64,000 bases of DNA from assembly GCF_001885095.1 (NCBI RefSeq), contig NZ_LZDD01000001.1, positions 248,001 to 312,000 on the forward strand, in the 5' to 3' direction. The translations under genes and the position numbers were made by a program. Shown here piece after piece: positions 1-64,000 of the stretch; within the stretch, counting starts at the first letter, position 1, and each line of letters begins with the position of its first letter. This DNA comes from Streptococcus bovimastitidis. GTDB taxonomy: Bacteria; Bacillota; Bacilli; Lactobacillales; Streptococcaceae. Below the pieces are notes generated by a model. It was not told where the DNA came from. It did not search any database and worked only from the letters and a program-made list of their open reading frames with translations.

Positions 1-2
1 CT

Positions 3-2198
3 TGGGCTTCTACATTTGGTGAAACACAATCAGCATTTGAATTATCGCCTGAGGGAACCGGATATAGAGTAAAGACAAGATTTTCCAAGTTCTATAATCT
101 TCCAGAGCTTATGAGTATGTTTAAGGAAGTGGCAGATATTCAGACGGCAGATATGTTAAATCTTCCTACACCTGAAGCACACTATGAAGTTGTTAAGACA
201 ATGCCGAGTGATGAACAGAAAGAAATATTAAAAGGTTTGTCTGAAAGAGCGGATAAGGTCAGAAATAGGGAAGTTGAGCCAGAAGAAGATAATATGCTTA
301 AAATTACCAATGACGGTAAGAAACTTGCTTTAGACCAGCGTTTGATCAATCCTTTGTTACCTGATAATCCTGATAGCAAGGTCAATGTCTGTGTTAAGAA
401 TGTATTTTCAATATGGGATAAGACAAAAGAGAAAAAATCTACACAGCTTCTTTTCTCGGATATGTCTACACCAAAGGGAGACGGAGAATTTAATATCTAT
501 GATGATATGAGGGATAAGCTTGTGGCAATGGGAATACCAAAAGAAGAAATCGCCTTTATCCATGAAGCTAATTCCGATAAGCAAAAAGATGAACTCTTTG
601 CAAAGGTAAGAAAAGGAGAAATCCGTATCTTAATGGGTTCGACTCAGAAAATGGGAGCAGGTACTAATGTGCAAAACAAGCTGATTGCTATACATGATTT
701 GGATGTGCCGTGGAGACCAGCAGACCTTGAGCAGCGTGCGGGCAGAATTGTCCGTCAGGGAAATGAAAATAAAGAAGTTAATATCTATCGTTACATTACC
801 GAGAACACCTTTGATGCCTACCTTTGGCAGACCATTGAGAACAAGCAAAAATTCATTTCTCAAATTATGACAAGTAAGACACCTGTAAGAGTTGCGGAAG
901 ATGTGGACGAAAGTTCACTTAACTATGCGGAGATTAAAGCCCTTGCAACAGGTGATCCGAAAATCAAAGAAAAGATGGATTTGGATAATGAGGTTACGAA
1001 GCTTAAAATGCTTGAAGCCAATTACAAGTCAAATCGCTATCGCTTGGAAGATAAGGTTGCAAAAACCTATCCTGATGAAATCGTAAAGCTTGAGAAACTT
1101 ATTGAAGCCGTTAAAAAAGATATATCAAGCATAGAGCCATTAGGAGATGGCGAAAACAAGTTTACATCCATAACCATTAACGGAGCGAAGATAACGGATA
1201 AAAAAGAAGCAGGCGAAAAGCTGCTTGAAGTCATAAAGACAGTAAAAGTAAATGAGAGGAGGGGCATCGGTAAGTACCGAAATATGGATTTGGAAGTGAG
1301 CTACAACTTTTTTACAAATGAGCATAATTTTAGCTTAAACGGTGCTTCTAAAACGGTAGGAGAGCTTGGAACAAGTGCAGACGGTAATATTACAAGACTT
1401 GATAACGCCATTGAAAAAATGCCTGAAAAAGTAAAGAGGTTTGAAGAAAAACTCATCAGTACCAAAGAGCAGCTTGAAAATGCAAAAGAGGAATTAAAAA
1501 AGCCTTTTGAAAAGGCGGATGAACTGAAAACTAAGGTATTAAGACTTGCAGAGTTAAATAAGCTGCTTGATATGGGAGAGGTGGAAGAAAAAGAAAATCC
1601 AAATCCATTAGTGGAAGATGTGAAAAGAGCTATTATTGACTTTTGCAACAGAGAGTATGAAGAAAATCATAGATATGATGAATTTAATACGCTATATCCT
1701 GATTTAAAGCATATAGGCATTGCCTATACGAATACACCTGATGAAAAGCATGAGATACAGTTTGAACTTAATCTTGAGGACTTTACGGCTACGCAGCTTG
1801 TAAACGGCAAAGAGATAAGTCATTACGATTATGTAAAAGAAAACAGCAGTGAAGAAATGGCTCTTGATTGCATGAAGTTTGAAATGGAAAACGGTGAATT
1901 TAGTGCATTTGTTTCTGTTGATGAGGAAGAATTAAGACAGGCGTTAGGACTTGAAATTGATGATGAAGGTAATTTCTATGATCCGCTTGCAAAGGATTTG
2001 GATAATGATGGAGTGCCTGACAGGTATGATAATGACTTTAGGGACAGCGACTACTTTGAGACTACCTACGATGTGGAAGATAATCTCCACGCAAAGGAAG
2101 AAAAGCCATCTATCTTAGGGCAGATTAAGTCATTCCAGTCGGAACAAAGAGAAAAAGAAGTAAAAGATACAAAATCAAAAGAACACGATGAACGATAA
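3..2198 (+). CDS. SNF2-type helicase of an integrative conjugative element, 3' part
   Basis: The frame is open from the left edge, so this is the C-terminal ~730 residues of a much larger protein. It contains a superfamily-2 helicase C-terminal domain: a segment reading GSTQKMGAGTNVQ, then the motif VI-like QRAGRIVRQGN, with the phrase DLDVPWRPADLEQ between them as in SNF2 enzymes. Long charged, coiled-coil-prone stretches follow. Near the C-terminus lies an acidic DLDNDGVPDRYDNDF segment resembling a thrombospondin type-3 calcium-binding repeat. Giant helicase/methylase-like proteins of this kind are a hallmark of Tn1549-like conjugative elements, where they are thought to act in DNA processing or anti-restriction. 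The SSB-like gene follows after 55 bp. The domain call is secure; the biological role is inferred. Confidence 0.85.
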   Translation, partial: WASTFGETQSAFELSPEGTGYRVKTRFSKFYNLPELMSMFKEVADIQTADMLNLPTPEAHYEVVKTMPSDEQKEILKGLSERADKVRNREVEPEEDNMLKITNDGKKLALDQRLINPLLPDNPDSKVNVCVKNVFSIWDKTKEKKSTQLLFSDMSTPKGDGEFNIYDDMRDKLVAMGIPKEEIAFIHEANSDKQKDELFAKVRKGEIRILMGSTQKMGAGTNVQNKLIAIHDLDVPWRPADLEQRAGRIVRQGNENKEVNIYRYITENTFDAYLWQTIENKQKFISQIMTSKTPVRVAEDVDESSLNYAEIKALATGDPKIKEKMDLDNEVTKLKMLEANYKSNRYRLEDKVAKTYPDEIVKLEKLIEAVKKDISSIEPLGDGENKFTSITINGAKITDKKEAGEKLLEVIKTVKVNERRGIGKYRNMDLEVSYNFFTNEHNFSLNGASKTVGELGTSADGNITRLDNAIEKMPEKVKRFEEKLISTKEQLENAKEELKKPFEKADELKTKVLRLAELNKLLDMGEVEEKENPNPLVEDVKRAIIDFCNREYEENHRYDEFNTLYPDLKHIGIAYTNTPDEKHEIQFELNLEDFTATQLVNGKEISHYDYVKENSSEEMALDCMKFEMENGEFSAFVSVDEEELRQALGLEIDDEGNFYDPLAKDLDNDGVPDRYDNDFRDSDYFETTYDVEDNLHAKEEKPSILGQIKSFQSEQREKEVKDTKSKEHDER

Positions 2199-2253
2199 GG
2201 GGCTTGTTTAAGTCCCTTATTCACTTTTAACAACAAATATGGAGGTATGAATA

Positions 2254-2913
2254 ATGAATTACAAGGAAATGAGAAATACCATCGAGCAGATGGCAAACGA
2301 GAACTACGAGGACTTTACAAAGGCTCTAATCAGCTTTGAGAAAGGCATTAACGACAAGGAAGCACTTGATAATCTTTATGCGGAGTATATGGAGAATGAC
2401 TCCATGAGCTTATTAAACGATGAATTTGACTATATGATTGATGAGCTTCGTGAAAGCGGTCAGATTAAGGAAAATTCGAGCATTGAGAAAGAGGATAACG
2501 ATCTGGTAAATATTGTCGGCAATGTGGTAGGCGAAGTCGAGGTAGTAGAACGAGAAAACAAGAACGGAGAAGCCTTTAAGGTAGTTAATTTCTCCATTGT
2601 GTCAAAGGACGAAGAGGGTAATAAGCATTATACGAATTGCTCGGCTTATGGAGAAAAGGGTGATGTTCCAAAAGACTTTAAGCAAGGAGATTTTGTAAAG
2701 CTGTTCGGTCAGGAGAGAAAATCCATTGATGATAATGGTAAAGAGCATACGAATGTGAGAATACTCTCATCTAAACTCTTAAAAGCTAAAGAGCAGATGA
2801 AAAGTAAGGAAGAAAAGAAAGAATCTGTTCTTGGAGCAATCAAGAAATTTAAGGCGGAAGAAAAAGCAAAGCCTACTGAAAAGAAAGAAGCTTCCCAAGA
2901 AGTAGAAAGATAA
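2254..2913 (+). CDS. SSB-like OB-fold protein of the conjugative element
   Basis: A 219-aa protein starting at ATG 2254 behind a clear GGAGG. The first ~85 residues are acidic and helical. Residues from about 87 to 170 (beginning VNIVGNVVGEVEV and including the phrase HYTNCSAYGE) look like the OB fold of single-stranded DNA-binding proteins. The C-terminal ~45 residues are Lys/Glu-rich and probably disordered. It lies directly behind the element's helicase gene and ahead of a strong terminator, so it closes that transfer-module operon. A role in protecting or processing transferred single-stranded DNA is inferred. It is not a typical chromosomal ssb, lacking the acidic DDDLPF-like tail. Confidence 0.7.
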   Translation: MNYKEMRNTIEQMANENYEDFTKALISFEKGINDKEALDNLYAEYMENDSMSLLNDEFDYMIDELRESGQIKENSSIEKEDNDLVNIVGNVVGEVEVVERENKNGEAFKVVNFSIVSKDEEGNKHYTNCSAYGEKGDVPKDFKQGDFVKLFGQERKSIDDNGKEHTNVRILSSKLLKAKEQMKSKEEKKESVLGAIKKFKAEEKAKPTEKKEASQEVER

Positions 2914-2920
2914 GAATTTG

Positions 2921-2956
2921 TCGGTGTGGTCTTCGGACTGCACCGATTATTTTTTA
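2921..2956 (+). terminator. Intrinsic terminator after the SSB-like gene
   Basis: An 11-bp stem (two G-U wobbles) capped by a TTCG tetraloop at 2932-2935 is followed by a T-rich run. It separates the conjugation operon from the defence cargo. Confidence 0.85.
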
Positions 2957-2972
2957 TAGAAAAAGGTTCGAG

Positions 2973-3018
2973 AAAACAGAATAAAGTATTGTTATTAGTT
3001 CTGTTTTTGTGCTATAAT
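2973..3018 (+). promoter_or_regulatory. Promoter and inverted-repeat operator of the restriction-modification operon
   Basis: An extended -10 (TGC then TATAAT at 3013-3018) sits 18 bp from a weak -35 (TTGTTA, 2989-2994). A perfect 9-bp inverted repeat, AAAACAGAA at 2973-2981 and TTCTGTTTT at 2999-3007, brackets the -35. The XRE protein encoded just downstream is the obvious candidate ligand, giving autoregulation of the whole operon; that link is inferred. Confidence 0.65.
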
Positions 3019-3064
3019 AGAATAGATATGATGAGGTGTGAAAAGACAAAACTGGAGGTTAGTC

Positions 3065-3295
3065 ATGTCAAAACTAAGTTATAAAAAATTATTTAAAATG
3101 TTAATTGATATAGAAATGAAAAATACAGAGCTTATGGAAAAAGCGAAAGTAAGTAAAAGTACATTCTATAAAATAAAAAACGGTGAAAATGTTACTACTG
3201 ATGTATTGCTAAGGATATGTGATGTATTGGAATGTGATATTTCGGAAATTGTAGAGTGTGTAAGTATTGAAGATGGAGGAAAAACGGGTGTCTAA
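3065..3295 (+). CDS. XRE-family regulator, candidate controller of the R-M operon
   Basis: A 76-aa helix-turn-helix protein of the Cro/CI type that fills nearly the whole chain. The HTH covers about residues 20-45 (motif VSKSTFYKIKNGENVTTD), and the C-terminus resembles small XRE repressors ending in a DISEIVE-like helix. I chose ATG 3065 because GGAGG at 3054-3058 is 6 bp upstream; an in-frame ATG at 3038 has no such site. Its stop overlaps the start of the first methyltransferase by 8 bp, implying coupled translation. In many R-M systems a small XRE C-protein delays nuclease expression until methylation is established. The position and the nearby inverted repeat support that role here, but it is inferred. 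Confidence 0.8.
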   Translation: MSKLSYKKLFKMLIDIEMKNTELMEKAKVSKSTFYKIKNGENVTTDVLLRICDVLECDISEIVECVSIEDGGKTGV

Positions 3296-4349
3296 GTTTA
3301 CAGTTATAGATTTATTTTCAGGCGCTGGTGGGCTATCCAAAGGATTTTTAGACGCTGGTTTTGATGTTATTTTAGGAATTGATTTTGACGATAGTGCATT
3401 GAAAACTTTTGAAAATAATCATGGCAAAGCTAAAGCATTAAAATTGGATTTATTTAATCTTGATAATATTAATTACATAATTTCAGAGTTTGGTAGGGAA
3501 CATAATACACTTGATGTATTAGTTGGTGGGCCGCCATGTCAAGGCTTTTCTTTAGCTGGTAAAAGAGAAGAAGATGATAAAAGAAATATGTTATATAAAG
3601 CGATGGTTAAATTGGCGGAAAGAATGAAGCCAAGAGCTGTTGTATTAGAAAATGTTCCTGGAATGCTAACACTTTATGATGGTGCTGGCAAAAAAAGAAT
3701 ATTTAATGATTTTGAAAAGCTTGGTTATAAAATGTCAGTGAAAGTTTTGTATGCACCTGAATATGGTGTTCCACAAATACGTAAAAGAGCTTTTTTTGTA
3801 GGATTATTGAATTCTAAGGAAGAGTTTACCTTTCCAGAGCCTATTCTTTCCTCAGAAAATTTTATTACTTGTGAAGATGCAATAGGAGACTTACCATCTT
3901 TAGAAGGTATTTATGGCGATGAGATACAGGAATATGAATGTAGTCCACAAACAAAATATCAAGCTGAGATGAGAAAAAATTCAACTAAATTATATAACAA
4001 TATAGGAACACTACATTCGGCAAAAACAGTGAAGATGATTTCTCTTGTGCCAGAAGGGAAAAATTATAAAGCTTTACCAGAAGAATATAGAAATATGTAT
4101 AAATATAATGAAGCACTAACACGATATCATAGCAAGAAACCTTCATTAACTATAAATACTGGGCATAGATCACATTTTCACTACAAATATAATAGAATAC
4201 CGACGGTAAGAGAGAGTGCGAGGCTACAGTCTTTCCCAGACGATTTTATTTTTTATGGGAATAAATCCGAACAATATAAGCAAGTTGGAAATGCAGTACC
4301 ACCTAAATTGGGGTATGCTATTGCCAAAAAACTCAAGGATTATTTATAG
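3288..4349 (+). CDS. C5-cytosine DNA methyltransferase M1 (LlaJI-like)
   Basis: A 353-aa enzyme with the canonical C5-methyltransferase motifs in order: I (DLFSGAGG, residues 8-15, AdoMet binding), IV (GGPPCQG, catalytic Cys84), VI (ENVPG), VIII (QIRKRAFFVG), a target-recognition region, IX (RESARLQSFPDDF) and X (QVGNAVPP). The likely start is GTG 3288, 7 bp after GGAGGA and overlapping the XRE stop; a TTG at 3267 and an ATG at 3273 are alternatives. Two tandem C5 methyltransferases followed by McrB-like and LlaJI-like nuclease genes match the lactococcal LlaJI layout. In LlaJI, as I recall, the two enzymes each modify one strand of an asymmetric site (GACGC/GCGTC). The specificity here is unknown. 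Confidence 0.92.
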   Translation: MSKFTVIDLFSGAGGLSKGFLDAGFDVILGIDFDDSALKTFENNHGKAKALKLDLFNLDNINYIISEFGREHNTLDVLVGGPPCQGFSLAGKREEDDKRNMLYKAMVKLAERMKPRAVVLENVPGMLTLYDGAGKKRIFNDFEKLGYKMSVKVLYAPEYGVPQIRKRAFFVGLLNSKEEFTFPEPILSSENFITCEDAIGDLPSLEGIYGDEIQEYECSPQTKYQAEMRKNSTKLYNNIGTLHSAKTVKMISLVPEGKNYKALPEEYRNMYKYNEALTRYHSKKPSLTINTGHRSHFHYKYNRIPTVRESARLQSFPDDFIFYGNKSEQYKQVGNAVPPKLGYAIAKKLKDYL

Positions 4350-4367
4350 AGAAAGGCTAATGATAGT

Positions 4368-5591
4368 ATGCGAAAATATAAATTTATAGACTTATTCGCT
4401 GGTTGTGGTGGACTGGAAGATGGATTTATGCAAACTGGTGATTATGAGTGCATATCGTCAGTTGAATGGTTGAAACCACAAGTAGATACGCTAAGGCATA
4501 GATTAAAAAATAAATATAATATATTAAATGCGGATGAATCTGTACTACACTTTGATATACAGAGAGAAGATGAACTATTTAACGGTTGGAATAACGATGA
4601 GAACTTTGGCTCATCTCTGGGACTAGATCATTATGTTAAAAAATCAAATGGTGTAGACCTAATTATAGGTGGACCGCCTTGTCAAGCCTATTCAATTGCA
4701 GGTAGAGTCAGGGACGAAAATGGAATGCGAAACGATTATAGAAATTATCTTTTCGAACATTATCTATCCGTTGTAAAAAGATATAAGCCAAAAGTATTTG
4801 TATTTGAAAATGTCCCTGGAATATTAAGTGCAAAGCCAAATGATAAAAAAATAATTGAAATAATTGAAGAAGAGTTCAAAAAAAGCGGATATGTAATCAG
4901 CAATAAGATACAGAAGTATGGGGTTGTTGATGCTTCAAAATATGGAGTGCCTCAAAGGCGAAAAAGAGTGATTTTACTTGGCGTTAGAAAAGATTTGGAT
5001 TCTTTAGACTCTATATATGATAAGATTGATGATTTTTATAATGTTATGCTACCTAAATATCAACAGAAAGAGGTAACGGTGGGAGAAGCAATAGATGATT
5101 TGCCTAAAATCAGTCCTATCTGGGATGATGAAAAAAGAACAAATAAAAAAGCATATACTTATCAAGAAGGGATAAATTGGCATATACCTCGTTATCATAA
5201 TTTGAGAGATATGGATATTTACAAAATGTTGGCTGAAGATATTGAGACTGGTGAAAAGAAATATACTAACGCTGCGGCTATTACTAAAATATATGAACAA
5301 AAAGTTGGATCTAAATCACCGATACATCGATACCATGTTTTGAGAAAGGATGAGCCTAGTACGACAATCATTGCTCATTTATATAAGGATGGTAATAGAT
5401 TTATCCACTACGATTCATCCCAAGCTAGAAGTATTACACCACGTGAAGCAGCACGACTTCAATCATTTGACGATGATTTTAACTTTATTGGATCGCAAGG
5501 AAGTGTATATCAAATGATTGGTAATGCTGTACCGCCCAAATTAGCTTTAGCAATAGGTAAAGCTGTAAAAGAGTTTTTAGATAATCTATAG
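4368..5591 (+). CDS. C5-cytosine DNA methyltransferase M2 (LlaJI-like)
   Basis: A 407-aa second C5-methyltransferase: motif I DLFAGCGG, motif IV GGPPCQAYS with catalytic Cys105, motif VI ENVPG, motif VIII PQRRKR, motif IX REAARLQSF and motif X MIGNAVPP. It is clearly diverged from M1, and its longer target-recognition region differs, as expected if each enzyme recognises one strand of an asymmetric sequence. It starts 18 bp after M1 with AAAGG upstream. The next gene (McrB-like) begins 13 bp beyond its stop, so all four R-M genes appear co-transcribed. Confidence 0.92.
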   Translation: MRKYKFIDLFAGCGGLEDGFMQTGDYECISSVEWLKPQVDTLRHRLKNKYNILNADESVLHFDIQREDELFNGWNNDENFGSSLGLDHYVKKSNGVDLIIGGPPCQAYSIAGRVRDENGMRNDYRNYLFEHYLSVVKRYKPKVFVFENVPGILSAKPNDKKIIEIIEEEFKKSGYVISNKIQKYGVVDASKYGVPQRRKRVILLGVRKDLDSLDSIYDKIDDFYNVMLPKYQQKEVTVGEAIDDLPKISPIWDDEKRTNKKAYTYQEGINWHIPRYHNLRDMDIYKMLAEDIETGEKKYTNAAAITKIYEQKVGSKSPIHRYHVLRKDEPSTTIIAHLYKDGNRFIHYDSSQARSITPREAARLQSFDDDFNFIGSQGSVYQMIGNAVPPKLALAIGKAVKEFLDNL

Positions 5592-5604
5592 AGAGGAGAT
5601 TAAC

Positions 5605-7326
5605 ATGTTCCATTATTTATATACAAATGATATGAGGGTATCTAATTTAGAAGAAAAAGTTACATCATTTGCAAAAATGTTCTTAACAGATTCAGTTCCA
5701 TCAGCTAGTGAAGATAAATCTACAAATAATAATGCTAATACAATTGGATTTTATTTAAACCTTATCAATAAAGGCAATAGTGCAAAACTAGCAGCTAAGG
5801 GTGATGTTAGAAGTGTTGTACTTAATTTTATTAAAACATTTCAATTTCCAAATCCAAGGACAAAAGAAAGTTTTGAAAATGCAGTTAATGATGGCATTAA
5901 ATTAGCTCCGATGCGTGAAATTATTAAAATACTTTTTATTTACTATCAAATGAACTCTGGAGAAGTTTATTTAACAAAAGATGAAATAGTAAACTTTATT
6001 TTTTACAATGAAAATATAGCTTTGCAAACTGATGCTGATAGGATTCAACTGATAAAACAAATTGAGGAGTATAGGACGACTAAAAATTTGCCTTCAAATA
6101 TTGCTCCAACTAGTGAAAGAATTTGGAAGTATCAGGATAGGCAAATTAATGAATTATTGAGCGTTATTGAATGGTCAAAATTTATTGAGGTTAAGTCTGA
6201 CAAGGTATTTTTTATAGTACCCACAAAAGATGATAGTAAGTATAAGTCTGAACTATTGGATATTATCATGTTTGATGAGTTTTGGGATTTCAATGATCAA
6301 GACAATATTTCAGATTTAAAATCTAGTTATTTTGAATATTGTGATGAGCAGATAAGCGTCGAAAATATTGAATTTGAGAATTACAATGACATTCAATGTA
6401 ACAAGCTAAACAGAAATATTCAAAATATATACTTTGGAGCACCTGGAACAGGAAAAAGTTATGGAGTGGATAAGTTAATAAGAAACTGCTATCCGGACAT
6501 TGAGAATAAAGATAATCCATTTGTTTTTAAAACAACCATTTATTCAGACTATTCATATTACAACTTTATAGGAAATATTATGCCGACATCAAAAAATGGT
6601 GAAATCAGATATGACTTTAAGGCGGGTATTTTTTCACAAGCACTCGCAATGGCATTTGAATATAGTGACAAGGAAATCTTTTTAATTGTTGAAGAAATGT
6701 CAAGAGGTAACATTGCAAGTATATTCGGTGATATTTTTCAATTATTAGATAGAGACGAGAACGGAGTTAGCGAATACTCAATTAATAATGATTTGATAAT
6801 TCAACATTTTGATGAAAAAGGCATTAATATTGGTAAAAAAATATTCTTACCAAGGAATTTTCATATTATAGGAACAGTTAATACAAGTGATCAAAATGTA
6901 AACGTAATAGATACAGCGTTTAAAAGAAGGTTTGAGTTTGTATATGTTGATGTAAGTCCCGTTCATACAGATGGAACAATTATGAATGAGTATGTGTTTA
7001 CTCTTGTAGACAAAGAATTTGAATGGAATAAATTGTATATGTCATTAAACGAGCTTATAACTACAAAATTAGAGCTTAGTGAAGATAAGCAAATTGGACA
7101 GTTCTTCATTAAATTTAATAATTATAGTAATGATGAACAAAAATTTGCTGCAATACAAAATAAACTATTACATTACTTATGGGATGATGTACAAGGGGCA
7201 GTTATTTCTGATGAGTATAGGATATTTAATAAAGAATACAAAACATTCTCTTCTCTTTATAAAGATTTTGGTGAGAAAGTCAATGTATTTAGTGAAGAAC
7301 TAATTGATTTATATGATAAACAATAA
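5605..7326 (+). CDS. McrB-like AAA+ NTPase subunit of LlaJI-type restriction enzyme (R1)
   Basis: A 573-aa protein with a strong GAGGAG upstream. The N-terminal ~270 residues have no recognisable motif and may bind DNA. The AAA+ domain has a Walker A motif GAPGTGKS at 278-285, an acidic Walker B-type motif containing EE at 363-364 (FLIVEEMSRGN), and the McrB-type signature NTSD at 426-429 followed by RR at 441-442 (TAFKRRFEF). McrB-family NTPases use GTP or ATP hydrolysis to translocate DNA and activate a partner nuclease. The partner is the next gene, 15 bp downstream. In LlaJI the equivalent subunit is R1. Whether it prefers GTP cannot be told from the sequence. Confidence 0.88.
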   Translation: MFHYLYTNDMRVSNLEEKVTSFAKMFLTDSVPSASEDKSTNNNANTIGFYLNLINKGNSAKLAAKGDVRSVVLNFIKTFQFPNPRTKESFENAVNDGIKLAPMREIIKILFIYYQMNSGEVYLTKDEIVNFIFYNENIALQTDADRIQLIKQIEEYRTTKNLPSNIAPTSERIWKYQDRQINELLSVIEWSKFIEVKSDKVFFIVPTKDDSKYKSELLDIIMFDEFWDFNDQDNISDLKSSYFEYCDEQISVENIEFENYNDIQCNKLNRNIQNIYFGAPGTGKSYGVDKLIRNCYPDIENKDNPFVFKTTIYSDYSYYNFIGNIMPTSKNGEIRYDFKAGIFSQALAMAFEYSDKEIFLIVEEMSRGNIASIFGDIFQLLDRDENGVSEYSINNDLIIQHFDEKGINIGKKIFLPRNFHIIGTVNTSDQNVNVIDTAFKRRFEFVYVDVSPVHTDGTIMNEYVFTLVDKEFEWNKLYMSLNELITTKLELSEDKQIGQFFIKFNNYSNDEQKFAAIQNKLLHYLWDDVQGAVISDEYRIFNKEYKTFSSLYKDFGEKVNVFSEELIDLYDKQ

Positions 7327-7341
7327 TTGTAGAGGTGCGAA

Positions 7342-8547
7342 ATGAGTCAACAGGAAATTCGGGTGGTAAATGATGGTCAAACTGTTGATAAAGACTTCGT
7401 AAACTCTTGGGAGATATTTGATTATTGTGATCAATACAATGGAAGTCTTACAATATCTTTTGTCGGAGCAATTATAAAAAATGATAAAATTTTATTTTCA
7501 TTTCCAAAACATTATAAAGTCGATGATGATGAACACAATCAAGTTTCTTGTATGAAACAAATACTTTATATTTTATCGAAATCAAAAGCAAGTTATGGTA
7601 GTTTTGATAAAGGAATAAAAGGAGAATTTCCGATAAAAGCATATTTAGGCATTTTGATGCATTATAAGAAATATGGTTTATATTTATCTAATGAACAATA
7701 TTATGAAAATGGATATGCTGGAAACATAGATTGGAATAGAACAGTAAATAAATCAAACAAAATCATTCAGAAAAAAGGTGTAATATTTTTCCCATTCACT
7801 ATTAAGAGGACTAGGGATAAAAGTGTATTTATTAGCGAATGTATGAATTACGTTTTATCAGATGCAAGCAGATATAAGAAGTTTATAAATACAATTATGC
7901 CGTATGAATATATTAATAAAAACAATATATTCAACAACTTAAGGTATGTACTTAATGAATTAAAAAGGATTAGAAATCTATATTTTAAAGATATAGAAAA
8001 AAGGCTTATTAACAATTTGATTGAATATATAGAGTGGAAAAGCACAACTAGAGATAATGTCAGACTTATAACATTGAAATTTGAAAATTATTGGGAAGTA
8101 ATGATAAATGAATATCTCAACGATGGTTTTTGCGGAATAGAAGAAGATCAAATTATTTGGGGAGAAAACAAACAAAATAAATTCTCCAAGCCAGAAATGG
8201 AATATGTGGAAAGCGTAGAAAAAAGATTGCAATATAGAGGCAGAAGTCCATATAAAATACAGTACGATCATATATTTATTGATGATGATAATAGAAAAAT
8301 TGTTCTTTTTGATTCAAAGTATTTTAACGCGGAAGTGGATCAATTGAATTATAAACAATTATTCTATCATTATAATTTAAAGCAGAAGTACCCTGAATTT
8401 CTTATATATAATGGATTGCTTTTACCTACAGAAAAAAACTACTATACAAAAATTCATGTGGATAGGACTGATTTAGATGGAGTTAAAATAGTAGAACATT
8501 ACATTAACTTAAATTTAGTGTTGGATTATTATTCGAAATCAATATAA
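7342..8547 (+). CDS. LlaJI-family restriction endonuclease subunit (R2, McrC-like role)
   Basis: A 401-aa protein that starts 15 bp after R1 with GAGGTG upstream. The C-terminal half carries a PD-(D/E)XK-type nuclease core: Asp309 in QYDHIFI, then Asp324-Ser-Lys326 in VLFDSKYF on the next strand, followed by a helix with Gln/Tyr residues. The N-terminal half (VNDGQTVDKDFVNSWEIFDYC) resembles the LlaJI restriction-endonuclease family from memory. It would be the cleaving partner of the McrB-like NTPase and cut DNA lacking the M1/M2 modification. The low GC content matches the rest of the cargo. Family assignment is by motif and gene order. Confidence 0.82.
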   Translation: MSQQEIRVVNDGQTVDKDFVNSWEIFDYCDQYNGSLTISFVGAIIKNDKILFSFPKHYKVDDDEHNQVSCMKQILYILSKSKASYGSFDKGIKGEFPIKAYLGILMHYKKYGLYLSNEQYYENGYAGNIDWNRTVNKSNKIIQKKGVIFFPFTIKRTRDKSVFISECMNYVLSDASRYKKFINTIMPYEYINKNNIFNNLRYVLNELKRIRNLYFKDIEKRLINNLIEYIEWKSTTRDNVRLITLKFENYWEVMINEYLNDGFCGIEEDQIIWGENKQNKFSKPEMEYVESVEKRLQYRGRSPYKIQYDHIFIDDDNRKIVLFDSKYFNAEVDQLNYKQLFYHYNLKQKYPEFLIYNGLLLPTEKNYYTKIHVDRTDLDGVKIVEHYINLNLVLDYYSKSI

Positions 8548-8568
8548 GGTAAGGAGGTAAGTGAAATT

Positions 8569-9339
8569 TTGAAAAAAGAGAACAAAAATATATCGTTTTT
8601 GAAAATAGTGTATTTTGATGAAGAAGCAGCGACAGATTTGATTTACATGGAAAATAAAGGGAAGATAGTAGAGTCAATTGTAGATACTGAAAATAACAAA
8701 TTGGATACAAAGACAAGTGTTGAAGCTGGTATTGGAGCTAAAACTAGTTTGCTTTCTTTGTTGGGAGCAAAGTTTAAAATTGGAACCGATGTTTCTGTTG
8801 GGTACGGTTCACAACAATTAATTAATCAAGCAATTACGAATACTGTATTAACGGACTACTTAGACTTAACAAAAGAAAATAATCTTGTGAAAAAATTTGA
8901 TAAAGCTTCTGTTTATCCTTTTCCTAATTCACTTGCATACTTTAAATTAATTACTCCATATATGGTAATGACTGAAGGTAAGATGGATGCAGGGGATATT
9001 AAGTTAAATATTCAAATGATGGATGAGGCGTTGAATAAAGGTAAAGGCTATTTTGAAATGGTATTAGAAGATGAAGGGACAAAGTCAATATTACGATTTA
9101 ATTTAAAATCATTTAAAAATTCATATTCTTTATCAGACTTAGTGAAAATGGAATTAACTTATCATGCGGTGCGTGTTGGTAAAACTAAGTTAATTAATCT
9201 TGATGCCTCGAAGGAGTTCGCATATGAAAATATTGATAAAGAGATAGATGGATATAAAATCGCTAACGAGATTGAATCAATATCTGAAGATGATATAGAT
9301 GTATTTGATGTATTGTTGGCAGGAGTGAAAAATGATTAA
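8569..9339 (+). CDS. DUF6414-like protein of unknown function, paired with AAA+ ATPase
   Basis: A 256-aa soluble protein read from TTG 8569, 10 bp after a near-perfect AAGGAGGT at 8551-8558. The start FLKIVYFDEEAATDLIYM and the following Gly-rich segment (TSVEAGIGAKTSLLSLLGAKFKIG) match what I recall of the DUF6414 family; no catalytic motif is evident. The glycine-rich part around residues 45-80 is amphipathic enough to suggest membrane or oligomer contact, which is speculative. Its stop overlaps the start of the AAA+ gene by 8 bp, so the two are translated together and probably act together. It lies at the end of a restriction-modification operon, 21 bp after R2. A defence role is inferred from context. 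Confidence 0.65.
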   Translation: MKKENKNISFLKIVYFDEEAATDLIYMENKGKIVESIVDTENNKLDTKTSVEAGIGAKTSLLSLLGAKFKIGTDVSVGYGSQQLINQAITNTVLTDYLDLTKENNLVKKFDKASVYPFPNSLAYFKLITPYMVMTEGKMDAGDIKLNIQMMDEALNKGKGYFEMVLEDEGTKSILRFNLKSFKNSYSLSDLVKMELTYHAVRVGKTKLINLDASKEFAYENIDKEIDGYKIANEIESISEDDIDVFDVLLAGVKND

Positions 9340-10444
9340 GATTTTTTATGGACCAGCAGTCGAATTTGAAAAATTCCTTCCCAATGGCATTAGACCAAAA
9401 ACTTTAACAAAATTAATTACTGAATTGGATGCTCAAAATAGAAAATTTGACATAGTAGTTCCTCAAGATAAGAAAATAAAAAGAAAAAAAACAAATATAA
9501 AAAATTTGGTTGCTACAACTGAAGAATATTCTAGACTTAGTGATTCAGGTATAAATGGTTTTCTATCCTTGATAGCGGAAGTAAATATTAGTAATATGTA
9601 TTTTCAAAATCCGCCAGATACAATTGTACAACAACTAAAAGGAGTTTATGGAAATATATCGATAACTGAACACAGATACAAAAGAATTTCTGTAGATATG
9701 GTAAGAAAATTCTATAGAGACTTTGGTAAATATATACTGGGACAAGATGATTCAAAAAATAAGTTAGCGACAAATCTTTATAAAATGTCTCAGAACTATA
9801 ATAAAGATAAGCCTTTAGTAGTATTATTTTATGGACCAGCAGGAGTAGGAAAAACTGAAACAGCAAAATATATTGCCAGCCTAATGGAAGAAAAAGTGTT
9901 CAGGAAACAATTTTCTATGTATCAAAATAATTCTTTTGCAGATTATGTCTTTGGTGCAAATCATACAGCTTCTTCACTTGCAAGAGACTTAGTAGAGAGA
10001 CAAAGTAATGTTATATTATTCGATGAGTTTGATAAACCTAATAGCATATTTTATAGTGCATTTTATCAGATGTTTGATGAAGGTATTTTTGTTGATAAAA
10101 ATTACACATTAAATTTAAAAAATAGTATTATTATTTGTACTTCGAATTTTATAAATTTAACTGATGTCAGAAAAACTCTAGGGGATCCGATTTATAGTAG
10201 ATTTGATGCTTTTATAGAGTATAAGGAGTTGTCAGAAGAAATTTCTAAGAAACTAATACAGATAAAATTCTTAAAAATATATGATGGCTTAACTGAAACT
10301 GATAAAATGTTGCTAAACAAGGATGAAGCATTAAATAATATTTTGAGATTTGCGAAGGTGATGAAAAATGCAAGAGAAATCGAAAGAGTAATAAATGAAT
10401 ATATTTTTTCGCTGTTGCTAAAAGTAAAAATCGAAAATATTTAA
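9332..10444 (+). CDS. Clp/Hsp100-type AAA+ ATPase, partner of the DUF6414-like protein
   Basis: A 370-aa protein with a ~120-residue N-terminal region of no recognised family and one AAA+ module. It has Walker A GPAGVGKT at 168-175, Walker B LFDEFDK (Asp231, Glu232), sensor 1 CTSN ending at Asn272, an arginine segment DPIYSRFD, and a sensor-2-like NAREIER (Arg348, Arg352). The order resembles the second ATPase domain of ClpA/ClpB (DEIxKAH, then VLDDG, then MTSN). It lacks Clp N-domains and zinc fingers and is too short for a two-ring unfoldase. AGGAG precedes ATG 9332. The gene ends exactly one base before the convergent relaxase. It may remodel or unfold a target sensed by its partner; that is inference. 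Confidence 0.75.
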   Translation: MIKIFYGPAVEFEKFLPNGIRPKTLTKLITELDAQNRKFDIVVPQDKKIKRKKTNIKNLVATTEEYSRLSDSGINGFLSLIAEVNISNMYFQNPPDTIVQQLKGVYGNISITEHRYKRISVDMVRKFYRDFGKYILGQDDSKNKLATNLYKMSQNYNKDKPLVVLFYGPAGVGKTETAKYIASLMEEKVFRKQFSMYQNNSFADYVFGANHTASSLARDLVERQSNVILFDEFDKPNSIFYSAFYQMFDEGIFVDKNYTLNLKNSIIICTSNFINLTDVRKTLGDPIYSRFDAFIEYKELSEEISKKLIQIKFLKIYDGLTETDKMLLNKDEALNNILRFAKVMKNAREIERVINEYIFSLLLKVKIENI

Positions 10445-11776
10445 TTATCTCTCTATCTCTTTCCCCATATATTTTTCGTAGTTTTTCCTGATTTGATACA
10501 GTTCGGTCATCTCGGATTTCGATGAAGAATACTCTTGCATAAGGGTATTCTTTTTTTCGTTCAGTTTTTCAAGTTCCTCAAAAATCTGCTTGGAATTCGG
10601 CATTTTGGAATAGGATTTCTTTAATTCGGCAAGGGATTTTTCGTACAAGAGAATTTCCGCTTTATGCTCACCGGCAAAGGCTTTGTCAGTAGGGCCTTTC
10701 TTATATGCCTGATAAATTTGGCGGTATTTTGTTACAGTATGGACTTGCTCCATAGTAGTGGAAAGGGTAGCTATTTTTTCGTCAAGCAACTTGATTTCGT
10801 CCTGTAGGTTTTGTCTTTTATCCGCACTTTTTTTGATAAAATCATCAAGCTGAGCAAGAGACTTAAAGCCTTTTTCACGCATTAAGATAACAGTATCTGA
10901 TGCTACTTGCAGGTTGTGTTTGGTAGCCCAGAATTCATATTCCTTGCTTGATTGTGCCTTTTCATTGTTAGCAATGTCGATAATATTTCCGACACGCTTT
11001 TTAACGGAGAATGTCTTTTGATTAGCGTTTTCTAAAATTCTTTCTTTGAGTCTTTCTTCCGTATAATCTTCCCCGATAGTTTTTGCTCTTGTAAATCTTT
11101 CCTTGTCTTTGTGCTTGAAAGCGATGTGCTTGCCGCACTTGATTTCATAGCCGAGATCCGCTATCTTTTTCAAGAATTCGTCCCAGTCCTTTGACTGTTT
11201 TATCATTCTGTCAATATCAAACTGAAGCTTGCTTTTCCAAGAAGTTCCATTCTTGGCTTGTTCATTTTCATACCAGGATTTAGCGTTCGTCTTATACTTT
11301 TTCTTAAATCTTTCGTAGTATTCGTCAATAACTGATAGGCTATTTTCTTTACATAGTTTATCGCTTTGATAACGGATTTGATGATAGCTTCTTTTGTTGG
11401 ACTGGTAGCATTTCCCCGTTACCATATTTACATTATTAAAGATGATATGGTTGTGTATATGTCCTTTGTCAATGTGGGTAGAGAGGATAAATTCATACTC
11501 ATCTTTAAGTATTCTGTTGCAAAGTTCCAGACCAATTTGGTGTGCCATTTCAGGCGTAGCTTCGCCCGGCAAGAACGATTGAATAAGATGTCTTGCAAGT
11601 ACAGAACCTCTTATATTATTTTCTTCTCTTCGCCTTAAAAATTGTGTGTGAGCGGAAGCTGTGTGGCATTTATTGGTGCTGATTAGGATTTTTTCATCCG
11701 TCTTTTCGGCATTGGTTATATAGTCAATCGCCAAATTAAGCGTAGATTTTATAGGGTGAATTTTTGTTATTGCCAT
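10445..11776 (-). CDS. MOBP-type relaxase
   Basis: A 443-aa relaxase. The histidine triad motif THIDKGHIHNH (His101, His106, His108, His110) is the metal-binding motif III of MOBP/VirD2-like enzymes. The N-terminal region (MAITKIHPIKS, Tyr19 in LAIDYI) supplies candidate catalytic tyrosines. Roughly residues 250-443 are helical and coiled-coil rich. It should nick oriT and stay attached to the transferred strand. Its ATG overlaps the mobC stop by one base (TAATG), so translation is coupled. Its stop abuts the stop of the AAA+ ATPase with no spacer, so the cargo inserted right up to this gene. Confidence 0.9.
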   Translation of the reverse strand: MAITKIHPIKSTLNLAIDYITNAEKTDEKILISTNKCHTASAHTQFLRRREENNIRGSVLARHLIQSFLPGEATPEMAHQIGLELCNRILKDEYEFILSTHIDKGHIHNHIIFNNVNMVTGKCYQSNKRSYHQIRYQSDKLCKENSLSVIDEYYERFKKKYKTNAKSWYENEQAKNGTSWKSKLQFDIDRMIKQSKDWDEFLKKIADLGYEIKCGKHIAFKHKDKERFTRAKTIGEDYTEERLKERILENANQKTFSVKKRVGNIIDIANNEKAQSSKEYEFWATKHNLQVASDTVILMREKGFKSLAQLDDFIKKSADKRQNLQDEIKLLDEKIATLSTTMEQVHTVTKYRQIYQAYKKGPTDKAFAGEHKAEILLYEKSLAELKKSYSKMPNSKQIFEELEKLNEKKNTLMQEYSSSKSEMTELYQIRKNYEKYMGKEIER

Positions 11777-12135
11777 TACTTATCATCTCCAGTTTCGGCA
11801 GTTCTTCCAAGCAGAAGAGAGTGAATTTGCCATATCTCTTTTGAAATGTGGTCTATCTGGTTTTTCATATCATTGATGTCATCGCTATAGATAATTCCTG
11901 TAGAATTCACTCGTTTTGCAATCTGATTGATGTTGCTTGTAGCGTTATAAAGAAGTCCCTGCAAATCTGCAAATGGCTGTAAATCAACCTGATAAATCTC
12001 CTTTTCAAGAACGCATTTTCTAATAAAAAGGTTCATATTTTTGCACTTAGCAAGTTTTCGTTTCTCTTCAAAAAGTGCCTTTTCTTTTTCATTAACTCTT
12101 ACGATTAGTTGAATATTTCTTTCTCTGTTTTCCAT
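11776..12135 (-). CDS. MobC-like relaxosome accessory protein
   Basis: A 119-aa protein starting at ATG 12135 (complement), chosen because AAAGGAGAC lies 6-7 bp upstream; a longer reading frame continues upstream but runs through the palindromic oriT-like region and is unlikely. The start MENRERNIQLIVRVNEKEK resembles a ribbon-helix-helix DNA-binding strand. The central LLYNATSNINQIAKRVNSTG segment is typical of the MobC family. MobC proteins bind oriT and help the relaxase open the DNA. It is coupled to the downstream relaxase gene by a one-base overlap. Confidence 0.87.
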   Translation of the reverse strand: MENRERNIQLIVRVNEKEKALFEEKRKLAKCKNMNLFIRKCVLEKEIYQVDLQPFADLQGLLYNATSNINQIAKRVNSTGIIYSDDINDMKNQIDHISKEIWQIHSLLLGRTAETGDDK

Positions 12136-12354
12136 AATTTCGTCTCCTTTCGGTGTATTTCGGGGTCTTAGGGTTCTCCCTAACAAGCTAAAAATTGATA
12201 AAAAAGAAGCAGCACCATATAGGTCTGCTTCATCGATTTTTCCGTCTTTGGATATCCAAAGACTGTGCTTGCTACAAAAGAATGAATTATATAGCAAGCG
12301 TTAAGCAAGTTTTGAATTTATAATTATATTATACCACATCTATTGGAATTAAGC
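12136..12354. other. Candidate origin of transfer (oriT) upstream of mobC
   Basis: This 219-bp gene-free stretch is dense with inverted repeats. There is a 6-bp stem (TTAGGG/CCCTAA, 12168-12183) in a region rich in G then C, a perfect 20-bp palindrome at 12244-12263 (GTCTTTGGAT and its complement), and an 8-bp inverted repeat (GCTTGCTA at 12267-12274, TAGCAAGC at 12292-12299). MOBP relaxases usually nick just upstream of mobC, beside such repeats. A minus-strand extended -10 (TGG TATAAT, complement of 12328-12333) may drive mobC and relaxase. The nick site itself is not identifiable by eye. Confidence 0.5.
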
Positions 12355-12384
12355 TTGATAGAACAGCTAAATTTATAGTATAAT
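12355..12384 (+). promoter_or_regulatory. Promoter for the XRE/two-component operon
   Basis: TTGATA at 12355-12360 and TATAAT at 12379-12384 are separated by 18 bp, 45 bp ahead of the XRE-like start. It is divergent from mobC. Confidence 0.65.
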
Positions 12385-12428
12385 AAATTATCCTATTTGT
12401 TAAATGAAAATAATAAAAGGAGCTTATT

Positions 12429-12656
12429 GTGCTAAAGAATAATATAGAACTTGACGTAAAGACAAAATGTATTGAAGTAGGAATAACACAGGTAAAGTTA
12501 GCTCAGCAAATTAAAACATCTGCACCGTATGTAAATCGAGTTATTCGTAACAAAGAATCTATTGTTAACAACACATTTGTAAAAATGATGGAAGCTTTGG
12601 GCTACGATATCGAGATAAGGTATGTAAGGCGCAGTGAATGTGATTACAGTAAATGA
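12429..12656 (+). CDS. Small XRE-family helix-turn-helix protein
   Basis: A 75-aa protein read from GTG 12429 with AAAAGGAGC about 7 bp upstream. The HTH is seen in GITQVKLAQQIKTSAPYVNRV, with a conserved later segment VKMMEALGYDIEIRYV. Tn1549-like elements often carry one such regulator beside the mobilisation genes. It overlaps the next ORF's earliest ATG by 4 bp, so it belongs to the operon with the response regulator. Its targets may be its own promoter or the mob promoter on the opposite strand; this is inferred. Confidence 0.75.
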   Translation: MLKNNIELDVKTKCIEVGITQVKLAQQIKTSAPYVNRVIRNKESIVNNTFVKMMEALGYDIEIRYVRRSECDYSK

Positions 12657-12676
12657 TGATTGTGGAGATGATTACT

Positions 12677-13333
12677 ATGAAAAGCATAATATATATTATC
12701 GAAGATGATAAATCAATAAATCGAGGGATAGAACTCACGCTCGGAAAAGAAAAATATGAGTTTAGAAATTTTTACAATTTATCGGATGTTAAGGATATAA
12801 ATGATGCGGATCTTTTTATTTTAGATATAAATCTTCCGGATGGAAATGGATTGGATTTTCTTAAAGTAATTAGAAAACATTCACAAAAACCAGTGCTAAT
12901 CTTGACTGCAAATGACACGGAAATTGCAGAAGTAGAAGGTCTTCAGTTCGGCGCAGATGATTATGTAACTAAGCCATTTTCCCTAATGGTATTAAGGTTA
13001 AGAATAGAAAAACTTTTGTCGAGAAACACAGAAAACGCTACATATAATAAACATGGATTAGATTTAAATTTCGATGCTTTTGTTTTTAAAAACAATGGTG
13101 TTGAATTTGAACTGAGTAAAACTGAGATTAGATTACTGAAATATTTGGTTGAAAATGAAGGTGTTATCTTATCTAGGGAAAAGTTGATTGATTATGTGTG
13201 GCAGAATCAGATGTATGTTGATGAAAATGCTCTTTCTGTAACAGTAAAAAGGCTTCGTGATAAGATCGAAAATGGGGAAGTAAAACTTATACACACTATT
13301 TATGGAATAGGATATGTTTTCAGATTGGAGTAG
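12677..13333 (+). CDS. OmpR-family response regulator
   Basis: A 218-aa regulator. The receiver domain has the acidic pair Glu9-Asp10-Asp11, phosphoacceptor Asp50 (FILDINLPDG), a Thr near ILTAND and the switch Lys in YVTKPFS. The C-terminal winged helix (residues ~125-218) has SKTEIRLLKYL and a recognition region ENALSVTVKRLRDKI. ATG 12677 is preferred over ATG 12653 because TGGAG lies 9 bp upstream and the receiver begins at once. It is followed with no gap by its kinase, then by an ABC exporter that it probably controls, as in BceRS/VncRS-type antimicrobial-peptide sensing modules. The inducer is unknown. Confidence 0.88.
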   Translation: MKSIIYIIEDDKSINRGIELTLGKEKYEFRNFYNLSDVKDINDADLFILDINLPDGNGLDFLKVIRKHSQKPVLILTANDTEIAEVEGLQFGADDYVTKPFSLMVLRLRIEKLLSRNTENATYNKHGLDLNFDAFVFKNNGVEFELSKTEIRLLKYLVENEGVILSREKLIDYVWQNQMYVDENALSVTVKRLRDKIENGEVKLIHTIYGIGYVFRLE

Positions 13334-14188
13334 ATGATGTTTAGAAAAAATGAATTTACAGCTCTAAATGAAATGCTTGATTTAGCAATAAATGGTGAGT
13401 TTGAGGAAAAATTTTTTGATGAGACAGAGTTGTCAAAATTTCAAACTAAGTTCATGCGTTATCTTACGAATTCCTCTATGTCTGAAAAGAAAATTACAGA
13501 GGAAAAGAATAAACTAAAGCAACTAATTACAGATATATCACATCAAACAAAGACACCGTTAACTAATATTGTCATGTATTCTGAGTTGCTTTGCGAAATT
13601 GCGGATGAACCTCAAATAAAGGATTATGCAAGTGAAATTAGTATACACAGTAGAAAATTAGAAGAACGTATAAATGCTTTGACAAAAATGTCAAGACTTG
13701 AAGGTGGAATATTGCAATTTAAGGAAAGCGAAATTCTACTTGATCGGATAATTGCGAATGTGGTTAATCAAGCTTCACTAAAAGCTTCTGCCAAGAATAT
13801 AAAAATAGATATTGAAACTAATGTGGATACCATAGTAAAAGTTGACGAAAAATGGGTGGTAGAAGCCGTATTTAATATTTTAGATAATGCGATTAAGTAT
13901 TCTGAAGAGAATAGCAGAATAAAGATTAATACATTTTGTTATGAAATGTTTTGCGGAATAAATATTATAGATCAAGGTTTAGGAATACCAGAACATGAAA
14001 TTCCAAAGATTTTTTCTAGATTCTATAGAGGGACTCTTGCAGAAAATACAGAAGGAATTGGCGTGGGATTATTTCTTGCACGAAATATTATCGAAGGACA
14101 TGGTGGATATATCAAAGTTAAATCAAAAGTAGGAGCTGGTAGTACTTTTGGGATCTACTTCCCAATTCTTTCAAAAGTGAAAGATTAA
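13334..14188 (+). CDS. Sensor histidine kinase without membrane segments
   Basis: A 284-aa kinase. The HisKA site is His70 in DISHQTKTPL. The HATPase domain has the N-box (FNILDNAIKYS), a G1-like DQGLGIP, FSRFYRG, and a G2 box GIGVGLFLARNI. There is no hydrophobic stretch long enough for a membrane helix in the ~60 residues before the H-box. Related BceS-type kinases have two N-terminal helices, so this one is presumably cytosolic or depends on the transporter for sensing. It follows the regulator stop directly (TAG then ATG) with GGAG a few bases upstream. Confidence 0.88.
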   Translation: MMFRKNEFTALNEMLDLAINGEFEEKFFDETELSKFQTKFMRYLTNSSMSEKKITEEKNKLKQLITDISHQTKTPLTNIVMYSELLCEIADEPQIKDYASEISIHSRKLEERINALTKMSRLEGGILQFKESEILLDRIIANVVNQASLKASAKNIKIDIETNVDTIVKVDEKWVVEAVFNILDNAIKYSEENSRIKINTFCYEMFCGINIIDQGLGIPEHEIPKIFSRFYRGTLAENTEGIGVGLFLARNIIEGHGGYIKVKSKVGAGSTFGIYFPILSKVKD

Positions 14189-14216
14189 AGAAATTTTCTG
14201 GAAAGTATGCAGTGTT

Positions 14217-14255
14217 ATGCTAAGCATAGATAGATATGCTTAGCATTTTCTTTTA
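14217..14255 (+). terminator. Perfect 12-bp hairpin between kinase and ABC genes
   Basis: ATGCTAAGCATA (14217-14228), loop GATAGA and the exact complement (14235-14246) are followed by TTTTCTTTT. It lies 18 bp before the next start codon and should attenuate transcription into the exporter genes unless relieved. Confidence 0.75.
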
Positions 14256-14272
14256 TACATGGAGGAATAAAT

Positions 14273-14959
14273 ATGGATGTTCTAAAAACAGAATCATTAA
14301 AAAAATACTATAACCAATCTAAAGTGATTGTAAAGGCTATTGATGGAGTTGATATTTCAGTATCTCATGGAGAATTTGTTGCTATAGTTGGTTCTAGCGG
14401 TAGTGGCAAATCAACATTGCTCAATATGCTTGGTGGATTGGATAGACCAACAGAGGGAACTGTATTGGTTGATGGAAAAGATATATTTACATTTAAGGAT
14501 GAAGAGCTAACTATTTTTAGACGAAGAAAAATAGGATTTGTTTTTCAGGCGTACAATCTTGTACCAATGCTTAATGTATATGAAAATATCGTGCTTCCTA
14601 TAGAACTTGATGGTAATGAAGTTGATAAAGGATATGTGGATTCAATTATTACTTCTTTAGGACTAAAAGAAAAAATAAATAGTATGCCTAATCAACTATC
14701 AGGTGGGCAGCAACAAAGGGTAGCAATTGCTAGAGCACTTGCTACTAAACCATCTATTATACTTGCTGACGAACCAACAGGGAATTTAGATTCAAAAACA
14801 AGCCAAGATGTTATTGGACTTTTGAAAGTTACAGGAGAAAAATTTAATCAAACAATAGTGATAATTACTCACAATGAGGAAATTGCACAGGCGGCGGATC
14901 GCATTATAAGAATAGAAGATGGTCATATAGTTTCAAAGGGCGGTGGTCTTAATGCGTAA
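14273..14959 (+). CDS. MacB/LolD-type ABC transporter ATPase
   Basis: A 228-aa ATPase: Walker A GSSGSGKS (40-47), Q-loop in GFVFQAYN, signature LSGGQQQRVAIARAL, Walker B IILADEPTGNLD and the H-loop in VIITHN. The sequence around the Q-loop and the DEPTGNLD phrase is typical of the MacB/BceA/LolD subgroup, which couples to FtsX-like permeases for antimicrobial-peptide resistance or lipoprotein handling. GGAGG precedes the ATG. The permease gene overlaps its end by 8 bp. Given the neighbouring two-component system, a peptide-resistance exporter is the best guess. Confidence 0.9.
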   Translation: MDVLKTESLKKYYNQSKVIVKAIDGVDISVSHGEFVAIVGSSGSGKSTLLNMLGGLDRPTEGTVLVDGKDIFTFKDEELTIFRRRKIGFVFQAYNLVPMLNVYENIVLPIELDGNEVDKGYVDSIITSLGLKEKINSMPNQLSGGQQQRVAIARALATKPSIILADEPTGNLDSKTSQDVIGLLKVTGEKFNQTIVIITHNEEIAQAADRIIRIEDGHIVSKGGGLNA

Positions 14960-17462
14960 AATAAGTAATCGAAAATGGATTTCAAATATTAGTAAAAAAA
15001 GTATGAAAGCTAATAGGAAAAGAAATTTAATATTAATAGTTGCCATTTCACTTACCGCCTTTATGATGACTGCAGTGTTTACTATTGCAGGCAGTATGAT
15101 AAACGGTATGGAAAAATCTACGATGTATCAGGTGGGGACAGATTTACATGCAGGGTTTAAATATTTAACGCAAGAGCAATTTGATAAGCTATCTCAAGAT
15201 AATAAAATAAACAAACTCTGTTACAACATTATAGTAGGGAAATCAACTAATGAAGAACTGCGAGAAGATTATACTGAAATTAGGTATACAGATGAAATAA
15301 ATGCAAAGCATTCATTTTCATCCCCTGAAATTGGAGTGCTTCCCCAAAAGGAAAATGAGATTGCAACTTGTGTAAATGTACTGGATGATTTTGGATTACC
15401 GCATGAGATAGGACAAAAGATTCATCTGAAAATAGATAACGGGATTGATACCTATGAAGGCGACTTTGTTATCAGCGGGATTTGGAAAAAACCAGCAGAA
15501 ACACTTACTAACCAAATTTTTGTATCGAAAGAATTCCAAGAAAAATTTTCTCCTGTTTGGAAAAATGAAGCTGATATGAAGAATTTTTTGAATGTTAACT
15601 CATACTCCGGCTCAATTAATCCGGCATTTAATTTTAATAATTCTTTTAATATTAGCGGGAAGATGGAGGATTTAAAAACAAGACTTGATTTTGGAAAAGA
15701 AATAAACGATGGAGTTAACTGGGCATATTCGACATCTTCAATAGATCCGACAAGTGCTGCTATTATGATTTTTTTACTATTCATAATTATGATTTCAGGC
15801 TATCTAATAATAAGCAATATTTTTAGTATCTCGGTAACCGCAGATATTCATCACTATGGTTTGCTTAAGACCATTGGAACAACTAACAAGCAACTTAAAA
15901 AAATTATAATCAGACAGGCAATTATGATTAGTGCTATTGCGATACCTATCGGTCTTGTAATTGGCTATTTTGCTTCGATGGTAATTATTCCGCAAATTGT
16001 TAGTAATATGATTAATATTCCTATAAATATAGGATTTAACATTAGTTTTTTTCTAATAAGTGGCATCTTTTCGTGGGTAACTATCAGAATAAGCTGTGTA
16101 AGAGCATGTAAAATTGTTAAAAAAGTATCACCTGTTGAAGCTGTAAGATATGTAGATTATTCAAATTCGATTAATAAAAAAAATAAAAAAACTCATAAGG
16201 TTACACCTGTAACTATGGCTTGGCAAAATATTGGACGTAATAAAAAGAAAACATTTTTTGTCATTCTTTCTATGGCATTGAGTGTAATTATGCTGAATAT
16301 AAGCATATCTCTTGTGGCGAGCTTTGATGAAGATAAATATATAAGTAGTTTTTCTAGCTCTGATTTTACCGTAGCGGACGCTTCTGTTTTTAACAAAAAT
16401 TCTTTAGCAGCAGATTATGAAGGGGTGAGTCAGGATGATATTGAATATTGTAAAAAACTTGCAGGAATAGAGAAAATAGGTGCGATTTACATGTCGGCAG
16501 GACTTCATAAAGTAGATGATACAGTTTTGAATAGAGTGAAAAAATTTTATGAATCTATTAAAAGTGAAATTAATCCTTATGAGGCAAAAGAACTAGAGAG
16601 TCGTATTTTTGCTAATCAAGAGATATACAGCAAAGTATACGGATTGGATCAAATGGTTTACGAGAATCTTGAAATGGATGCCGGGAATTTGGATTGGGAA
16701 AAATTCAAATCAGGGAACTATGCAGTTGTTTCTGCTCCAATCAAAGGTTCCGGAGATGATGCAGCTTTAGCATTTTATAAAATGGGAGAAAAAATCAGCG
16801 TGAAAATGCCTGATGGTTCCGTAAAGTCATATGAGGTAATGGGAATTGGAAATGTTCCTTACTCTATGGGACCGGGATATTCACAAATAATAGATGTTAA
16901 TATTATGCTCCCATCAACAGAATATTTATCTTATTCACAGAGTAATAAAGCGATGAAGCTTTTCGTAAATGTTGATGATTCGCATATAAATGTTGCAGAG
17001 GCATCGTTAATTGAATACAGCGAAAAGACAAAACCACTTCTTGATTTTGAATCAAGAAATAAATATAAAGAGAGTTTTAATGAAATGAAAAGAACATTTC
17101 TATTGATTGGAAGCGCAATGAGTTTAATTCTTGCATTGATAGGAGTTTTAAATTTCATAAACTTAACTTACACATCCATAAACGAAAGGAGTGGTGAACT
17201 TAAAACACTTCATGCGGTAGGAATGACTAATAAGCAGATAAAAAATATGCTTGCTGCTGAAGGCGTGATGAGAATATTATTTACATTCGTTGTGGTACTC
17301 ACAGTTGGAATAGGATTAAACCATTCTATAGTAAATATGATTGCTGGACAAATGATAATGTTTAAATATCAGTTTATTATTTGGCCAGTATTAGTAGCCA
17401 TACCATTATTTTTGCTGATTGCATATATAGTACCCCAATTGTGTAAGTGGCAAAAAGTATAA
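14952..17462 (+). CDS. FtsX-family ABC transporter permease
   Basis: An 836-aa permease with two FtsX repeats. There is one N-terminal helix near residue 20-45, a large extracytoplasmic domain to about residue 265, three helices (around 270-390), then a second N-terminal-type helix near 445, a second extracellular domain, and three C-terminal helices ending KWQKV. ATG 14952 is preferred over the upstream GTG because it overlaps the ATPase stop with a G-rich site just ahead. The duplicated FtsX layout with large extracellular loops matches exporters that shield cells from antimicrobial peptides or cell-wall-active compounds. The substrate is unknown. Confidence 0.85.
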   Translation: MRKISNRKWISNISKKSMKANRKRNLILIVAISLTAFMMTAVFTIAGSMINGMEKSTMYQVGTDLHAGFKYLTQEQFDKLSQDNKINKLCYNIIVGKSTNEELREDYTEIRYTDEINAKHSFSSPEIGVLPQKENEIATCVNVLDDFGLPHEIGQKIHLKIDNGIDTYEGDFVISGIWKKPAETLTNQIFVSKEFQEKFSPVWKNEADMKNFLNVNSYSGSINPAFNFNNSFNISGKMEDLKTRLDFGKEINDGVNWAYSTSSIDPTSAAIMIFLLFIIMISGYLIISNIFSISVTADIHHYGLLKTIGTTNKQLKKIIIRQAIMISAIAIPIGLVIGYFASMVIIPQIVSNMINIPINIGFNISFFLISGIFSWVTIRISCVRACKIVKKVSPVEAVRYVDYSNSINKKNKKTHKVTPVTMAWQNIGRNKKKTFFVILSMALSVIMLNISISLVASFDEDKYISSFSSSDFTVADASVFNKNSLAADYEGVSQDDIEYCKKLAGIEKIGAIYMSAGLHKVDDTVLNRVKKFYESIKSEINPYEAKELESRIFANQEIYSKVYGLDQMVYENLEMDAGNLDWEKFKSGNYAVVSAPIKGSGDDAALAFYKMGEKISVKMPDGSVKSYEVMGIGNVPYSMGPGYSQIIDVNIMLPSTEYLSYSQSNKAMKLFVNVDDSHINVAEASLIEYSEKTKPLLDFESRNKYKESFNEMKRTFLLIGSAMSLILALIGVLNFINLTYTSINERSGELKTLHAVGMTNKQIKNMLAAEGVMRILFTFVVVLTVGIGLNHSIVNMIAGQMIMFKYQFIIWPVLVAIPLFLLIAYIVPQLCKWQKV

Positions 17463-17728
17463 AAATTAAACTATATATTTAGTTAAAAGGATGTGGAGAA
17501 GAATGTCGATATATTTATATACTTTAAAAATAGATCAAGATATAATACATTCTCCTTTTTCCTGCGTTCTTAATACCTTTATGCCTTCTTAAACATTTAA
17601 CTAACCAATTAAATAGAATTAAAGGAAGATCAAGTTTCTTTCGTTTTCGAGGACTTCTTATGCCTATGTGCAGGAGTCCTCCTTTTTTGTCTTAAAACGC
17701 AGACAAAAAAGAAATGGAGGAAGCATAT
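17463..17728 (+). terminator. Intergenic region with terminator (17649-17689)
   Basis: A stem GAGGACT/AGTCCTC at 17649-17681 followed by CTTTTTTG ends the exporter operon. Upstream, a 29-codon ORF at 17503-17592 (ATG behind GGAGAAG) could be a small peptide but has no other support. The region is otherwise featureless and AT-rich. Confidence 0.65.
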
Positions 17729-18139
17729 ATGCCAAAAGAATATTACCTTTATGTCTATGGACAAAAGGTTAAAGTCAGCGAGCAGATATATAAAGTCTAC
17801 TGGCGAGAAAAAGAACACGAAAAGTATTTAGAGCAGGTGGACAAGAAAAACCACTTGCTCTTTTTTTCATCATTGGATCATGACGGACACTTTGTAGATA
17901 ATATTGTTGATGAAAGTGTTGATGTAGAAAAGATTGTTGAAACACAGATGATGATTGAAGCAGTCAGAAATGCTATATCAAGGCTCAATGCAGAAGAAAG
18001 AGATATTATTGAACGCTTGTATTTCAATGATGAAACGGTTCGTTCGGTGGCAAAGCTCAAAAGTATTACACATCCGGCTTTAATCAAAAGAAGAAATAAA
18101 ATTCTTGAAAAGCTGAAAAAATTTATTGAAGAACTTTAA
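17729..18139 (+). CDS. Sigma-70 region 4-like protein of the conjugative element
   Basis: A 136-aa protein starting MPKEYYLYVYGQKVKVSEQ at ATG 17729, which has GGAGG 8 bp upstream; the in-frame ATG 17714 lies before that site. The C-terminal part (ISRLNAEERDIIERLYF, then a helix pair around SVAKLKSITHPALIKRRNKILEKL) is a sigma-70 region 4-type HTH. Short sigma-like proteins sit just before the recombinase in Tn1549-like elements and probably regulate excision or transfer genes. The YWREKEHEKYLE motif is the usual start of that family. Function as an alternative sigma factor or as an HTH regulator is unproven. Confidence 0.82.
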   Translation: MPKEYYLYVYGQKVKVSEQIYKVYWREKEHEKYLEQVDKKNHLLFFSSLDHDGHFVDNIVDESVDVEKIVETQMMIEAVRNAISRLNAEERDIIERLYFNDETVRSVAKLKSITHPALIKRRNKILEKLKKFIEEL

Positions 18140-18628
18140 AACTTCGGTAACCAAAGGGGTCAAATTTTCCTTATGTAAAGTGAAGGGGAGTTTGACCTCC
18201 TTTACTTTCTTGAATAAGAGATAGCCTGCTTATGGCAAATAGGAAAATGTAAAGAAAATAATCCCTTTCAAATATTGCTCTTTGACAAGTGAATAGACCA
18301 AGGTAGGACTTTATCCATTTACTGAGAGTTATGACCTACGCCAAGACTTTTCTGCTGATGAAAATCGGTTCAAATGAATACCGGCATATTGTCGAGGTTA
18401 GAAGAAAACGAGCGATAGATAGGAATACATAAAAGATAAGCGTGGCGGCTTATTTCGATGATGTAAGTGGTGATAATGATACTTCAATAGTTTAAGCTGC
18501 CTCGTCTGAAACAAGGGGCGGAGGTGAGATTCCTATGTAGCAGCCAATGCACCTACCAATGTCATAAAACTTAGTAAGAAAAATAATACTTGATTATAAA
18601 GAATTTAAAGCGGGAGGGGGGTGTATTG
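18140..18628 (+). ncRNA. Non-coding, probably structured segment before the recombinase
   Basis: No convincing ORF occurs in these ~490 bases although they do not resemble random AT-rich spacer. They contain several pairable blocks, including GCCTCGT with AAGGGGC (near 18498-18519) and AGGTG with CACCT (near 18521-18555). From memory, near-identical text (around AAGCTGCCTCGTCTGAAAC) recurs at the same place in other clostridial-type conjugative elements. That would mean selection on the nucleotide sequence itself: a regulatory RNA, an attenuator, or a protein-binding region. This is an unverified recollection and no transcript boundaries are visible. Confidence 0.4.
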
Positions 18629-18790
18629 GTGGATAATGACTGGAATGGACTGGCTGATTTGATAGCAAATCTGATTACAAAGTATGCTGGAGTTTTAGAT
18701 TTAGATAATCTTCCAAATCCAACTCCAGTAAAAAATATTGAAGATAAAAATAAATTTGACATGGCAAAAACTCAGATTGAGAACAAGTGA
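18629..18790 (+). CDS. Small acidic 53-aa protein upstream of recombinase
   Basis: The likely start is GTG 18629 about 8 bp after GGGAGGGGGG, which is an excellent ribosome-binding site. The peptide begins VDNDWNGLADLIANLI, is acidic and helical, and has a Pro/Asn-rich middle (DNLPNPTP). I do not recognise its family. It sits between the sigma-like gene and the serine recombinase, and the recombinase promoter overlaps its last codons. It could be a recombination directionality factor or a regulatory peptide, but no motif supports either. Confidence 0.55.
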   Translation: MDNDWNGLADLIANLITKYAGVLDLDNLPNPTPVKNIEDKNKFDMAKTQIENK

Positions 18791-18805
18791 TAAAAGTGCT
18801 ATAAT
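18777..18805 (+). promoter_or_regulatory. Promoter of the serine recombinase gene
   Basis: TTGAGA at 18777-18782 and TATAAT at 18800-18805 are spaced 17 bp, with an extended -10 TGC. The -35 lies inside the preceding small ORF. Confidence 0.75.
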
Positions 18806-18879
18806 ATACTTGATATATTAGTCCAAACCATAAGTGGTAAAAATATTAAGATATAGAAAAATATATTGAGGTTAATGCT

Positions 18880-20559
18880 ATGTCAAAAGAAAAAACAAAA
18901 GTATACCTCTACACAAGAGTATCTACATCAATACAGATAGATGGCTATTCTTTAGAGGCACAAAAATCAAGAATGAAGGCGTTCGCCCTTTATAATGATT
19001 ATGAAATTGTAGGAGAATATGAAGATGCGGGCAAGTCTGGAAAATCTATTGAGGGAAGAATACAGTTTACTCGCATGATGGAAGATATAAAATCCGGAAA
19101 GGATGGAGTATCTTTTGTTCTTGTGTTTAAGCTGTCAAGATTTGCAAGAAATGCTGCTGATGTTTTATCAACTCTACAAACAATGCAAGATTTTGGAGTC
19201 AATTTGATTTGTGTTGAGGATGGGATTGATTCATCCAAAGATGCAGGTAAATTGATGATTTCAGTTTTATCAGCTGTGGCTGAAATTGAAAGAGAAAATA
19301 TTCGTGTTCAAACAATGGAAGGGCGTATTCAAAAGGCAAGAGAGGGCAAATGGAATGGAGGTTTTGCTCCTTATGGTTATCAACTTATTGATGGAAAATT
19401 GATAATCAATGAGGAAGAAGCAATTGCGATACGAACTATTTTTGATCAGTATGTAAATACAACCATTGGAGCCAATGGACTTTCTAAATACTTAGAAAAT
19501 CATGGTATAAGAAAAATTCCAAGACAAAATGGGAAAAATCCATTGTTCGACGCAGGTCTTATAAGAAAGATATTAAAAAACCCTGTATATAACGGGAAAA
19601 TAGCCTTTGGAAGAAGAACTTTAGAAAAAGTTCATGGAACAAGAAATGAATATAAGCAAGTTGAACAAGATGAATATTTAATAGCTGAAGGTATTCATGA
19701 AGCTATAATTTCTGATGAGCTATGGCAAGCAGCTCAAGTTAAGTTAAAATCTCAAGCAAAGAAATATGAGCATGTGAATAAAGGGAAAGATACACGCACA
19801 CATCTGCTTTCAGGAATTGTGAAATGTCCAATATGTGGAGTGGGAATGTTTGGAAACAAGTGTATTAAGAAAAAGAAAGATGGTACAAAGTATAAAGATT
19901 TTTATTACTATGGCTGTAAACATAGGCATATGATAAGAGGTCATAAATGTACTTACAATAAACAAATCAGAGAAGAATTGTTAGATGATGCAGTTGCTGA
20001 GGTAATTATAAAGATAGTAAGCAATCCCAAATTTGCTTCTATGATGCAAGAAAAAATTAACATGAAGGTAGATACCTCTGAAATAGAAAAAGAGATAGAT
20101 AATTACCAGAAAGAATTGAGGAAGAGCCATTCTACGAAATTTAAGCTAATTGAGGAAATAGATAATTTAGATGCTGATGATAAGCACTACAAACGAAGAA
20201 AACAGGACTTAGACGATAGACTTTATCATATGTATGATAAGATTGAAGACTTAGAATCATTGTTAATTGATGCGAAAGCAAAGAAACAAACTATTGAAGC
20301 TGAGAAACTTACAGGAGATAACATATATAAGATTTTGATCTATTTTGATAAACTTTACAAGGTAATGAATGATGTAGAGCGTAGACAGTTAATTACAGCT
20401 TTGATTTCTGAAATTCAAATTTACGAAGAAAAGCAACCGAATGGGCAATGGCTAAAATCAATTACTTTTAAACTTCCTATCATCGATGAAGATTTAAATA
20501 TAGGTTTGGACAATGATGAGCATGTTGAGTGTGTAAGCTTGTTAGAAAAACGCAAGTAA
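18880..20559 (+). CDS. Large serine recombinase (integrase/excisionase) of the element
   Basis: A 559-aa recombinase. The resolvase-type catalytic domain spans about residues 5-150, with catalytic Ser15 in YTRVSTS and the arginines in FKLSRFARN and the later EIEREN helix. A recombinase domain (GKWNGGFAPYGYQ) follows. A zinc-ribbon module holds CPICGVGM and the second pair in YYGCKHRHMIRGHKC. A coiled coil from about residue 405 to 480 precedes the C-terminus. This is the size and order of the Tn1549/TndX/TnpX-type large serine recombinases that integrate and excise elements. GAGG lies ~8 bp before ATG 18880. It is the last gene of the element. Confidence 0.93.
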   Translation: MSKEKTKVYLYTRVSTSIQIDGYSLEAQKSRMKAFALYNDYEIVGEYEDAGKSGKSIEGRIQFTRMMEDIKSGKDGVSFVLVFKLSRFARNAADVLSTLQTMQDFGVNLICVEDGIDSSKDAGKLMISVLSAVAEIERENIRVQTMEGRIQKAREGKWNGGFAPYGYQLIDGKLIINEEEAIAIRTIFDQYVNTTIGANGLSKYLENHGIRKIPRQNGKNPLFDAGLIRKILKNPVYNGKIAFGRRTLEKVHGTRNEYKQVEQDEYLIAEGIHEAIISDELWQAAQVKLKSQAKKYEHVNKGKDTRTHLLSGIVKCPICGVGMFGNKCIKKKKDGTKYKDFYYYGCKHRHMIRGHKCTYNKQIREELLDDAVAEVIIKIVSNPKFASMMQEKINMKVDTSEIEKEIDNYQKELRKSHSTKFKLIEEIDNLDADDKHYKRRKQDLDDRLYHMYDKIEDLESLLIDAKAKKQTIEAEKLTGDNIYKILIYFDKLYKVMNDVERRQLITALISEIQIYEEKQPNGQWLKSITFKLPIIDEDLNIGLDNDEHVECVSLLEKRK

Positions 20560-20591
20560 TTCATGGCGCTTCCTGGTTTCAAGGCGCCATG
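20521..20591. repeat. 71-bp direct repeat, copy 1 (recombinase 3' end)
   Basis: Copy 1 covers the last 13 codons of the recombinase (ending SLLEKRK) and a hairpin with stem CATGGCGC/GCGCCATG. It is repeated at 20633-20703 with scattered substitutions. Confidence 0.85.
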
Positions 20592-20593
20592 CT

Positions 20594-20616
20594 AAAAAGG
20601 TCCACAGGACCTTTTT
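20594..20616 (+). terminator. Terminator of the recombinase gene
   Basis: A perfect 10-bp stem AAAAAGGTCC/GGACCTTTTT with a 3-nt loop (ACA). Confidence 0.85.
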
Positions 20617-20632
20617 ACTTCCACATACACAT

Positions 20633-20703
20633 CATATTGAGTGCGTAAGTCTGTTAGAAAAACGCAAGTAATTCATAGCCCTCCCTGGTTTCAAGGCGCC
20701 ATG
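20633..20703 (+). pseudogene. Remnant tail of a second, homologous serine recombinase
   Basis: Read in frame, it encodes the final codons HIECVSLLEKRK followed by a stop, against HVECVSLLEKRK in the intact gene, with mostly synonymous changes and the same downstream hairpin (degraded: CATAGCCC against GGCGCCATG). The pattern fits the end of an earlier related element left at the same insertion site. Confidence 0.75.
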
Positions 20704-21100
20704 TTCTAAAATCTTCAAAGAAAAGGACAAAAAATAACCCGTCCCCTCTTTTGACCGAGTTGTTGGACGAGTTATGGTCTATTAATAACGAGTAACCGTC
20801 TTTTTAACGGTTCTAATCTGGAGTTGAGTTGGAAGCTCAGCTCCTTTTGTATTTTCATTAGAACATACTTGATTGAATTTTAAGTCACAACAGGTTCATG
20901 TTGTATCACTTACTCGATTTAGATAAATTTGAAGGAACTATCAAGGACCAAGCTTTTATATAAATACACATTTCAGTAAGTGGACAATTTATTATAACTT
21001 TTTCTTTTTCATCCATTCCTTAACCAATTTTATTGGCTTCCTGATGATTCTTTTAGGTCTACTTTAAGCAAGTTTCATAGTAACTGAATACTATTTTCAA
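20704..21100. other. Element/chromosome junction, gene-free
   Basis: The right boundary of the element should lie near 20.6-20.75 kb, but the att core is not evident and the left end is outside the window. A terminator-like hairpin (GGAGTTGAG/CTCAGCTCC at 20820-20844, then TTTTGT) and a small hairpin at 20794-20812 follow. On the minus strand, 20995-21063 reads as about 23 codons ending in a stop (KLVKEWMKKKKL), possibly the end of a decayed gene. Confidence 0.4.
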
Positions 21101-21130
21101 AACACTTGATTTCTAATCAAGTGTTTTTTT
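21101..21130 (+). terminator. Terminator ahead of the GntR operon
   Basis: A perfect 9-bp stem AACACTTGA/TCAAGTGTT with a T-run. Confidence 0.75.
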
Positions 21131-21133
21131 GGA

Positions 21134-21162
21134 TTGACAAGAGTTAAGTGGTGTTATATACT
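21134..21162 (+). promoter_or_regulatory. Promoter of the GntR/ABC operon
   Basis: A consensus TTGACA (21134-21139) and TATACT (21157-21162) with exact 17-bp spacing. The region GTTATATACTGTTATA around the -10 is partly repetitive and may be the GntR operator. Confidence 0.85.
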
Positions 21163-21180
21163 GTTATAGAGGAGATGATA

Positions 21181-21567
21181 ATGAAGATAATACTTATTAA
21201 TGGCAGTAGTACACCATTATATGAACAGATTAAAAATGCAATAAAAGAAAATATCGTTGATTCTACGTTGTCATCTGAGGAACAATTACCATCGGTAAGA
21301 CAATTATCTAAAGAGTTGAACGTGAGTATTTTGACCGTCAAAAAAGCTTATGATGAGTTGGAAAAAGAAGGCTTTATTCTTATTCGTCAGGGCTTAGGAA
21401 CCTTTGTTGCTGCCATGAATCCAGATATATTGAAAGATGAAAAGCAAAAAGAGATTGAAAACTATTTAACCAAATCGTGTCAAATTGCTAAGGCAATTAA
21501 CCTCAGCGAATCTGAATTAATAGACCTTATACACTATATATATATAGGAGATGTGTATGAAGAATAA
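21181..21567 (+). CDS. YtrA-type GntR-family transcriptional regulator
   Basis: A 128-aa regulator. The N-terminal winged helix (LYEQIKNAIKENIV, then EQLPSVRQLSKELNVSILTVKKAYDELEKEGFI) is the GntR signature, and the short C-terminal helical tail defines the YtrA subgroup. ATG 21181 has GAGGAG 6 bp upstream; the in-frame ATG 21148 overlaps the promoter and cannot be the start. YtrA-type regulators repress the ABC operon they head, typically released by cell-envelope stress. Here the ABC ATPase overlaps its 3' end. Confidence 0.9.
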   Translation: MKIILINGSSTPLYEQIKNAIKENIVDSTLSSEEQLPSVRQLSKELNVSILTVKKAYDELEKEGFILIRQGLGTFVAAMNPDILKDEKQKEIENYLTKSCQIAKAINLSESELIDLIHYIYIGDVYEE

Positions 21568-22399
21568 AATTGAAATAAAACATTTGAATAAAAAGTATTC
21601 TAGTTTTGCCTTAAAAGACGTCAATTTTACTGTACCTAAAGGCTTTGTTACTGGCTTTATTGGTAAAAATGGTATGGGTAAAACCACAACGATTAAATCA
21701 ATTCTCTCATTGATTCATTATGATGGCGATATTGAGTTTGGAGATTCTGAACTCGGTATAAAAATTGATAACCAAAAAATTGGTGTCATTATGGATGATT
21801 CTTTTCTTGCAAAAGATTGGAATATGGATTTAGTCAATAATGCCATGAAGGTTGGATATGATGAATGGGATGAGACACTATTCCAAAAATATTTATCTGA
21901 CTTCTCTATTGACAGAAAACTTAAGGTTAAAGAATTATCTCGCGGCATGAAAATTAAACTGATGTTGGCCATTGCTTTGTCGCATCATGCAGATGTCTTG
22001 ATTCTTGATGAACCTACAAGTGGCTTAGATCCAAGTATGCGTGAAGAGTTAATGGAAATCATTTCTGACTATATGCAAGATGAAAACCATTCAGTACTCT
22101 TTTCTACTCATATTACACAGGACCTAGAAGCAATAGCAGATTATATTGTATTTATAGATGATGGGAAAATTGTCCTCTCTCTAGAAAAAGATGACTTCAT
22201 GAATTATTTTATGATATTGAAATGTGATATACAAAATCAATTCTCATTAAATGAATCTCTTGTTTTAGGAAGGAAGAAGACAAAATATCAGATTGAATAC
22301 TTGGTGAAGCGTAGTGAAGTGGATGAAATACCAGAAGGGTATCTCGAAGATCATATTTCTATTGATCGCATTATGATTCTTTTTAGAAAGGGTGTCTAA
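21557..22399 (+). CDS. ABC transporter ATPase (YtrB-like)
   Basis: A 280-aa ATPase: Walker A GKNGMGKTT, signature ELSRGMKIKLMLAIAL (with an atypical SRGM in place of SGGQ), Walker B VLILDEPTSGLDP and H-loop STHI. The C-terminal ~80 residues carry the usual drug/peptide-exporter regulatory extension. ATG 21557 is favoured because AGGAG lies 6 bp upstream; it overlaps the gntR end by 11 bp. With the following permease it forms an export pair controlled by the GntR repressor. The substrate is unknown. Confidence 0.88.
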   Translation: MKNKIEIKHLNKKYSSFALKDVNFTVPKGFVTGFIGKNGMGKTTTIKSILSLIHYDGDIEFGDSELGIKIDNQKIGVIMDDSFLAKDWNMDLVNNAMKVGYDEWDETLFQKYLSDFSIDRKLKVKELSRGMKIKLMLAIALSHHADVLILDEPTSGLDPSMREELMEIISDYMQDENHSVLFSTHITQDLEAIADYIVFIDDGKIVLSLEKDDFMNYFMILKCDIQNQFSLNESLVLGRKKTKYQIEYLVKRSEVDEIPEGYLEDHISIDRIMILFRKGV

Positions 22400-23052
22400 T
22401 GGACTTAATGAAAGTATTAAAGCTAGACATATTATCAGTTAAACCTTATTTTACAATTAAAAATTTCATTATCTTATTTGGAATGGGAATTGGTTATGGT
22501 GCCTTATCAAAAAATCCTGTAACAGCACTAGCTACAGCACAAATGTTTGCTATTCTCTTTTCTGGGTACCCTTTCATGGTGGGTGAAGAGTCAGGAATTG
22601 ATCCTCTTTATAAGTTGTTTGGTATCTCTCCCAAAAATGTTGTTAAGGGTAGATATTTACTAGCCACTTTATTTGTAGGAGCTATGATACTTATCGGTAT
22701 TGTCTTAGCATTCATTATTTCTCTAATCTTCCAAATTAATAATGGTGCGCTAACTATTTTAGTAACAGCCCCCATAGTAGGTTTAGTGACCTTATTTATT
22801 ATTTTTATGGAATACCCCATTTATTTTAAATATGGATATAAAAAAGGAAAAACACTGGTGACAATTCCTTTTCTATTATTAGCAGTTATTGTGCTTGCAT
22901 CTACCTTTTTCGCGAATCAGTTGAAAGTTGTAACGGCCTTTTTGCTTATGAACAAGATATTTAGTGTCAGTATACTCCTTGCTATAATAGTAATGGGAAT
23001 GATCCTGTCCGTGAAGTTATCAAACAAATTTTATTCTAAAAGTGATTTTTAA
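22399..23052 (+). CDS. ABC-2-type permease (GntR operon)
   Basis: A 217-aa membrane protein with about six hydrophobic segments, starting MDLMKVLKLDILSVKPYF. The 'ISPKNVVKGRYL' phrase after the second helix is typical of ABC-2 permeases associated with YtrA regulators in Firmicutes. It overlaps the ATPase stop by one base. It completes the operon, with a strong terminator following at 23113-23144. Confidence 0.8.
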   Translation: MDLMKVLKLDILSVKPYFTIKNFIILFGMGIGYGALSKNPVTALATAQMFAILFSGYPFMVGEESGIDPLYKLFGISPKNVVKGRYLLATLFVGAMILIGIVLAFIISLIFQINNGALTILVTAPIVGLVTLFIIFMEYPIYFKYGYKKGKTLVTIPFLLLAVIVLASTFFANQLKVVTAFLLMNKIFSVSILLAIIVMGMILSVKLSNKFYSKSDF

Positions 23053-23112
23053 TTTGTTCCATTTATTAAAAAAATGAGCGTGACTTACTTAAATAACTAA
23101 CATATTAAATCA

Positions 23113-23144
23113 AAAATAACCACTCACAACCGAGTGGTTATTTT
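23113..23144 (+). terminator. Terminator of the GntR/ABC operon
   Basis: A perfect 13-bp stem AAAATAACCACTC/GAGTGGTTATTTT with a 6-nt loop. Confidence 0.85.
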
Positions 23145-23243
23145 GCTGTCTTCAAAAAATAGTTTCAACTTAAATTAAAATTTTATTTTTAAACTTAATT
23201 TTCTCATTTTCCAACTTTAAATTATTGTATAATTGAAATAGAA

Positions 23244-23264
23244 ACTATTTGAGATTCAAATAGT
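23244..23264. promoter_or_regulatory. Perfect inverted repeat downstream of a -10 element
   Basis: ACTATTTGA, spacer GAT, TCAAATAGT. It lies just after a TATAAT-type -10 (near 23227) and 44 bp before the next gene, a position suited to a repressor. Confidence 0.45.
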
Positions 23265-23307
23265 AAAACATTTTTTTATCTATTTCGTCTAACTTCGGAG
23301 GCTCTGT

Positions 23308-24075
23308 ATGAAATTTACAGTTAAAACATGGACTTTGGGTCCAGCCACCTCGTCATTCCTTTTGAGTATCATTTTTAATTCTTTTGCAATTGTCTTGCTT
23401 TATCATTATTTGACCTCTTTTTATCGTAGTGACTGGGAACTTTTTGGTGCAGCAGTGACCTTTGCGGTTGGTATTCCTGGCCTACTTTGCTTTTTGGGTA
23501 TTCTCCGTGAACGCAAAGTTGTTAATAAGGAATTTTTCCCTTTAAATGAAGGCCTTGGTGCAAGTCATGTCTTGGAATTGGCTAATAAATTGCAGAATCG
23601 TCTTTCAGCATTGAATTGTCTGGTTGAAACCAATGAGGATGGCATCCGAATTTCAAGACTTTTAAGTCCTGAGGAAGAGGCTAAACTGACCTCAGGCGAA
23701 ATCCTATACAATGAAGGAACTGTTCTTTTAAAAACTTTGCAGAAGAATAAATTTAGATGCTTAAATTTTGAAACGGCTCTGACAAAGGAATCTGGTATCT
23801 ATCATCAAAAAACCAGACTAGTCGGTGGTCGCTCTATCTCATTTTCTTATAGGGCGGAAGCAGATCCTAAAAATGGAAACATACAAGTCAATAAAAGTCT
23901 TTCAAATCCTCAACACATAGGAGATATATTAAAACTATCTAAGAAGGAAGATCACTGGAAAGAAGCCTTTGATGCGGAAACTAAATATGCTCTTCAGATG
24001 GCAGCCTTAGGTGGTGGTGGCGCTATTGTGGTTTTGATTGGATTTTTCATTCAGTGGTTAATTGAAAAATTCTAG
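23308..24075 (+). CDS. Membrane protein of unknown function
   Basis: A 255-aa protein: two N-terminal hydrophobic helices (about residues 15-35 and 45-65), a ~150-residue soluble domain, and a C-terminal Gly-rich anchor (ALGGGGAIVVLIGFFI). The soluble part, with Leu-rich amphipathic segments such as HVLELANKLQNRLSALN, does not match a family I recognise. CGGAGG lies upstream of ATG 23308. It is the first of four unidirectional genes that end in J-domain-like and HIRAN proteins, so the four may be functionally linked. Confidence 0.7.
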   Translation: MKFTVKTWTLGPATSSFLLSIIFNSFAIVLLYHYLTSFYRSDWELFGAAVTFAVGIPGLLCFLGILRERKVVNKEFFPLNEGLGASHVLELANKLQNRLSALNCLVETNEDGIRISRLLSPEEEAKLTSGEILYNEGTVLLKTLQKNKFRCLNFETALTKESGIYHQKTRLVGGRSISFSYRAEADPKNGNIQVNKSLSNPQHIGDILKLSKKEDHWKEAFDAETKYALQMAALGGGGAIVVLIGFFIQWLIEKF

Positions 24076-24129
24076 AAAAAAACAACAAAAAGGTACTTAT
24101 TTCTTAAAAAATAAAGAGGGAGTTGGGAG

Positions 24130-24675
24130 ATGTTAGTTATTAAATTGATTTTCGGGATTTTCCTTGCCCTAGGGGCTTTAATTCTATTTGTCATTGCTTT
24201 TAAATTCTTTTACAAATATTTGTTACAAGAGTCTCGATGTACGGAAGAGACCAGTGGAGAAGTTATTTCCTATACTAGAACAAGCAAAGGCTTTGAAGAT
24301 TCGGGTATTCATTTACCCATTGTCTCTTATACTGTAAATGGTCAACACTATAAGGTCGTTGGGCCAGAATATAAGGCTTATAAAACCTACTCTCACAGGT
24401 CGCCAATTGCTGCTAATACTATTAAGACATCTTATGAAAAAAATCAAGTACTTTATATCGACCGGAGTTTGAATAGTCATTTTGGCTTGATTAAAAATCC
24501 TCTTGAGGAGATTTACCCGATTGGCAGTCAAGTTAAGGTTTTTTATGCTGCAGATAAACCACAATTGGCATATGTTGAAAGATATTGTCAGAAGAAATGG
24601 GCTTTTTATCTAACCTTTGTTACAGCCATCTGCTTACTCATTATAGATTTATTGATTGTCATTCTCTTGCCATAA
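24130..24675 (+). CDS. DUF3592-like membrane protein
   Basis: A 181-aa protein with an N-terminal helix (IFLALGALILFVIAFKFFYKY) and a C-terminal helix (FVTAICLLIIDLLIVIL). Between them is a beta-rich domain with TSGEVISYT, LPIVSYTVNGQHYKVVG and PIGSQVKVFY, the layout of DUF3592 proteins. GGGAG precedes the ATG. The function of that family is not known. It is part of the four-gene cluster. Confidence 0.65.
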   Translation: MLVIKLIFGIFLALGALILFVIAFKFFYKYLLQESRCTEETSGEVISYTRTSKGFEDSGIHLPIVSYTVNGQHYKVVGPEYKAYKTYSHRSPIAANTIKTSYEKNQVLYIDRSLNSHFGLIKNPLEEIYPIGSQVKVFYAADKPQLAYVERYCQKKWAFYLTFVTAICLLIIDLLIVILLP

Positions 24676-24719
24676 TGTTCTAAAACTAATTAGAAACTTG
24701 CTTTTTAAAAAATAATAAA

Positions 24720-25535
24720 ATGGAAAATAATCATTTACTTCCAGGACTTAGTCCTATCAAAAATGCTGTTGATGCTTTACGCAAAGAAATTGTTGATTTT
24801 GTATTTGAGCGAGATCAGCTTAAGTTCACGGTTTGTGAAAATATTAAAGCTTCTTATATCCGTGAGTACGGTGATTTAGAATATCGCATTTATCAAGCCT
24901 ACACAGTTTTTATGAGATTGAGACGGAAAAAAGACTTTATCCAAGCTAGGATAAATCGTCAAGAGGAAATTAATCTTGACGAAATCGAGACCCTTTTAGA
25001 CAAAGAGTTTCAACACTTCCAAGAAACCTTAAATTCTAAGTTAGAAGAAATAAGTAAAGCGGTTGAAAGAGTCAATGGCACACCATTAACTAAGGATGAA
25101 AGTATAGAGTTGAAGCAACTCTATAAATTATTGGTCAAAAAATTACACCCAGATTTGCACCCTGATCAAAGTGTGCAGGATGCAGAGTTTTTCAAATCGG
25201 TCGTCTCAGCTTTTAAAGCTTGCGATTTAAAGACCTTAAGACTAATCGATTTACTTTTACATGAGGGCAGTAGTGACAGTGAAACTGGTTTGTCGACGGT
25301 TAATGATTCCCTTGAGCAAGAGCAAAAAAAATTGGAAACGATAAGAAAAAACATTCAAAATGAGATAGAGGAAATTAAGGCAAATGTTCCCTATACTTTA
25401 AATGAATATATCGCTAGTGACGATATCATTCGTAAAAGAAAAGATAGTCTGCAAAAGCAATTAGTAGCTTATCAGGAAGCCATTAAGACGCAAAAAGAAG
25501 CATTAAAAGAATTATTAGGTAATAAGCATAAATGA
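24720..25535 (+). CDS. J-domain-like protein with coiled coils
   Basis: A 271-aa soluble protein. Residues ~130-170 read like helices II-III of a J domain: ELKQLYKLLVKKLHPDLHPD with HPD at 143-145, then FFKSVVSAFKACD. The rest is highly charged coiled coil on both sides. J domains stimulate Hsp70 (DnaK), so it may recruit DnaK to a dedicated client. There is no clear Shine-Dalgarno before ATG 24720, which is odd; translation may be coupled or weak. The HIRAN gene follows 4 bp after its stop. The chaperone-adaptor role is inferred. Confidence 0.7.
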   Translation: MENNHLLPGLSPIKNAVDALRKEIVDFVFERDQLKFTVCENIKASYIREYGDLEYRIYQAYTVFMRLRRKKDFIQARINRQEEINLDEIETLLDKEFQHFQETLNSKLEEISKAVERVNGTPLTKDESIELKQLYKLLVKKLHPDLHPDQSVQDAEFFKSVVSAFKACDLKTLRLIDLLLHEGSSDSETGLSTVNDSLEQEQKKLETIRKNIQNEIEEIKANVPYTLNEYIASDDIIRKRKDSLQKQLVAYQEAIKTQKEALKELLGNKHK

Positions 25536-25539
25536 ATTA

Positions 25540-25929
25540 ATGACAAATGACAATTTAGGTTTGATTAAGTATCTACAAAATCAGGAATTGGGTCTTGTTT
25601 TGCCAACTCCCTTCGAAAGAGATATCTATTTATTTGAAACTATCGTTGCAGGTACCAGTCACATTGAGAATATTGCTGACATTGAAGCCCAACTAGACCT
25701 TGACGATAAGCTGGTCTTCTATCGCGAACCGGATAATCGCTTTGATCCCCAGGCTATCAAAATTGTGACCCTGAAGGGTGATAAAATCGGATATATTCCG
25801 CAAAAAGACAACCTGATTTTTTCTCGCCTCATGGATGCGGGTAAAGTGCTTTTTGGTAAAATTACCCGTAAAGAGAAAAAAGGTCAGTGGACCAAGATTG
25901 AAATAGCCATCTATTTACACGAGAGCTAA
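25540..25929 (+). CDS. HIRAN-domain protein
   Basis: A 129-aa protein that is essentially one HIRAN domain: FETIVAGTSHIEN, then the signature REPDNRFDPQAIKI (residues 62-75) and KIGYIPQKDN. HIRAN domains bind 3' single-stranded DNA ends in eukaryotic HLTF and occur alone or fused to helicases in bacteria; here the domain stands alone. It starts 4 bp after the J-domain-like gene, so the pair is presumably co-translated. No nuclease or helicase is adjacent. Confidence 0.8.
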   Translation: MTNDNLGLIKYLQNQELGLVLPTPFERDIYLFETIVAGTSHIENIADIEAQLDLDDKLVFYREPDNRFDPQAIKIVTLKGDKIGYIPQKDNLIFSRLMDAGKVLFGKITRKEKKGQWTKIEIAIYLHES

Positions 25930-26025
25930 AGCGATAAGAATTTATTAATATCTGCTTAGCTAAAATTTCTATCTAGCAATGAATAAATAAAATGACTCAC
26001 ATTTCCTATCTTACAATAAGTATGT

Positions 26026-26066
26026 AAAATAGCTAAAATTCATCTGATGATTTTTAGCTATTTTTG
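26026..26066 (+). terminator. Terminator after the HIRAN gene
   Basis: A perfect 13-bp stem AAAATAGCTAAAA/TTTTAGCTATTTT with a T-run. Confidence 0.8.
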
Positions 26067-26142
26067 ACTGAAACGCTTTATTTTATCCAATTTTATGGTA
26101 AAATAGAGGTATAAAATCAATAAATGGTCAGAGGAGTTGCTT

Positions 26143-27276
26143 ATGGATAAGAAAACCGATAGTCTAAAATTATCAGTCATGGATAAGATTCTAAATGGCT
26201 TAAAAGAAATATTTGCCCCCAATTTAGTTGCCTTAACAGGTGCAGGAATCTTAAAAGGAATCATTATCTTATTGCTCACCTTTAAAATAATTAAACCAGA
26301 GACAGCAGAGCAATTTATTTTATATCATATCGCAGATGCAGTCTTTTATTTTTTACCTGTTTTGTTAGCGCATTCATCAGCCAGAGTTTTTAAAACTAAT
26401 CCAGTATTGGCGACCTCGGTGGCCTTATTCTTAGTCCATCCAGAATTTAGTCAAGCTGTGACAACAAAGAGTGGGGACTTTTTTGGGATTCCACTGACTC
26501 ATATTACCTACACGTCATCAGTAATTCCCATCATCTTAATTGTCTTGGCCCAATCCTATATTGAGCGATGTGTTAATGGAATTCTTCCCAAAATGATTAA
26601 AGGTGTTTTTTCACCAGTACTCATTTTAATGTTGACAGGCGTACTTGGTGTTCTCTTAATTGGACCTATTGGTACTATTTTTGGAAATATCTTAGGGATA
26701 GGTATTACATGGCTTAACCAGTTTGCAGGTTGGTTGGTATCAGCTATACTTGGTGGCTTCGGTATGTTTATTATTATGGCAGGTGGCCATTATGCGCTCA
26801 TTCCTATTTCGACTCAAAATTTAGCAAAAGTTGGCTTTGATAATCTGATGATGACCGGTCTCTTACCAGGTAATATGGCAATGGCAGGAGCAGCCCTAGC
26901 AGTAGCCCTTAAAAGTAGCGACAAAGCCTATAAACAATATGCCATTTCATCAGGGGTGACGGCCTTATTAGGCGTTTCACAACCTGCCCTTTATGGTGTT
27001 GCTATTCCTCTTAAAAAAGCCATGGGAGCCATAATAGCAGGAGGATTTTTAGGTGGTCTATATTCTGGCTTGGTTGGAGTTAAAGGCTTTGCCTTATCTG
27101 ATCCAGGACTAGCAGCATTACCAGCCTATATCTCACCAGATGGCAATTGGATCAACTTTATAAATACCTTAATTACCATTGCCATTTCATTTGGTGTCAC
27201 CTTTGCCATTTTATTCGTACGCAAACATCAAGACCCAAGCCCACTAGAAATTAAGGTCATTACCTCTACCAAATAA
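26143..27276 (+). CDS. Orphan PTS EIIC permease, glucose/beta-glucoside superfamily
   Basis: A 377-aa protein with about ten membrane segments and nothing else. The start KILNGLKEIFAPNLVALTGAGILKG, the phrase GVSQPALYGVAIPLKKAMGA and the late LSDPGLAALPAYISP match the EIIC part of BglF/Scr-type PTS permeases. No EIIA or EIIB domain is fused or adjacent, so it would need partners in trans or works outside phosphotransfer. The start is ATG 26143 with GAGGAG 6 bp upstream. The sugar is unknown. Confidence 0.8.
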   Translation: MDKKTDSLKLSVMDKILNGLKEIFAPNLVALTGAGILKGIIILLLTFKIIKPETAEQFILYHIADAVFYFLPVLLAHSSARVFKTNPVLATSVALFLVHPEFSQAVTTKSGDFFGIPLTHITYTSSVIPIILIVLAQSYIERCVNGILPKMIKGVFSPVLILMLTGVLGVLLIGPIGTIFGNILGIGITWLNQFAGWLVSAILGGFGMFIIMAGGHYALIPISTQNLAKVGFDNLMMTGLLPGNMAMAGAALAVALKSSDKAYKQYAISSGVTALLGVSQPALYGVAIPLKKAMGAIIAGGFLGGLYSGLVGVKGFALSDPGLAALPAYISPDGNWINFINTLITIAISFGVTFAILFVRKHQDPSPLEIKVITSTK

Positions 27277-27292
27277 CAGACAGATCAAAAAT

Positions 27293-27325
27293 AATCCCCT
27301 TAAGTTTATGACCTAAGGGGATTTT
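27293..27325. terminator. Bidirectional terminator
   Basis: The stem AATCCCCTTA/TAAGGGGATT has a T-run on one side and an A-run on the other, between convergent genes. Confidence 0.85.
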
Positions 27326-27327
27326 GT

Positions 27328-27708
27328 TTATTTAATTAAAAGTAGCGCTAAACCGATTACCACGAAAGCAACAATTTTATAACTTTCGTTGATAAGTATT
27401 AATTTAACCGGACGTTGTTCAAAGAAGTAGTTCTTAAGTCCTGAAAGGATTGTAATAATGCCGATAATGATAGCATTAAGTGGCGTCGCTGCATTGATAG
27501 CTGATAAGAATAAGATGGTAACAATACTGATGATAACTTCAACGATAACTGTCATAATCATTTCTTTTTTGCCATCGCCATTTTTACCAATGTCTTCAGG
27601 GTTAATTCCCATTGCTTCAATCCAAGGTTTTTGGAAGAGGAGGCCATACCAGAGGCCACCAATCATAAAGTTAATAATGCCAGTAACGATTGCGATAATA
27701 AGTGTCAT
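27328..27708 (-). CDS. DUF1761-like small membrane protein
   Basis: A 126-aa protein with four hydrophobic segments. The N-terminal GGLWYGLLFQKPWIEAMG is the recognisable motif of DUF1761-type proteins, whose function is unknown. AGGAG lies before the ATG. The reductase-like gene lies upstream on the same strand, 35 bp away. Confidence 0.7.
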   Translation of the reverse strand: MTLIIAIVTGIINFMIGGLWYGLLFQKPWIEAMGINPEDIGKNGDGKKEMIMTVIVEVIISIVTILFLSAINAATPLNAIIIGIITILSGLKNYFFEQRPVKLILINESYKIVAFVVIGLALLLIK

Positions 27709-27743
27709 TTTTTTCTCCTAATGTGAATACTTGGTGTTGCGAA

Positions 27744-28313
27744 TTAATGTTTAACCTTGTACTCAAGTCCCAGGGCACCTGTGCTAAAGCTTTGTGAGCT
27801 GATCAGTTCTAAGTCTGTGCTGATATCTTCAAAGAGGCGCAAGCCATTCCCAACAACAGTGGGAGAGACTGACAATTTAATCTTGTCAATGAGATTTTCT
27901 GAAAGTAAGGAGCGTCCGAGGCGGGGGCTTCCTAAAATTAAAATATCTTGGCCGTCCTTATTTTTCAATTCTTTAAGGTATTGGCTTAAATTTTCAGACA
28001 CTATGGTAGAATTGTTCCAGTCAGCGGATTTAAGACTTGTAGATGCAACGACCTTCTCAACATCAGTTATCCATTTGGCATGTCTGCGTTCATAATCAGT
28101 GACTTCAGGATTATCAAGCATGTCAGGCCAGTAACTGGACATCATTTCATAAGTTGCTTTACCCCAAAGAATGGTTTCAACGGTGGATAAGTTTTTTTGA
28201 GCAAAGGCTTCAAGTTCTTGATTATAGGCAACAAAGCCAATATCCATGGCTCCTTTTGGACCTTCGACAATGCCATCTAGTGACATGTGTAAAAACAAAA
28301 CAATATCTCTCAT
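27744..28313 (-). CDS. Dihydrofolate reductase-like protein (RibD C-terminal family)
   Basis: A 189-aa protein starting MRDIVLFLHMSLDGIVEG. The core elements are ILWGKATYEMM (nucleotide-loop region), then DILILGSPRLGRSLLSENLIDKIKLSVSPTVVGNG, as in YwjB/YyaP-type proteins of the RibD C-terminal fold. These bind NADPH, but their substrate is generally unknown and they are not true folate reductases. It is likely co-transcribed with the DUF1761-like gene. Confidence 0.82.
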   Translation of the reverse strand: MRDIVLFLHMSLDGIVEGPKGAMDIGFVAYNQELEAFAQKNLSTVETILWGKATYEMMSSYWPDMLDNPEVTDYERRHAKWITDVEKVVASTSLKSADWNNSTIVSENLSQYLKELKNKDGQDILILGSPRLGRSLLSENLIDKIKLSVSPTVVGNGLRLFEDISTDLELISSQSFSTGALGLEYKVKH

Positions 28314-28489
28314 TTTTCAGACTTTCTAATTTTTAAAGTAACTTAGATAGTATACTGTTTTAGCAAGATAAAGTAAATTGATGTGACTGAAAAAATATAT
28401 TTAGAGTGCCAAAAGATTCTATTTATTTTTAGCTTGAAAGGCGGTTATTTTGATAAAATAGGAGTATATAGTGGTCAAGGAGCAGATAA

Positions 28490-29008
28490 ATGACTAAAAA
28501 TAAAAGAGAAAACACATTAGTTTTTCAAGTTGGCTATTTCCCTGGTAAATTATTGAAAGATCCGGTTTCCGCTAAAATTGTGATTGATCAGAATCAAGAA
28601 ATTTCAGTACTATCAGAGACTGGTCAAGCACTTAGACATTTTAACTTGTCAGATATCAAAAAGATTAAGGACGGCCAAGGGAGTGCTACCATAAAGATTG
28701 CAAAACAAGCAGCATTAAATATCTTAGTATCTACTTCTGACCGTGAAGAATTTCTTAAATCATATGGTCCGAAAGCTTTGGAAATGGCCGGATTAGAGGG
28801 CTTTCCGAAGACTCAATCAGAACAAGATGGTAATGCTTTTCTAGAATATTTGTCTGAAAATGGTCATCAAGCTAAAACGGTAGATGGTTTGGATATTTTT
28901 GCAGGGCTTGGCATTACAGCTGCTTTATGTCTTATTCCAATATTAAAGTTATGGACGCTAGTCATTATTGTAGGCCTTATTTACCTGGTTTATAAAGTCA
29001 ATACTTAA
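28490..29008 (+). CDS. Hypothetical protein with PH-like domain and C-terminal membrane hairpin
   Basis: A 172-aa protein. The first ~110 residues are beta-rich (FQVGYFPGKLLKDPVSAKIVI, with a late STSDREEFLKSYG helix), resembling a small PH-like fold. The last ~35 residues form one or two membrane helices (GITAALCLIPILKLWTLVII). AAGGAG precedes the ATG. It appears monocistronic. I do not recognise the family. Confidence 0.6.
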   Translation: MTKNKRENTLVFQVGYFPGKLLKDPVSAKIVIDQNQEISVLSETGQALRHFNLSDIKKIKDGQGSATIKIAKQAALNILVSTSDREEFLKSYGPKALEMAGLEGFPKTQSEQDGNAFLEYLSENGHQAKTVDGLDIFAGLGITAALCLIPILKLWTLVIIVGLIYLVYKVNT

Positions 29009-29046
29009 TGAAAATGGCTTAAACCTTAGTTAAATTGCCTATTGAC

Positions 29047-29075
29047 TTGACAAATTTGAGGAAAAATCAGATACT
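29047..29075 (+). promoter_or_regulatory. Promoter of the Nudix gene
   Basis: TTGACA (29047-29052), 17 bp, GATACT (29070-29075). Confidence 0.6.
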
Positions 29076-29132
29076 TTAATAGTAAAAGTTAAGATATCAG
29101 AATACAAATCTTTAGGAATAAGGAGTCTTAAA

Positions 29133-29588
29133 ATGTCGCGAGAAATTGCAACAACCCTGACCAATATGTGTATGATTTATGATGATCAAGGGCGTGTTTT
29201 AGTTCAGGATAAGGTCAGCAATGACTGGTGGGGAATAACTTTCCCAGGTGGACACGTTCACTATGAAGAGTCAGTTGTCGACTCGACCATAAGAGAAATC
29301 AAAGAAGAGACTGGCTTAGATATCAGCGATTTGGAAATATGTGGCATCAAAGATTGGACCAATTCCGATGGCTCTCGCTATGTTGTCTTTCTTTATAAAA
29401 CCAATAAATTCTCAGGTCAATTGCAATCATCAGATGAAGGTGAAGTTTACTGGGTTGATTTAGAAGAACTCAAACACTTGAAATTAGCTTCATCAATGGA
29501 CATTATGCTTGAAGTTTTCTTACGTGATGATATCAGCGAACACTTTTTCTTCCAGGAAGATGGTGTTTGGAAAGACATTCTCAAATAA
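29133..29588 (+). CDS. Nudix hydrolase (MutT-like)
   Basis: A 151-aa enzyme with a full Nudix box: Gly40-x5-Glu46-x7-Arg54-Glu-Ile-Lys-Glu58-Glu59-Thr-Gly61, which binds the metal and cleaves nucleoside diphosphate-X bonds. The trailing sequence (YVVFLYKTNKFSGQLQSSDEGEVYWVDLEEL) is typical of Firmicute 8-oxo-dGTP diphosphatase-like members. The substrate is not determined. It is monocistronic, with its own promoter and a terminator at 29598-29626. Confidence 0.88.
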   Translation: MSREIATTLTNMCMIYDDQGRVLVQDKVSNDWWGITFPGGHVHYEESVVDSTIREIKEETGLDISDLEICGIKDWTNSDGSRYVVFLYKTNKFSGQLQSSDEGEVYWVDLEELKHLKLASSMDIMLEVFLRDDISEHFFFQEDGVWKDILK

Positions 29589-29597
29589 TACTTTATG

Positions 29598-29626
29598 AAA
29601 GTCATCTCTAAGGATGACTTTTTTTA
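29598..29626 (+). terminator. Terminator of the Nudix gene
   Basis: Stem AAAGTCATC/GATGACTTT with a T-run. Confidence 0.8.
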
Positions 29627-29714
29627 GGGGATTGGCTTTAAGGTGAGAGTTTTTGTTCATTTTTTCATGATATAATTAACTTAAGAAATGATGTAATAAA
29701 TAGCATTAAATCAG

Positions 29715-29766
29715 GCTTGCAACTAACGGTTGACAAATTGACGTGCTAACTTTATAGCTTGCAACT
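29715..29766 (+). promoter_or_regulatory. Promoter flanked by direct repeats
   Basis: GCTTGCAACT occurs at 29715-29724 and again at 29757-29766, 42 bp apart (about four helical turns). Between them lie TTGACA (29730-29735) and TTATAG (29752-29757). The XRE protein encoded downstream may bind both. Confidence 0.5.
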
Positions 29767-29813
29767 CCATTTTTAAGTATGCTAAAGCTATCAAATATCT
29801 GGAGGTAAGAACA

Positions 29814-30806
29814 ATGATTTTAGCAGATAAGATTATTGAGGAAAGAAAACGTAATGCATGGAGCCAGGAGCAATTGGCAGAAAAATTGGAAGTTTCGAGA
29901 CAATCAGTCTCAAAATGGGAAAGTGCACAGTCAATTCCGGATATCAACAGAATTATTCAGATGGCAGCCATTTTTGGAGTTTCAACGGATTACTTATTAA
30001 AGGATGACTATCCAAAAGAAGAAAGCGGAAAGCTTGTAGAAAGTCATGACGAACAGGGACCAAAACGATTTGTTACACTTTCGGAAGCTCAAGATTATTT
30101 AAATCAGGTGCAAATAGACAGCCCTAAGGTAGCATTAGCTTCAAGTCTCAGTGTTTTATCCCCCATAGCATTACTTGCCTTATCTGGGATGGCTGAAAAT
30201 AAATTAATGGGTCTCTCAGAAGGAATTGCTGGAGCAATTGGTATTGGCGTGCTTCTTATATTTGTCGCAATTGCTGTCTCCATTTTTATTTCAAGTGATA
30301 ATCATCTTAAGAAATTTGATTACTTAGAAAAAGAAGCCATCGATACGGAATATGGGGTAGAAGGCCTTGTTAGAAAGCTTCAAAATGAATTTGACAGTCG
30401 TCATCAGAGACAGATTGTCATAGGCGTTATCTTATGCATACTAGGTGTCATCCCATTAGTCATGTCTTCCTTCTTAACCCAAGATGACCTTATTATTATC
30501 TTAATGGTTTGCTTGCTCCTTTCAATTGTCTCTATTGCTGTCAACCTGTTTGTCAAGAATTCAATGATTGCCAGTAGTTATCAAAAATTACTGGAAGAAG
30601 GGGACTTTAGTTTGGCCAAAAAGAAAAGTTCAATCCTTATCTCACGGGTGGCAAGTATCTACTGGTTATCAGCAACCGTTATTTATTTAGGATGGTCCTT
30701 TATCACTAATAGCTGGGGAATGACCTGGATTATTTGGCCAATCGCTGGAATTCTTTTTGTTATCGTGATGACCATAACTAAAATAGTCATAAAAGCTGAA
30801 GATTAG
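29814..30806 (+). CDS. XRE regulator fused to a membrane domain
   Basis: A 330-aa protein. Residues ~5-60 are an XRE HTH (RNAWSQEQLAEKLEVSRQSVSKWESAQSIPD, then FGVSTDYLLKDD). From about residue 105 there are two hydrophobic helices, a charged stretch, then two pairs of helices to the C-terminus. This is the common Firmicute 'HTH plus DUF1700/DUF-like membrane' architecture. It could sense membrane state and regulate its own promoter, which has repeated sites. GGAGG precedes the ATG. Confidence 0.8.
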   Translation: MILADKIIEERKRNAWSQEQLAEKLEVSRQSVSKWESAQSIPDINRIIQMAAIFGVSTDYLLKDDYPKEESGKLVESHDEQGPKRFVTLSEAQDYLNQVQIDSPKVALASSLSVLSPIALLALSGMAENKLMGLSEGIAGAIGIGVLLIFVAIAVSIFISSDNHLKKFDYLEKEAIDTEYGVEGLVRKLQNEFDSRHQRQIVIGVILCILGVIPLVMSSFLTQDDLIIILMVCLLLSIVSIAVNLFVKNSMIASSYQKLLEEGDFSLAKKKSSILISRVASIYWLSATVIYLGWSFITNSWGMTWIIWPIAGILFVIVMTITKIVIKAED

Positions 30807-30810
30807 ATAG

Positions 30811-30833
30811 CTGCCTCATTAAGAGGCAGTTTT
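30811..30833 (+). terminator. Terminator of the XRE-membrane gene
   Basis: Stem CTGCCTC/GAGGCAG with a T-run. Confidence 0.85.
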
Positions 30834-30882
30834 TTCTTGCGGTCGTGTTATAATAGTAGTACTAAAAATAGAGGAGTTTCCC

Positions 30883-31362
30883 ATGAAGATTTATTTTGCA
30901 AGTCCCTTATTTACTGAGATGGAATTTACCTTTAACCAAGTTTTGGTGGAGAAAATTCGTAAGGCTTACCCTGAAGCTACGGTTTTCTTGCCACAAGAAC
31001 AAGGTGAGATTAATGATAAAAATGCCTATGCTGATTCTAAAATGATTGCTATGTTAGATACGCAAGCCGTTCTAGAGAGTGATTTTGTGATTGCGGTCTT
31101 GGATGGTCAGGTGATTGATCCTGGCGTTGCGTCAGAAATTGGAATTGCCTATCAAGCAGGTATTCCTGTCTTGGGACTTTATACAGATTCCCGTCAATTA
31201 GGAGCGGATAACCAACAAAAATTAGATGCTCTCCAAACCGTTGGAGAATCACAATTTGGTTATGTGAATTTGTATACTGTAGGACTTATCAAATTAAATG
31301 GTAAAGTGGTTAGCTCAAGCCAGGAACTCTTGGATGCCATTGCTGACTTCGATAACAACTAA
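30883..31362 (+). CDS. Nucleoside 2-deoxyribosyltransferase
   Basis: A 159-aa protein starting MKIYFASPLFTEMEFTFN. The family features are present: the N-terminal FASPLF, then DSDFVIAVLDG-like text (ESDFVIAVLDGQVIDPGVASEIGIAYQAGIPVLGLYTD), with a Glu in GVASEIG as the catalytic candidate. The enzyme exchanges bases between deoxyribonucleosides in purine/pyrimidine salvage. GGAG precedes the ATG and a TATAAT lies at about 30850. A terminator follows at 31444-31478. Confidence 0.88.
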   Translation: MKIYFASPLFTEMEFTFNQVLVEKIRKAYPEATVFLPQEQGEINDKNAYADSKMIAMLDTQAVLESDFVIAVLDGQVIDPGVASEIGIAYQAGIPVLGLYTDSRQLGADNQQKLDALQTVGESQFGYVNLYTVGLIKLNGKVVSSSQELLDAIADFDNN

Positions 31363-31443
31363 ATCATTTTTAGGTCAAAATAAACAGCTAAATTATTTTT
31401 AGATTGAAATAATCAAAGTTGTTTTTAAAATGAGAGACAATTG

Positions 31444-31478
31444 AACTGATTTATTTGCTAGAGATAAATCAGTTTTTG
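31444..31478 (+). terminator. Terminator of the deoxyribosyltransferase gene
   Basis: A perfect 11-bp stem AACTGATTTAT/ATAAATCAGTT with a T-run. Confidence 0.85.
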
Positions 31479-31531
31479 ATTATAAATGACTGATCACGTA
31501 AAAAAGAGAAAGCTATATGGAGGAAAATCCA

Positions 31532-31990
31532 ATGATTCGTTTTGCTAGTGTAGAAGATGCCCCAAGTTTACAAGTGATTTGTAAGGAAGATTTGGGTTAT
31601 GACCAACCACTTGAATCTGTGACAAAACAACTTGCTCGCTTTCATCACAATCAAGACCATCCTATTTTTGTTTTTGAGGATGATGAGAGTCAACAGGTTC
31701 TTGGGTTTTTAGAAGCAGAGGTTTATGAAACGATTTACAGTGATCCTGGTCTCAATATTTTAGGCTTAGCAGTGGCTCATTCTAGCCAAGGAAAAGGGAT
31801 TGGCAAAGCCTTGTTGACTTGTTTTGAAGCATGGGCCATGGATAGACAGTTTGCCTTTATCCGCTTGAATTCTGGCTCTCAAAGGCTTGAGGCGCATGCA
31901 TTTTACCAAAGGATGGGCTATGATGGATGGAAGACTCAAAAACGCTTTATTAAGATGCGTGAAACTTTTGCTAGTTCGCAAACCAAGTAA
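31532..31990 (+). CDS. GNAT-family N-acetyltransferase
   Basis: A 152-aa protein starting MIRFASVEDAPSLQVI. The acetyl-CoA loop is LGLAVAHSSQGKGIGKALL (consensus Q/R-x-x-G-x-G/A), followed by FIRLNSGSQRLEAHAFYQRMGYD, the typical GNAT motif B. ATG 31532 is chosen because GGAGG lies 8 bp upstream, inside the longer frame that starts at ATG 31517. The acceptor substrate is unknown. Confidence 0.85.
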   Translation: MIRFASVEDAPSLQVICKEDLGYDQPLESVTKQLARFHHNQDHPIFVFEDDESQQVLGFLEAEVYETIYSDPGLNILGLAVAHSSQGKGIGKALLTCFEAWAMDRQFAFIRLNSGSQRLEAHAFYQRMGYDGWKTQKRFIKMRETFASSQTK

Positions 31991-32074
31991 ACTATTTCAC
32001 AAATATTTTTTTAGCTCAGATGTCTATTTTATAGTATAATTAAGAACTGTAATGACTATATACGAGGTAGAAAA

Positions 32075-32470
32075 ATGAAAAAAGAAGATATTGAATTAGC
32101 TGAAATTCGCGTTTTTGAAAATTATAAGATTGAAACTTTAGAAGCTGGTCATGCTGTGATGACAACAGAAGTTGTTGAACATTCTTTAAATTATTACAAT
32201 ATTTCGCATGGTGGTTATCTTTTTACCCTTTGTGACCAAGTTGGTGGTCTAGTTGCTAAGTCCTTAGGCGTTAATGCTGTAACCTTGCAAGCTAATATTA
32301 ACTACCTTAAAGCCAGTCGCTTAGGTGAGACGCTTTGGGTTGAAGGAAAAGCTGTGCATAGTGGTCGCACAACTCAAGTTGTTGACGTAGAAGTGAAAAA
32401 CAAGGATGGTAAAGTTTTAACAAAAGTGAGCCTAACCCTTTACATCACTGGTAAGATTGAAGAAAATTAA
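32075..32470 (+). CDS. PaaI-type hotdog thioesterase
   Basis: A 131-aa hotdog-fold protein: LEAGHAVMTTEVVEHSLNYYNISHGGYLFTLCDQVGG holds the helix with Asn and the HGG motif followed by Asp, the catalytic region of PaaI/YdiI-type acyl-CoA thioesterases. The late VEGKAVHSGRTTQVVDVEV strand is typical. The substrate acyl group is unknown. GAGG precedes the ATG. Confidence 0.85.
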   Translation: MKKEDIELAEIRVFENYKIETLEAGHAVMTTEVVEHSLNYYNISHGGYLFTLCDQVGGLVAKSLGVNAVTLQANINYLKASRLGETLWVEGKAVHSGRTTQVVDVEVKNKDGKVLTKVSLTLYITGKIEEN

Positions 32471-32490
32471 TATCTGAATCATTCATTTAG

Positions 32491-32515
32491 CTAGGACAAT
32501 AGTCCTAGTTTTTTT
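32491..32515 (+). terminator. Terminator of the PaaI-type gene
   Basis: Stem CTAGGAC/GTCCTAG with a T-run. Confidence 0.8.
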
Positions 32516-32627
32516 ATGCTAATCTCTTATCTTCTCATTTTTTAATCACAAATAAGGACTTTTATCGAAAGAAGTGGTAAACTAGTTATTAAGAATGATT
32601 ATAATTAAGAAACAACAGGAGAAAGAA

Positions 32628-33284
32628 ATGGCATTATTAGATTTTACAGATGTCTCCTTTGTTGCCGACGGTAAAACGATTCTAAGTGATATTAGTTTTG
32701 CGATTGAGCAAGGAGATTTTGTTTCCATTGTTGGTCCATCAGGGGGTGGTAAAAGTACCCTTTTAAAATTGGCTTCATCATTACAAAGCCCGACAAGTGG
32801 TCATATTACCTTTGAGGGGAAAAAACTAGAAGATTATGAACCAACGCAATTAAGACAGCAAGTGTCTTACTGTTTCCAAACACCTTATTTGTTTGGTGAA
32901 ATCGTTAAGGATAACATCCAATTTCCTTTTGATATTCGCCATTTGCCAATGGACCAAGACCGTGTTAAAAATTTGTTTGACCTCTTCAAAATGGATCTTT
33001 CTTATCTAGAGCAAGATGTCAAAAAATTATCAGGTGGAGAAAAACAAAGAATTGCTTTGATTAGACAGCTTCTATTTACTCCAAAAGTACTTCTCCTTGA
33101 CGAAGTGACCTCAGCATTGGATACGCAAAACAAAGAGATCGTTGAAGAAGTGATTGCTAATTTACAAGCAGAAGGGATGACTATTCTCTGGATTACCCAT
33201 GATTCTAGCCAATCTCGTAAATATGCCAATAAGGTCATGACCATTGTTCAAGGTCAATTAGAAAGTATGGAGGTCATTAAATGA
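32628..33284 (+). CDS. fetA: FetA-like ABC transporter ATPase
   Basis: A 218-aa ATPase starting MALLDFTDVSF at ATG 32628 (AGGAGA upstream); the longer frame from 32595 has no good site. It has Walker A GPSGGGKST, Q-loop CFQTPYLFG, signature LSGGEKQRIALIRQL, Walker B VLLLDEVTSALD, and H-loop ITHDSSQSRKYA. It overlaps the permease by 4 bp (ATGA). E. coli FetAB exports iron and relieves metal stress; the same substrate here is inferred by homology alone. Confidence 0.85.
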   Translation: MALLDFTDVSFVADGKTILSDISFAIEQGDFVSIVGPSGGGKSTLLKLASSLQSPTSGHITFEGKKLEDYEPTQLRQQVSYCFQTPYLFGEIVKDNIQFPFDIRHLPMDQDRVKNLFDLFKMDLSYLEQDVKKLSGGEKQRIALIRQLLFTPKVLLLDEVTSALDTQNKEIVEEVIANLQAEGMTILWITHDSSQSRKYANKVMTIVQGQLESMEVIK

Positions 33285-34054
33285 GTGGTGCAGATAATAT
33301 TTCCGTAACATCTTTGCTTTTAGCATCGTCTTTAGTTCTGATTACTCTCTTCTTTTCTTATTGGCAAAAACTGAAACTTGAGAAAGAAATTATCATTAGT
33401 GCTGTCAGAGCTGTTGTTCAACTCTTAATTGTTGGCTTTATACTCGATTATATTTTTGGCTATAAGAACCCCATCTTTACAGCCTTACTTTTACTTTTCA
33501 TGATTCTCAATGCCTCTCATAATGCTGCCAATCGTGGAAAGGGTATCAGCAATGGGTTTAAAATTTCCTTTATTGCCATCACTTTAGGGGCAAGTATTAC
33601 CTTGTCAGTTCTCATTTTCTCAGGCATTTTACAGTTCGTTCCAAATCAAATGATTCCTGTCGGAGGAATGATTATTAGTAACTCAATGGTGGCCATTGGG
33701 CTTTGTTATAAACAACTGTTAGCTTCTTTCCGTGATAAACAAGAAGAAGTAGAAACCAAATTGGCACTTGGCGCAGATATTTTACCAGCTTCTATTGACA
33801 TTATTCGTGATGTTATTCGGACGGGAATGGTGCCAACCATCGATTCCGCTAAAACTTTAGGAATCGTTTCCTTACCAGGAATGATGACGGGGCTAATTCT
33901 AGCAGGAACTTCTCCGATTCAAGCTGTCAAATACCAAATGATGGTTACCTTTATGTTACTCTCGACAACATCCATTGCTTCTTTTGTCGCTTCATATCTA
34001 GCTTATAAGGGATTTTTCAACAAAAAGAAACAATTACAAGTCAAGAAAAATTAA
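33281..34054 (+). CDS. fetB: FetB-like permease (UPF0014)
   Basis: A 257-aa permease with about seven hydrophobic helices. The motif AVRAVVQLLIVGFIL, the phrase NASHNAANRGKGI, then MIISNSMVAIG and a late LPGMMTGLILAGTSPIQAVKYQ are the conserved features of the UPF0014/FetB (YbbM) family. Translation is coupled to the ATPase gene by a 4-bp overlap. Together they form a two-gene transporter. Confidence 0.88.
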   Translation: MSGADNISVTSLLLASSLVLITLFFSYWQKLKLEKEIIISAVRAVVQLLIVGFILDYIFGYKNPIFTALLLLFMILNASHNAANRGKGISNGFKISFIAITLGASITLSVLIFSGILQFVPNQMIPVGGMIISNSMVAIGLCYKQLLASFRDKQEEVETKLALGADILPASIDIIRDVIRTGMVPTIDSAKTLGIVSLPGMMTGLILAGTSPIQAVKYQMMVTFMLLSTTSIASFVASYLAYKGFFNKKKQLQVKKN

Positions 34055-34083
34055 AAAAGATTGGAAAATTTTCCAATCTTTTT
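34054..34083. terminator. Bidirectional terminator
   Basis: A perfect 30-nt palindrome AAAAAGATTGGAAAA and its complement, ending the convergent fetB and DUF1846 genes. Confidence 0.88.
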
Positions 34084-35566
34084 ATTTACGATAGAGTTTG
34101 TCTTGTTGGTAGACGGGATCGAATGTCACATTAACGCCCAATTTACGAAGGACGTTTTTGTCCTCTTCGGTTAGGGTTACAGTAGAATGGGCTTCGCTAC
34201 CTTTCAAGTTGCCAAGTTCTTTCATAGCAAGGTCGGCATCCTTATTAGTCATAGCAGTAATGGCTAACGCTATCAGAATTTCATTGGAATGTAAGCGAGG
34301 GTTTTGACTACCCAAGTGATTTACTTTAAGCCCTTGAATTGGTTTAACGTATTCAGGTTCAATCAATGGTGTTTCTTTAGCTATGTTGGCTAATTTCTTA
34401 ATCGCATTAATCACTACTGCAGCAGTCGGTCCGAATAATTCAGATGTCTTACCAGTCACGAAACGACCATCAGGAAGTTCTAAGGCAAGGGCAGGAGCAT
34501 GAGTAGTTTCAGCTTTTTCACGCGCCAAACCAGTTACCTGACGGTCTTCAGGGCTTACCCCAATGTCATTCATTAAGAGTTCAATCTTTTTAATGGCTGC
34601 TTCACTAACCCGTTCCGCTTTAAAGTCAACCAAGGTTTGGTAATAGCGACGGATAATCTCTTGTTTAGAAGCTTCAATGGCAGCCTCTTCATCAACAATA
34701 GAGAAGCCAACCATATTAACACCCATATCAGTTGGGGAAGCATAAGGTGATTTATTTAAAATCCTTTCAAAGGTCCGATTTAAGACTGGGAAAACTTCAA
34801 TATCGCGGTTGTAATTGACGGTAGTCTTACCATAATTTTCCAAATGAAAGGGGTCAATCATATTAACGTCATCAAGGTCAGCTGTAGCAGCCTCATAGGC
34901 TAAGTTAACCGGATGATGAAGCGGTAGATTCCAAACAGGGAAAGTCTCAAATTTAGCATAACCAGAAGTCACGCCACGCATTTGATCATGATACATCTGT
35001 GACATACAAGTGGCCAATTTTCCAGAACCTGGACCAGGAGCCGTTACAACGACGAGGTTACGGCTAGTCTCGATATAGTCATTTTTACCCATCCCTTCTG
35101 GGGAAATAATGTGGTCAATATCAGTTGGGTAGCCCTTAATGGTGTAATGTAAATAGGAAGAAATCCCGTTTTTGTCAAGAGCTTTGCGGAAAGCATCAGC
35201 GGCAGACTGGTTATTATACTGGGTAATGACAACAGAGCCGACATAAATATCAAGGGTATTGAATTTGTCAATTAAACGGAAGACTTCTTGGTCATAAGAA
35301 ATACCCAAGTCACCGCGCACTTTAGAATGCTCAATGTTATTAGCATTGATAGCAATTACAATTTCAACTTGGTCTTTTAGTTCTTTTAAAAGTTTAATCT
35401 TATTATCAGGTTCATATCCTGGTAAGACACGGGCAGCGTGGAAATCTTCCAACATCTTGCCCCCAAATTCCATGTAGAGTTTGCCATCAAATTGGCTAAT
35501 GCGTTCAAGAATGTGGTCTCTTTGCAGATTTAAATATTTTTCGGAATCAAAAGCAATTTTTTTCAT
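34082..35566 (-). CDS. DUF1846 family protein
   Basis: A 494-aa protein starting [19 protein letters not shown]. The family is recognised by [45 protein letters not shown] and the late [25 protein letters not shown]. It has a P-loop-like stretch ([10 protein letters not shown]), suggesting nucleotide binding. Members are widespread in Firmicutes and of unknown biochemical role. It is monocistronic, with GAGG upstream of its ATG. Confidence 0.85.
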
Positions 35567-35832
35567 GTTTTACACCTCTGTTTAGCATTATAACAAAGAA
35601 GCAGAAAGAAAGAAAAGGATTTCCTGAATTTCTCTTATTTTTTAGATCTTTTAAGAATTATCAGTAGAATTTCCGAACATTAAATTGAGTTAATTCTGAC
35701 CCGAGGAATGGCTTTTAGTATTGCATGAAATATAGGGCGCAGCCCATGTCGGTGCCTTCTTTCTTGCTATCTGTCATTTTTGTTGTTTGCCTAGTTAGGC
35801 AGCTTGGCAATTCTTAAAAAATAAAAAAGTGG
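35567..35832. other. Intergenic region upstream of the MFS promoter
   Basis: There is no ORF. A few short GC-rich hairpins occur (GGGC/GCCC near 35736; GCCTAGTTAGGC near 35790). I see nothing else recognisable. Confidence 0.4.
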
Positions 35833-35861
35833 TTGACAATTCTCATTTACTTGGTTATACT
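35833..35861 (+). promoter_or_regulatory. Promoter of the MFS transporter leader
   Basis: A consensus TTGACA (35833-35838) and TATACT (35856-35861) with 17-bp spacing. Confidence 0.85.
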
Positions 35862-35867
35862 TATAGA

Positions 35868-36055
35868 CAATTAAATACTGCTTTAAGCATGTTCCGTGAG
35901 ACATGAAAGTGCAAAGAAGAGTTGGTAATCCCTACCCTCTTATTTTCTGTAGACTTTTTGTGGACTCACGGCCTTGCTGCGAGTCCTTTTTTGGGCCTAA
36001 AGGAGTGTTCAATTAATTAAGGTAGTCAGAGAGCTACTATTAAAAGGAGAAGAAC
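35868..36055 (+). promoter_or_regulatory. Structured leader with terminator, candidate riboswitch or attenuator
   Basis: From the promoter to the MFS start are ~190 nt with no ORF but three hairpins in order: CATGT/ACATG (35889-35906), AAGAG-GGTA/TACC-CTCTT (35917-35941), and a GGACTC/GAGTCC terminator at 35962-35992 with an internal CGGC/GCTG continuation and a run of Ts. A terminator between promoter and gene implies regulated read-through. It does not match the riboswitch classes I know. The ligand, if any, may relate to the transported compound. Confidence 0.5.
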
Positions 36056-37279
36056 ATGTCACAAATGTCTTTAGACAAGAACAACAAGCGGGCCCTAGCG
36101 GCAGCCATTGTAGCATCAGGTACAGATGACTTAAACGTTATGTTCCTGGCTTTCTCAATGTCCTCAATCATCACCGAACTTGGCATAACAGGAGCTCAAG
36201 GTGGGTGGATTGCGACCATTACAAACTTAGGAATGTTGGTTGGAGGGTTGTTATTCGGCCTACTAGCTGACCGCCATCATAAATTCAAGGTTTTCAAATG
36301 GACGATTTTGGTCTTCTCAATCGCAACAGGCTTGATTTACTTCACTAAAAGTATTGAATACCTCTACATCATGCGCTTTATCGCTGGTATCGGGGTTGGT
36401 GGTGAGTACGGCGTTGCCATTGCCATCATGGCCGGAATTGTTCCACCAGAAAAAATGGGACGTATTTCTTCCCTTAACGGAATCGCTGGGCAGGTCGGCT
36501 CAATCACATCAGCATTACTAGCCGGGTGGTTAGCACCAGCCTTAGGATGGAGAGGACTCTTCTTATTCGGTTTAGCACCTATCTTATTAGTCCTTTGGAT
36601 GAAGCTTGCTATCGACGATGACAAGATTTGGGACAATGGTGGTGATGAGTCAGAAGAAACTAGCCAACCCGTTAAAATTAACCAACTCTTCAAAACACCA
36701 CAATTAACAGCCCAAACACTAGCTTTAATGGTTATGACAACCGTTCAAATTGCTGGCTACTTCGGCATGATGAACTGGCTACCAACCATTATCCAAACCA
36801 GCTTAAATATCTCAGTAAAAGACTCATCTCTATGGATGGTAGCCACTATCTTGGGAATGTGTTTAGGGATGCTAACCTTTGGTCAAATCCTTGACCGCTT
36901 TGGACCAAGAATGGTTTACTCAGCCTTCCTGATTGCTTCATCAGTCTGCGTTTACCTCTTCCAATTTGCCAACTCAATGCCGACAATGATTATTGGTGGC
37001 GCAATTGTAGGTTTCTTCGTCAACGGTATGTTTGCAGGGTACGGGGCAATGATTACAAGACTTTATCCACACCACATTCGTTCAACAGCTAACAACGTGA
37101 TTCTAAACGTTGGGCGTGCAGTTGGTGGTTTCTCATCCGTTATTATTGGTAAAATCTTAGACGCCTCAGGTGTTCCAATGGTTATGATTTTCCTAGCATC
37201 GCTATACATCATCTCATTTATTGCCATGCTATCAATCAAGAACCTTAAATCATCAATCTATAGCAATTTATCAAACTAA
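36056..37279 (+). CDS. MFS transporter (AAHS/sialate-like branch)
   Basis: A 407-aa, 12-helix transporter. Between helices 2 and 3 is the MFS signature GLLADRHHKFK. The phrase RFIAGIGVGGEYGVAIAI and the later MNWLPTIIQTSLN place it with the aromatic-acid/sialate/benzoate-type symporter branch (by resemblance). The charged central loop DDKIWDNGGDESEET is between helices 6 and 7. AAGGAGAAGA precedes the ATG. The substrate is not identifiable from sequence. It is monocistronic, with its own leader and a terminator at 37333. Confidence 0.8.
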   Translation: MSQMSLDKNNKRALAAAIVASGTDDLNVMFLAFSMSSIITELGITGAQGGWIATITNLGMLVGGLLFGLLADRHHKFKVFKWTILVFSIATGLIYFTKSIEYLYIMRFIAGIGVGGEYGVAIAIMAGIVPPEKMGRISSLNGIAGQVGSITSALLAGWLAPALGWRGLFLFGLAPILLVLWMKLAIDDDKIWDNGGDESEETSQPVKINQLFKTPQLTAQTLALMVMTTVQIAGYFGMMNWLPTIIQTSLNISVKDSSLWMVATILGMCLGMLTFGQILDRFGPRMVYSAFLIASSVCVYLFQFANSMPTMIIGGAIVGFFVNGMFAGYGAMITRLYPHHIRSTANNVILNVGRAVGGFSSVIIGKILDASGVPMVMIFLASLYIISFIAMLSIKNLKSSIYSNLSN

Positions 37280-37332
37280 ATTATTTTAAAATTGTGAGAA
37301 AATAAAATAGTAGGTCACACAAATGACCATAG

Positions 37333-37367
37333 AAAAGGTCCTTAGCATAGCTAAGGACCTTTTTATT
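37333..37367 (+). terminator. Terminator of the MFS gene
   Basis: A perfect 14-bp stem AAAAGGTCCTTAGC/GCTAAGGACCTTTT. Confidence 0.88.
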
Positions 37368-37434
37368 AATATTGAACTGATGTGGTCATTGGAAAGCTAG
37401 TTTTTACCTATTTATTAGAGTGTTAGCTGGACAC

Positions 37435-37797
37435 CTAAAGCTTACTAAGGAATTTGTCCATTTCGATGCGAACTCTGGTATGACAAGCTTTAGCAATTAA
37501 TTGCTCATTGACAAAGGCTTCTAATCGGAAGTCATAGCGTCGGCCTTCTTCTTTAAGAGCGGTAATGGTCACAGTTACTGGTTCCGTAATCTTACTGGCT
37601 TTAAGATGTTGGATAGAGATTTCGGTACCAACGGTGGATAGTTGACTGTCATTAAGGGATTCTTCTGTAAATTGGAAACAGGCATTTTCCATGAATGCAA
37701 CTAAGGAAGGTGTAGATAAGACATCCAAACCACCAGAGCCCATTCGCTTTGCGGAATGCTCATTTTTGCTTTCAAAAACTTGAGAATAAATGGTCAT
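37435..37797 (-). CDS. Thioesterase-like hotdog protein
   Basis: A 120-aa protein starting MTIYSQVFESKNEHSAKRMGSGGLDVLSTP. The phrase VAFMENACFQFTEESL and the later STVGTEISIQHLKASKITEPVTVT match the FlK-like/YbaW thioesterase families. There is a likely catalytic Glu in MENAC and no HGG. GGAG lies before the ATG. It is monocistronic between convergent genes. Confidence 0.78.
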   Translation of the reverse strand: MTIYSQVFESKNEHSAKRMGSGGLDVLSTPSLVAFMENACFQFTEESLNDSQLSTVGTEISIQHLKASKITEPVTVTITALKEEGRRYDFRLEAFVNEQLIAKACHTRVRIEMDKFLSKL

Positions 37798-37898
37798 GAA
37801 TTTTCTCCTTTTTTCCTTTATTATAATACTTTAGTAGCTTTCAGTCTTATAGAAACTGTGAATATGTTATACTATAAAAAAAGTGATTGGATGGACTT

Positions 37899-38252
37899 AT
37901 GAAGGAAAATAAAGAAGCTGTTACAGCTTATATTGCTGAGCGACCTGTGGATCAGCAGCGACAATTAGCAAGTTTAAGAAATGTCATTGTCAGCCAATTG
38001 CCTGATTCTGTGATAGAAGGCATTGCTTGGTCTATGCCCTCTTATTGGCAGAAGACCTATCTCATTCATTTTCAGGCTTACAGTAATCATTTAAATGTCT
38101 ATATTGGTCCGGATGCGGTAGCTCATTTCACTGATATCTATCCCGACTTGAAATACAGTAAAAGGGGCTTTAAGTTGACTTATGAAGAGCTATTACCCCA
38201 AGAAGAAATTAAAGCTATGCTGAACTGGCTCTATGAAACATATGGCCAATAG
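37899..38252 (+). CDS. DUF1801-family protein (YdhG-like)
   Basis: A 117-aa protein starting MKENKEAVTAYIAERPVDQQ. Signature phrases are EGIAWSMPSYWQKTYLIHFQAYSNHLNVYIGP and FKLTYEELLPQEEIKAMLNWL, as in DUF1801/'iron chaperone' proteins such as B. subtilis YdhG. ATG 37899 is preferred to the upstream TTG 37887. The stop is followed 9 bp later by the pseudouridine synthase GTG. Confidence 0.8.
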   Translation: MKENKEAVTAYIAERPVDQQRQLASLRNVIVSQLPDSVIEGIAWSMPSYWQKTYLIHFQAYSNHLNVYIGPDAVAHFTDIYPDLKYSKRGFKLTYEELLPQEEIKAMLNWLYETYGQ

Positions 38253-38261
38253 GAGGTTGTC

Positions 38262-38984
38262 GTGAGACTGGATAAATTTTTAGTGGAAGCTGGACTAGGC
38301 AGTCGGACGGAAGTTAAGGCACTCCTGAAGAAGAAGCTGGTTATGGTTAATGGTAAGCCGGAAAGTCAGGCCAAGCTGCAGATTGATCCTAATAAGGATC
38401 AGGTGACCTACCAAGGGCAAGAGTTGGTTTATGAGGAGTTTCTTTATTATCTTTTGAATAAGCCTCAAGGAGTGGTTTCGGCGACTGAGGATCAGCTTCA
38501 TCAAACGGTCTTGGATTTATTGGATGAGACGGCTAGGCGTAAATCGGTCTTCCCGGTGGGACGCTTGGATAAAGACACGCATGGTCTTTTATTACTGACC
38601 AATGATGGGGATTTGGCTCATCGGCTCTTATCGCCCAAAAAACATGTGAATAAGGTCTACGAGGCGGAGGTTGATGGCATCATGATGGAGCAAGATATAG
38701 AAGCTTTCGCTCAGGGAATTAGTCTATCAGACCATCAATGTCAGCCGGCAAAATTAGAGATTCTGGCTATTAATACGGAAGCAAATACCTGTCGCGTTCG
38801 TATTACCATCAAAGAAGGGAAATTCCATCAGGTCAAACGGATGGTCCTAGCTTGTGGTAAGGAAGTGACAGACTTGCAACGTCTTTCAATGGGACCATTA
38901 CACTTGGACCCTCAATTAGCCTTAGGAGACTTTAGACGTTTAAATGAGGACGAACTTCAATCATTGTTGAAGCTTAAAGTATAA
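38262..38984 (+). CDS. rsuA: 16S rRNA pseudouridine synthase RsuA family
   Basis: A 240-aa enzyme read from GTG 38262 behind AGGAGG. The N-terminal S4 domain is MRLDKFLVEAGLGSRTEVKALLKKKLVMVNG. The catalytic motif is GRLDKDTHGLLLLTNDG with Asp103. The late FHQVKRMVLACGKEV is typical of the family. RsuA makes pseudouridine 516 in the small-subunit rRNA. It is probably co-transcribed with the upstream DUF1801 gene and is ended by a bidirectional terminator. Confidence 0.88.
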   Translation: MRLDKFLVEAGLGSRTEVKALLKKKLVMVNGKPESQAKLQIDPNKDQVTYQGQELVYEEFLYYLLNKPQGVVSATEDQLHQTVLDLLDETARRKSVFPVGRLDKDTHGLLLLTNDGDLAHRLLSPKKHVNKVYEAEVDGIMMEQDIEAFAQGISLSDHQCQPAKLEILAINTEANTCRVRITIKEGKFHQVKRMVLACGKEVTDLQRLSMGPLHLDPQLALGDFRRLNEDELQSLLKLKV

Positions 38985-39018
38985 AAAAGCCGTTACCTTT
39001 TCAGGTAACGGTTTTCTA
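38985..39018. terminator. Bidirectional terminator between rsuA and corA
   Basis: Stem CCGTTACCT/AGGTAACGG at 38990-39011 with flanking A- and T-runs. Confidence 0.85.
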
Positions 39019-39933
39019 GAGCCATTTTTTAAATTTAGAATAGAGAATTGCTGAAATAAAAATAGTAATGGCAAAAGCAATAACTAAAGGATAGGCCATG
39101 GGATTGTCCAATTCAGGCATATGTTTAAAGTTCATCCCATACCAACCAACTAAAATGGTAAGTGGCATACAGCAAGTGGTAACGGTAGTTAGGACAGCCA
39201 TATTCTTATTTTGACGCATTTCTAATTGTGATTTAGCTAATTCACGAATTTGAATGATGGTTTCACGCAAGGTGAGAACGGTCGTTTGCAGACGAGTGAC
39301 TCTGGCTGAGAAAAGGTGGAAGAAACGAAGATTTTCTTCTTGGAAGAAGTTGTTCTCATTTTCCGACAATTCTTGAGCCAGATCAATCAATTGAATATAA
39401 TGACTATTTAACTTGGTCAATTTCCGTCTCAATGCATTAAGTTCTTGTTCTTTGTATAGTTGCTTGCCGTCTAGAATCGATTCTTCTAAATTGTCTAAAA
39501 ATTTATCGAAGGATTCTAATAATTCTGAATCCCCTTTGATAATATTTTCCAAAAAATCATAGATAAAGCGTTCCAAACTTGGTTTTTTCCATTTTTTACT
39601 TTTTTGGATTTTTTTGATTAAATGCTCAACATGATCATGACTATCGATGAAGACAATACCTCGTTCATCAAGTGCAAAGGAGAAATCAATAGCTTGGTTG
39701 AGTAAATCCTCATGATTAGGAATTTTGAAAGTCCCGGTTAAGGAGTCTAAGTTGACTTCTGCCTTGGTCGAACGAGCATTAGTGAAGTCAAATTCCATAT
39801 CAATACCCATTTTTAAGGCATCTTGAATACTAGGCCATTCATTTGGTTTGATGACAGCAACAAAAGGGATTTGTTCTTCTTGGCAGGTTTCAAAAGTGGT
39901 TGGTTTTAATTTTTCTAAAATTTGATAATACAT
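39016..39933 (-). CDS. CorA-like divalent metal transporter
   Basis: A 305-aa protein: a cytosolic domain to about residue 240 with long charged helices, then two C-terminal membrane helices bearing the selectivity motif YGMN in GWYGMNFKHMPE. The C-terminus ends in a basic KFKKWL. CorA proteins form pentameric Mg2+/Co2+ channels. Which metal it prefers is not determined. It is monocistronic. Confidence 0.88.
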   Translation of the reverse strand: MYYQILEKLKPTTFETCQEEQIPFVAVIKPNEWPSIQDALKMGIDMEFDFTNARSTKAEVNLDSLTGTFKIPNHEDLLNQAIDFSFALDERGIVFIDSHDHVEHLIKKIQKSKKWKKPSLERFIYDFLENIIKGDSELLESFDKFLDNLEESILDGKQLYKEQELNALRRKLTKLNSHYIQLIDLAQELSENENNFFQEENLRFFHLFSARVTRLQTTVLTLRETIIQIRELAKSQLEMRQNKNMAVLTTVTTCCMPLTILVGWYGMNFKHMPELDNPMAYPLVIAFAITIFISAILYSKFKKWL

Positions 39934-39957
39934 ATGCTTATTATAAGCGCAAAAAGC

Positions 39958-39987
39958 AAAAAAAGCTAGTTGAAACTAGCTTTTTTT
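39958..39987 (-). terminator. Terminator of the aminopeptidase gene
   Basis: Stem AAAGCTAGT/ACTAGCTTT at 39962-39983. The A-run just below it on the plus strand gives the U-run in the minus-strand transcript. Confidence 0.75.
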
Positions 39988-40037
39988 AGAGGTATGAGTT
40001 TTCTTTAAAATTCATTATTTTTTAGTTATCGATGCGA

Positions 40038-41279
40038 TTAGATAGCCCACTCGCCACCACGGAAGATTGGGACCACTTGACCATCTTTAGTAATACCATC
40101 AATATCCATTTTTTCAGAACCAATCATGAAATCAACATGGGCAGTTGAACGGTTCAAACCAGCTGCTTTTAACTCTTCTTGAGTCATTTCAGTTCCACCT
40201 TTTAAGCTGAAGGCATATGCTTGACCGATAGCTAAGTGGTTTGAAGCATTTTCGTCAAAAAGTGTATTGAAGAAAGTTAAACCAGATAATGAAATTGGTG
40301 TTTTATGAGGAACTAGAGCCACTTCACCAAGGGCTCGTGCCCCATCATTTTCTTCAACAAGACGTTTAATGGTTTCTTCCCCTTTTTCGGCTGTTACTTC
40401 TGTAATTTGACCGTCTTTGAAGGTGAATTTCATGCCTTCTATAACGACACCAGCATAACTCAAAGGTTTTGTAGAAGAAACATAGCCATCAGCACGGCGA
40501 TAATCCGGAGCCGTAAAGACCTCTTCGGTAGGCATATTGGCAATGAATTCTTCGCCTTGTGCATTTGTGCTTCCTGCAGCTTCCCAAAGATGGTTTTCAG
40601 GCATACCTAAAGTTAAATCAGTACCTGGAGCCATGTAGTGAAGGGCATCAAATTGATAGTCATTTAATAAATCAGCTTTTGATTCAAGGCGTGCTTGATG
40701 CTCATCCCAAGCTTTGATTGGGTCTTCTTCATAAATACGATTCATTTTAAAGATAGCATCCCACAAAGCATCAACTTGTTCTTCTTCAGTAGCAAGATCA
40801 GGGAAGACCATTGCAGCCCATTCTGGACTTGAAGCCGCAACTAAATTCCAAGAGAATTTGTTAGCTTGAGAAGCAGCTCTTTGTTTTTCAAGAGCAACAG
40901 CAGTCGCTTTAGTTGATTCAGATAAGCGTTCAGAATCGACACCAGCAAATGCGTTAGGGTCTGATGAACGAACGAATAAACGGCTAGCATTTTTGTCTAA
41001 GAAATAGTTTGATTTTTCAACCAAGTAATCCGGAACGTTAACCAAACGATCGTAGTCAGCATGCATTAAACGTAGCCGAGCAATTTTGTCATCAATGTAT
41101 TCAACAACAACTTCAGCAGCGCCAGCTTGGTAAGCTTTTTCAGTTAGGATGGAAGCCAATTTGTGATGCTCTACAGAAATAGCAATAATCAGTGTGTGTC
41201 CTTTTTGAACATTAACACCTTTTGTAATTAAAAGATCAGCATATTTTTCTAAATTTTTTTGAAAATCAGGTAAAACCAT
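40038..41279 (-). CDS. pepS: Aminopeptidase PepS (M29 family)
   Basis: A 413-aa enzyme. M29 features are an N-terminal YADLLITKGVNVQKGHTLIIAI region, metal-site Glu in VVIEGMKFTFKDGQ, and the late ALVPHKTPIS and THVDFMIG-like HVDFMIGSEKMDIDG. PepS of streptococci removes N-terminal arginine and aromatic residues from peptides; this gene belongs to that family by whole-length resemblance. AGGAG precedes its ATG. It is monocistronic, with its terminator at 39958-39987. Confidence 0.88.
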   Translation of the reverse strand: MVLPDFQKNLEKYADLLITKGVNVQKGHTLIIAISVEHHKLASILTEKAYQAGAAEVVVEYIDDKIARLRLMHADYDRLVNVPDYLVEKSNYFLDKNASRLFVRSSDPNAFAGVDSERLSESTKATAVALEKQRAASQANKFSWNLVAASSPEWAAMVFPDLATEEEQVDALWDAIFKMNRIYEEDPIKAWDEHQARLESKADLLNDYQFDALHYMAPGTDLTLGMPENHLWEAAGSTNAQGEEFIANMPTEEVFTAPDYRRADGYVSSTKPLSYAGVVIEGMKFTFKDGQITEVTAEKGEETIKRLVEENDGARALGEVALVPHKTPISLSGLTFFNTLFDENASNHLAIGQAYAFSLKGGTEMTQEELKAAGLNRSTAHVDFMIGSEKMDIDGITKDGQVVPIFRGGEWAI

Positions 41280-41441
41280 GAAAAGCTCCTTCTTAAAGAT
41301 ATAGTAAATCTAATGTAGCATAAAAGTGCCAAAACCTCAAGATTTATAGCATTTTATAGAGGTTTTCCTTGTTTGTGATTTGCTTAAAATACTGTTTCGT
41401 GTTACTATATAAAAAAGAAAATCTATAATTGAGGTGGCAAA

Positions 41442-41570
41442 TTGGCATTTGGTGAAAATGGACCACGTAAGAAAACAGCATTTGAAAAAATTACAATGTT
41501 TGTTGTTATCTTAATGGTTCTCGTAACTGTAGGTGGCCTTATTGCAGGTGCACTATCAGTATTGATGTAA
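41442..41570 (+). CDS. DUF4044-like small membrane protein
   Basis: A 42-aa protein read from TTG 41442, 5 bp after GAGGTGG. It begins with a short basic stretch ([13 protein letters not shown]) and ends in one membrane helix ([19 protein letters not shown]). Small single-helix proteins of this type precede obgE-region genes in streptococci and carry the DUF4044 label from memory. A terminator follows directly, so it is its own transcription unit. Confidence 0.72.
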
Positions 41571-41595
41571 AAAAAACGCCAATAGGCGTTTTTTT
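41571..41595 (+). terminator. Terminator of the DUF4044-like gene
   Basis: Stem AAAAAACGCC/GGCGTTTTTT with a T-run. Confidence 0.88.
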
Positions 41596-41622
41596 AAAGT
41601 AAATGAAAGTAAAGAGAAGAAT

Positions 41623-42936
41623 ATGAGTATGTTTTTAGATACTGCTAAAATCAGCGTTCATGCTGGTCGAGGCGGTGATGGAATGGTCGCTTTTAGACGT
41701 GAAAAATATGTCCCTAATGGTGGACCTTGGGGTGGTGATGGTGGTAAAGGTGGCTCTGTCGTCTTTAAAGTTGATGAAGGATTAAGAACCCTTATGGATT
41801 TCCGTTATAACCGTAAATTCCGAGCAAAAGCTGGTGAAAAAGGGATGACAAAAGGGATGCACGGTCGTGGCTCTGAAGATTTGATTGTCCCAGTTCCACC
41901 AGGAACTACTGTAAAAGACGCCATTACAGGCAAAGTCATTACGGACCTTGTCGAAAATGGACAAGAATTTGTGGTTGCTCAAGGTGGTCGTGGTGGTCGT
42001 GGGAATATCCGCTTCGCAACACCAAGAAACCCAGCACCAGAAATTGCTGAAAATGGTGAACCTGGTGAAGAACGTGAGTTAGAACTTGAACTTAAAATTT
42101 TAGCTGATGTTGGTTTAGTTGGCTTCCCATCTGTAGGGAAATCAACTCTTTTAAGTGTTGTTTCAGCTGCCAGACCAAAAGTTGGTGCTTACCATTTCAC
42201 TACAATTGTTCCTAATCTAGGTATGGTTCAAACCAAGTCAGGTGAAAGTTTTGCCATGGCTGATTTACCAGGTTTAATTGAAGGTGCCAGTCAAGGAGTT
42301 GGTCTTGGAACACAGTTCCTCCGTCATATTGAAAGAACCCGTGTTATCTTACACATTATCGATATGTCAGCATCCGAAGGACGTGATCCTTATGATGACT
42401 ATGTTTCTATCAATAATGAGTTAGAAACCTATAATTTACGACTTTTAGAACGTCCACAAATCATCGTTGCTAATAAAATGGATATGCCAGAAGCAGACGA
42501 AAACTTAAAAGTATTCAAAGCAAAACTGGCTGAAAATTACGATGAATTTGACGAACTTCCTTTAGTCTTTCCAGTATCAACCTTGGCTAAACAAGGATTA
42601 GATAGTCTAATGGATGCTACGGCAGAAATGCTAGCAAATACTGATGAGTTCTTACTTTACGAAGATAGCGATTTCCAAGATGAAGAAGTTTACTATGGCT
42701 TTGATGGTGAGGAAAAAGACTTTGAAATCAGCCGTGATGATGATGCTTCTTGGATTCTAACAGGTGAAAAACTGGAACGTCTCTTTGTGATGACTAATAT
42801 GGAACGAGATGAATCCATCATGAAATTCGCCCGTCAACTTCGTGGTATGGGTGTTGATGAAGCCCTTCGTGAACGTGGGGCTAAAGATGGTGATTTGGTA
42901 CGAATTGGTAACTTTGAGTTTGAGTTTATTGATTAA
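41623..42936 (+). CDS. obgE: GTPase ObgE/CgtA
   Basis: A 437-aa GTPase. The Gly-rich Obg domain (residues 1-158) has [25 protein letters not shown]. The G domain has G1 GFPSVGKST, switch I TTIVPN, G3 DLPG ([11 protein letters not shown] region), G4 NKMD and G5 SVSTLA-type PVSTLA. The C-terminal OCT domain (about 365-437) ends in FEFEFID. Obg binds the 50S ribosomal subunit and links ribosome assembly to stress. All motifs are intact. The start [12 protein letters not shown] is conserved. Confidence 0.95.
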
Positions 42937-43053
42937 CTTGCTACTTAGCAATGGTGCTAAAGCACCTATCGTTAAGACGGCTTTCGCTATTTCGTTAATA
43001 ATAAAATGATATAATCGTAAGTAAGGAATAGTATCTTTTTATGGAGGTTTTTT

Positions 43054-43212
43054 ATGGGTGATAAACCAATATCCTTCAAGGATAAAGATGGCAATTTTGT
43101 TTCGGCCGCGGATGTTTGGAATGCAGAAAAATTAGAGGAGCTCTTTAATCTTTTAAATCCCAATCGTCGCTTGCGTCTGGAACGTGAAAAATTAGAAAAG
43201 AAAGAAGGATAG
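43054..43212 (+). CDS. Small conserved hypothetical protein downstream of obgE
   Basis: A 52-aa protein, ATG 43054 with GGAGG 6 bp upstream. It has a 'SFKDKDGNFVSAADVWNAE' N-terminus, then a basic-acidic helix (RRLRLEREKLEKKEG). I recall such a small ORF after obgE in other streptococci but no function. A terminator hairpin (43206-43236) overlaps its stop codon. Confidence 0.7.
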   Translation: MGDKPISFKDKDGNFVSAADVWNAEKLEELFNLLNPNRRLRLEREKLEKKEG

Positions 43213-43236
43213 GGATTATTATACCCTATCCTTTTT
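43206..43236. terminator. Bidirectional terminator overlapping both gene ends
   Basis: Stem AGGATAGGG/CCCTATCCT then a T-run. It contains the stop codons of both convergent genes. Confidence 0.85.
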
Positions 43237-43920
43237 AATAATGTTTTCCTGGTGAGAGTGTAGCCGTAGCCAGTTAAAAAATGTGTAGATATCATTCATC
43301 AGAAAAACAGCATAACAAATAGCAACTGAAAAATGACTACTAATTGTAGCGGCTTCTAATAGCCAAAGAATGATTAAGACAATATCATTGATCGCAAATA
43401 TTAAAGCAAAGTAGGGACTTCTTTTATAGGATAAAAAGGTCGCAGCAAAAGTTGTTGTGATGGACAAAGTTGAAATCAAAAGGAAGGAGGTGTGAAAAAT
43501 CCCTAAGACAAAATAAAAGATTATCGTTACTAGAAAGCTTAGAAAACTAATCAGATAAATATCTTTGATGCTTAGGTGACTAATAAGCACTTGTGATTTC
43601 CTCCCCATAAATGGGTGGCTTAGCCATGAGGACAATGCCAAAATTGCCATGGGAAGCGTCATTGTAAAGTATACCAAGACTTCACCAAAGTATTGGTTTT
43701 TTAATGAGATATAGGCATAAAGAACAGAAAAGATGAGAAAAAGTCCTTGTCCTAAAGGATTTGCCTTTGCTAAAAAGATCAATGCCGAAGCTCCAATTAA
43801 AGAAGCAGATAAAGCTAAAAGATTTGATTGGTGAAAAAAGAGGTAAGAGGATAATATGGTTGCGATGGAAAAAAACCAAAGTGACCACTCAAATGTTGTA
43901 AAATAGTTAAACTTTGCCAT
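43219..43920 (-). CDS. PnuC-like vitamin/nucleoside transporter
   Basis: A 233-aa protein with seven or so hydrophobic helices. The family marker is NDIYTFFNWLRLH near the C-terminus; the PnuC/NMN transporter family ends similarly. Transport of nicotinamide riboside, thiamine or a related precursor by facilitated diffusion is the family role. ATG 43920 starts MAKFNYFTTFEWSLW; a TTG at 43932 is possible. No clear ribosome-binding site is seen. A TTGACA-17-TTGAAT promoter would begin transcription very near the ATG, so the mRNA could be leaderless. Confidence 0.75.
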   Translation of the reverse strand: MAKFNYFTTFEWSLWFFSIATILSSYLFFHQSNLLALSASLIGASALIFLAKANPLGQGLFLIFSVLYAYISLKNQYFGEVLVYFTMTLPMAILALSSWLSHPFMGRKSQVLISHLSIKDIYLISFLSFLVTIIFYFVLGIFHTSFLLISTLSITTTFAATFLSYKRSPYFALIFAINDIVLIILWLLEAATISSHFSVAICYAVFLMNDIYTFFNWLRLHSHQENIIKKDRV

Positions 43921-43961
43921 AAGAATATTCAAACACAGCAGAAAGCTTATGTCAATAGTCT

Positions 43962-45455
43962 TTAAAGGAGGTTACTTGTATTTAAATGGTACTTTTTCAG
44001 ATAATCTTGTTCAATGAATGCACGGTCATGCGACACGCTAATAATTGCCCCTGGAAAATTAGCAAATAAGTCCCTTACTAAAGGTTGACTTGTCGGCGAA
44101 AAATGACGCGTTGGTTCATCTAAAATTAAGAGTTGCGACTTATGGAGAACCATTTTGGCTAAAAATAATTTTGCCTTCTGCCCCCCAGAGAGCTTGCTCG
44201 TTCCATGGTTAATTTCTTCCCGAGTAAATTGTAAACTAGCTAAGAGACTGCGCGCCTTTTCCAAATCATCAAAGGCTAGGAAATCCAGAATCTTTTCATC
44301 TGTAGACATTAGGTCATCATAATTTTGAGGCATATAGGACCATGAAAAGCTGGCATTTTGACTTAATTCAGCAACAATTTCCTTTAATAATAGGCTTTTA
44401 CCAATCCCATTATCACCTGTAATGACAATTTTATCTTGCGCCCTAATAGAAAGATTGATTTTTTGACCCGTTTCCAGTTGGCGATTTTCCCAGTGCAGAA
44501 GTGTTTTGTTTGAGGCTAATTGCTCAATATTGGAGAAAAATATAGAAATACTTTCTAATTGATCTGGGATTTCAGTCAATTCTTCTTCAGCAATGCTCAA
44601 TTTACGTTCTTGAGATTTGATATTTTTCATTTTTTTAGCTAAAAGTCTACCAGCAGTAGAGTCTTTAGTTGCATTCAATTGGTGGTGAAGACTTGATTGG
44701 ATGCGTTTCTGCTTGGCTTCTTTTTTTTGAAAATCGTCGCGCTCTTTAGTGGCGATTTGTAACTGTTTATCATATTCTTCTTGTCTATGATTTTTGTATT
44801 CTGGGTAAGAACCTTTGAAGAAAGTCCACTTAGGTTTCCGACGTTTTTGGGTTAATTCAAGATGTAATACTGCAGTGGCACAAGAGGACAAAAAGGACTC
44901 ATCATGAGAGATAAAGATGACTGTTTGGTCTGTCTCTCTAATAATTTTTTCTAGCCAAATCAGAGTATCTAAATCCAAATCACTAGAGGGTTCATCTAAA
45001 AGTAGACAATCAGGATTCATTGCTAAGGCTTTAATGACCTGTAGTTTAATCCTTTCTCCGCCAGATAGATCTACAAGACTGATATCTTCTTTATCCAATA
45101 AGTCCAAATTGAAATGACAGGCTTGAGCTAATTGGAAGAAAGAATTTAAATCAAGATGGGCCAAATCCTCTTCATTGTAGATGTAATCTGTTAATCTTTT
45201 AGCAGCAGTTTCGCTTTCTAACTCTTGTGGCAAATAGAGGACTTTATTGTAATCAGAATGTACTTGACCTGATACTTGGAGATAATCCTCAAGGCAATTG
45301 GGGTTATATAAATATTTTAATAAATTCGATTTGCCTGTTCCTTCTTCACCGATGATGGCAACTTTATCACCTGAATGAATGGTTATGCTCAATTGATTGA
45401 GAAGTTGGGAAAGGTCTTTCAGATGGGTAAATGATAAGTTTTTAATTTGTAGCAT
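43962..45455 (-). CDS. ABC-F ATPase, ribosome-protection type
   Basis: A 497-aa protein with two ABC domains and no membrane segment. Domain 1 has Walker A GEEGTGKSN, signature DLSGGERIKLQVIKAL and Walker B LLLDEPSSDLD. A ~90-residue Lys/Glu-rich linker follows. Domain 2 has GDNGIGKS, SKLSGGQKAKLFLAKM and LLILDEPTRHFSP. This is ABC-F; the linker length and moderate divergence resemble the antibiotic-resistance members (Lsa/Vga/Msr-like), which dislodge drugs from the ribosome. The attenuator upstream supports such a role; the drug spectrum is unknown. AAAGGAGAT lies before the ATG. Confidence 0.85.
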   Translation of the reverse strand: MLQIKNLSFTHLKDLSQLLNQLSITIHSGDKVAIIGEEGTGKSNLLKYLYNPNCLEDYLQVSGQVHSDYNKVLYLPQELESETAAKRLTDYIYNEEDLAHLDLNSFFQLAQACHFNLDLLDKEDISLVDLSGGERIKLQVIKALAMNPDCLLLDEPSSDLDLDTLIWLEKIIRETDQTVIFISHDESFLSSCATAVLHLELTQKRRKPKWTFFKGSYPEYKNHRQEEYDKQLQIATKERDDFQKKEAKQKRIQSSLHHQLNATKDSTAGRLLAKKMKNIKSQERKLSIAEEELTEIPDQLESISIFFSNIEQLASNKTLLHWENRQLETGQKINLSIRAQDKIVITGDNGIGKSLLLKEIVAELSQNASFSWSYMPQNYDDLMSTDEKILDFLAFDDLEKARSLLASLQFTREEINHGTSKLSGGQKAKLFLAKMVLHKSQLLILDEPTRHFSPTSQPLVRDLFANFPGAIISVSHDRAFIEQDYLKKYHLNTSNLL

Positions 45456-45510
45456 AGGATCTCCTTTAATAATTTTGACTCAAGAATTGTAAGCTTTCTA
45501 TTTGAGAGAT

Positions 45511-45550
45511 CAAAAAAACTTTCTACCTTAACAAGAAAAGTAGAAAGTTT
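45511..45550 (-). terminator. Leader terminator (attenuator) of the ABC-F gene
   Basis: On the minus strand an 11-bp perfect stem AAACTTTCTAC/GTAGAAAGTTT (45516-45526 and 45540-45550) is followed by seven Ts, 55 bp upstream of the ABC-F start. It would stop transcription before the gene unless disrupted. Confidence 0.85.
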
Positions 45551-45599
45551 GCGACAAAAAATAGGCAGTATAAAAAATACTTGCTTAAATAAGAGCAGA

Positions 45600-45647
45600 C
45601 TAAAAAACTTAACTTGAAAAGATGCATCTCTCAAAAAAGTTTTTTAG
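45600..45647 (-). promoter_or_regulatory. Alternative hairpin in the ABC-F leader
   Basis: An 11-bp perfect stem CTAAAAAACTT/AAGTTTTTTAG includes the upstream ORF's stop codon. Its loop strand TTTGAGAGAT (complement of 45626-45635) can instead pair with ATCTCTCAAA just beyond the terminator (complement of 45501-45510). Confidence 0.7.
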
Positions 45648-45655
45648 TTGTTCAT
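45644..45655 (-). CDS. Three-codon upstream ORF (Met-Asn-Asn-stop) of the ABC-F leader
   Basis: ATG AAC AAC TAA on the minus strand is preceded by GGAGG and GGAG within 15 nt (complement of 45656-45670), a far better ribosome-binding site than a random triplet ORF would have. Its stop codon lies inside the 11-bp leader hairpin, so a ribosome halted here would melt that hairpin. Three-codon leaders of this kind precede antibiotic-responsive ABC-F genes. Confidence 0.6.
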   Translation of the reverse strand: MNN

Positions 45656-45686
45656 GGCTCCTATACCTCCGAATATTATTAAGTTT

Positions 45687-45733
45687 ATTGTAGCAAAATC
45701 ACTCAATTACTGCAAGATTTGCAGTAATTGAGT
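45687..45733 (-). promoter_or_regulatory. ABC-F promoter with 15-bp palindromic operator
   Basis: On the minus strand TTGCAG (complement of 45710-45715), 17 bp, TACAAT (complement of 45687-45692). A perfect 15-bp inverted repeat, ACTCAATTACTGCAA at 45701-45715 and its complement at 45719-45733 with a 3-bp spacer, covers the -35. A second layer of control by a repressor is suggested. Confidence 0.6.
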
Positions 45734-45880
45734 AAGATAGACAAAGCTTCAATCTGAGAAAATTCTTTTGAAAAAAGGCCAAGATTTTAAAGAACTTCAC
45801 TATTTTAACCTACTCATCAACCTCAAATCTATTTTATTATGTCATATCATGTTGCACATATATATTAGTGAGGTAAATAG

Positions 45881-46461
45881 ATGAATAAAAGAATTTCTAA
45901 TAATAAAGCTAAAGTCTTACAAATGACTTTACTGGCTATGGCAGTTTTATCAACAAGTGAGAAGATCCTTATCAATCTTGAAAAGAAGATCATTTTTATT
46001 TTATCAGTGAAGACTGGGCTGGTAATTTTAGTGTGATTAGATTATCGTAATTATTAAAGCAAAAACCAGAGAAAAATAATGAATTAATTGTAAAACCAGA
46101 TAAAGAAGACCAGTCAATTCTTGAAGTGAAGACTCAAGAAGAAGATCAGGTAAGCCAACCGCTTATGCCAATGTCAAAACCAATCTTTGAGAAAAAAATC
46201 ACCTAAGATTCAAACAAGGAAATCCTTCCAAAAATAGAAGTTAAAGTAAGCAAAGACAACTTGATTGAAAAAGTAAAAAGACAAGAGTTTAACCCTGCCA
46301 AAACAATGATATCAGAGGAGAATACTTCTCTGATAGAGATGAAAAAAGACTATTTACCAGTCACAGCTGAAAGCCAAAATCCCTTGACAATAGTCGGAAT
46401 GGCTATGCTTGTAGGGGGTCTTTTTCAAGCAATTTGGTCACTTATTAAAAAGAATAACTGA
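45881..46461 (+). pseudogene. Decayed LPXTG-like cell-wall-anchored surface protein
   Basis: ATG 45881 begins a signal-peptide-like MNKRISNNKAK...LLAMAVLSTS, then the frame is lost (stop TGA at 46034). A fragment EDWAGNFSVIRLS lies in another frame. From about 46060 a Lys/Glu/Pro-rich wall-spanning frame resumes, interrupted by TAA at 46204, and ends with LPVTA, a hydrophobic helix and KKNN, a degenerate sortase sorting signal. Head and tail of one surface protein, with an internal deletion and at least two lesions, explain this. The EDWAGN fragment resembles C5a-peptidase/lactocepin-like proteins only weakly. Confidence 0.7.
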
Positions 46462-46506
46462 TTATAGCAATACACTTGCTAGAAAATCAAAGTGATTAGA
46501 AGTCAA

Positions 46507-46542
46507 AAAACCCAGTAAAGGCAATTCCTTTACTGGGTTTTT
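46507..46542. terminator. Bidirectional terminator
   Basis: A perfect 15-bp stem AAAACCCAGTAAAGG and its complement, between the pseudogene and glnQ. Confidence 0.88.
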
Positions 46543-46552
46543 AGTGTCTTTA

Positions 46553-47293
46553 TTAGACGTTTAATACTTTATCTAGGAATTCAATTAAACGTGGGTGTTT
46601 TGGATGGTCGAAAATTTCTTCAGGTGTTCCGTCTTCTAAGAACTGTCCGCCATCTGTAAAAATGACACGGTTAGCAACCTGTCTTGCAAAGCCCATTTCA
46701 TGGGTAACAATCAACATGGTCATTCCCTGTTGTGCTAAGTCACGCATAACGTTTAATACGTCTCCAACCATTTCAGGGTCAAGTGCTGAAGTCGGTTCGT
46801 CAAAGAGCATGATATCAGGATTCATGGCTAAGCTTCGAGCAATTGCCACACGTTGTTTTTGTCCACCTGAGAGGCTTGCAGGATAAGCGTCTGCCTTATC
46901 AGCAAGACCAACTTTTTCCAACAATTCCATGGCGTGGGTTTTAGCTGATTCTTTACTTTCTTTACCCAATTCCACTGGACCAAACATGATGTTTTCGATA
47001 ACAGTCATATGAGGGAAGAGGTTAAAATGTTGGAAAACCATACCAATATTTTCACGGGCACGGTCAATATTGGTTTTGGGATCTGATAATTCAAATCCGT
47101 CAACGACAACTTTACCCATGGTAATAGACTCAAGTAGATTTAGAGTTCTAAGGAAGGTTGATTTTCCTGATCCTGAAGGTCCGATGATACAAACAACATC
47201 TCCTTCATAGAATTTGGCGTCAATACCTTTTAAAACTTCATTTTTGCCATAATATTTATGTAAATCTTGGACATCAATTTTTAATTCTGCCAT
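46553..47293 (-). CDS. glnQ: Glutamine-type amino-acid ABC transporter ATPase
   Basis: A 246-aa ATPase: Walker [11 protein letters not shown]-loop [11 protein letters not shown], signature [17 protein letters not shown], Walker [15 protein letters not shown]-loop VTHEM. The [15 protein letters not shown] phrase is typical of polar amino-acid importers. It overlaps the glnP stop by one base, so the two are one operon. It powers glutamine/glutamate uptake with GlnP. Confidence 0.92.
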
Positions 47294-49464
47294 TAGTTAT
47301 GCCTCTTTTCTAAGCGTTTAGCTAAGCGGGTTAATAGCGTAATCATAACTAAATAGATGATTGCAAGGATTGCATACATTCTAAAGGATTGGTAGTTACG
47401 CGCAATAATAATTTTACCTGTTTGGAAAAGTTCCACTAAACCAATTGCTGATACGATAGTTGTATCTTTTAAGGAAATAACGAATTGGTTGATAAAGTTT
47501 GGTAACATGACTTTAATAGCTTGCGGTAAGATAACTTTTCGCATGGTAATTTTATATGGAATACCTAAGCTTCGGCTGGCCTCCATTTGACCTGATGGAA
47601 CGGCTTCAATACCACCACGAACAATTTCAGCAATATAGGCTCCACCATTAAGTGAGAGTGCAATAGTAGCTGCAACAAAGTCATTGATTGGTGATTGATG
47701 ACCCGTCATGCTTTCAATCAAGTTTGGGATACCCCAGAAGATGAAAGCTGCGACGATCATCAATGGAATTCCACGGACAACATCGACAAAGACTGATGAT
47801 GTTATTCTGAGGGCTTTACTTGGCGAAACGGCCATCATCCCAAAGATTACCCCAATAAGGAGAGCAATAGCAAAGGAAATGAGGGTTAAACTTAAAGTAG
47901 TTCCAAGACCTGCAAGTAATTGTTTGTAGTTATTTGAAATAAGTCCAAACATGCTGGTTTCATCAATAGCATTAGCTGACTTAGTTTCTTTTTCAGATGC
48001 TAAGTACTTATTGAGGATTGCTTTGTATTTGCCAGATTCTTTTAGAGATGCTAATCCATTATTAAACATCTCGATTAATTCTGGATTTGTTCCTTTTTTA
48101 ACGGCAAAGCCATATTCCCCAGAAGGTTCACCTTTGATAGGTGTGTCAAATTTTCGACCTTGCTGGATGGAATATTTTAAGATAGCTTCATCATCCATTA
48201 AAGCAACGATGGAACCAGAGTTGAGACTGTCATACATCGAGGACGCTTCATCAAAAGCTTTAAGGTTATAGCCATATTTATCTTTGTTTTTGTCAAGGAA
48301 ATCATAAGAAGCAGTTCCTTTTTTAGCACCGACGGTTTTGCCTTTTAAATCTTTGTAATCTTTAATAGATGAACCTGATTTAACACCAAGCAAGATATTA
48401 GATGTGTAGTAACTGTCAGAGAAATCAAAGATTTTTTGACGTTCATCAGTAATAGACATACCAGCAATAACGGCGTCAGCTTGTCCTGATTGAACAGCAT
48501 TTAAGGCTGCATCGAAGCCTGGGTTGGCAATTTCAATGGTAAAACCTTGTTCTTTAGCGATAGCTTTAATCAATTCCATATCGATGCCGACATATTTGCC
48601 TTTATCGTTTTGGAATTCAAAAGGAGCGAAAGAAGAGTCAGCAACAATTTTATATGATTTTTTCTGTGGAATGGCTTTTTTAGCAACATCTCCAGTTGCT
48701 TTCGAGCTTGTTTGGGCCTCATCTCCTAACCATTTTGTCATGATTTTTTGGTATGTGCCATCAGTTTTCATAGCTTTCAAAGATTTATTGAAATCTTTAA
48801 CTAATTTATCATGGCCTGCACCTTTTTTAACGGCAAAACCAAAGGAACCAATGGCTTCACCAGGCATGTTGATAGCAACATCTTGATTTTGTTTGATAGC
48901 AAATTGAATAACAGGCTCATCATCCATTACGGCTTCAATAGAACCTGATGCAAGACTGTTGTACATAAGATCGCCGGTATCAAAGGTTTTAACAGAAAAA
49001 CCATATTTATCTTTGTTCTCATCTAAAAAGCTTTGGGATGCAGTACCATTTTTTACACCAACTGTTTTGCCTTTTAATTCACTATAATCTTTAATAGGTT
49101 TAGCTTTTTGTGTGGCAATAACAATTTTTGTATCATAATAAGGGTCAGAGAAGTTAAAGACTTTTTTGCGGGCATCGGTAATCGTAGTTCCTGCCATCAA
49201 AGCTTTAGCTTGACCTGATTGAACGGCATTGACAGCGGCATCGAAGCCTGGGTAAGTCATTTTGTAATCCCAGTTTGAGCGTTTAGCAACTTCCTTGATG
49301 ATATCAACATCAATACCTTTGTAGATTTGATCTGAATCTTTATACTCAAAGGGAGCGTAGGCTGTATCTGAGACCACTGTGATGGTTTCAGCACTTGCTT
49401 GGGCACTGAAAATGAATCCAAGTGATATAAGAGCAAGCATTAAGACCTTAATTTTATTCTTCAT
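47293..49464 (-). CDS. glnP: GlnP: two substrate-binding domains fused to permease
   Basis: A 723-aa fusion. A signal peptide (residues 1-25, cut after AQASA) is followed by two tandem periplasmic-binding domains (about 26-255 and 275-505; both carry [14 protein letters not shown] and FSDxYY) and a permease domain (about 520-723; [23 protein letters not shown] loop, five helices). Start ATG 49464 has AAGGAGATATAC ahead; the longer frame from 49521 is untenable. Lactococcal GlnP has the same two-domain layout, with the domains differing in affinity for glutamine and asparagine/glutamate. Confidence 0.92.
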
Positions 49465-49492
49465 GTATATCTCCTTCGAAAAAATATTCCTA

Positions 49493-49521
49493 ATTATATC
49501 AGAAACTTCAGACAATAGCAA
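49493..49521 (-). promoter_or_regulatory. glnPQ promoter
   Basis: On the minus strand TTGCTA, 17 bp, TATAAT with a TGA just before the -10. Confidence 0.7.
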
Positions 49522-49635
49522 CCTTTTTTGATTTCTATGTCAGAAAACCTAACATCAAATAAGAGTATTACAAAAAACAGTATTGGGAAATACTATGTTA
49601 AAATAGGATAAAAGCGTATCGATAAGGATAAAAAA

Positions 49636-51627
49636 ATGATAGATAAACGTGAACATAATAGTTTTCATTTGGTCTCAAAATACCAAGCAGCAGGAGACCA
49701 GCCTCAGGCCATCGAAGAATTAGTTGATAATATTGAGGGTGGCGAGAAAGCCCAAATTTTACTGGGAGCAACTGGTACTGGGAAAACCTTTACCATGAGT
49801 CAGGTGATAAGTCGTGTCAACAAGCCAACTTTGGTAATTGCTCATAACAAGACCTTGGCTGGTCAGCTTTATGGTGAATTTAAGGAGTTTTTCCCTGATA
49901 ATGCGGTGGAATACTTCGTTTCCTACTATGATTATTATCAGCCGGAAGCCTATGTTCCTTCTAGTGATACCTATATTGAAAAAGATTCCTCGGTCAATGA
50001 TGAGATTGATAAATTACGCCACTCAGCAACTTCTTCTTTATTAGAACGTAACGATGTCATTGTCGTGGCCTCTGTCTCATGTATTTACGGTTTGGGTTCC
50101 CCAAAGGAATATGCAGATTCAGCAGTTAGTTTGCGTCCCGGTCAAGAAATTTCACGGGATCAATTGCTTAACCAATTGGTTGACATTCAATTCGAACGTA
50201 ACGATATTGATTTTCAACGGGGGCGTTTCCGAGTCCGTGGAGATGTGGTCGAAGTTTTCCCTGCTTCTCGGGATGAGCATGCTTTCCGGATTGAATTCTT
50301 CGGGGACGAGATTGATAGGATTCGTGAAATCGAATCCTTAACGGGTAAGGTCTTAGGCGAAGCTGAACATTTGGTTCTCTTTCCTGCGACCCACTTTGTG
50401 ACCAATGATGAGCATATGGAAGCCTCCATTACTAAAATTCAGGCGGAACTGGAAGAGCAGTTGAAATTGTTTGAATCTGAAGGAAAACTTTTGGAAGCGC
50501 AGCGATTAAAACAAAGAACCGAATATGATATCGAAATGCTTCGAGAAATGGGCTACACAAATGGGGTTGAGAACTACTCGCGTCATATGGATGGTCGTGC
50601 CGCTGGTGAACCTCCTTATACCCTGCTGGATTTCTTCCCAGAAGATTTCCTCATTATGATTGATGAGAGTCACATGACTATGGGGCAGATTAAGGGCATG
50701 TATAATGGTGACCAGGCACGAAAAAAAATGCTGGTCGATTACGGCTTTAGGTTGCCTTCGGCCATGGATAATCGCCCTCTGAGACGGGAAGAATTTGAGA
50801 GCCATGTGCATCAAATTGTTTATGTTTCTGCTACTCCAGGTGACTATGAAATGGAACAAACTGATACCATTATCGAACAGATTATTCGTCCGACCGGTTT
50901 GCTAGATCCCATTGTTGAAGTGCGTCCTAGTATGGGACAAATGGATGATCTCTTGGGAGAAATTACCCTTCGTACAGAGAGGGGCGAACGGACCTTTATT
51001 ACAACCCTGACCAAGAAAATGGCTGAAGATTTGACCGACTACCTTAAGGAAATGGGGGTAAAGGTTAAATATATGCATAGTGATATTAAGACGCTTGAAC
51101 GGACAGAAATTATCCGTGACCTGCGCTTGGGTGTTTTCGATGTCTTAATTGGAATTAACCTCTTACGTGAGGGGATCGACGTACCAGAAGTTTCTCTTGT
51201 TGCTATCTTGGATGCTGACAAGGAAGGTTTCTTGCGCAATGAGCGTGGTTTGATTCAGACCATTGGTCGTGCCGCCCGAAACTCGGAAGGGCGCGTGATT
51301 ATGTATGCTGATAAGATGACTGAGTCTATGAAAAAGGCTATTGATGAAACCGCTCGACGTCGTCAAATTCAGATGGAATACAACGAAAAGCATGGCATTG
51401 TGCCACAAACCATCAAAAAAGAAATCCGCGACCTTATTTCTATTACGAAAGGAAGTGACAGCGAGATTGCAGAAGAGGGACTTGATTACACTACGATGAC
51501 ACCAGTTGAACGGAAAGAAGCCATTAAGAAATTACAAAAACAAATGCAAGAAGCAGCAGAAATGCTTGATTTTGAACTGGCAGCAGAAATTCGTGACTTG
51601 CTTCTAGATTTGAAGAGTCAATCATAG
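49636..51627 (+). CDS. uvrB: Excinuclease ABC subunit B
   Basis: A 663-aa UvrB. Walker A is GATGTGKT at 44-51, the beta-hairpin is [21 protein letters not shown], the DEAD-like box is MIDESHMT, motif V is [16 protein letters not shown]-like [12 protein letters not shown] and motif [11 protein letters not shown]. The C-terminal UvrC-binding UVR motif ([28 protein letters not shown]) is present. All motifs are intact. It loads damaged DNA for UvrC incision in nucleotide-excision repair. AAGGA precedes the ATG. Confidence 0.96.
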
Positions 51628-51702
51628 TTTGTGTGACAAGTAAGTAACAATATTTTGCGAATAGATGACATTTTAAGTTAGCTTTAAGTAATGTCGAGTA
51701 AA

Positions 51703-51732
51703 TTAAGTCCTATGAAATATTAGGACTTTTTT
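51703..51732 (+). terminator. Terminator of uvrB
   Basis: Stem AAGTCCTA/TAGGACTT with a T-run. Confidence 0.8.
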
Positions 51733-51809
51733 AGTGGGTTCTAATCAAATAAAATAAATGGCTCATTTTTTTATAATTCGATAACATTTTTAATAGTCTT
51801 AGATTTAAC

Positions 51810-51838
51810 TTGCTCATAAAGTTAAAATAGGGTAAAAT
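51810..51838 (+). promoter_or_regulatory. dlt operon promoter
   Basis: TTGCTC (51810-51815), 17 bp, TAAAAT (51833-51838), 42 bp before dltX. Confidence 0.6.
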
Positions 51839-51880
51839 TTTGTATGAATTATTAAAAAAAACGACTGGAATAGGTAGAAA

Positions 51881-52015
51881 ATGAACGAAAAACGAAAAAT
51901 ATTGATGTTATTTATTGGTAAAACAGTTTTGTTCTATCTCATTTTTATTCTATTAATCTACATCTTTGATTATCTTGGACATGGTCAAAGTGCCTTTATT
52001 TATAATGAGTTTTAA
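51881..52015 (+). CDS. dltX: DltX, small membrane peptide of the dlt operon
   Basis: A 44-aa single-helix protein: basic start (MNEKRKILML), membrane segment KTVLFYLIFILLIYIFD, then a conserved tail GHGQSAFIYNEF. DltX occurs upstream of dltA in Firmicutes and is required for D-alanine transfer to teichoic acid. Its C-terminal motif is proposed to carry D-alanine. It ends 12 bp before dltA. Confidence 0.85.
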   Translation: MNEKRKILMLFIGKTVLFYLIFILLIYIFDYLGHGQSAFIYNEF

Positions 52016-52027
52016 GGAGAATGTACA

Positions 52028-53566
52028 ATGATTACAGATATGATTGAAAGAATAGAAGGGCTTGCCATAAGTCAAAAGGATTTCCCGGTTTATAACTGTT
52101 TGAGGGAAATTCACACCTATGGCCAATTGAAAGAGGATTCTGATAGTATAGCCAACTATATAGATAGTCTTAATCTTGAAGAAAAGTCACCAATATTAGT
52201 ATTTGGTGCTCAATCCTATGATATGATGGCAAGTTTTGTAGCCTTAAGTAAATCTGGACATGCATTTATTCCAGTAGATGTTCATTCCGCTCCTGAAAGA
52301 ATTTTAGACATTATTGAAATTGGACAACCAAGTGCTGTTATTGCTATCGAACCTTTGATTGTTGAGGTTGAAGACTTACCTATCATTAGTTTTGATGACA
52401 TTGAAAAAGCTAAAGCGGCAGCCAGCCCTTATCAGATGACAACCCCAGTTAAGGGTGAAGACAACTATTATATTATCTTCACCTCTGGTACCACTGGTAA
52501 ACCCAAAGGAGTTCAAATTTCCCATGATAACTTACTCAGTTTTACCAACTGGATGATTAGTGATCAAGAGTTTGCTACACCAGACCAACCACAAATGTTG
52601 GCGCAACCACCATATTCATTTGACTTATCTGTCATGTATTGGGCGCCAACTTTAGCTCTAGGGGGGACAATGTATGCTCTACCTAAGGAATTAGTCTCAG
52701 ATTTCAAACAACTCTTTTCAGCTATTACAAGCCTGCCGGTTGGTATTTGGACATCGACACCTTCATTTGTTGACATGGCCATGCTAAGCGATGATTTTTG
52801 CCAAGAAAAAATGCCAAATTTAACGCATTTTTACTTTGATGGGGAAGAATTAACAGTATCAACAGCCAAGAAATTGATGGCTCGCTTTCCCGATGCAATT
52901 ATCGTCAATGCTTATGGACCAACTGAAGCAACAGTAGCCCTTTCAGCAATTCGGATTACGCAAGAAATGGTTGAAAAAGGTGAACGCTTACCGATTGGTT
53001 ATCCAAAACCAGATTCACCAACTTTCATTCTTGATGAAGATTTAAATGAAGTAGTTGACGGTCAGAGTGGTGAAATTATCGTTACCGGTCCAGCAGTGTC
53101 GAAAGGGTATATTAATAACCCAGAAAAAACCAAGGAAGCATTCTTTACTTTTAAAGGTCAACCAGCTTACCATACTGGAGATTTAGGTGCCTTTAATGAA
53201 AACCATGTCTTAACCTACGGTGGACGTTTAGATTTCCAAATTAAATATGGTGGTTATCGCATTGAATTGGAAGATGTTTCACAACAATTGAAACAATCAC
53301 CACTGGTAGATACAGCAGTAGCTGTTCCTCGATATAATGTGGAACATAAGGTACAAAATCTTTTAGCTTATGTTGTTTTAAAAGATGGAATTCGTCAAGG
53401 ATTTGAGCGAGACATTGACGTGACTAAGGCTATCAAAGAATCACTCAAAGATACGATGATGACTTATATGATGCCTTCTAAGTTCATCTATCGTGATCAG
53501 CTTCCGATGACACCAAATGGCAAAACCGACATTAAAGCTTTAATAAATGAGGTGAATAATCGATGA
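52028..53566 (+). CDS. dltA: D-alanine--D-alanyl carrier protein ligase
   Basis: A 512-aa adenylating enzyme with the AMP-binding motif [10 protein letters not shown] at 152-161, then [10 protein letters not shown] and [15 protein letters not shown], and a late PNGKTD with the catalytic Lys. It activates D-alanine and loads it on DltC. AAGGAG lies 6-7 bp before ATG 52028. It overlaps dltB by 4 bp. Confidence 0.95.
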
Positions 53567-54822
53567 TTGGAATGCTCAGTCAGATTCCCTATTTAGATCC
53601 CTATTCAAATCCTAGCTATTTTATTTATTTAATTATTGCCCTTTTACCAGTCATCCTTGGACTCTTTTATCAAAAAAGGTTTCACATTTATGAGTTGATA
53701 GTGACTTTAGTTTTTGTCGCCATGATGTTTGGTCAAGGTCACACCGACCAACTAAAAGCCTTTTTACTTTATATTATTTGGCAAACCTGTTCGATCTTCT
53801 TCTATAAATGGTACCGACAAAAATATGATAATTTTTTCGTTTTCGCCTTAACTCTTATTTTAGTTATTGCACCATTGTTTATCGTAAAAATCAGTCCTAT
53901 CAACCCAGTTCATCCAAACCAATCACTCTTCTCATTTTTAGGGATTTCTTATTTAACTTTTAAGACAATAGGAATGGTTATGGAAATGCGAGATGGTCTT
54001 TTGAAAGATTTTAGTCTCTTTACCTTCTTAAGGTTTATGCTCTTCTTACCAACTTTTTCCAGTGGTCCTATTGACCGCTACAGACGCTTTCAAGAAGATT
54101 ATGAGACCTTGCCTGATCGGGATAGCTACCTTGAAATGCTTAATAAAGCAATCAAGTACATCATGATTGGTTTCCTTTACAAATTTATTATTTCTTATTA
54201 TCTCGGCAGTGTTTTTCTCCCAATAGTCGAAGCAAAAACAATTGCGACTGGTGGCTATTTCAATGTTTATTTGATATTAGTCATGTACCTTTATGGACTT
54301 AACCTCTTTTTTGACTTTGCAGGCTACTCCATGTTTACGATAGCTATTTCGAACCTACTAGGCATTAAAACTCCAGAAAATTTCCATTTACCTTTCTTGG
54401 CACCAAACCTAAAAGAATTTTGGAATAGATGGCATATGACCTTATCTTTCTGGTTTAGAGATTTTGTCTTTATGCGTTTAGTCCATTTTCTCATTAAGCA
54501 TAAAGTTTTTAAAAACCGCAATGTGACTTCAGGATTTGCTTATTTGGTAAATATGACCATTATGGGATTCTGGCATGGCATCACATGGTATTATATTGCT
54601 TATGGCATTTTTCATGGGTTGGGCCTAATTTTGACAGATGCTTGGATTAGACGGAAGAAAACCATCAATTGCCAAAGAAAGCAAAGAGGCCTAGCTCCCC
54701 TATTTACCAGTAAAACCTATCATTATGTCTCGATTGTATTCACATTCCATGTCGTAATGGTCTCATTACTATTATTCTCAGGATTCTTGGACCATTTTTG
54801 GATCCATCCTACTCATTTCTAA
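53563..54822 (+). CDS. dltB: DltB, MBOAT-type D-alanyl transfer protein
   Basis: A 419-aa multi-helix MBOAT protein. The conserved histidine lies in [18 protein letters not shown], and [15 protein letters not shown] precedes it. It overlaps dltA by 4 bp. It moves D-alanine from loaded DltC across the membrane for teichoic-acid esterification. Confidence 0.94.
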
Positions 54823-54837
54823 AGAAGGAAAATTATC

Positions 54838-55077
54838 ATGACTATTGAAGAAAAAATTATTGACGCTTTTGACCGCCTATTTATGGAAGATGTTTCCGAT
54901 ATGTTGGACGAGGATTTGTTTGATGCTGGCGTGCTAGACAGTCTTGGAACTGTTGAATTAATCGTTGAATTGGAATCACTTTTTGACATCAAGGTGCCCA
55001 TATCAGAATTTGGACGGGAAGATTGGAATACTGTTACTAAAATCGTAGAAGGTGTAAAGGAACTGCAAAATGCTTAA
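54838..55077 (+). CDS. dltC: D-alanyl carrier protein
   Basis: A 79-aa acyl-carrier-type protein with phosphopantetheine Ser35 in [12 protein letters not shown]. It is acidic, with a four-helix pattern. AAGGAAAA precedes the ATG. It overlaps dltD by 8 bp, so translation is coupled. Confidence 0.95.
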
Positions 55078-56359
55078 AAAATTAGCATATGTATTAGGGC
55101 CTGTTACACTAGCCTTAATATTAGTCGCAGCAACAATTTTCGCATTTCCTAATCATTTAAAAAATGATTATCTTGCGGAAAAGAAAACAGCTGTCACTAT
55201 TAGTATTGCTAGTTTTAAAAACAGTCTAATAAAAAAACAGGCACTTGAAGATTCTAAACATCGTTTTGTTCCTTTTTTTGGATCTAGTGAGTGGAGTCGG
55301 ATGGATTCAATGCATCCTTCGGTCATTGCAGAAAAATATAATCGTTCGTACCGTCCTTTCTTAATTGGTAATAGGGGATCACAGTCCCTAATTCATTATT
55401 ATGGTATGCAACAAATTAAAGGTAATTTAAAAAATAAAAAAGCAGTCTTTGTTATTTCGCCACAATGGTTTACACCACAAGGAACAGATAGTGGTGCCGT
55501 TCAAACCTATCTGTCAAAAACTCAAATTTTTGAATTTTTATTACATGCTAAGCAGGACAAGGAGTCACAATTTGCTGCGAAAAGAATGCTTACCATGAAC
55601 CCAGGTGTCTCTAAGGCCAGACTTTTAGAAAAAGTTGCTTCTGGAAACGTTTTGTCTTCTTGGGACAAACAAGTCTTGAAGTTGCAATATCACATTGCTT
55701 TGCATGAAGAATCAATGTTTAGATTCCTAGCTACTTCGGATAATTTCGAAAATCGGATTATTCCACGAGTTAATGGCCTACCGAAAAAATTCTCCTACAA
55801 TAGATTAGAAGAATTAGCAATTAAACGTGGTGAAGTTGCCACTTCCAATAATCCATTTGGCATAAAAAATTCGTTTTATAGAAAACGCATTGGTTCTAGT
55901 ATCAGAAAATATAAATCAATTCAACGTAACAATGTTTATATTAATTCACCAGAATACAATGATTTCCAATTAGTCTTGTCGGAATTTGCAAAAGAGAATA
56001 CTGATGTACTTTTCATCATTCCTCCTGTAAATCAACAATGGGCAAAGTATACCGGACTTAATCAAGAGAAATATTTAAGGGCAGTCTCTAAAATTAAGTA
56101 TCAACTCAAATCTCAAGGTTTTGATAATATTGCAGACTTTTCTAATAATGGTGGGGAAGCCTACTTTATGGAAGATACTATTCACATTGGTTGGAATGGT
56201 TGGTTAGCAGTAGATAAAGTTGTCCAGCCCTTCTTAGAGTTTGAACACAATAGCTATAACTACAAAATAAATCCTGAATTTTATTCAGACAGATGGGCTA
56301 CATTAGATTATGTGACTGGCAAAGAGTTTAAAAATCCAGTAATCAAAGTGACTCCATAA
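55070..56359 (+). CDS. dltD: DltD, D-alanyl-lipoteichoic acid biosynthesis protein
   Basis: A 429-aa protein with an N-terminal membrane anchor (residues ~7-26) and an extracytoplasmic SGNH-like domain. Nucleophile Ser lies in [11 protein letters not shown], and the late [10 protein letters not shown] supplies Asp/His. It is the last gene of the operon and probably completes D-alanyl transfer or removes mis-loaded carrier. Confidence 0.93.
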
Positions 56360-56372
56360 ATGAAAAAAGTCC

Positions 56373-56452
56373 CTATAATCTCTTTTGTGGATTTACCCAC
56401 TAGAGAAATTATAGAGCCAAAAAAGAAATTACATCAGTAATTTCTTTTTTTT
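56373..56452. terminator. Long hairpin and bidirectional terminator after dltD
   Basis: First an imperfect long stem (CTATAAT/ATTATAG at 56373-56414), then a perfect AGAAATTAC/GTAATTTCT stem (56424-56445) with T- and A-runs, between convergent dltD and malG. Confidence 0.8.
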
Positions 56453-56453
56453 A

Positions 56454-57290
56454 CTATTTAACAGAACCACCTGTAATGCCTTCAACATAATATTTTTGCA
56501 TAAAGATGAAGAGTAAGGTGATTGGGATAGCGATGAGAATTGAACCTGCTGTAAATGCTCGGAACCATTCGTTAATGGTATCTGGCTGAAGCATTGAGAA
56601 TAGGCCGATAGCTACCGTATATTTGCTTGTGGCGTCACCTAGAATAACTTGGGCAAAGATAAAGTCAATCCAAGGTCCCATAAAGGCAAGAAGAGCAGTG
56701 TAGACAATGATTGGTTTTGACAATGGTAGGGTAATCTTGAAGAAGATATCCATACGAGTTGCGCCATCAATCATAGCTGATTCATCAAGTGAATATGGGA
56801 TGGTATCAAAGAATCCTTTAGCAATGTAGAAACCAAGCGCAGCACCTGCTGAGTAGACCAAAACTAATGCTGTTAGCGTCTGAGTTAAGCCAATTGCTTT
56901 AAGAATATAATAGATGGCAATCATACTCATGAAACCTGGGAACATATTCAAGACTAAAGCTAATTTTAAAAATCCGTTACGATGCTTAAATTTGATCCGG
57001 CTGAGTGAGTAAGCCATGGCTACGGTGATAAAAGTTGAGATGATGCATGTTGCTGTTGCAACAATGAAAGTGTTTAAGAACCAACGTCCGAATGGGAAGG
57101 ACTCATTGGTAAATAACATAATGTAGTTTTTGAGGGTGAAGGTTTTTGGCATGAAGTAATTAACATAGGCTGTTCCTTCACCACGAAAACTTGTAAGGAC
57201 TACCCAGATAATTGGGAAGAGCCAAATGATGGCTAAAACTGTAAGGGTTGTATAAACTAATCCAAGTTGGAAGCGACGTTTATTTTTCAT
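56454..57290 (-). CDS. malG: Maltodextrin ABC transporter permease MalG
   Basis: A 278-aa permease with six helices and the EAA loop (around YSLDESAMIDGATRMDIFFKITLPLSKP). The C-terminus has GITGGSVK, typical of MalG-type permeases. It overlaps MalF by one base, so it is in the same operon. With MalF and MalE it imports maltodextrins; the MsmK-like ATPase is not in this window. Confidence 0.9.
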   Translation of the reverse strand: MKNKRRFQLGLVYTTLTVLAIIWLFPIIWVVLTSFRGEGTAYVNYFMPKTFTLKNYIMLFTNESFPFGRWFLNTFIVATATCIISTFITVAMAYSLSRIKFKHRNGFLKLALVLNMFPGFMSMIAIYYILKAIGLTQTLTALVLVYSAGAALGFYIAKGFFDTIPYSLDESAMIDGATRMDIFFKITLPLSKPIIVYTALLAFMGPWIDFIFAQVILGDATSKYTVAIGLFSMLQPDTINEWFRAFTAGSILIAIPITLLFIFMQKYYVEGITGGSVK

Positions 57291-58651
57291 TATTTAGCAG
57301 TTCCTTCCTTGTATGATGCGGTACGTGTATAGGCCAGTAAGCTGAAAATTGCAGAAACTGCGAAAATTAAGATTCCAATTACGGAAGCTAAATTATAGTC
57401 GGCAGCCGTTACTGTTAATTTATAGAGCCAAGTAACAAGCAAATCAGTTGTACCTGCTTGGTAATATTCAGAGTTTGTCGGTCCTCCACCAGTGAGGAGG
57501 TAGATAACGTTAAAGTTATTGATATTACCAATAAACTGTTGAATCAAATTTGGTGTCATGATCAAAAGAATCTGTGGGAAAGTGATAGAACGGAAAATTT
57601 GGAATTTACTTGCACCGTCGATTTCCGCTGCTTCAATTTGTTCACTTGGTAAATTCATGATAATACCAGTAGCAACTAGCATAGTAAAAGGAATACCAAT
57701 CCACATATTGACAAATATGATTGAGAATTTCGCCCAGATTGGATCTGAAAGGAATGGAAGTGCGTGTTTGATAATGCCTAGTTTGTATAGAAGAGCATTG
57801 ACGGGTCCTTCATCATTAAGCAAGTTACGCATGATAAGAAGTGAGATGAATTGTGGAACAGCAATGGTAATAACAAAAATTGTTCGCCACATTTTTTTCA
57901 ATTTCAAACCTTTTGTATTGATTAGTAATGCAAGAACAATACCGAAGAAAAAGTTTGTTACTGTGGCAAAGACTGCCCAAATCAAGGTCCAAGAGAAGAC
58001 AGGGAAGAATGTACCAGCCATCCGTCCAGTCAAAATACTACCAAAGTTTGTTAAGCCAACCCAATCAAAGAGTGATTTTGGCGGTAAATGATTATGGTCA
58101 AAGTTTGTGAAGGCCAAACAAATCATGTAAATAAGTGGCAAGATAGTGAAGAGTAAAATACCAATTAATGGAATAGCCATCAAGGTCATATGGAAACGAC
58201 CATTTGCTAAGGTCATGAAATCATCTTTAAAAGTTGGGATTTTTTCACCTTGGCTTTTTAGCATGTAGAGATTGTGGGCACTCATAAGGTTGCACCAATA
58301 AATATATGCAAAAACTAAACAGAAAATAATAGCGGCTAAACCAAAAATAAGCATGAGCATTGAATTATCGCCAGCGACTGCAACTTGCATTTTAATGCCA
58401 TCGATGTTTTTGGTTACCATACCTTGTGTTTGTGTACCTAAGGTAATAAGACCTGAAAAGGCTGGGATAATTTGGCTAATAAAGGCGATTAGGAAAACAA
58501 CCTCAGTGATTAGAAATAAAAGTCCCTTGATAATTTGTTTATTTGCAAGGTTAGCAAACCCCATAATCAATGCGGAAAGTTTAATATCTATTCCACCTTT
58601 TTTAAATGCTTCAGAAAGGCTAACTTGCCTTGCCAAATTTTTTTCAGTCAT
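57290..58651 (-). CDS. malF: Maltodextrin ABC transporter permease MalF
   Basis: A 453-aa permease of the MalF type, with an extra N-terminal set of helices and an extracytoplasmic loop, then the EAA motif (ASKFQIFRSITFPQILLIMTP). AAAAGGAGAAA precedes the ATG. It sits downstream of malE across a 236-bp intergenic region full of hairpins. Confidence 0.9.
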   Translation of the reverse strand: MTEKNLARQVSLSEAFKKGGIDIKLSALIMGFANLANKQIIKGLLFLITEVVFLIAFISQIIPAFSGLITLGTQTQGMVTKNIDGIKMQVAVAGDNSMLMLIFGLAAIIFCLVFAYIYWCNLMSAHNLYMLKSQGEKIPTFKDDFMTLANGRFHMTLMAIPLIGILLFTILPLIYMICLAFTNFDHNHLPPKSLFDWVGLTNFGSILTGRMAGTFFPVFSWTLIWAVFATVTNFFFGIVLALLINTKGLKLKKMWRTIFVITIAVPQFISLLIMRNLLNDEGPVNALLYKLGIIKHALPFLSDPIWAKFSIIFVNMWIGIPFTMLVATGIIMNLPSEQIEAAEIDGASKFQIFRSITFPQILLIMTPNLIQQFIGNINNFNVIYLLTGGGPTNSEYYQAGTTDLLVTWLYKLTVTAADYNLASVIGILIFAVSAIFSLLAYTRTASYKEGTAK

Positions 58652-58710
58652 AAAAAATTTCTCCTTTTAGGACAGTTTACCAGAAAAAATGTCCTGGTAG
58701 CTAAAATGTT

Positions 58711-58821
58711 ACTTAAATTTTTAAGAACATTTAAAAATTTAAGTAGCATATAGCTTTCTATTGAAAAAAACAAGTAGGAGTGGTCTAAATCTCTATGTTA
58801 ATGGAGACTTAGATCCACTCC
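58711..58821 (-). promoter_or_regulatory. Hairpins between malE and malF
   Basis: Two stable stems occur in this spacer. A 14-bp perfect stem (58711-58744) lies nearer malF. A longer near-perfect stem (GGAGTGG/CCACTCC, 58777-58821) is followed in the minus transcript by a T-rich run. They may lower malFG expression relative to malE and protect the malE mRNA end. Confidence 0.6.
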
Positions 58822-58888
58822 CTATCGGAGAAGATAACAGAGTAATCTAATAGTTAGCAACTCCAAACTTGTTCAATGTCATTAATGA

Positions 58889-60139
58889 TTATTTAGTTGC
58901 TGCAATATCTTTGTCAAATTGTTGTAATTTAGCTAAGAAATCGCCTTCTTTAATTTTACCGTTGAAGGCATCGCTAAGGATAGCTGCACTTTCAGTCCAG
59001 AAAGTACCCATTTGGCTAAGTTTTGGCATTACAACAGTGTAATCTGATGAAGATCCCATTGTGATAACAGTTTTAGCAAGTTCGTTTGATTGAACTTCTT
59101 TAGAAGATTGAACTGTTTTGTTTGAAGGAACGATGTTACGAGTTTTGAATTGGTTTTCTTGGCTTTCTGCATTTGTTAAGTATGAAGCAAGTTTGTAGCT
59201 TGCAGCAATACGTTTAGCATCACCTTTAGCTGGTGCTTGGTTAACAGCATAAAGTTTAACACCTAAGAAAGCTTTTTGTTGAACTTCTTGACCACCGATA
59301 GTCACTTTTGGATAAGCAGCTACAGCAAGTTTATCTTTACCAATAGCATCTTGAGCAGCAGCATAATCCCAAGGTCCTGATTCAAATGCAGCAACTGAAC
59401 CGTCGCCAAATTTAGACATACCGTTGTTAGCATCTAAGCTTACGAAACCTTTGTTATTTTTTTGGTCTGCAATCCATTTAAGAACAGCTGCACCTTTTTC
59501 ATTGCCCCAGTTTGTACCTTTAACATCTTCACCGTTAGCACCAAATAATGTGTTACCAACAGACATGAATAAAGGACCAGTAGCATAAGCGTTAGCTTGT
59601 TTGAAGTTACCACCGAAAGTAGCTTTTGATGTAATTGTTTCGTATGATTTAACATCTTCAGCACTTAATTTTTCTTTATTGTAGAAAAGAACTTGTGATT
59701 CAATACCAAATGGGAATCCGTAAGTTTTACCTTTGTATTGTGCACCAGCGATAGCTTGGTCAGTATCGTTTTTAGCGATATCTTCAGTGTATTTAGCAGG
59801 AACTTCTTGAATAGTACCTGATTCTACTAATTGACCTAATTGGTCATGAGGAAGTGAGAAGACATCAGCAGCAGTACTTGCATCTTTTTTGATTTTTTCT
59901 TGTGCTTTTGGATCTTCAGATTCAACAACTTTTACTTTGTAGCCAGAATCTTTTTCGAATTTTGCAACTGTATCTGCGTATGATTTTTTAGATCCAGTTG
60001 GGACCCATAATTTAATTGTTTTTGAGTCTGATGAAGCAGATTCACTTTTAGCGTTTGAACCTTGTGAACATCCAACTAGAAGAGTACTAGCAAGTGTAAG
60101 ACTTGCTCCGCTGACGATAACTTTTTGCCATGATTTCAT
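58889..60139 (-). CDS. malE: Maltodextrin-binding lipoprotein MalE/MalX
   Basis: A 416-aa lipoprotein. The lipobox is LLVGC with Cys24 (signal MKSWQKVIVSG...). The solute-binding domain resembles MalX: IKLWVPTGSKKSYADTVAKFEKDSGYKV, then GPWDYAAAQ and a late TIMGSSSDYTVVMPKLSQMG. AGGAGG lies before the ATG. It is the first gene of the malEFG operon, with a MalR-type operator inside its promoter. Confidence 0.92.
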   Translation of the reverse strand: MKSWQKVIVSGASLTLASTLLVGCSQGSNAKSESASSDSKTIKLWVPTGSKKSYADTVAKFEKDSGYKVKVVESEDPKAQEKIKKDASTAADVFSLPHDQLGQLVESGTIQEVPAKYTEDIAKNDTDQAIAGAQYKGKTYGFPFGIESQVLFYNKEKLSAEDVKSYETITSKATFGGNFKQANAYATGPLFMSVGNTLFGANGEDVKGTNWGNEKGAAVLKWIADQKNNKGFVSLDANNGMSKFGDGSVAAFESGPWDYAAAQDAIGKDKLAVAAYPKVTIGGQEVQQKAFLGVKLYAVNQAPAKGDAKRIAASYKLASYLTNAESQENQFKTRNIVPSNKTVQSSKEVQSNELAKTVITMGSSSDYTVVMPKLSQMGTFWTESAAILSDAFNGKIKEGDFLAKLQQFDKDIAATK

Positions 60140-60173
60140 AGCTATTTCCTCCTAAGAAATATTTTATATCTCT

Positions 60174-60202
60174 ATTATGCAACCGTTTGCAGATTATGTC
60201 AA
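60174..60202 (-). promoter_or_regulatory. malE promoter with MalR operator in the spacer
   Basis: On the minus strand TTGACA (complement of 60197-60202), 17 bp, CATAAT (complement of 60174-60179). The operator GCAAACGGTTGC (complement of 60179-60190) lies inside the promoter, where MalR would block polymerase. Confidence 0.85.
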
Positions 60203-60249
60203 TAGTTTTTTGAAAAATATTTTAAAAAATCTTAATAATTGTCTTTAGA

Positions 60250-60321
60250 AGTCTTTAAAGACTGTTTGATTTTTCACTATATAATTGTATAATGGTTTAA
60301 ACATATGAATTTAATTCATAT
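60250..60321 (+). promoter_or_regulatory. malR promoter and palindromes
   Basis: TTGATT (60266-60271) and TATAAT (60288-60293) with 16-bp spacing. A perfect 14-bp palindrome AGTCTTTAAAGACT (60250-60263) is upstream and a 9-bp inverted repeat ATATGAATT/AATTCATAT (60303-60321) downstream. These differ from the MalR operator. Confidence 0.5.
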
Positions 60322-60349
60322 CAAGACAATCACATGGACGAGGTTCTAA

Positions 60350-61384
60350 ATGGTAACAATTAAAGATGTTGCGCAAAAGGCTGGTGTCAATCCTTCAACA
60401 GTTAGTCGCGTATTAAAAGATAATAAATCCATTTCGGAAAAAACAAAAGACAAAGTACGCAAGGCTATGCAGGAATTAGGCTATGTACCAAATGTGGCGG
60501 CTCAAATTTTGGCCAGTGGACTAACTCACAATATTGGTTTGGTTTTTCCACCAATTACATTTAGCGACCGTTTATCTGAGCCTTTTTTCATGCAAATTCT
60601 ATCTACAATTACAAATGAAGCCAAAAAATATCATTTTACCATATCCATAGCAACAGGTATGTCAGTTGAAGCATTGGAAGAACAAGTAAAATTGATGCAT
60701 TTGCAAAAACGTGTCGATGGTTTTATTATCTTATATAGTGAACTCAATGATCCCGTTAAAAAATATTTAATGGCCAATAATATTCCTTTTGTAATTGTCG
60801 GAGCCCCTGAAGGGGATGAAAATAGTATTACCTATATTGATAATGACAACCAATTGATGGCAAAGACAGCAGTCAATTACTTACATGAAAATGGCCACGA
60901 GAAAATCCTTTTTATAACGGATGATTTAGAGTCTGAAGTTGCATCAGAACGTTATATTGGCTATTTAAAAGGTTGTATTCGTTTGAAGTTAGAATCAAAA
61001 CCCATGGTCTTGTTCGATCGTAGTGATGCCTTAAATGTTGAAGAATTAGTTCAAACCATTTTTGACTTTAAAGCGACAGCTCTAATTGTTATCGGTGACG
61101 TTCTTACTGTTCGCATGGTTCAACTTTTATCTTTTTATGGTTTAAAAGTTCCTGATGATATTTCATTGATTACTTTTAATAATTCTACTTATTGTAAATT
61201 AGTACATCCTTACTTAACGACTTTTGATATTAATGTAGAGAATTTGGGAGTTACTTCTTTTAAACAATTAATGGAAATTATCAATGCTAAAGGCAGCGGT
61301 TTAAGTCAAAAAATTCTGGTTCCCTTTACCCTAAAAAAACGTGAAAGTGTCCGTAATTTAACAAAAAGTAAAAACAGTATTTAA
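60350..61384 (+). CDS. malR: LacI-family maltose regulator MalR
   Basis: A 344-aa repressor. The HTH (TIKDVAQKAGVNPSTVSRVLKD) and hinge (PNVAAQILASG) are intact. The effector domain is of the periplasmic-binding type. It sits between its two target promoters, each with the operator GCAAACGGTTGC. Maltose or maltodextrins probably lift repression, as known in other streptococci. Confidence 0.92.
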   Translation: MVTIKDVAQKAGVNPSTVSRVLKDNKSISEKTKDKVRKAMQELGYVPNVAAQILASGLTHNIGLVFPPITFSDRLSEPFFMQILSTITNEAKKYHFTISIATGMSVEALEEQVKLMHLQKRVDGFIILYSELNDPVKKYLMANNIPFVIVGAPEGDENSITYIDNDNQLMAKTAVNYLHENGHEKILFITDDLESEVASERYIGYLKGCIRLKLESKPMVLFDRSDALNVEELVQTIFDFKATALIVIGDVLTVRMVQLLSFYGLKVPDDISLITFNNSTYCKLVHPYLTTFDINVENLGVTSFKQLMEIINAKGSGLSQKILVPFTLKKRESVRNLTKSKNSI

Positions 61385-61404
61385 AAAAATATTGTTTTTT
61401 CTTG

Positions 61405-61433
61405 TTGACTTACGCAAACGGTTGCGTTATAAT
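61405..61433 (+). promoter_or_regulatory. malQ-glgP promoter with MalR operator in the spacer
   Basis: TTGACT (61405-61410), 17 bp, TATAAT (61428-61433). The palindrome CGCAAACGGTTGCG (61413-61426) fills the spacer. Confidence 0.88.
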
Positions 61434-61466
61434 TTCATCATAGTCACTATTATGAGAGGTATTCGT

Positions 61467-62969
61467 ATGGAAAAACGTGCAAGTGGAGTTCTAATGCATA
61501 TTAGTTCTCTACCAGGAGAATTTGGAATTGGAACCTTTGGCAAATCTGCTTATGACTTTGTCGATTTTTTGAAAGAAACAAAACAAACTTTTTGGCAAAT
61601 TTTGCCACTATCAACGACTAGTTTCGGTGATTCACCTTATCAATCTTTTTCAGCAATTGCAGGTAATACGCATTTTATCGATTTTACTTTATTAGTAAGA
61701 GCAGGCTACCTAAAAGTATCTGATTTTGCAGGTGTTGATTTTGGAACTGACCCTGAAGCCGTTGATTATGCAAAAATTTTCCATGCTAGACGTCCTATTT
61801 TGGAAACAGCAGTAGCTAATTTTCTAGCGTCAGCCGAGGGACCAGAAGCTTTATCAGTTTTTGAACAATCTGCGACATGGGTTACTGACTTTGCTGAATT
61901 TATGGCTATAAAAGAGCACTTTGGAAACAGAGCTTTACAAGAATGGTCAGATGTGGCCATCATTAAACGTGAAGAAGCAGCTTTAGCTAAATATCGTTCA
62001 GAGCTTAAAGATGTCATTAATTACCATAAAGTTTGTCAATATTTCTTCTTCCAACAATGGTTTGAATTGAAGACCTATGCTAACGATAATGGTATTGAAA
62101 TTATTGGTGATATGCCTATCTACATTTCAGCTGATAGTGTTGAAGTCTGGACAATGCCTGAATTATTCAAGGTTGATCAAGACAAGAAACCTATGTATAT
62201 CGCTGGTGTTCCTGCTGATGGCTTTAGTGAAGACGGCCAACTTTGGGGTAATCCGATTTACGATTGGAATAACCATTTGTCTACAGACTTTGCATGGTGG
62301 ATTTTCCGTATCCAAGAAAGTTGCAAAATGTACGACCACGTTCGTATCGACCACTTTAAAGGCTTTTCTGACTTTTGGGAAATCCCTGGCGGTGATAAGA
62401 CAGCTAAGAATGGACATTGGGCTTCAGCGCCTGGCTTTGAACTCTTTACAGCAGTCAAAGAGGCCTTGGGTGACCTGCCAATCATAGCTGAGAACTTGGG
62501 ATACATTGATGCTCGGGCAGAAAAATTATTGTCTGAGACTGGTTTCCCAGGAATGAAAATTTTAGAATTTGGTCTTTATGACGAAACGAGCAAAAGTTTC
62601 GACTTACCACATAATTATAGTGCCAATAATATTGCATACACTGGAACACATGATAATGAAGTGATTAATGGATGGTATGAAAACTTAACGGTTAAACAAG
62701 CTCGTTTTGTTAAAGAATACCTTGGACAAGCAGATCACGAACCAATTAATAAAGCCATGTTACGAACAATTTTTGCATCTGTTTGTGACTATTCTATTCT
62801 CTGTATGCAAGATTTATTGGATAAACCTGCAGATAGTCGTATGAACATGCCTAATACAGTTGGTGGCAACTGGCAATGGCGGATGCTTGCTGAAGACTTA
62901 ACAGTAGAACATAAAGCTTATCTGACTCATTTAACAGAGTTATATGGTAGAGCTAGAAGCAATAATTAA
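61467..62969 (+). CDS. malQ: 4-alpha-glucanotransferase MalQ
   Basis: A 500-aa GH77 enzyme. The start is ATG 61467 (MEKRASGVLMHISSLPGEFGIG) with GAGAGGT upstream; the longer frame from 61392 begins inside the promoter. Catalytic regions visible are VRIDHFKGF (Asp nucleophile), IIAENLG (Glu acid/base) and GTHDNEVINGW. It transfers maltodextrin segments and releases glucose. The next gene follows 20 bp later. Confidence 0.93.
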   Translation: MEKRASGVLMHISSLPGEFGIGTFGKSAYDFVDFLKETKQTFWQILPLSTTSFGDSPYQSFSAIAGNTHFIDFTLLVRAGYLKVSDFAGVDFGTDPEAVDYAKIFHARRPILETAVANFLASAEGPEALSVFEQSATWVTDFAEFMAIKEHFGNRALQEWSDVAIIKREEAALAKYRSELKDVINYHKVCQYFFFQQWFELKTYANDNGIEIIGDMPIYISADSVEVWTMPELFKVDQDKKPMYIAGVPADGFSEDGQLWGNPIYDWNNHLSTDFAWWIFRIQESCKMYDHVRIDHFKGFSDFWEIPGGDKTAKNGHWASAPGFELFTAVKEALGDLPIIAENLGYIDARAEKLLSETGFPGMKILEFGLYDETSKSFDLPHNYSANNIAYTGTHDNEVINGWYENLTVKQARFVKEYLGQADHEPINKAMLRTIFASVCDYSILCMQDLLDKPADSRMNMPNTVGGNWQWRMLAEDLTVEHKAYLTHLTELYGRARSNN

Positions 62970-62989
62970 TTTTTTGAAAAGAGGAAAAC

Positions 62990-64000
62990 ATGTCAACATT
63001 TACAACTTACACTGAGAACCGTCTAGGGAAATCATTAGCGCAAGCGCAAAATGAAGAAATCTACTTATCATTGTTAAGTTATGTTAAAGAAGCAGCTGCT
63101 GAAAAAAGTAAAAATACTGCTAAACGTAAAGTTTACTATATTTCTGCAGAATTTCTTATTGGTAAATTATTATCAAATAACTTAATCAACTTAGGTATTT
63201 ATAAAGAAGTCAAAGACGAATTAGCAGCTGCTGGCAAATCAATTGCGGAAGTAGAAGATGTTGAGTTAGAACCATCATTAGGTAATGGTGGGCTTGGACG
63301 CCTAGCTTCATGTTTTGTTGATTCCATTTCGAGTTTAGGAATTAATGGGGAAGGTGTTGGTCTTAACTACCATTGTGGTCTTTTTAAACAAGTCTTTAAA
63401 AACAATGAACAAGAAGCAGAGCCAAACTATTGGATTGAAGATGAATCTTGGTTGGTTCCAACAACTATTTCTTATGATGTTCCTTTTAAAAACTTTACTT
63501 TAAAATCACGTTTAGATCGCATTGATGTCTTAGGTTATAAACGCGATACAAAAAATTACCTCAATTTATTTGACATTGAAGGTGTTGATTATGGTCTTAT
63601 CAAGGATGGTATTTCTTTTGATAAAACTGAAATCAAAAAGAACTTAACCCTCTTCCTTTACCCTGATGACTCAGATCGTAATGGTGAATTATTACGTATT
63701 TATCAACAATACTTTATGGTATCTAATGCAGCGCAATTATTGATTGAAGAAGCTATTGAACGTGGTTCAAATCTTCACGATTTAGCTGATTATGCCTATG
63801 TTCAAATTAATGATACCCATCCATCAATGGTCATCCCAGAATTAATTCGTCTTTTGACTGAAAAACATGGTTTTGATTTTGAGGAAGCTGTTTCAGTTGT
63901 TAGACAAATGGTTGGTTATACAAACCATACGATTTTGGCAGAAGCCCTTGAAAAATGGCCATTAGACTACTTGAATGAAGTTGTTCCACATTTAGTTGTT
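62990..64000 (+). CDS. glgP: Maltodextrin/glycogen phosphorylase, 5' part
   Basis: The reading frame begins at ATG 62990 behind GAGG and runs off the right edge after 337 codons. It has [17 protein letters not shown], then [18 protein letters not shown] and [10 protein letters not shown], characteristic of alpha-glucan phosphorylases, with the [14 protein letters not shown] region further on. The Lys that binds pyridoxal phosphate is beyond the window. It releases glucose-1-phosphate from maltodextrins and works with MalQ. Co-transcribed with malQ. Confidence 0.93.

Follow-up and report, generated by a model that had tools for sequence, protein, structure and literature searches.

A Dodola copy beside a LlaJI-type restriction system in Streptococcus bovimastitidis, with clues to the mechanism from its ATPase and its DUF6414 protein

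Dodola is an anti-phage system of two adjoining genes, dolA and dolB, that was reportedly first described by Millman et al. in 2022. In the excerpts available of PMC11514479, the system is cited as active against the B. subtilis phage SPP1, and that group's own systems, Dodola included, are said to have given minimal effect. The parts of PMC12322248 that deal with Dodola describe it as protective against all streptococcal phages tested, and report no protection against a lactococcal phage when Dodola was placed on the vector pNZ123; they also describe protection from a plasmid with Dodola as its sole system and no restriction genes, as well as a growth delay caused by chromosomal Dodola that was gone on knockout. 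The mechanism is given as "unknown" in those parts (2025), and the same word is used in the corresponding passage of a 2026 review (PMC12926258). In the wording of the PMC11514479 excerpts, "DolA" is Clp-like and "DolB" shows weak matches to DNA/RNA-binding proteins; these structural descriptions seem to be swapped, since in the present models the Clp-like protein is DolB. A limited literature search by the word DUF6414, the name of the Pfam family of DolA, found no mention of this term.

The ATPases to which DolB has to be compared include the HSP100 motors, which pull polypeptides with an aromatic pore loop 1 (GYVG); in those that partner the Clp protease, the ClpP-docking loop is located in the stretch from sensor 1 to the arginine finger. 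Torsin is an HSP100-related single ATPase in which the pore-loop aromatic has been lost. PADLOC also includes a related two-gene candidate, PDC-M37A/B, of which four copies are considered here, one detected by profile (L049, positions 251-2295) and three plasmid copies detected by similarity (L127-L129).

The window, i.e., the whole stretch of DNA analysed here, covers 64,000 nucleotides of Streptococcus bovimastitidis, and the features of interest are collected in Table 1. Judged from its sequence, the gene pair is an intact copy of Dodola: the first protein is assigned to DolA along positions 4-258 of a PADLOC profile of 258, the second to DolB along positions 4-373 of a profile of 375, and dolA comes first with dolB adjoining it. 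Since both profiles are matched over nearly their full length, the likeness of the pair exceeds chance. The first-pass annotation had considered the pair an undescribed system, a view that was dropped on account of the DolA and DolB assignments, given that Dodola has been tested in other hosts according to the excerpts of PMC11514479 and PMC12322248. Nevertheless, its proposal of a coupled two-gene defence pair on a mobile element was right, and its DUF6414-like first protein scores 69.1 bits with the Pfam model, for which the cut-off is 25. This copy differs from other Dodola systems in its distance to the nearest relatives found, L005 and L006, with which it has 50-56% identity, and in its location on a mobile element, 3' of a LlaJI-type system. 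The layout of the locus is also as first annotated. The two reading frames have 8 bp in common (9332-9339); the TTG codon of dolA is preceded by a near-perfect Shine-Dalgarno sequence, TAAGGAGGT, that ends 10 bases upstream of it; the LlaJI-type gene ends at 8547 and thus leaves 21 bp before dolA; and the end of dolB at 10444 is flush with that of the opposite-strand relaxase ORF at 10445. A promoter scan gave 20 sites versus 21.6 expected.

Table 1. Coordinates of the Dodola genes, their domains and motifs, and the adjoining genes in the window
Feature	Position	Strand	Basis or remark
LlaJI-type restriction gene, neighbour and not part of Dodola	7342..8547	+	PF09563, 4.9e-9
Shine-Dalgarno TAAGGAGGT of dolA	8550..8558	+	Read from the sequence, within the 21-bp gap 3' of the LlaJI-type R gene
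dolA (DUF6414 family)	8569..9339	+	256 aa, TTG start; PF19952, 6.9e-19; DolA PDLC03837, 1.1e-67
DolA residues 43-82, amphipathic strand/hydrophobic tip/amphipathic strand	8695..8814	+	Measures on 23 sequences
DolA OB-fold-like half, residues 106-256	8884..9339	+	Model, weak: Z 4.6-6.2
dolB	9332..10444	+	370 aa, ATG start; DolB PDLC03838, 1.4e-124; model pLDDT 90.2
DolB N-terminal alpha/beta domain	residues 1-115	+	Model; Asn93-Pro94 invariant
DolB Walker A GPAGVGKTE, residues 168-176	9833..9859	+	Alignments
DolB place of pore loop 1, residues 208-214	9953..9973	+	6-7 residues shorter than Clp, no GYVG
DolB Walker B DEFDK, residues 231-235	10022..10036	+	Alignments
DolB sensor-1 Asn272 to arginine finger Arg290, residues 272-290	10145..10201	+	Alignments
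MobA/VirD2-type relaxase of the carrying element	10445..11776	-	PF03432, 2.9e-34

The LlaJI-type operon upstream of dolA comprises two C5 methylases, a McrB-like ATPase and the RE_LlaJI protein. The helicase ORF at the left edge of the window is the end of an ORF of 2,773 aa, and before this ORF, up to 10.6 kb ahead of the start of the window, there are genes for a C5 methylase, a topoisomerase and an AbiEii toxin, the last accompanied by a DUF6088 gene. The region 12653-20559 of the window encodes a response regulator and an FtsX-type permease, together with a large serine recombinase that may be the integrase of the element; the ORFs between these genes appear, by eye, sensor kinase- and ABC ATPase-like.

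Besides the window's own locus, 41 loci from two genome searches (39 and 2) were compared. A DolA match was detected directly 5' of dolB and on the same strand in 39 of them, two of which (L012 and L031) show a partial dolA; the two loci without a DolA match, L033 and L043, both have an incomplete DolB. Overlaps of 8, 4 or 1 bases between dolA and dolB are found in many loci, and matches to the LlaJI R1 and R2 proteins were found in none of the 41 within flanks of up to 8 kb. The pair does therefore recur, adjacent and in the same order, without LlaJI. In Anaerosphaera multitolerans (L005), the backbone of the element is conserved (identities of 72% for the helicase, 59% for a 219-aa protein, 65% for the relaxase and 58% for a 173-aa protein) and Dodola, with 53% and 56% identity, occupies the same slot adjoining the relaxase, while a C5 methylase and a different type II enzyme replace LlaJI. 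By sequence comparison, this locus is the best natural experiment, in which the restriction system has been exchanged and Dodola retained. The separateness of the pair from the LlaJI enzyme, as the first-pass annotation had it, is borne out by this exchange, and the reading of the two proteins as LlaJI subunits was dropped on the same grounds together with the R1/R2 count.

The possibility that these are housekeeping genes was also discarded, given their distribution. The DolA profile finds 3 genomes among 59, a figure that counts the window's own and another one in which the gene is in two broken pieces; in the phylum, a clear DolB (401-440 bits) is present in 3 genomes of the 398 searched, once more counting that of the window, and the next match has 119 bits. 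Since Clp-type ATPases other than DolB are matched by the DolB profile in each of the 398 genomes, its bare tally means nothing. Among 398 genomes of the class, 18 have DUF6414, at 19 places in total. DolB adjoins 7 of the 18 places examined (the window, L078, L081, L109, L113, L115 and L117), and was absent, by tblastn in the fetched stretch, from 11 of the 18, one of which (L118) is at a contig end. In plasmids the count was 17 of 72,556 records, from the genera Enterococcus, Leuconostoc, Lactiplantibacillus, Alkalihalophilus, Listeria, Levilactobacillus and Latilactobacillus, and in phages it was 1 of 50,697 records.

Another aspect of the locus is the kind of gene that precedes dolA. Of 27 distinct loci, 8 have a restriction or BREX gene directly 5' of dolA, on the same strand and no more than 150 bp away: LlaJI in the window, type IIG enzymes in L007 and L019 (77% identical to each other), BrxL in L014, the type I subunits HsdS in L015 and HsdR in L117, a Bpu10I-type enzyme in L028, and a type II methylase in L029. 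Identity in DolB among the 27 loci does not exceed 89%; left out before the count were L006 (contig edge), the loci with partial genes L012, L025, L031, L033 and L043, near-duplicates, and all plasmid records. A same-strand ORF within 150 bp 5' of dolA is present in 15 of the 27 loci, and 12 have none; the other seven of the 15 correspond to a zeta toxin (L078), ORFs with no PADLOC match (L011 and L113) and small ORFs (L020, L080, L109 and L115), and since the count of eight covers scanned ORFs, these four small ORFs fall outside it. Near but uncounted are L005, where the enzyme gene is on the opposite strand, and L011, where a type IIG gene and a methylase lie further upstream. The control consisted of 30 Abi_2 loci (L130-L159), among which several genes are incomplete; here the scan covered the five same-strand ORFs of at least 100 aa located within 150 bp upstream, as well as one at 154 bp, and a single match was obtained, a methylase-like gene in L138 with a gap of 146. 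The difference gives a Fisher p of 0.0095 (0.019 with L007 and L019 merged), a value that is a guide only because the Dodola and Abi_2 sets were sampled differently. The varied upstream systems fit better with co-transcription for convenience, or with layered defence, than with a link to one enzyme. In L078, from a genome of the same genus, the zeta-toxin gene (PF06414, 1.2e-56) runs 4 bp into the start of dolA (8512-11210, minus strand).

Genes for TIR-domain proteins are also found next to DUF6414 genes. Two Enterococcus plasmids carry a gene for a TIR-domain protein whose end is 12 bp 5' of dolA-dolB (L086, 4269-6855; L083, 6527-8855); the copy in L083 is shortened beside an IS6-family element. 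The TIR gene is thus upstream in both annotated records with that DolA variant; two further records of the variant lie outside this count, as L126 starts there and L125 carries no annotation. No TIR gene was found 5' of dolA in L088, an Enterococcus plasmid with another DolA. The arrangement of TIR and dolA-dolB on Enterococcus plasmids is possibly a three-gene form of Dodola. In L112 (4713-6373, minus strand), a CAP12/Pycsar-type TIR gene (PF10137, 9.4e-38) comes after a DUF6414 gene and the vicinity gave no DolB match, so that the two genes are a possible DUF6414-TIR pair.

Regarding the ATPase, residues 115-370 of the predicted DolB model have the AAA+ fold of the second ring of ClpA, ClpB and ClpC (Z of about 20-22); likewise, the ClpA model matches residues 120-362 (5.5e-18) and ClpB chains in the PDB are matched with 2.3e-15, in agreement with the likeness to the second domain of ClpA/ClpB noted at first. 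The Walker A (168-175), Walker B (Asp231-Glu232) and sensor (Asn272) positions are those originally annotated, and G168, G173, K174, T175, D231, E232 and N272 are invariant in an alignment of 22 sequences (A1). Across the 46 distinct DolB proteins compared, of which many are closely related, the invariant residues are Gly173-Lys174-Thr175-Glu176, Asp231-Glu232, Asn272, Arg290, Asn346, Arg348 and the pair Asn93-Pro94. Of the traits of an HSP100 unfoldase, DolB has the second-ring fold, Walker A and B, the sensors and the arginine finger; it shares the fold, both Walker motifs, sensor 1, the arginine finger and sensor 2 with ClpA, ClpB and ClpC, and differs from them by having no first ring, no GYVG, a short ClpP-loop region and another N-terminal domain. 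A GYVG-type threading motif was found in none of the 46 distinct sequences. Alignment with two Clp proteins encoded in the same genome locates one shortening, of 6-7 residues, at pore loop 1 and another, of 13-20 residues, in the stretch from sensor 1 to the arginine finger. The role of unfoldase assigned to DolB by the first-pass annotation is not supported, in view of the absent motif and the shortened ClpP-loop region. A conserved Tyr205-x-Phe207-Gly208 lies just N-terminal to the pore-loop gap, and these residues could act as substitutes to grip a client. DolB resembles Torsin as an HSP100-related single ATPase without the threading aromatic (Pfam match of 2.4e-5); however, the match has 24.9 bits, under the cut-off of 27, and DolB keeps the arginine finger.

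PDC-M37 has in common with Dodola two adjacent genes, an ATPase similar to the second ring of ClpA/B, and a shortened segment linking sensor 1 to the arginine finger. In contrast with DolB, PDC-M37B keeps a GYI or GYV loop in the four copies and has another N-terminal region; thus, among the ATPases compared, the loss of the loop is specific to DolB. DolA and PDC-M37A are weakly related (hhalign probability of 8.5%, E 0.0039). An assignment of the window's pair to PDC-M37 was rejected, given that its ATPase scores 414 bits with the DolB profile versus 82 with that of M37B, and lacks the GYI/GYV loop.

The monomer model of DolA has a mean pLDDT of 67, and residues 34-85 are below 50. The structures matched by residues 106-256 are mostly chains that we take to be OB folds, with Z values that, being below 8, may reflect only a common arrangement. 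Foldseek searches with the DolA model gave a best E of 0.23 against the PDB and also against viral models, and the DolA profile had one match among PDB sequences (E 0.082), that is, no solved relative was detected by sequence. A different picture emerges from residues 43-82. In 23 DolA sequences, the 10-residue windows with a mean polar/nonpolar alternation of Z at least 2 start only at 43-50, 64-69, 71 and 210-211, with a maximum of 2.82 at residue 48; in the control with 22 DolB sequences, 0 of 360 windows reach this value and the maximum is 1.70. A hydrophobic tip separates the two alternating runs, and the segment is rich in G, A, S, T and N (49% versus 30% elsewhere) and devoid of proline (0% versus 2.5%) and cysteine in the 23 sequences. 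On visual inspection of an alignment of 34 DolA proteins that have little identity, this build can be traced in most of them, and it is least clear in L035 and L084. Compared with shuffled sequences, the hairpin Z of each of the 23 proteins ranges from 0.2 to 3.3; the best position is elsewhere in the protein in L035, and a stretch past residue 130 outscores 43-82 in L029, L030 and L044. In four PDC-M37A and ten orphan DUF6414 proteins the segment is mostly weak or absent, the exception being L116 with a Z of 3.1. From its pattern, the segment resembles a membrane-inserting beta-hairpin, and may enter the membrane.

The reading that we favour, with a probability of about 0.55, is that DolB is a non-threading ATP-dependent switch or holder that acts on DolA, and that DolA halts phage production. 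DolB would probably form a ring and hydrolyse ATP; the loss of the loop that pulls polypeptides and of most of the ClpP-loop region argues for an ATP-driven switch or holder rather than a threading unfoldase. As suggested by the order of the genes, the most likely client of DolB would be DolA, encoded directly 5' of it; upon infection DolB would alter the state of DolA, and this protein, as the presumed infection-stopping part, would then stop phage production. On the other hand, the occurrence of DUF6414 without DolB at 11 of the 18 places speaks against DolA as a fixed client of DolB, and the association of DUF6414 with TIR genes suggests that proteins of this family can serve effectors of other kinds, an argument against DolA being the effector in every case. 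The minimal effect given for Dodola in the excerpts of PMC11514479 also weighs against the favoured reading. It is unlikely that DolB is a true unfoldase or disaggregase guided by DolA to phage proteins, given the missing threading loop in the 46 sequences and the short ClpP-loop region; nevertheless, the HSP100 second-ring fold and the full set of ATPase motifs agree with this role, and the loss of GYVG is no proof against threading, since some AAA+ rings may grip their clients otherwise. Less probable still is that the pair works as an accessory of the restriction enzyme encoded upstream, as the excess over the Abi_2 controls might suggest, because the upstream genes are of different kinds, no such gene was found in 19 of the 27 loci, and a plasmid with Dodola alone is protective according to the excerpts of PMC12322248.

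Two other proposals differ in the part given to DolA. In one of them, which we hold as tentative, DolA is a sensor or adaptor whose OB-like half would bind phage nucleic acid or protein, and DolB would stop the infection or pass the signal to a further effector. The OB-like matches, and the DUF6414 genes beside TIR genes on the two Enterococcus plasmids and in L112, are consistent with it; the low Z of those matches, the fact that profile searches found no known effector domain in DolB, and L088, without a TIR gene 5' of dolA, count against it. In the other, somewhat more doubtful, the 43-82 hairpin of DolA would insert into the membrane on oligomerisation and form a pore, with DolB restraining or assembling DolA, as a form of abortive infection. 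The similarity to bacterial gasdermins and other beta-pore formers is limited to the idea of an amphipathic hairpin, and none of the matches from the structure and profile searches with DolA was recognised as related to them. In favour of a pore are the alternating runs with the hydrophobic tip between them, a pattern that the DolB control windows do not show, the proline-free composition, the persistence of the build in proteins of little identity, the low confidence of residues 34-85 in the monomer model, and the growth delay that the excerpts of PMC12322248 attribute to chromosomal Dodola. However, the Z values of individual sequences are modest and L029, L030, L035 and L044 deviate, alternation can be a trait of soluble hairpins as well, the sequences are related and do not count independently, and the segment is mostly weak or absent in PDC-M37A and orphan DUF6414; furthermore, the DolA next to a TIR effector gene in L086, where a loss of the segment would have hinted at an effector role, retains it, and this does not favour the segment as the effector. 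The fuller proposal of Dodola as a pore-forming defence, in which DolB, a ClpB-type ring without threading, would be the ATP-driven catch that keeps DolA inert, or assembles it upon the sensing of a phage, is more doubtful still.

The copy found in S. bovimastitidis is in itself one more Dodola, and its interest resides in the clues that it gives to the mechanism. No earlier description of the threading-loop loss of DolB or of the hairpin segment of DolA was found in a limited search that covered portions of the Dodola literature. These two sequence facts, the absence of the threading loop from all 46 DolB proteins examined and the conserved hairpin-like segment of DolA, make the mechanism of Dodola testable; if the pore reading were true, Dodola would represent a membrane attack gated by an ATPase, of a kind new to bacterial immunity.
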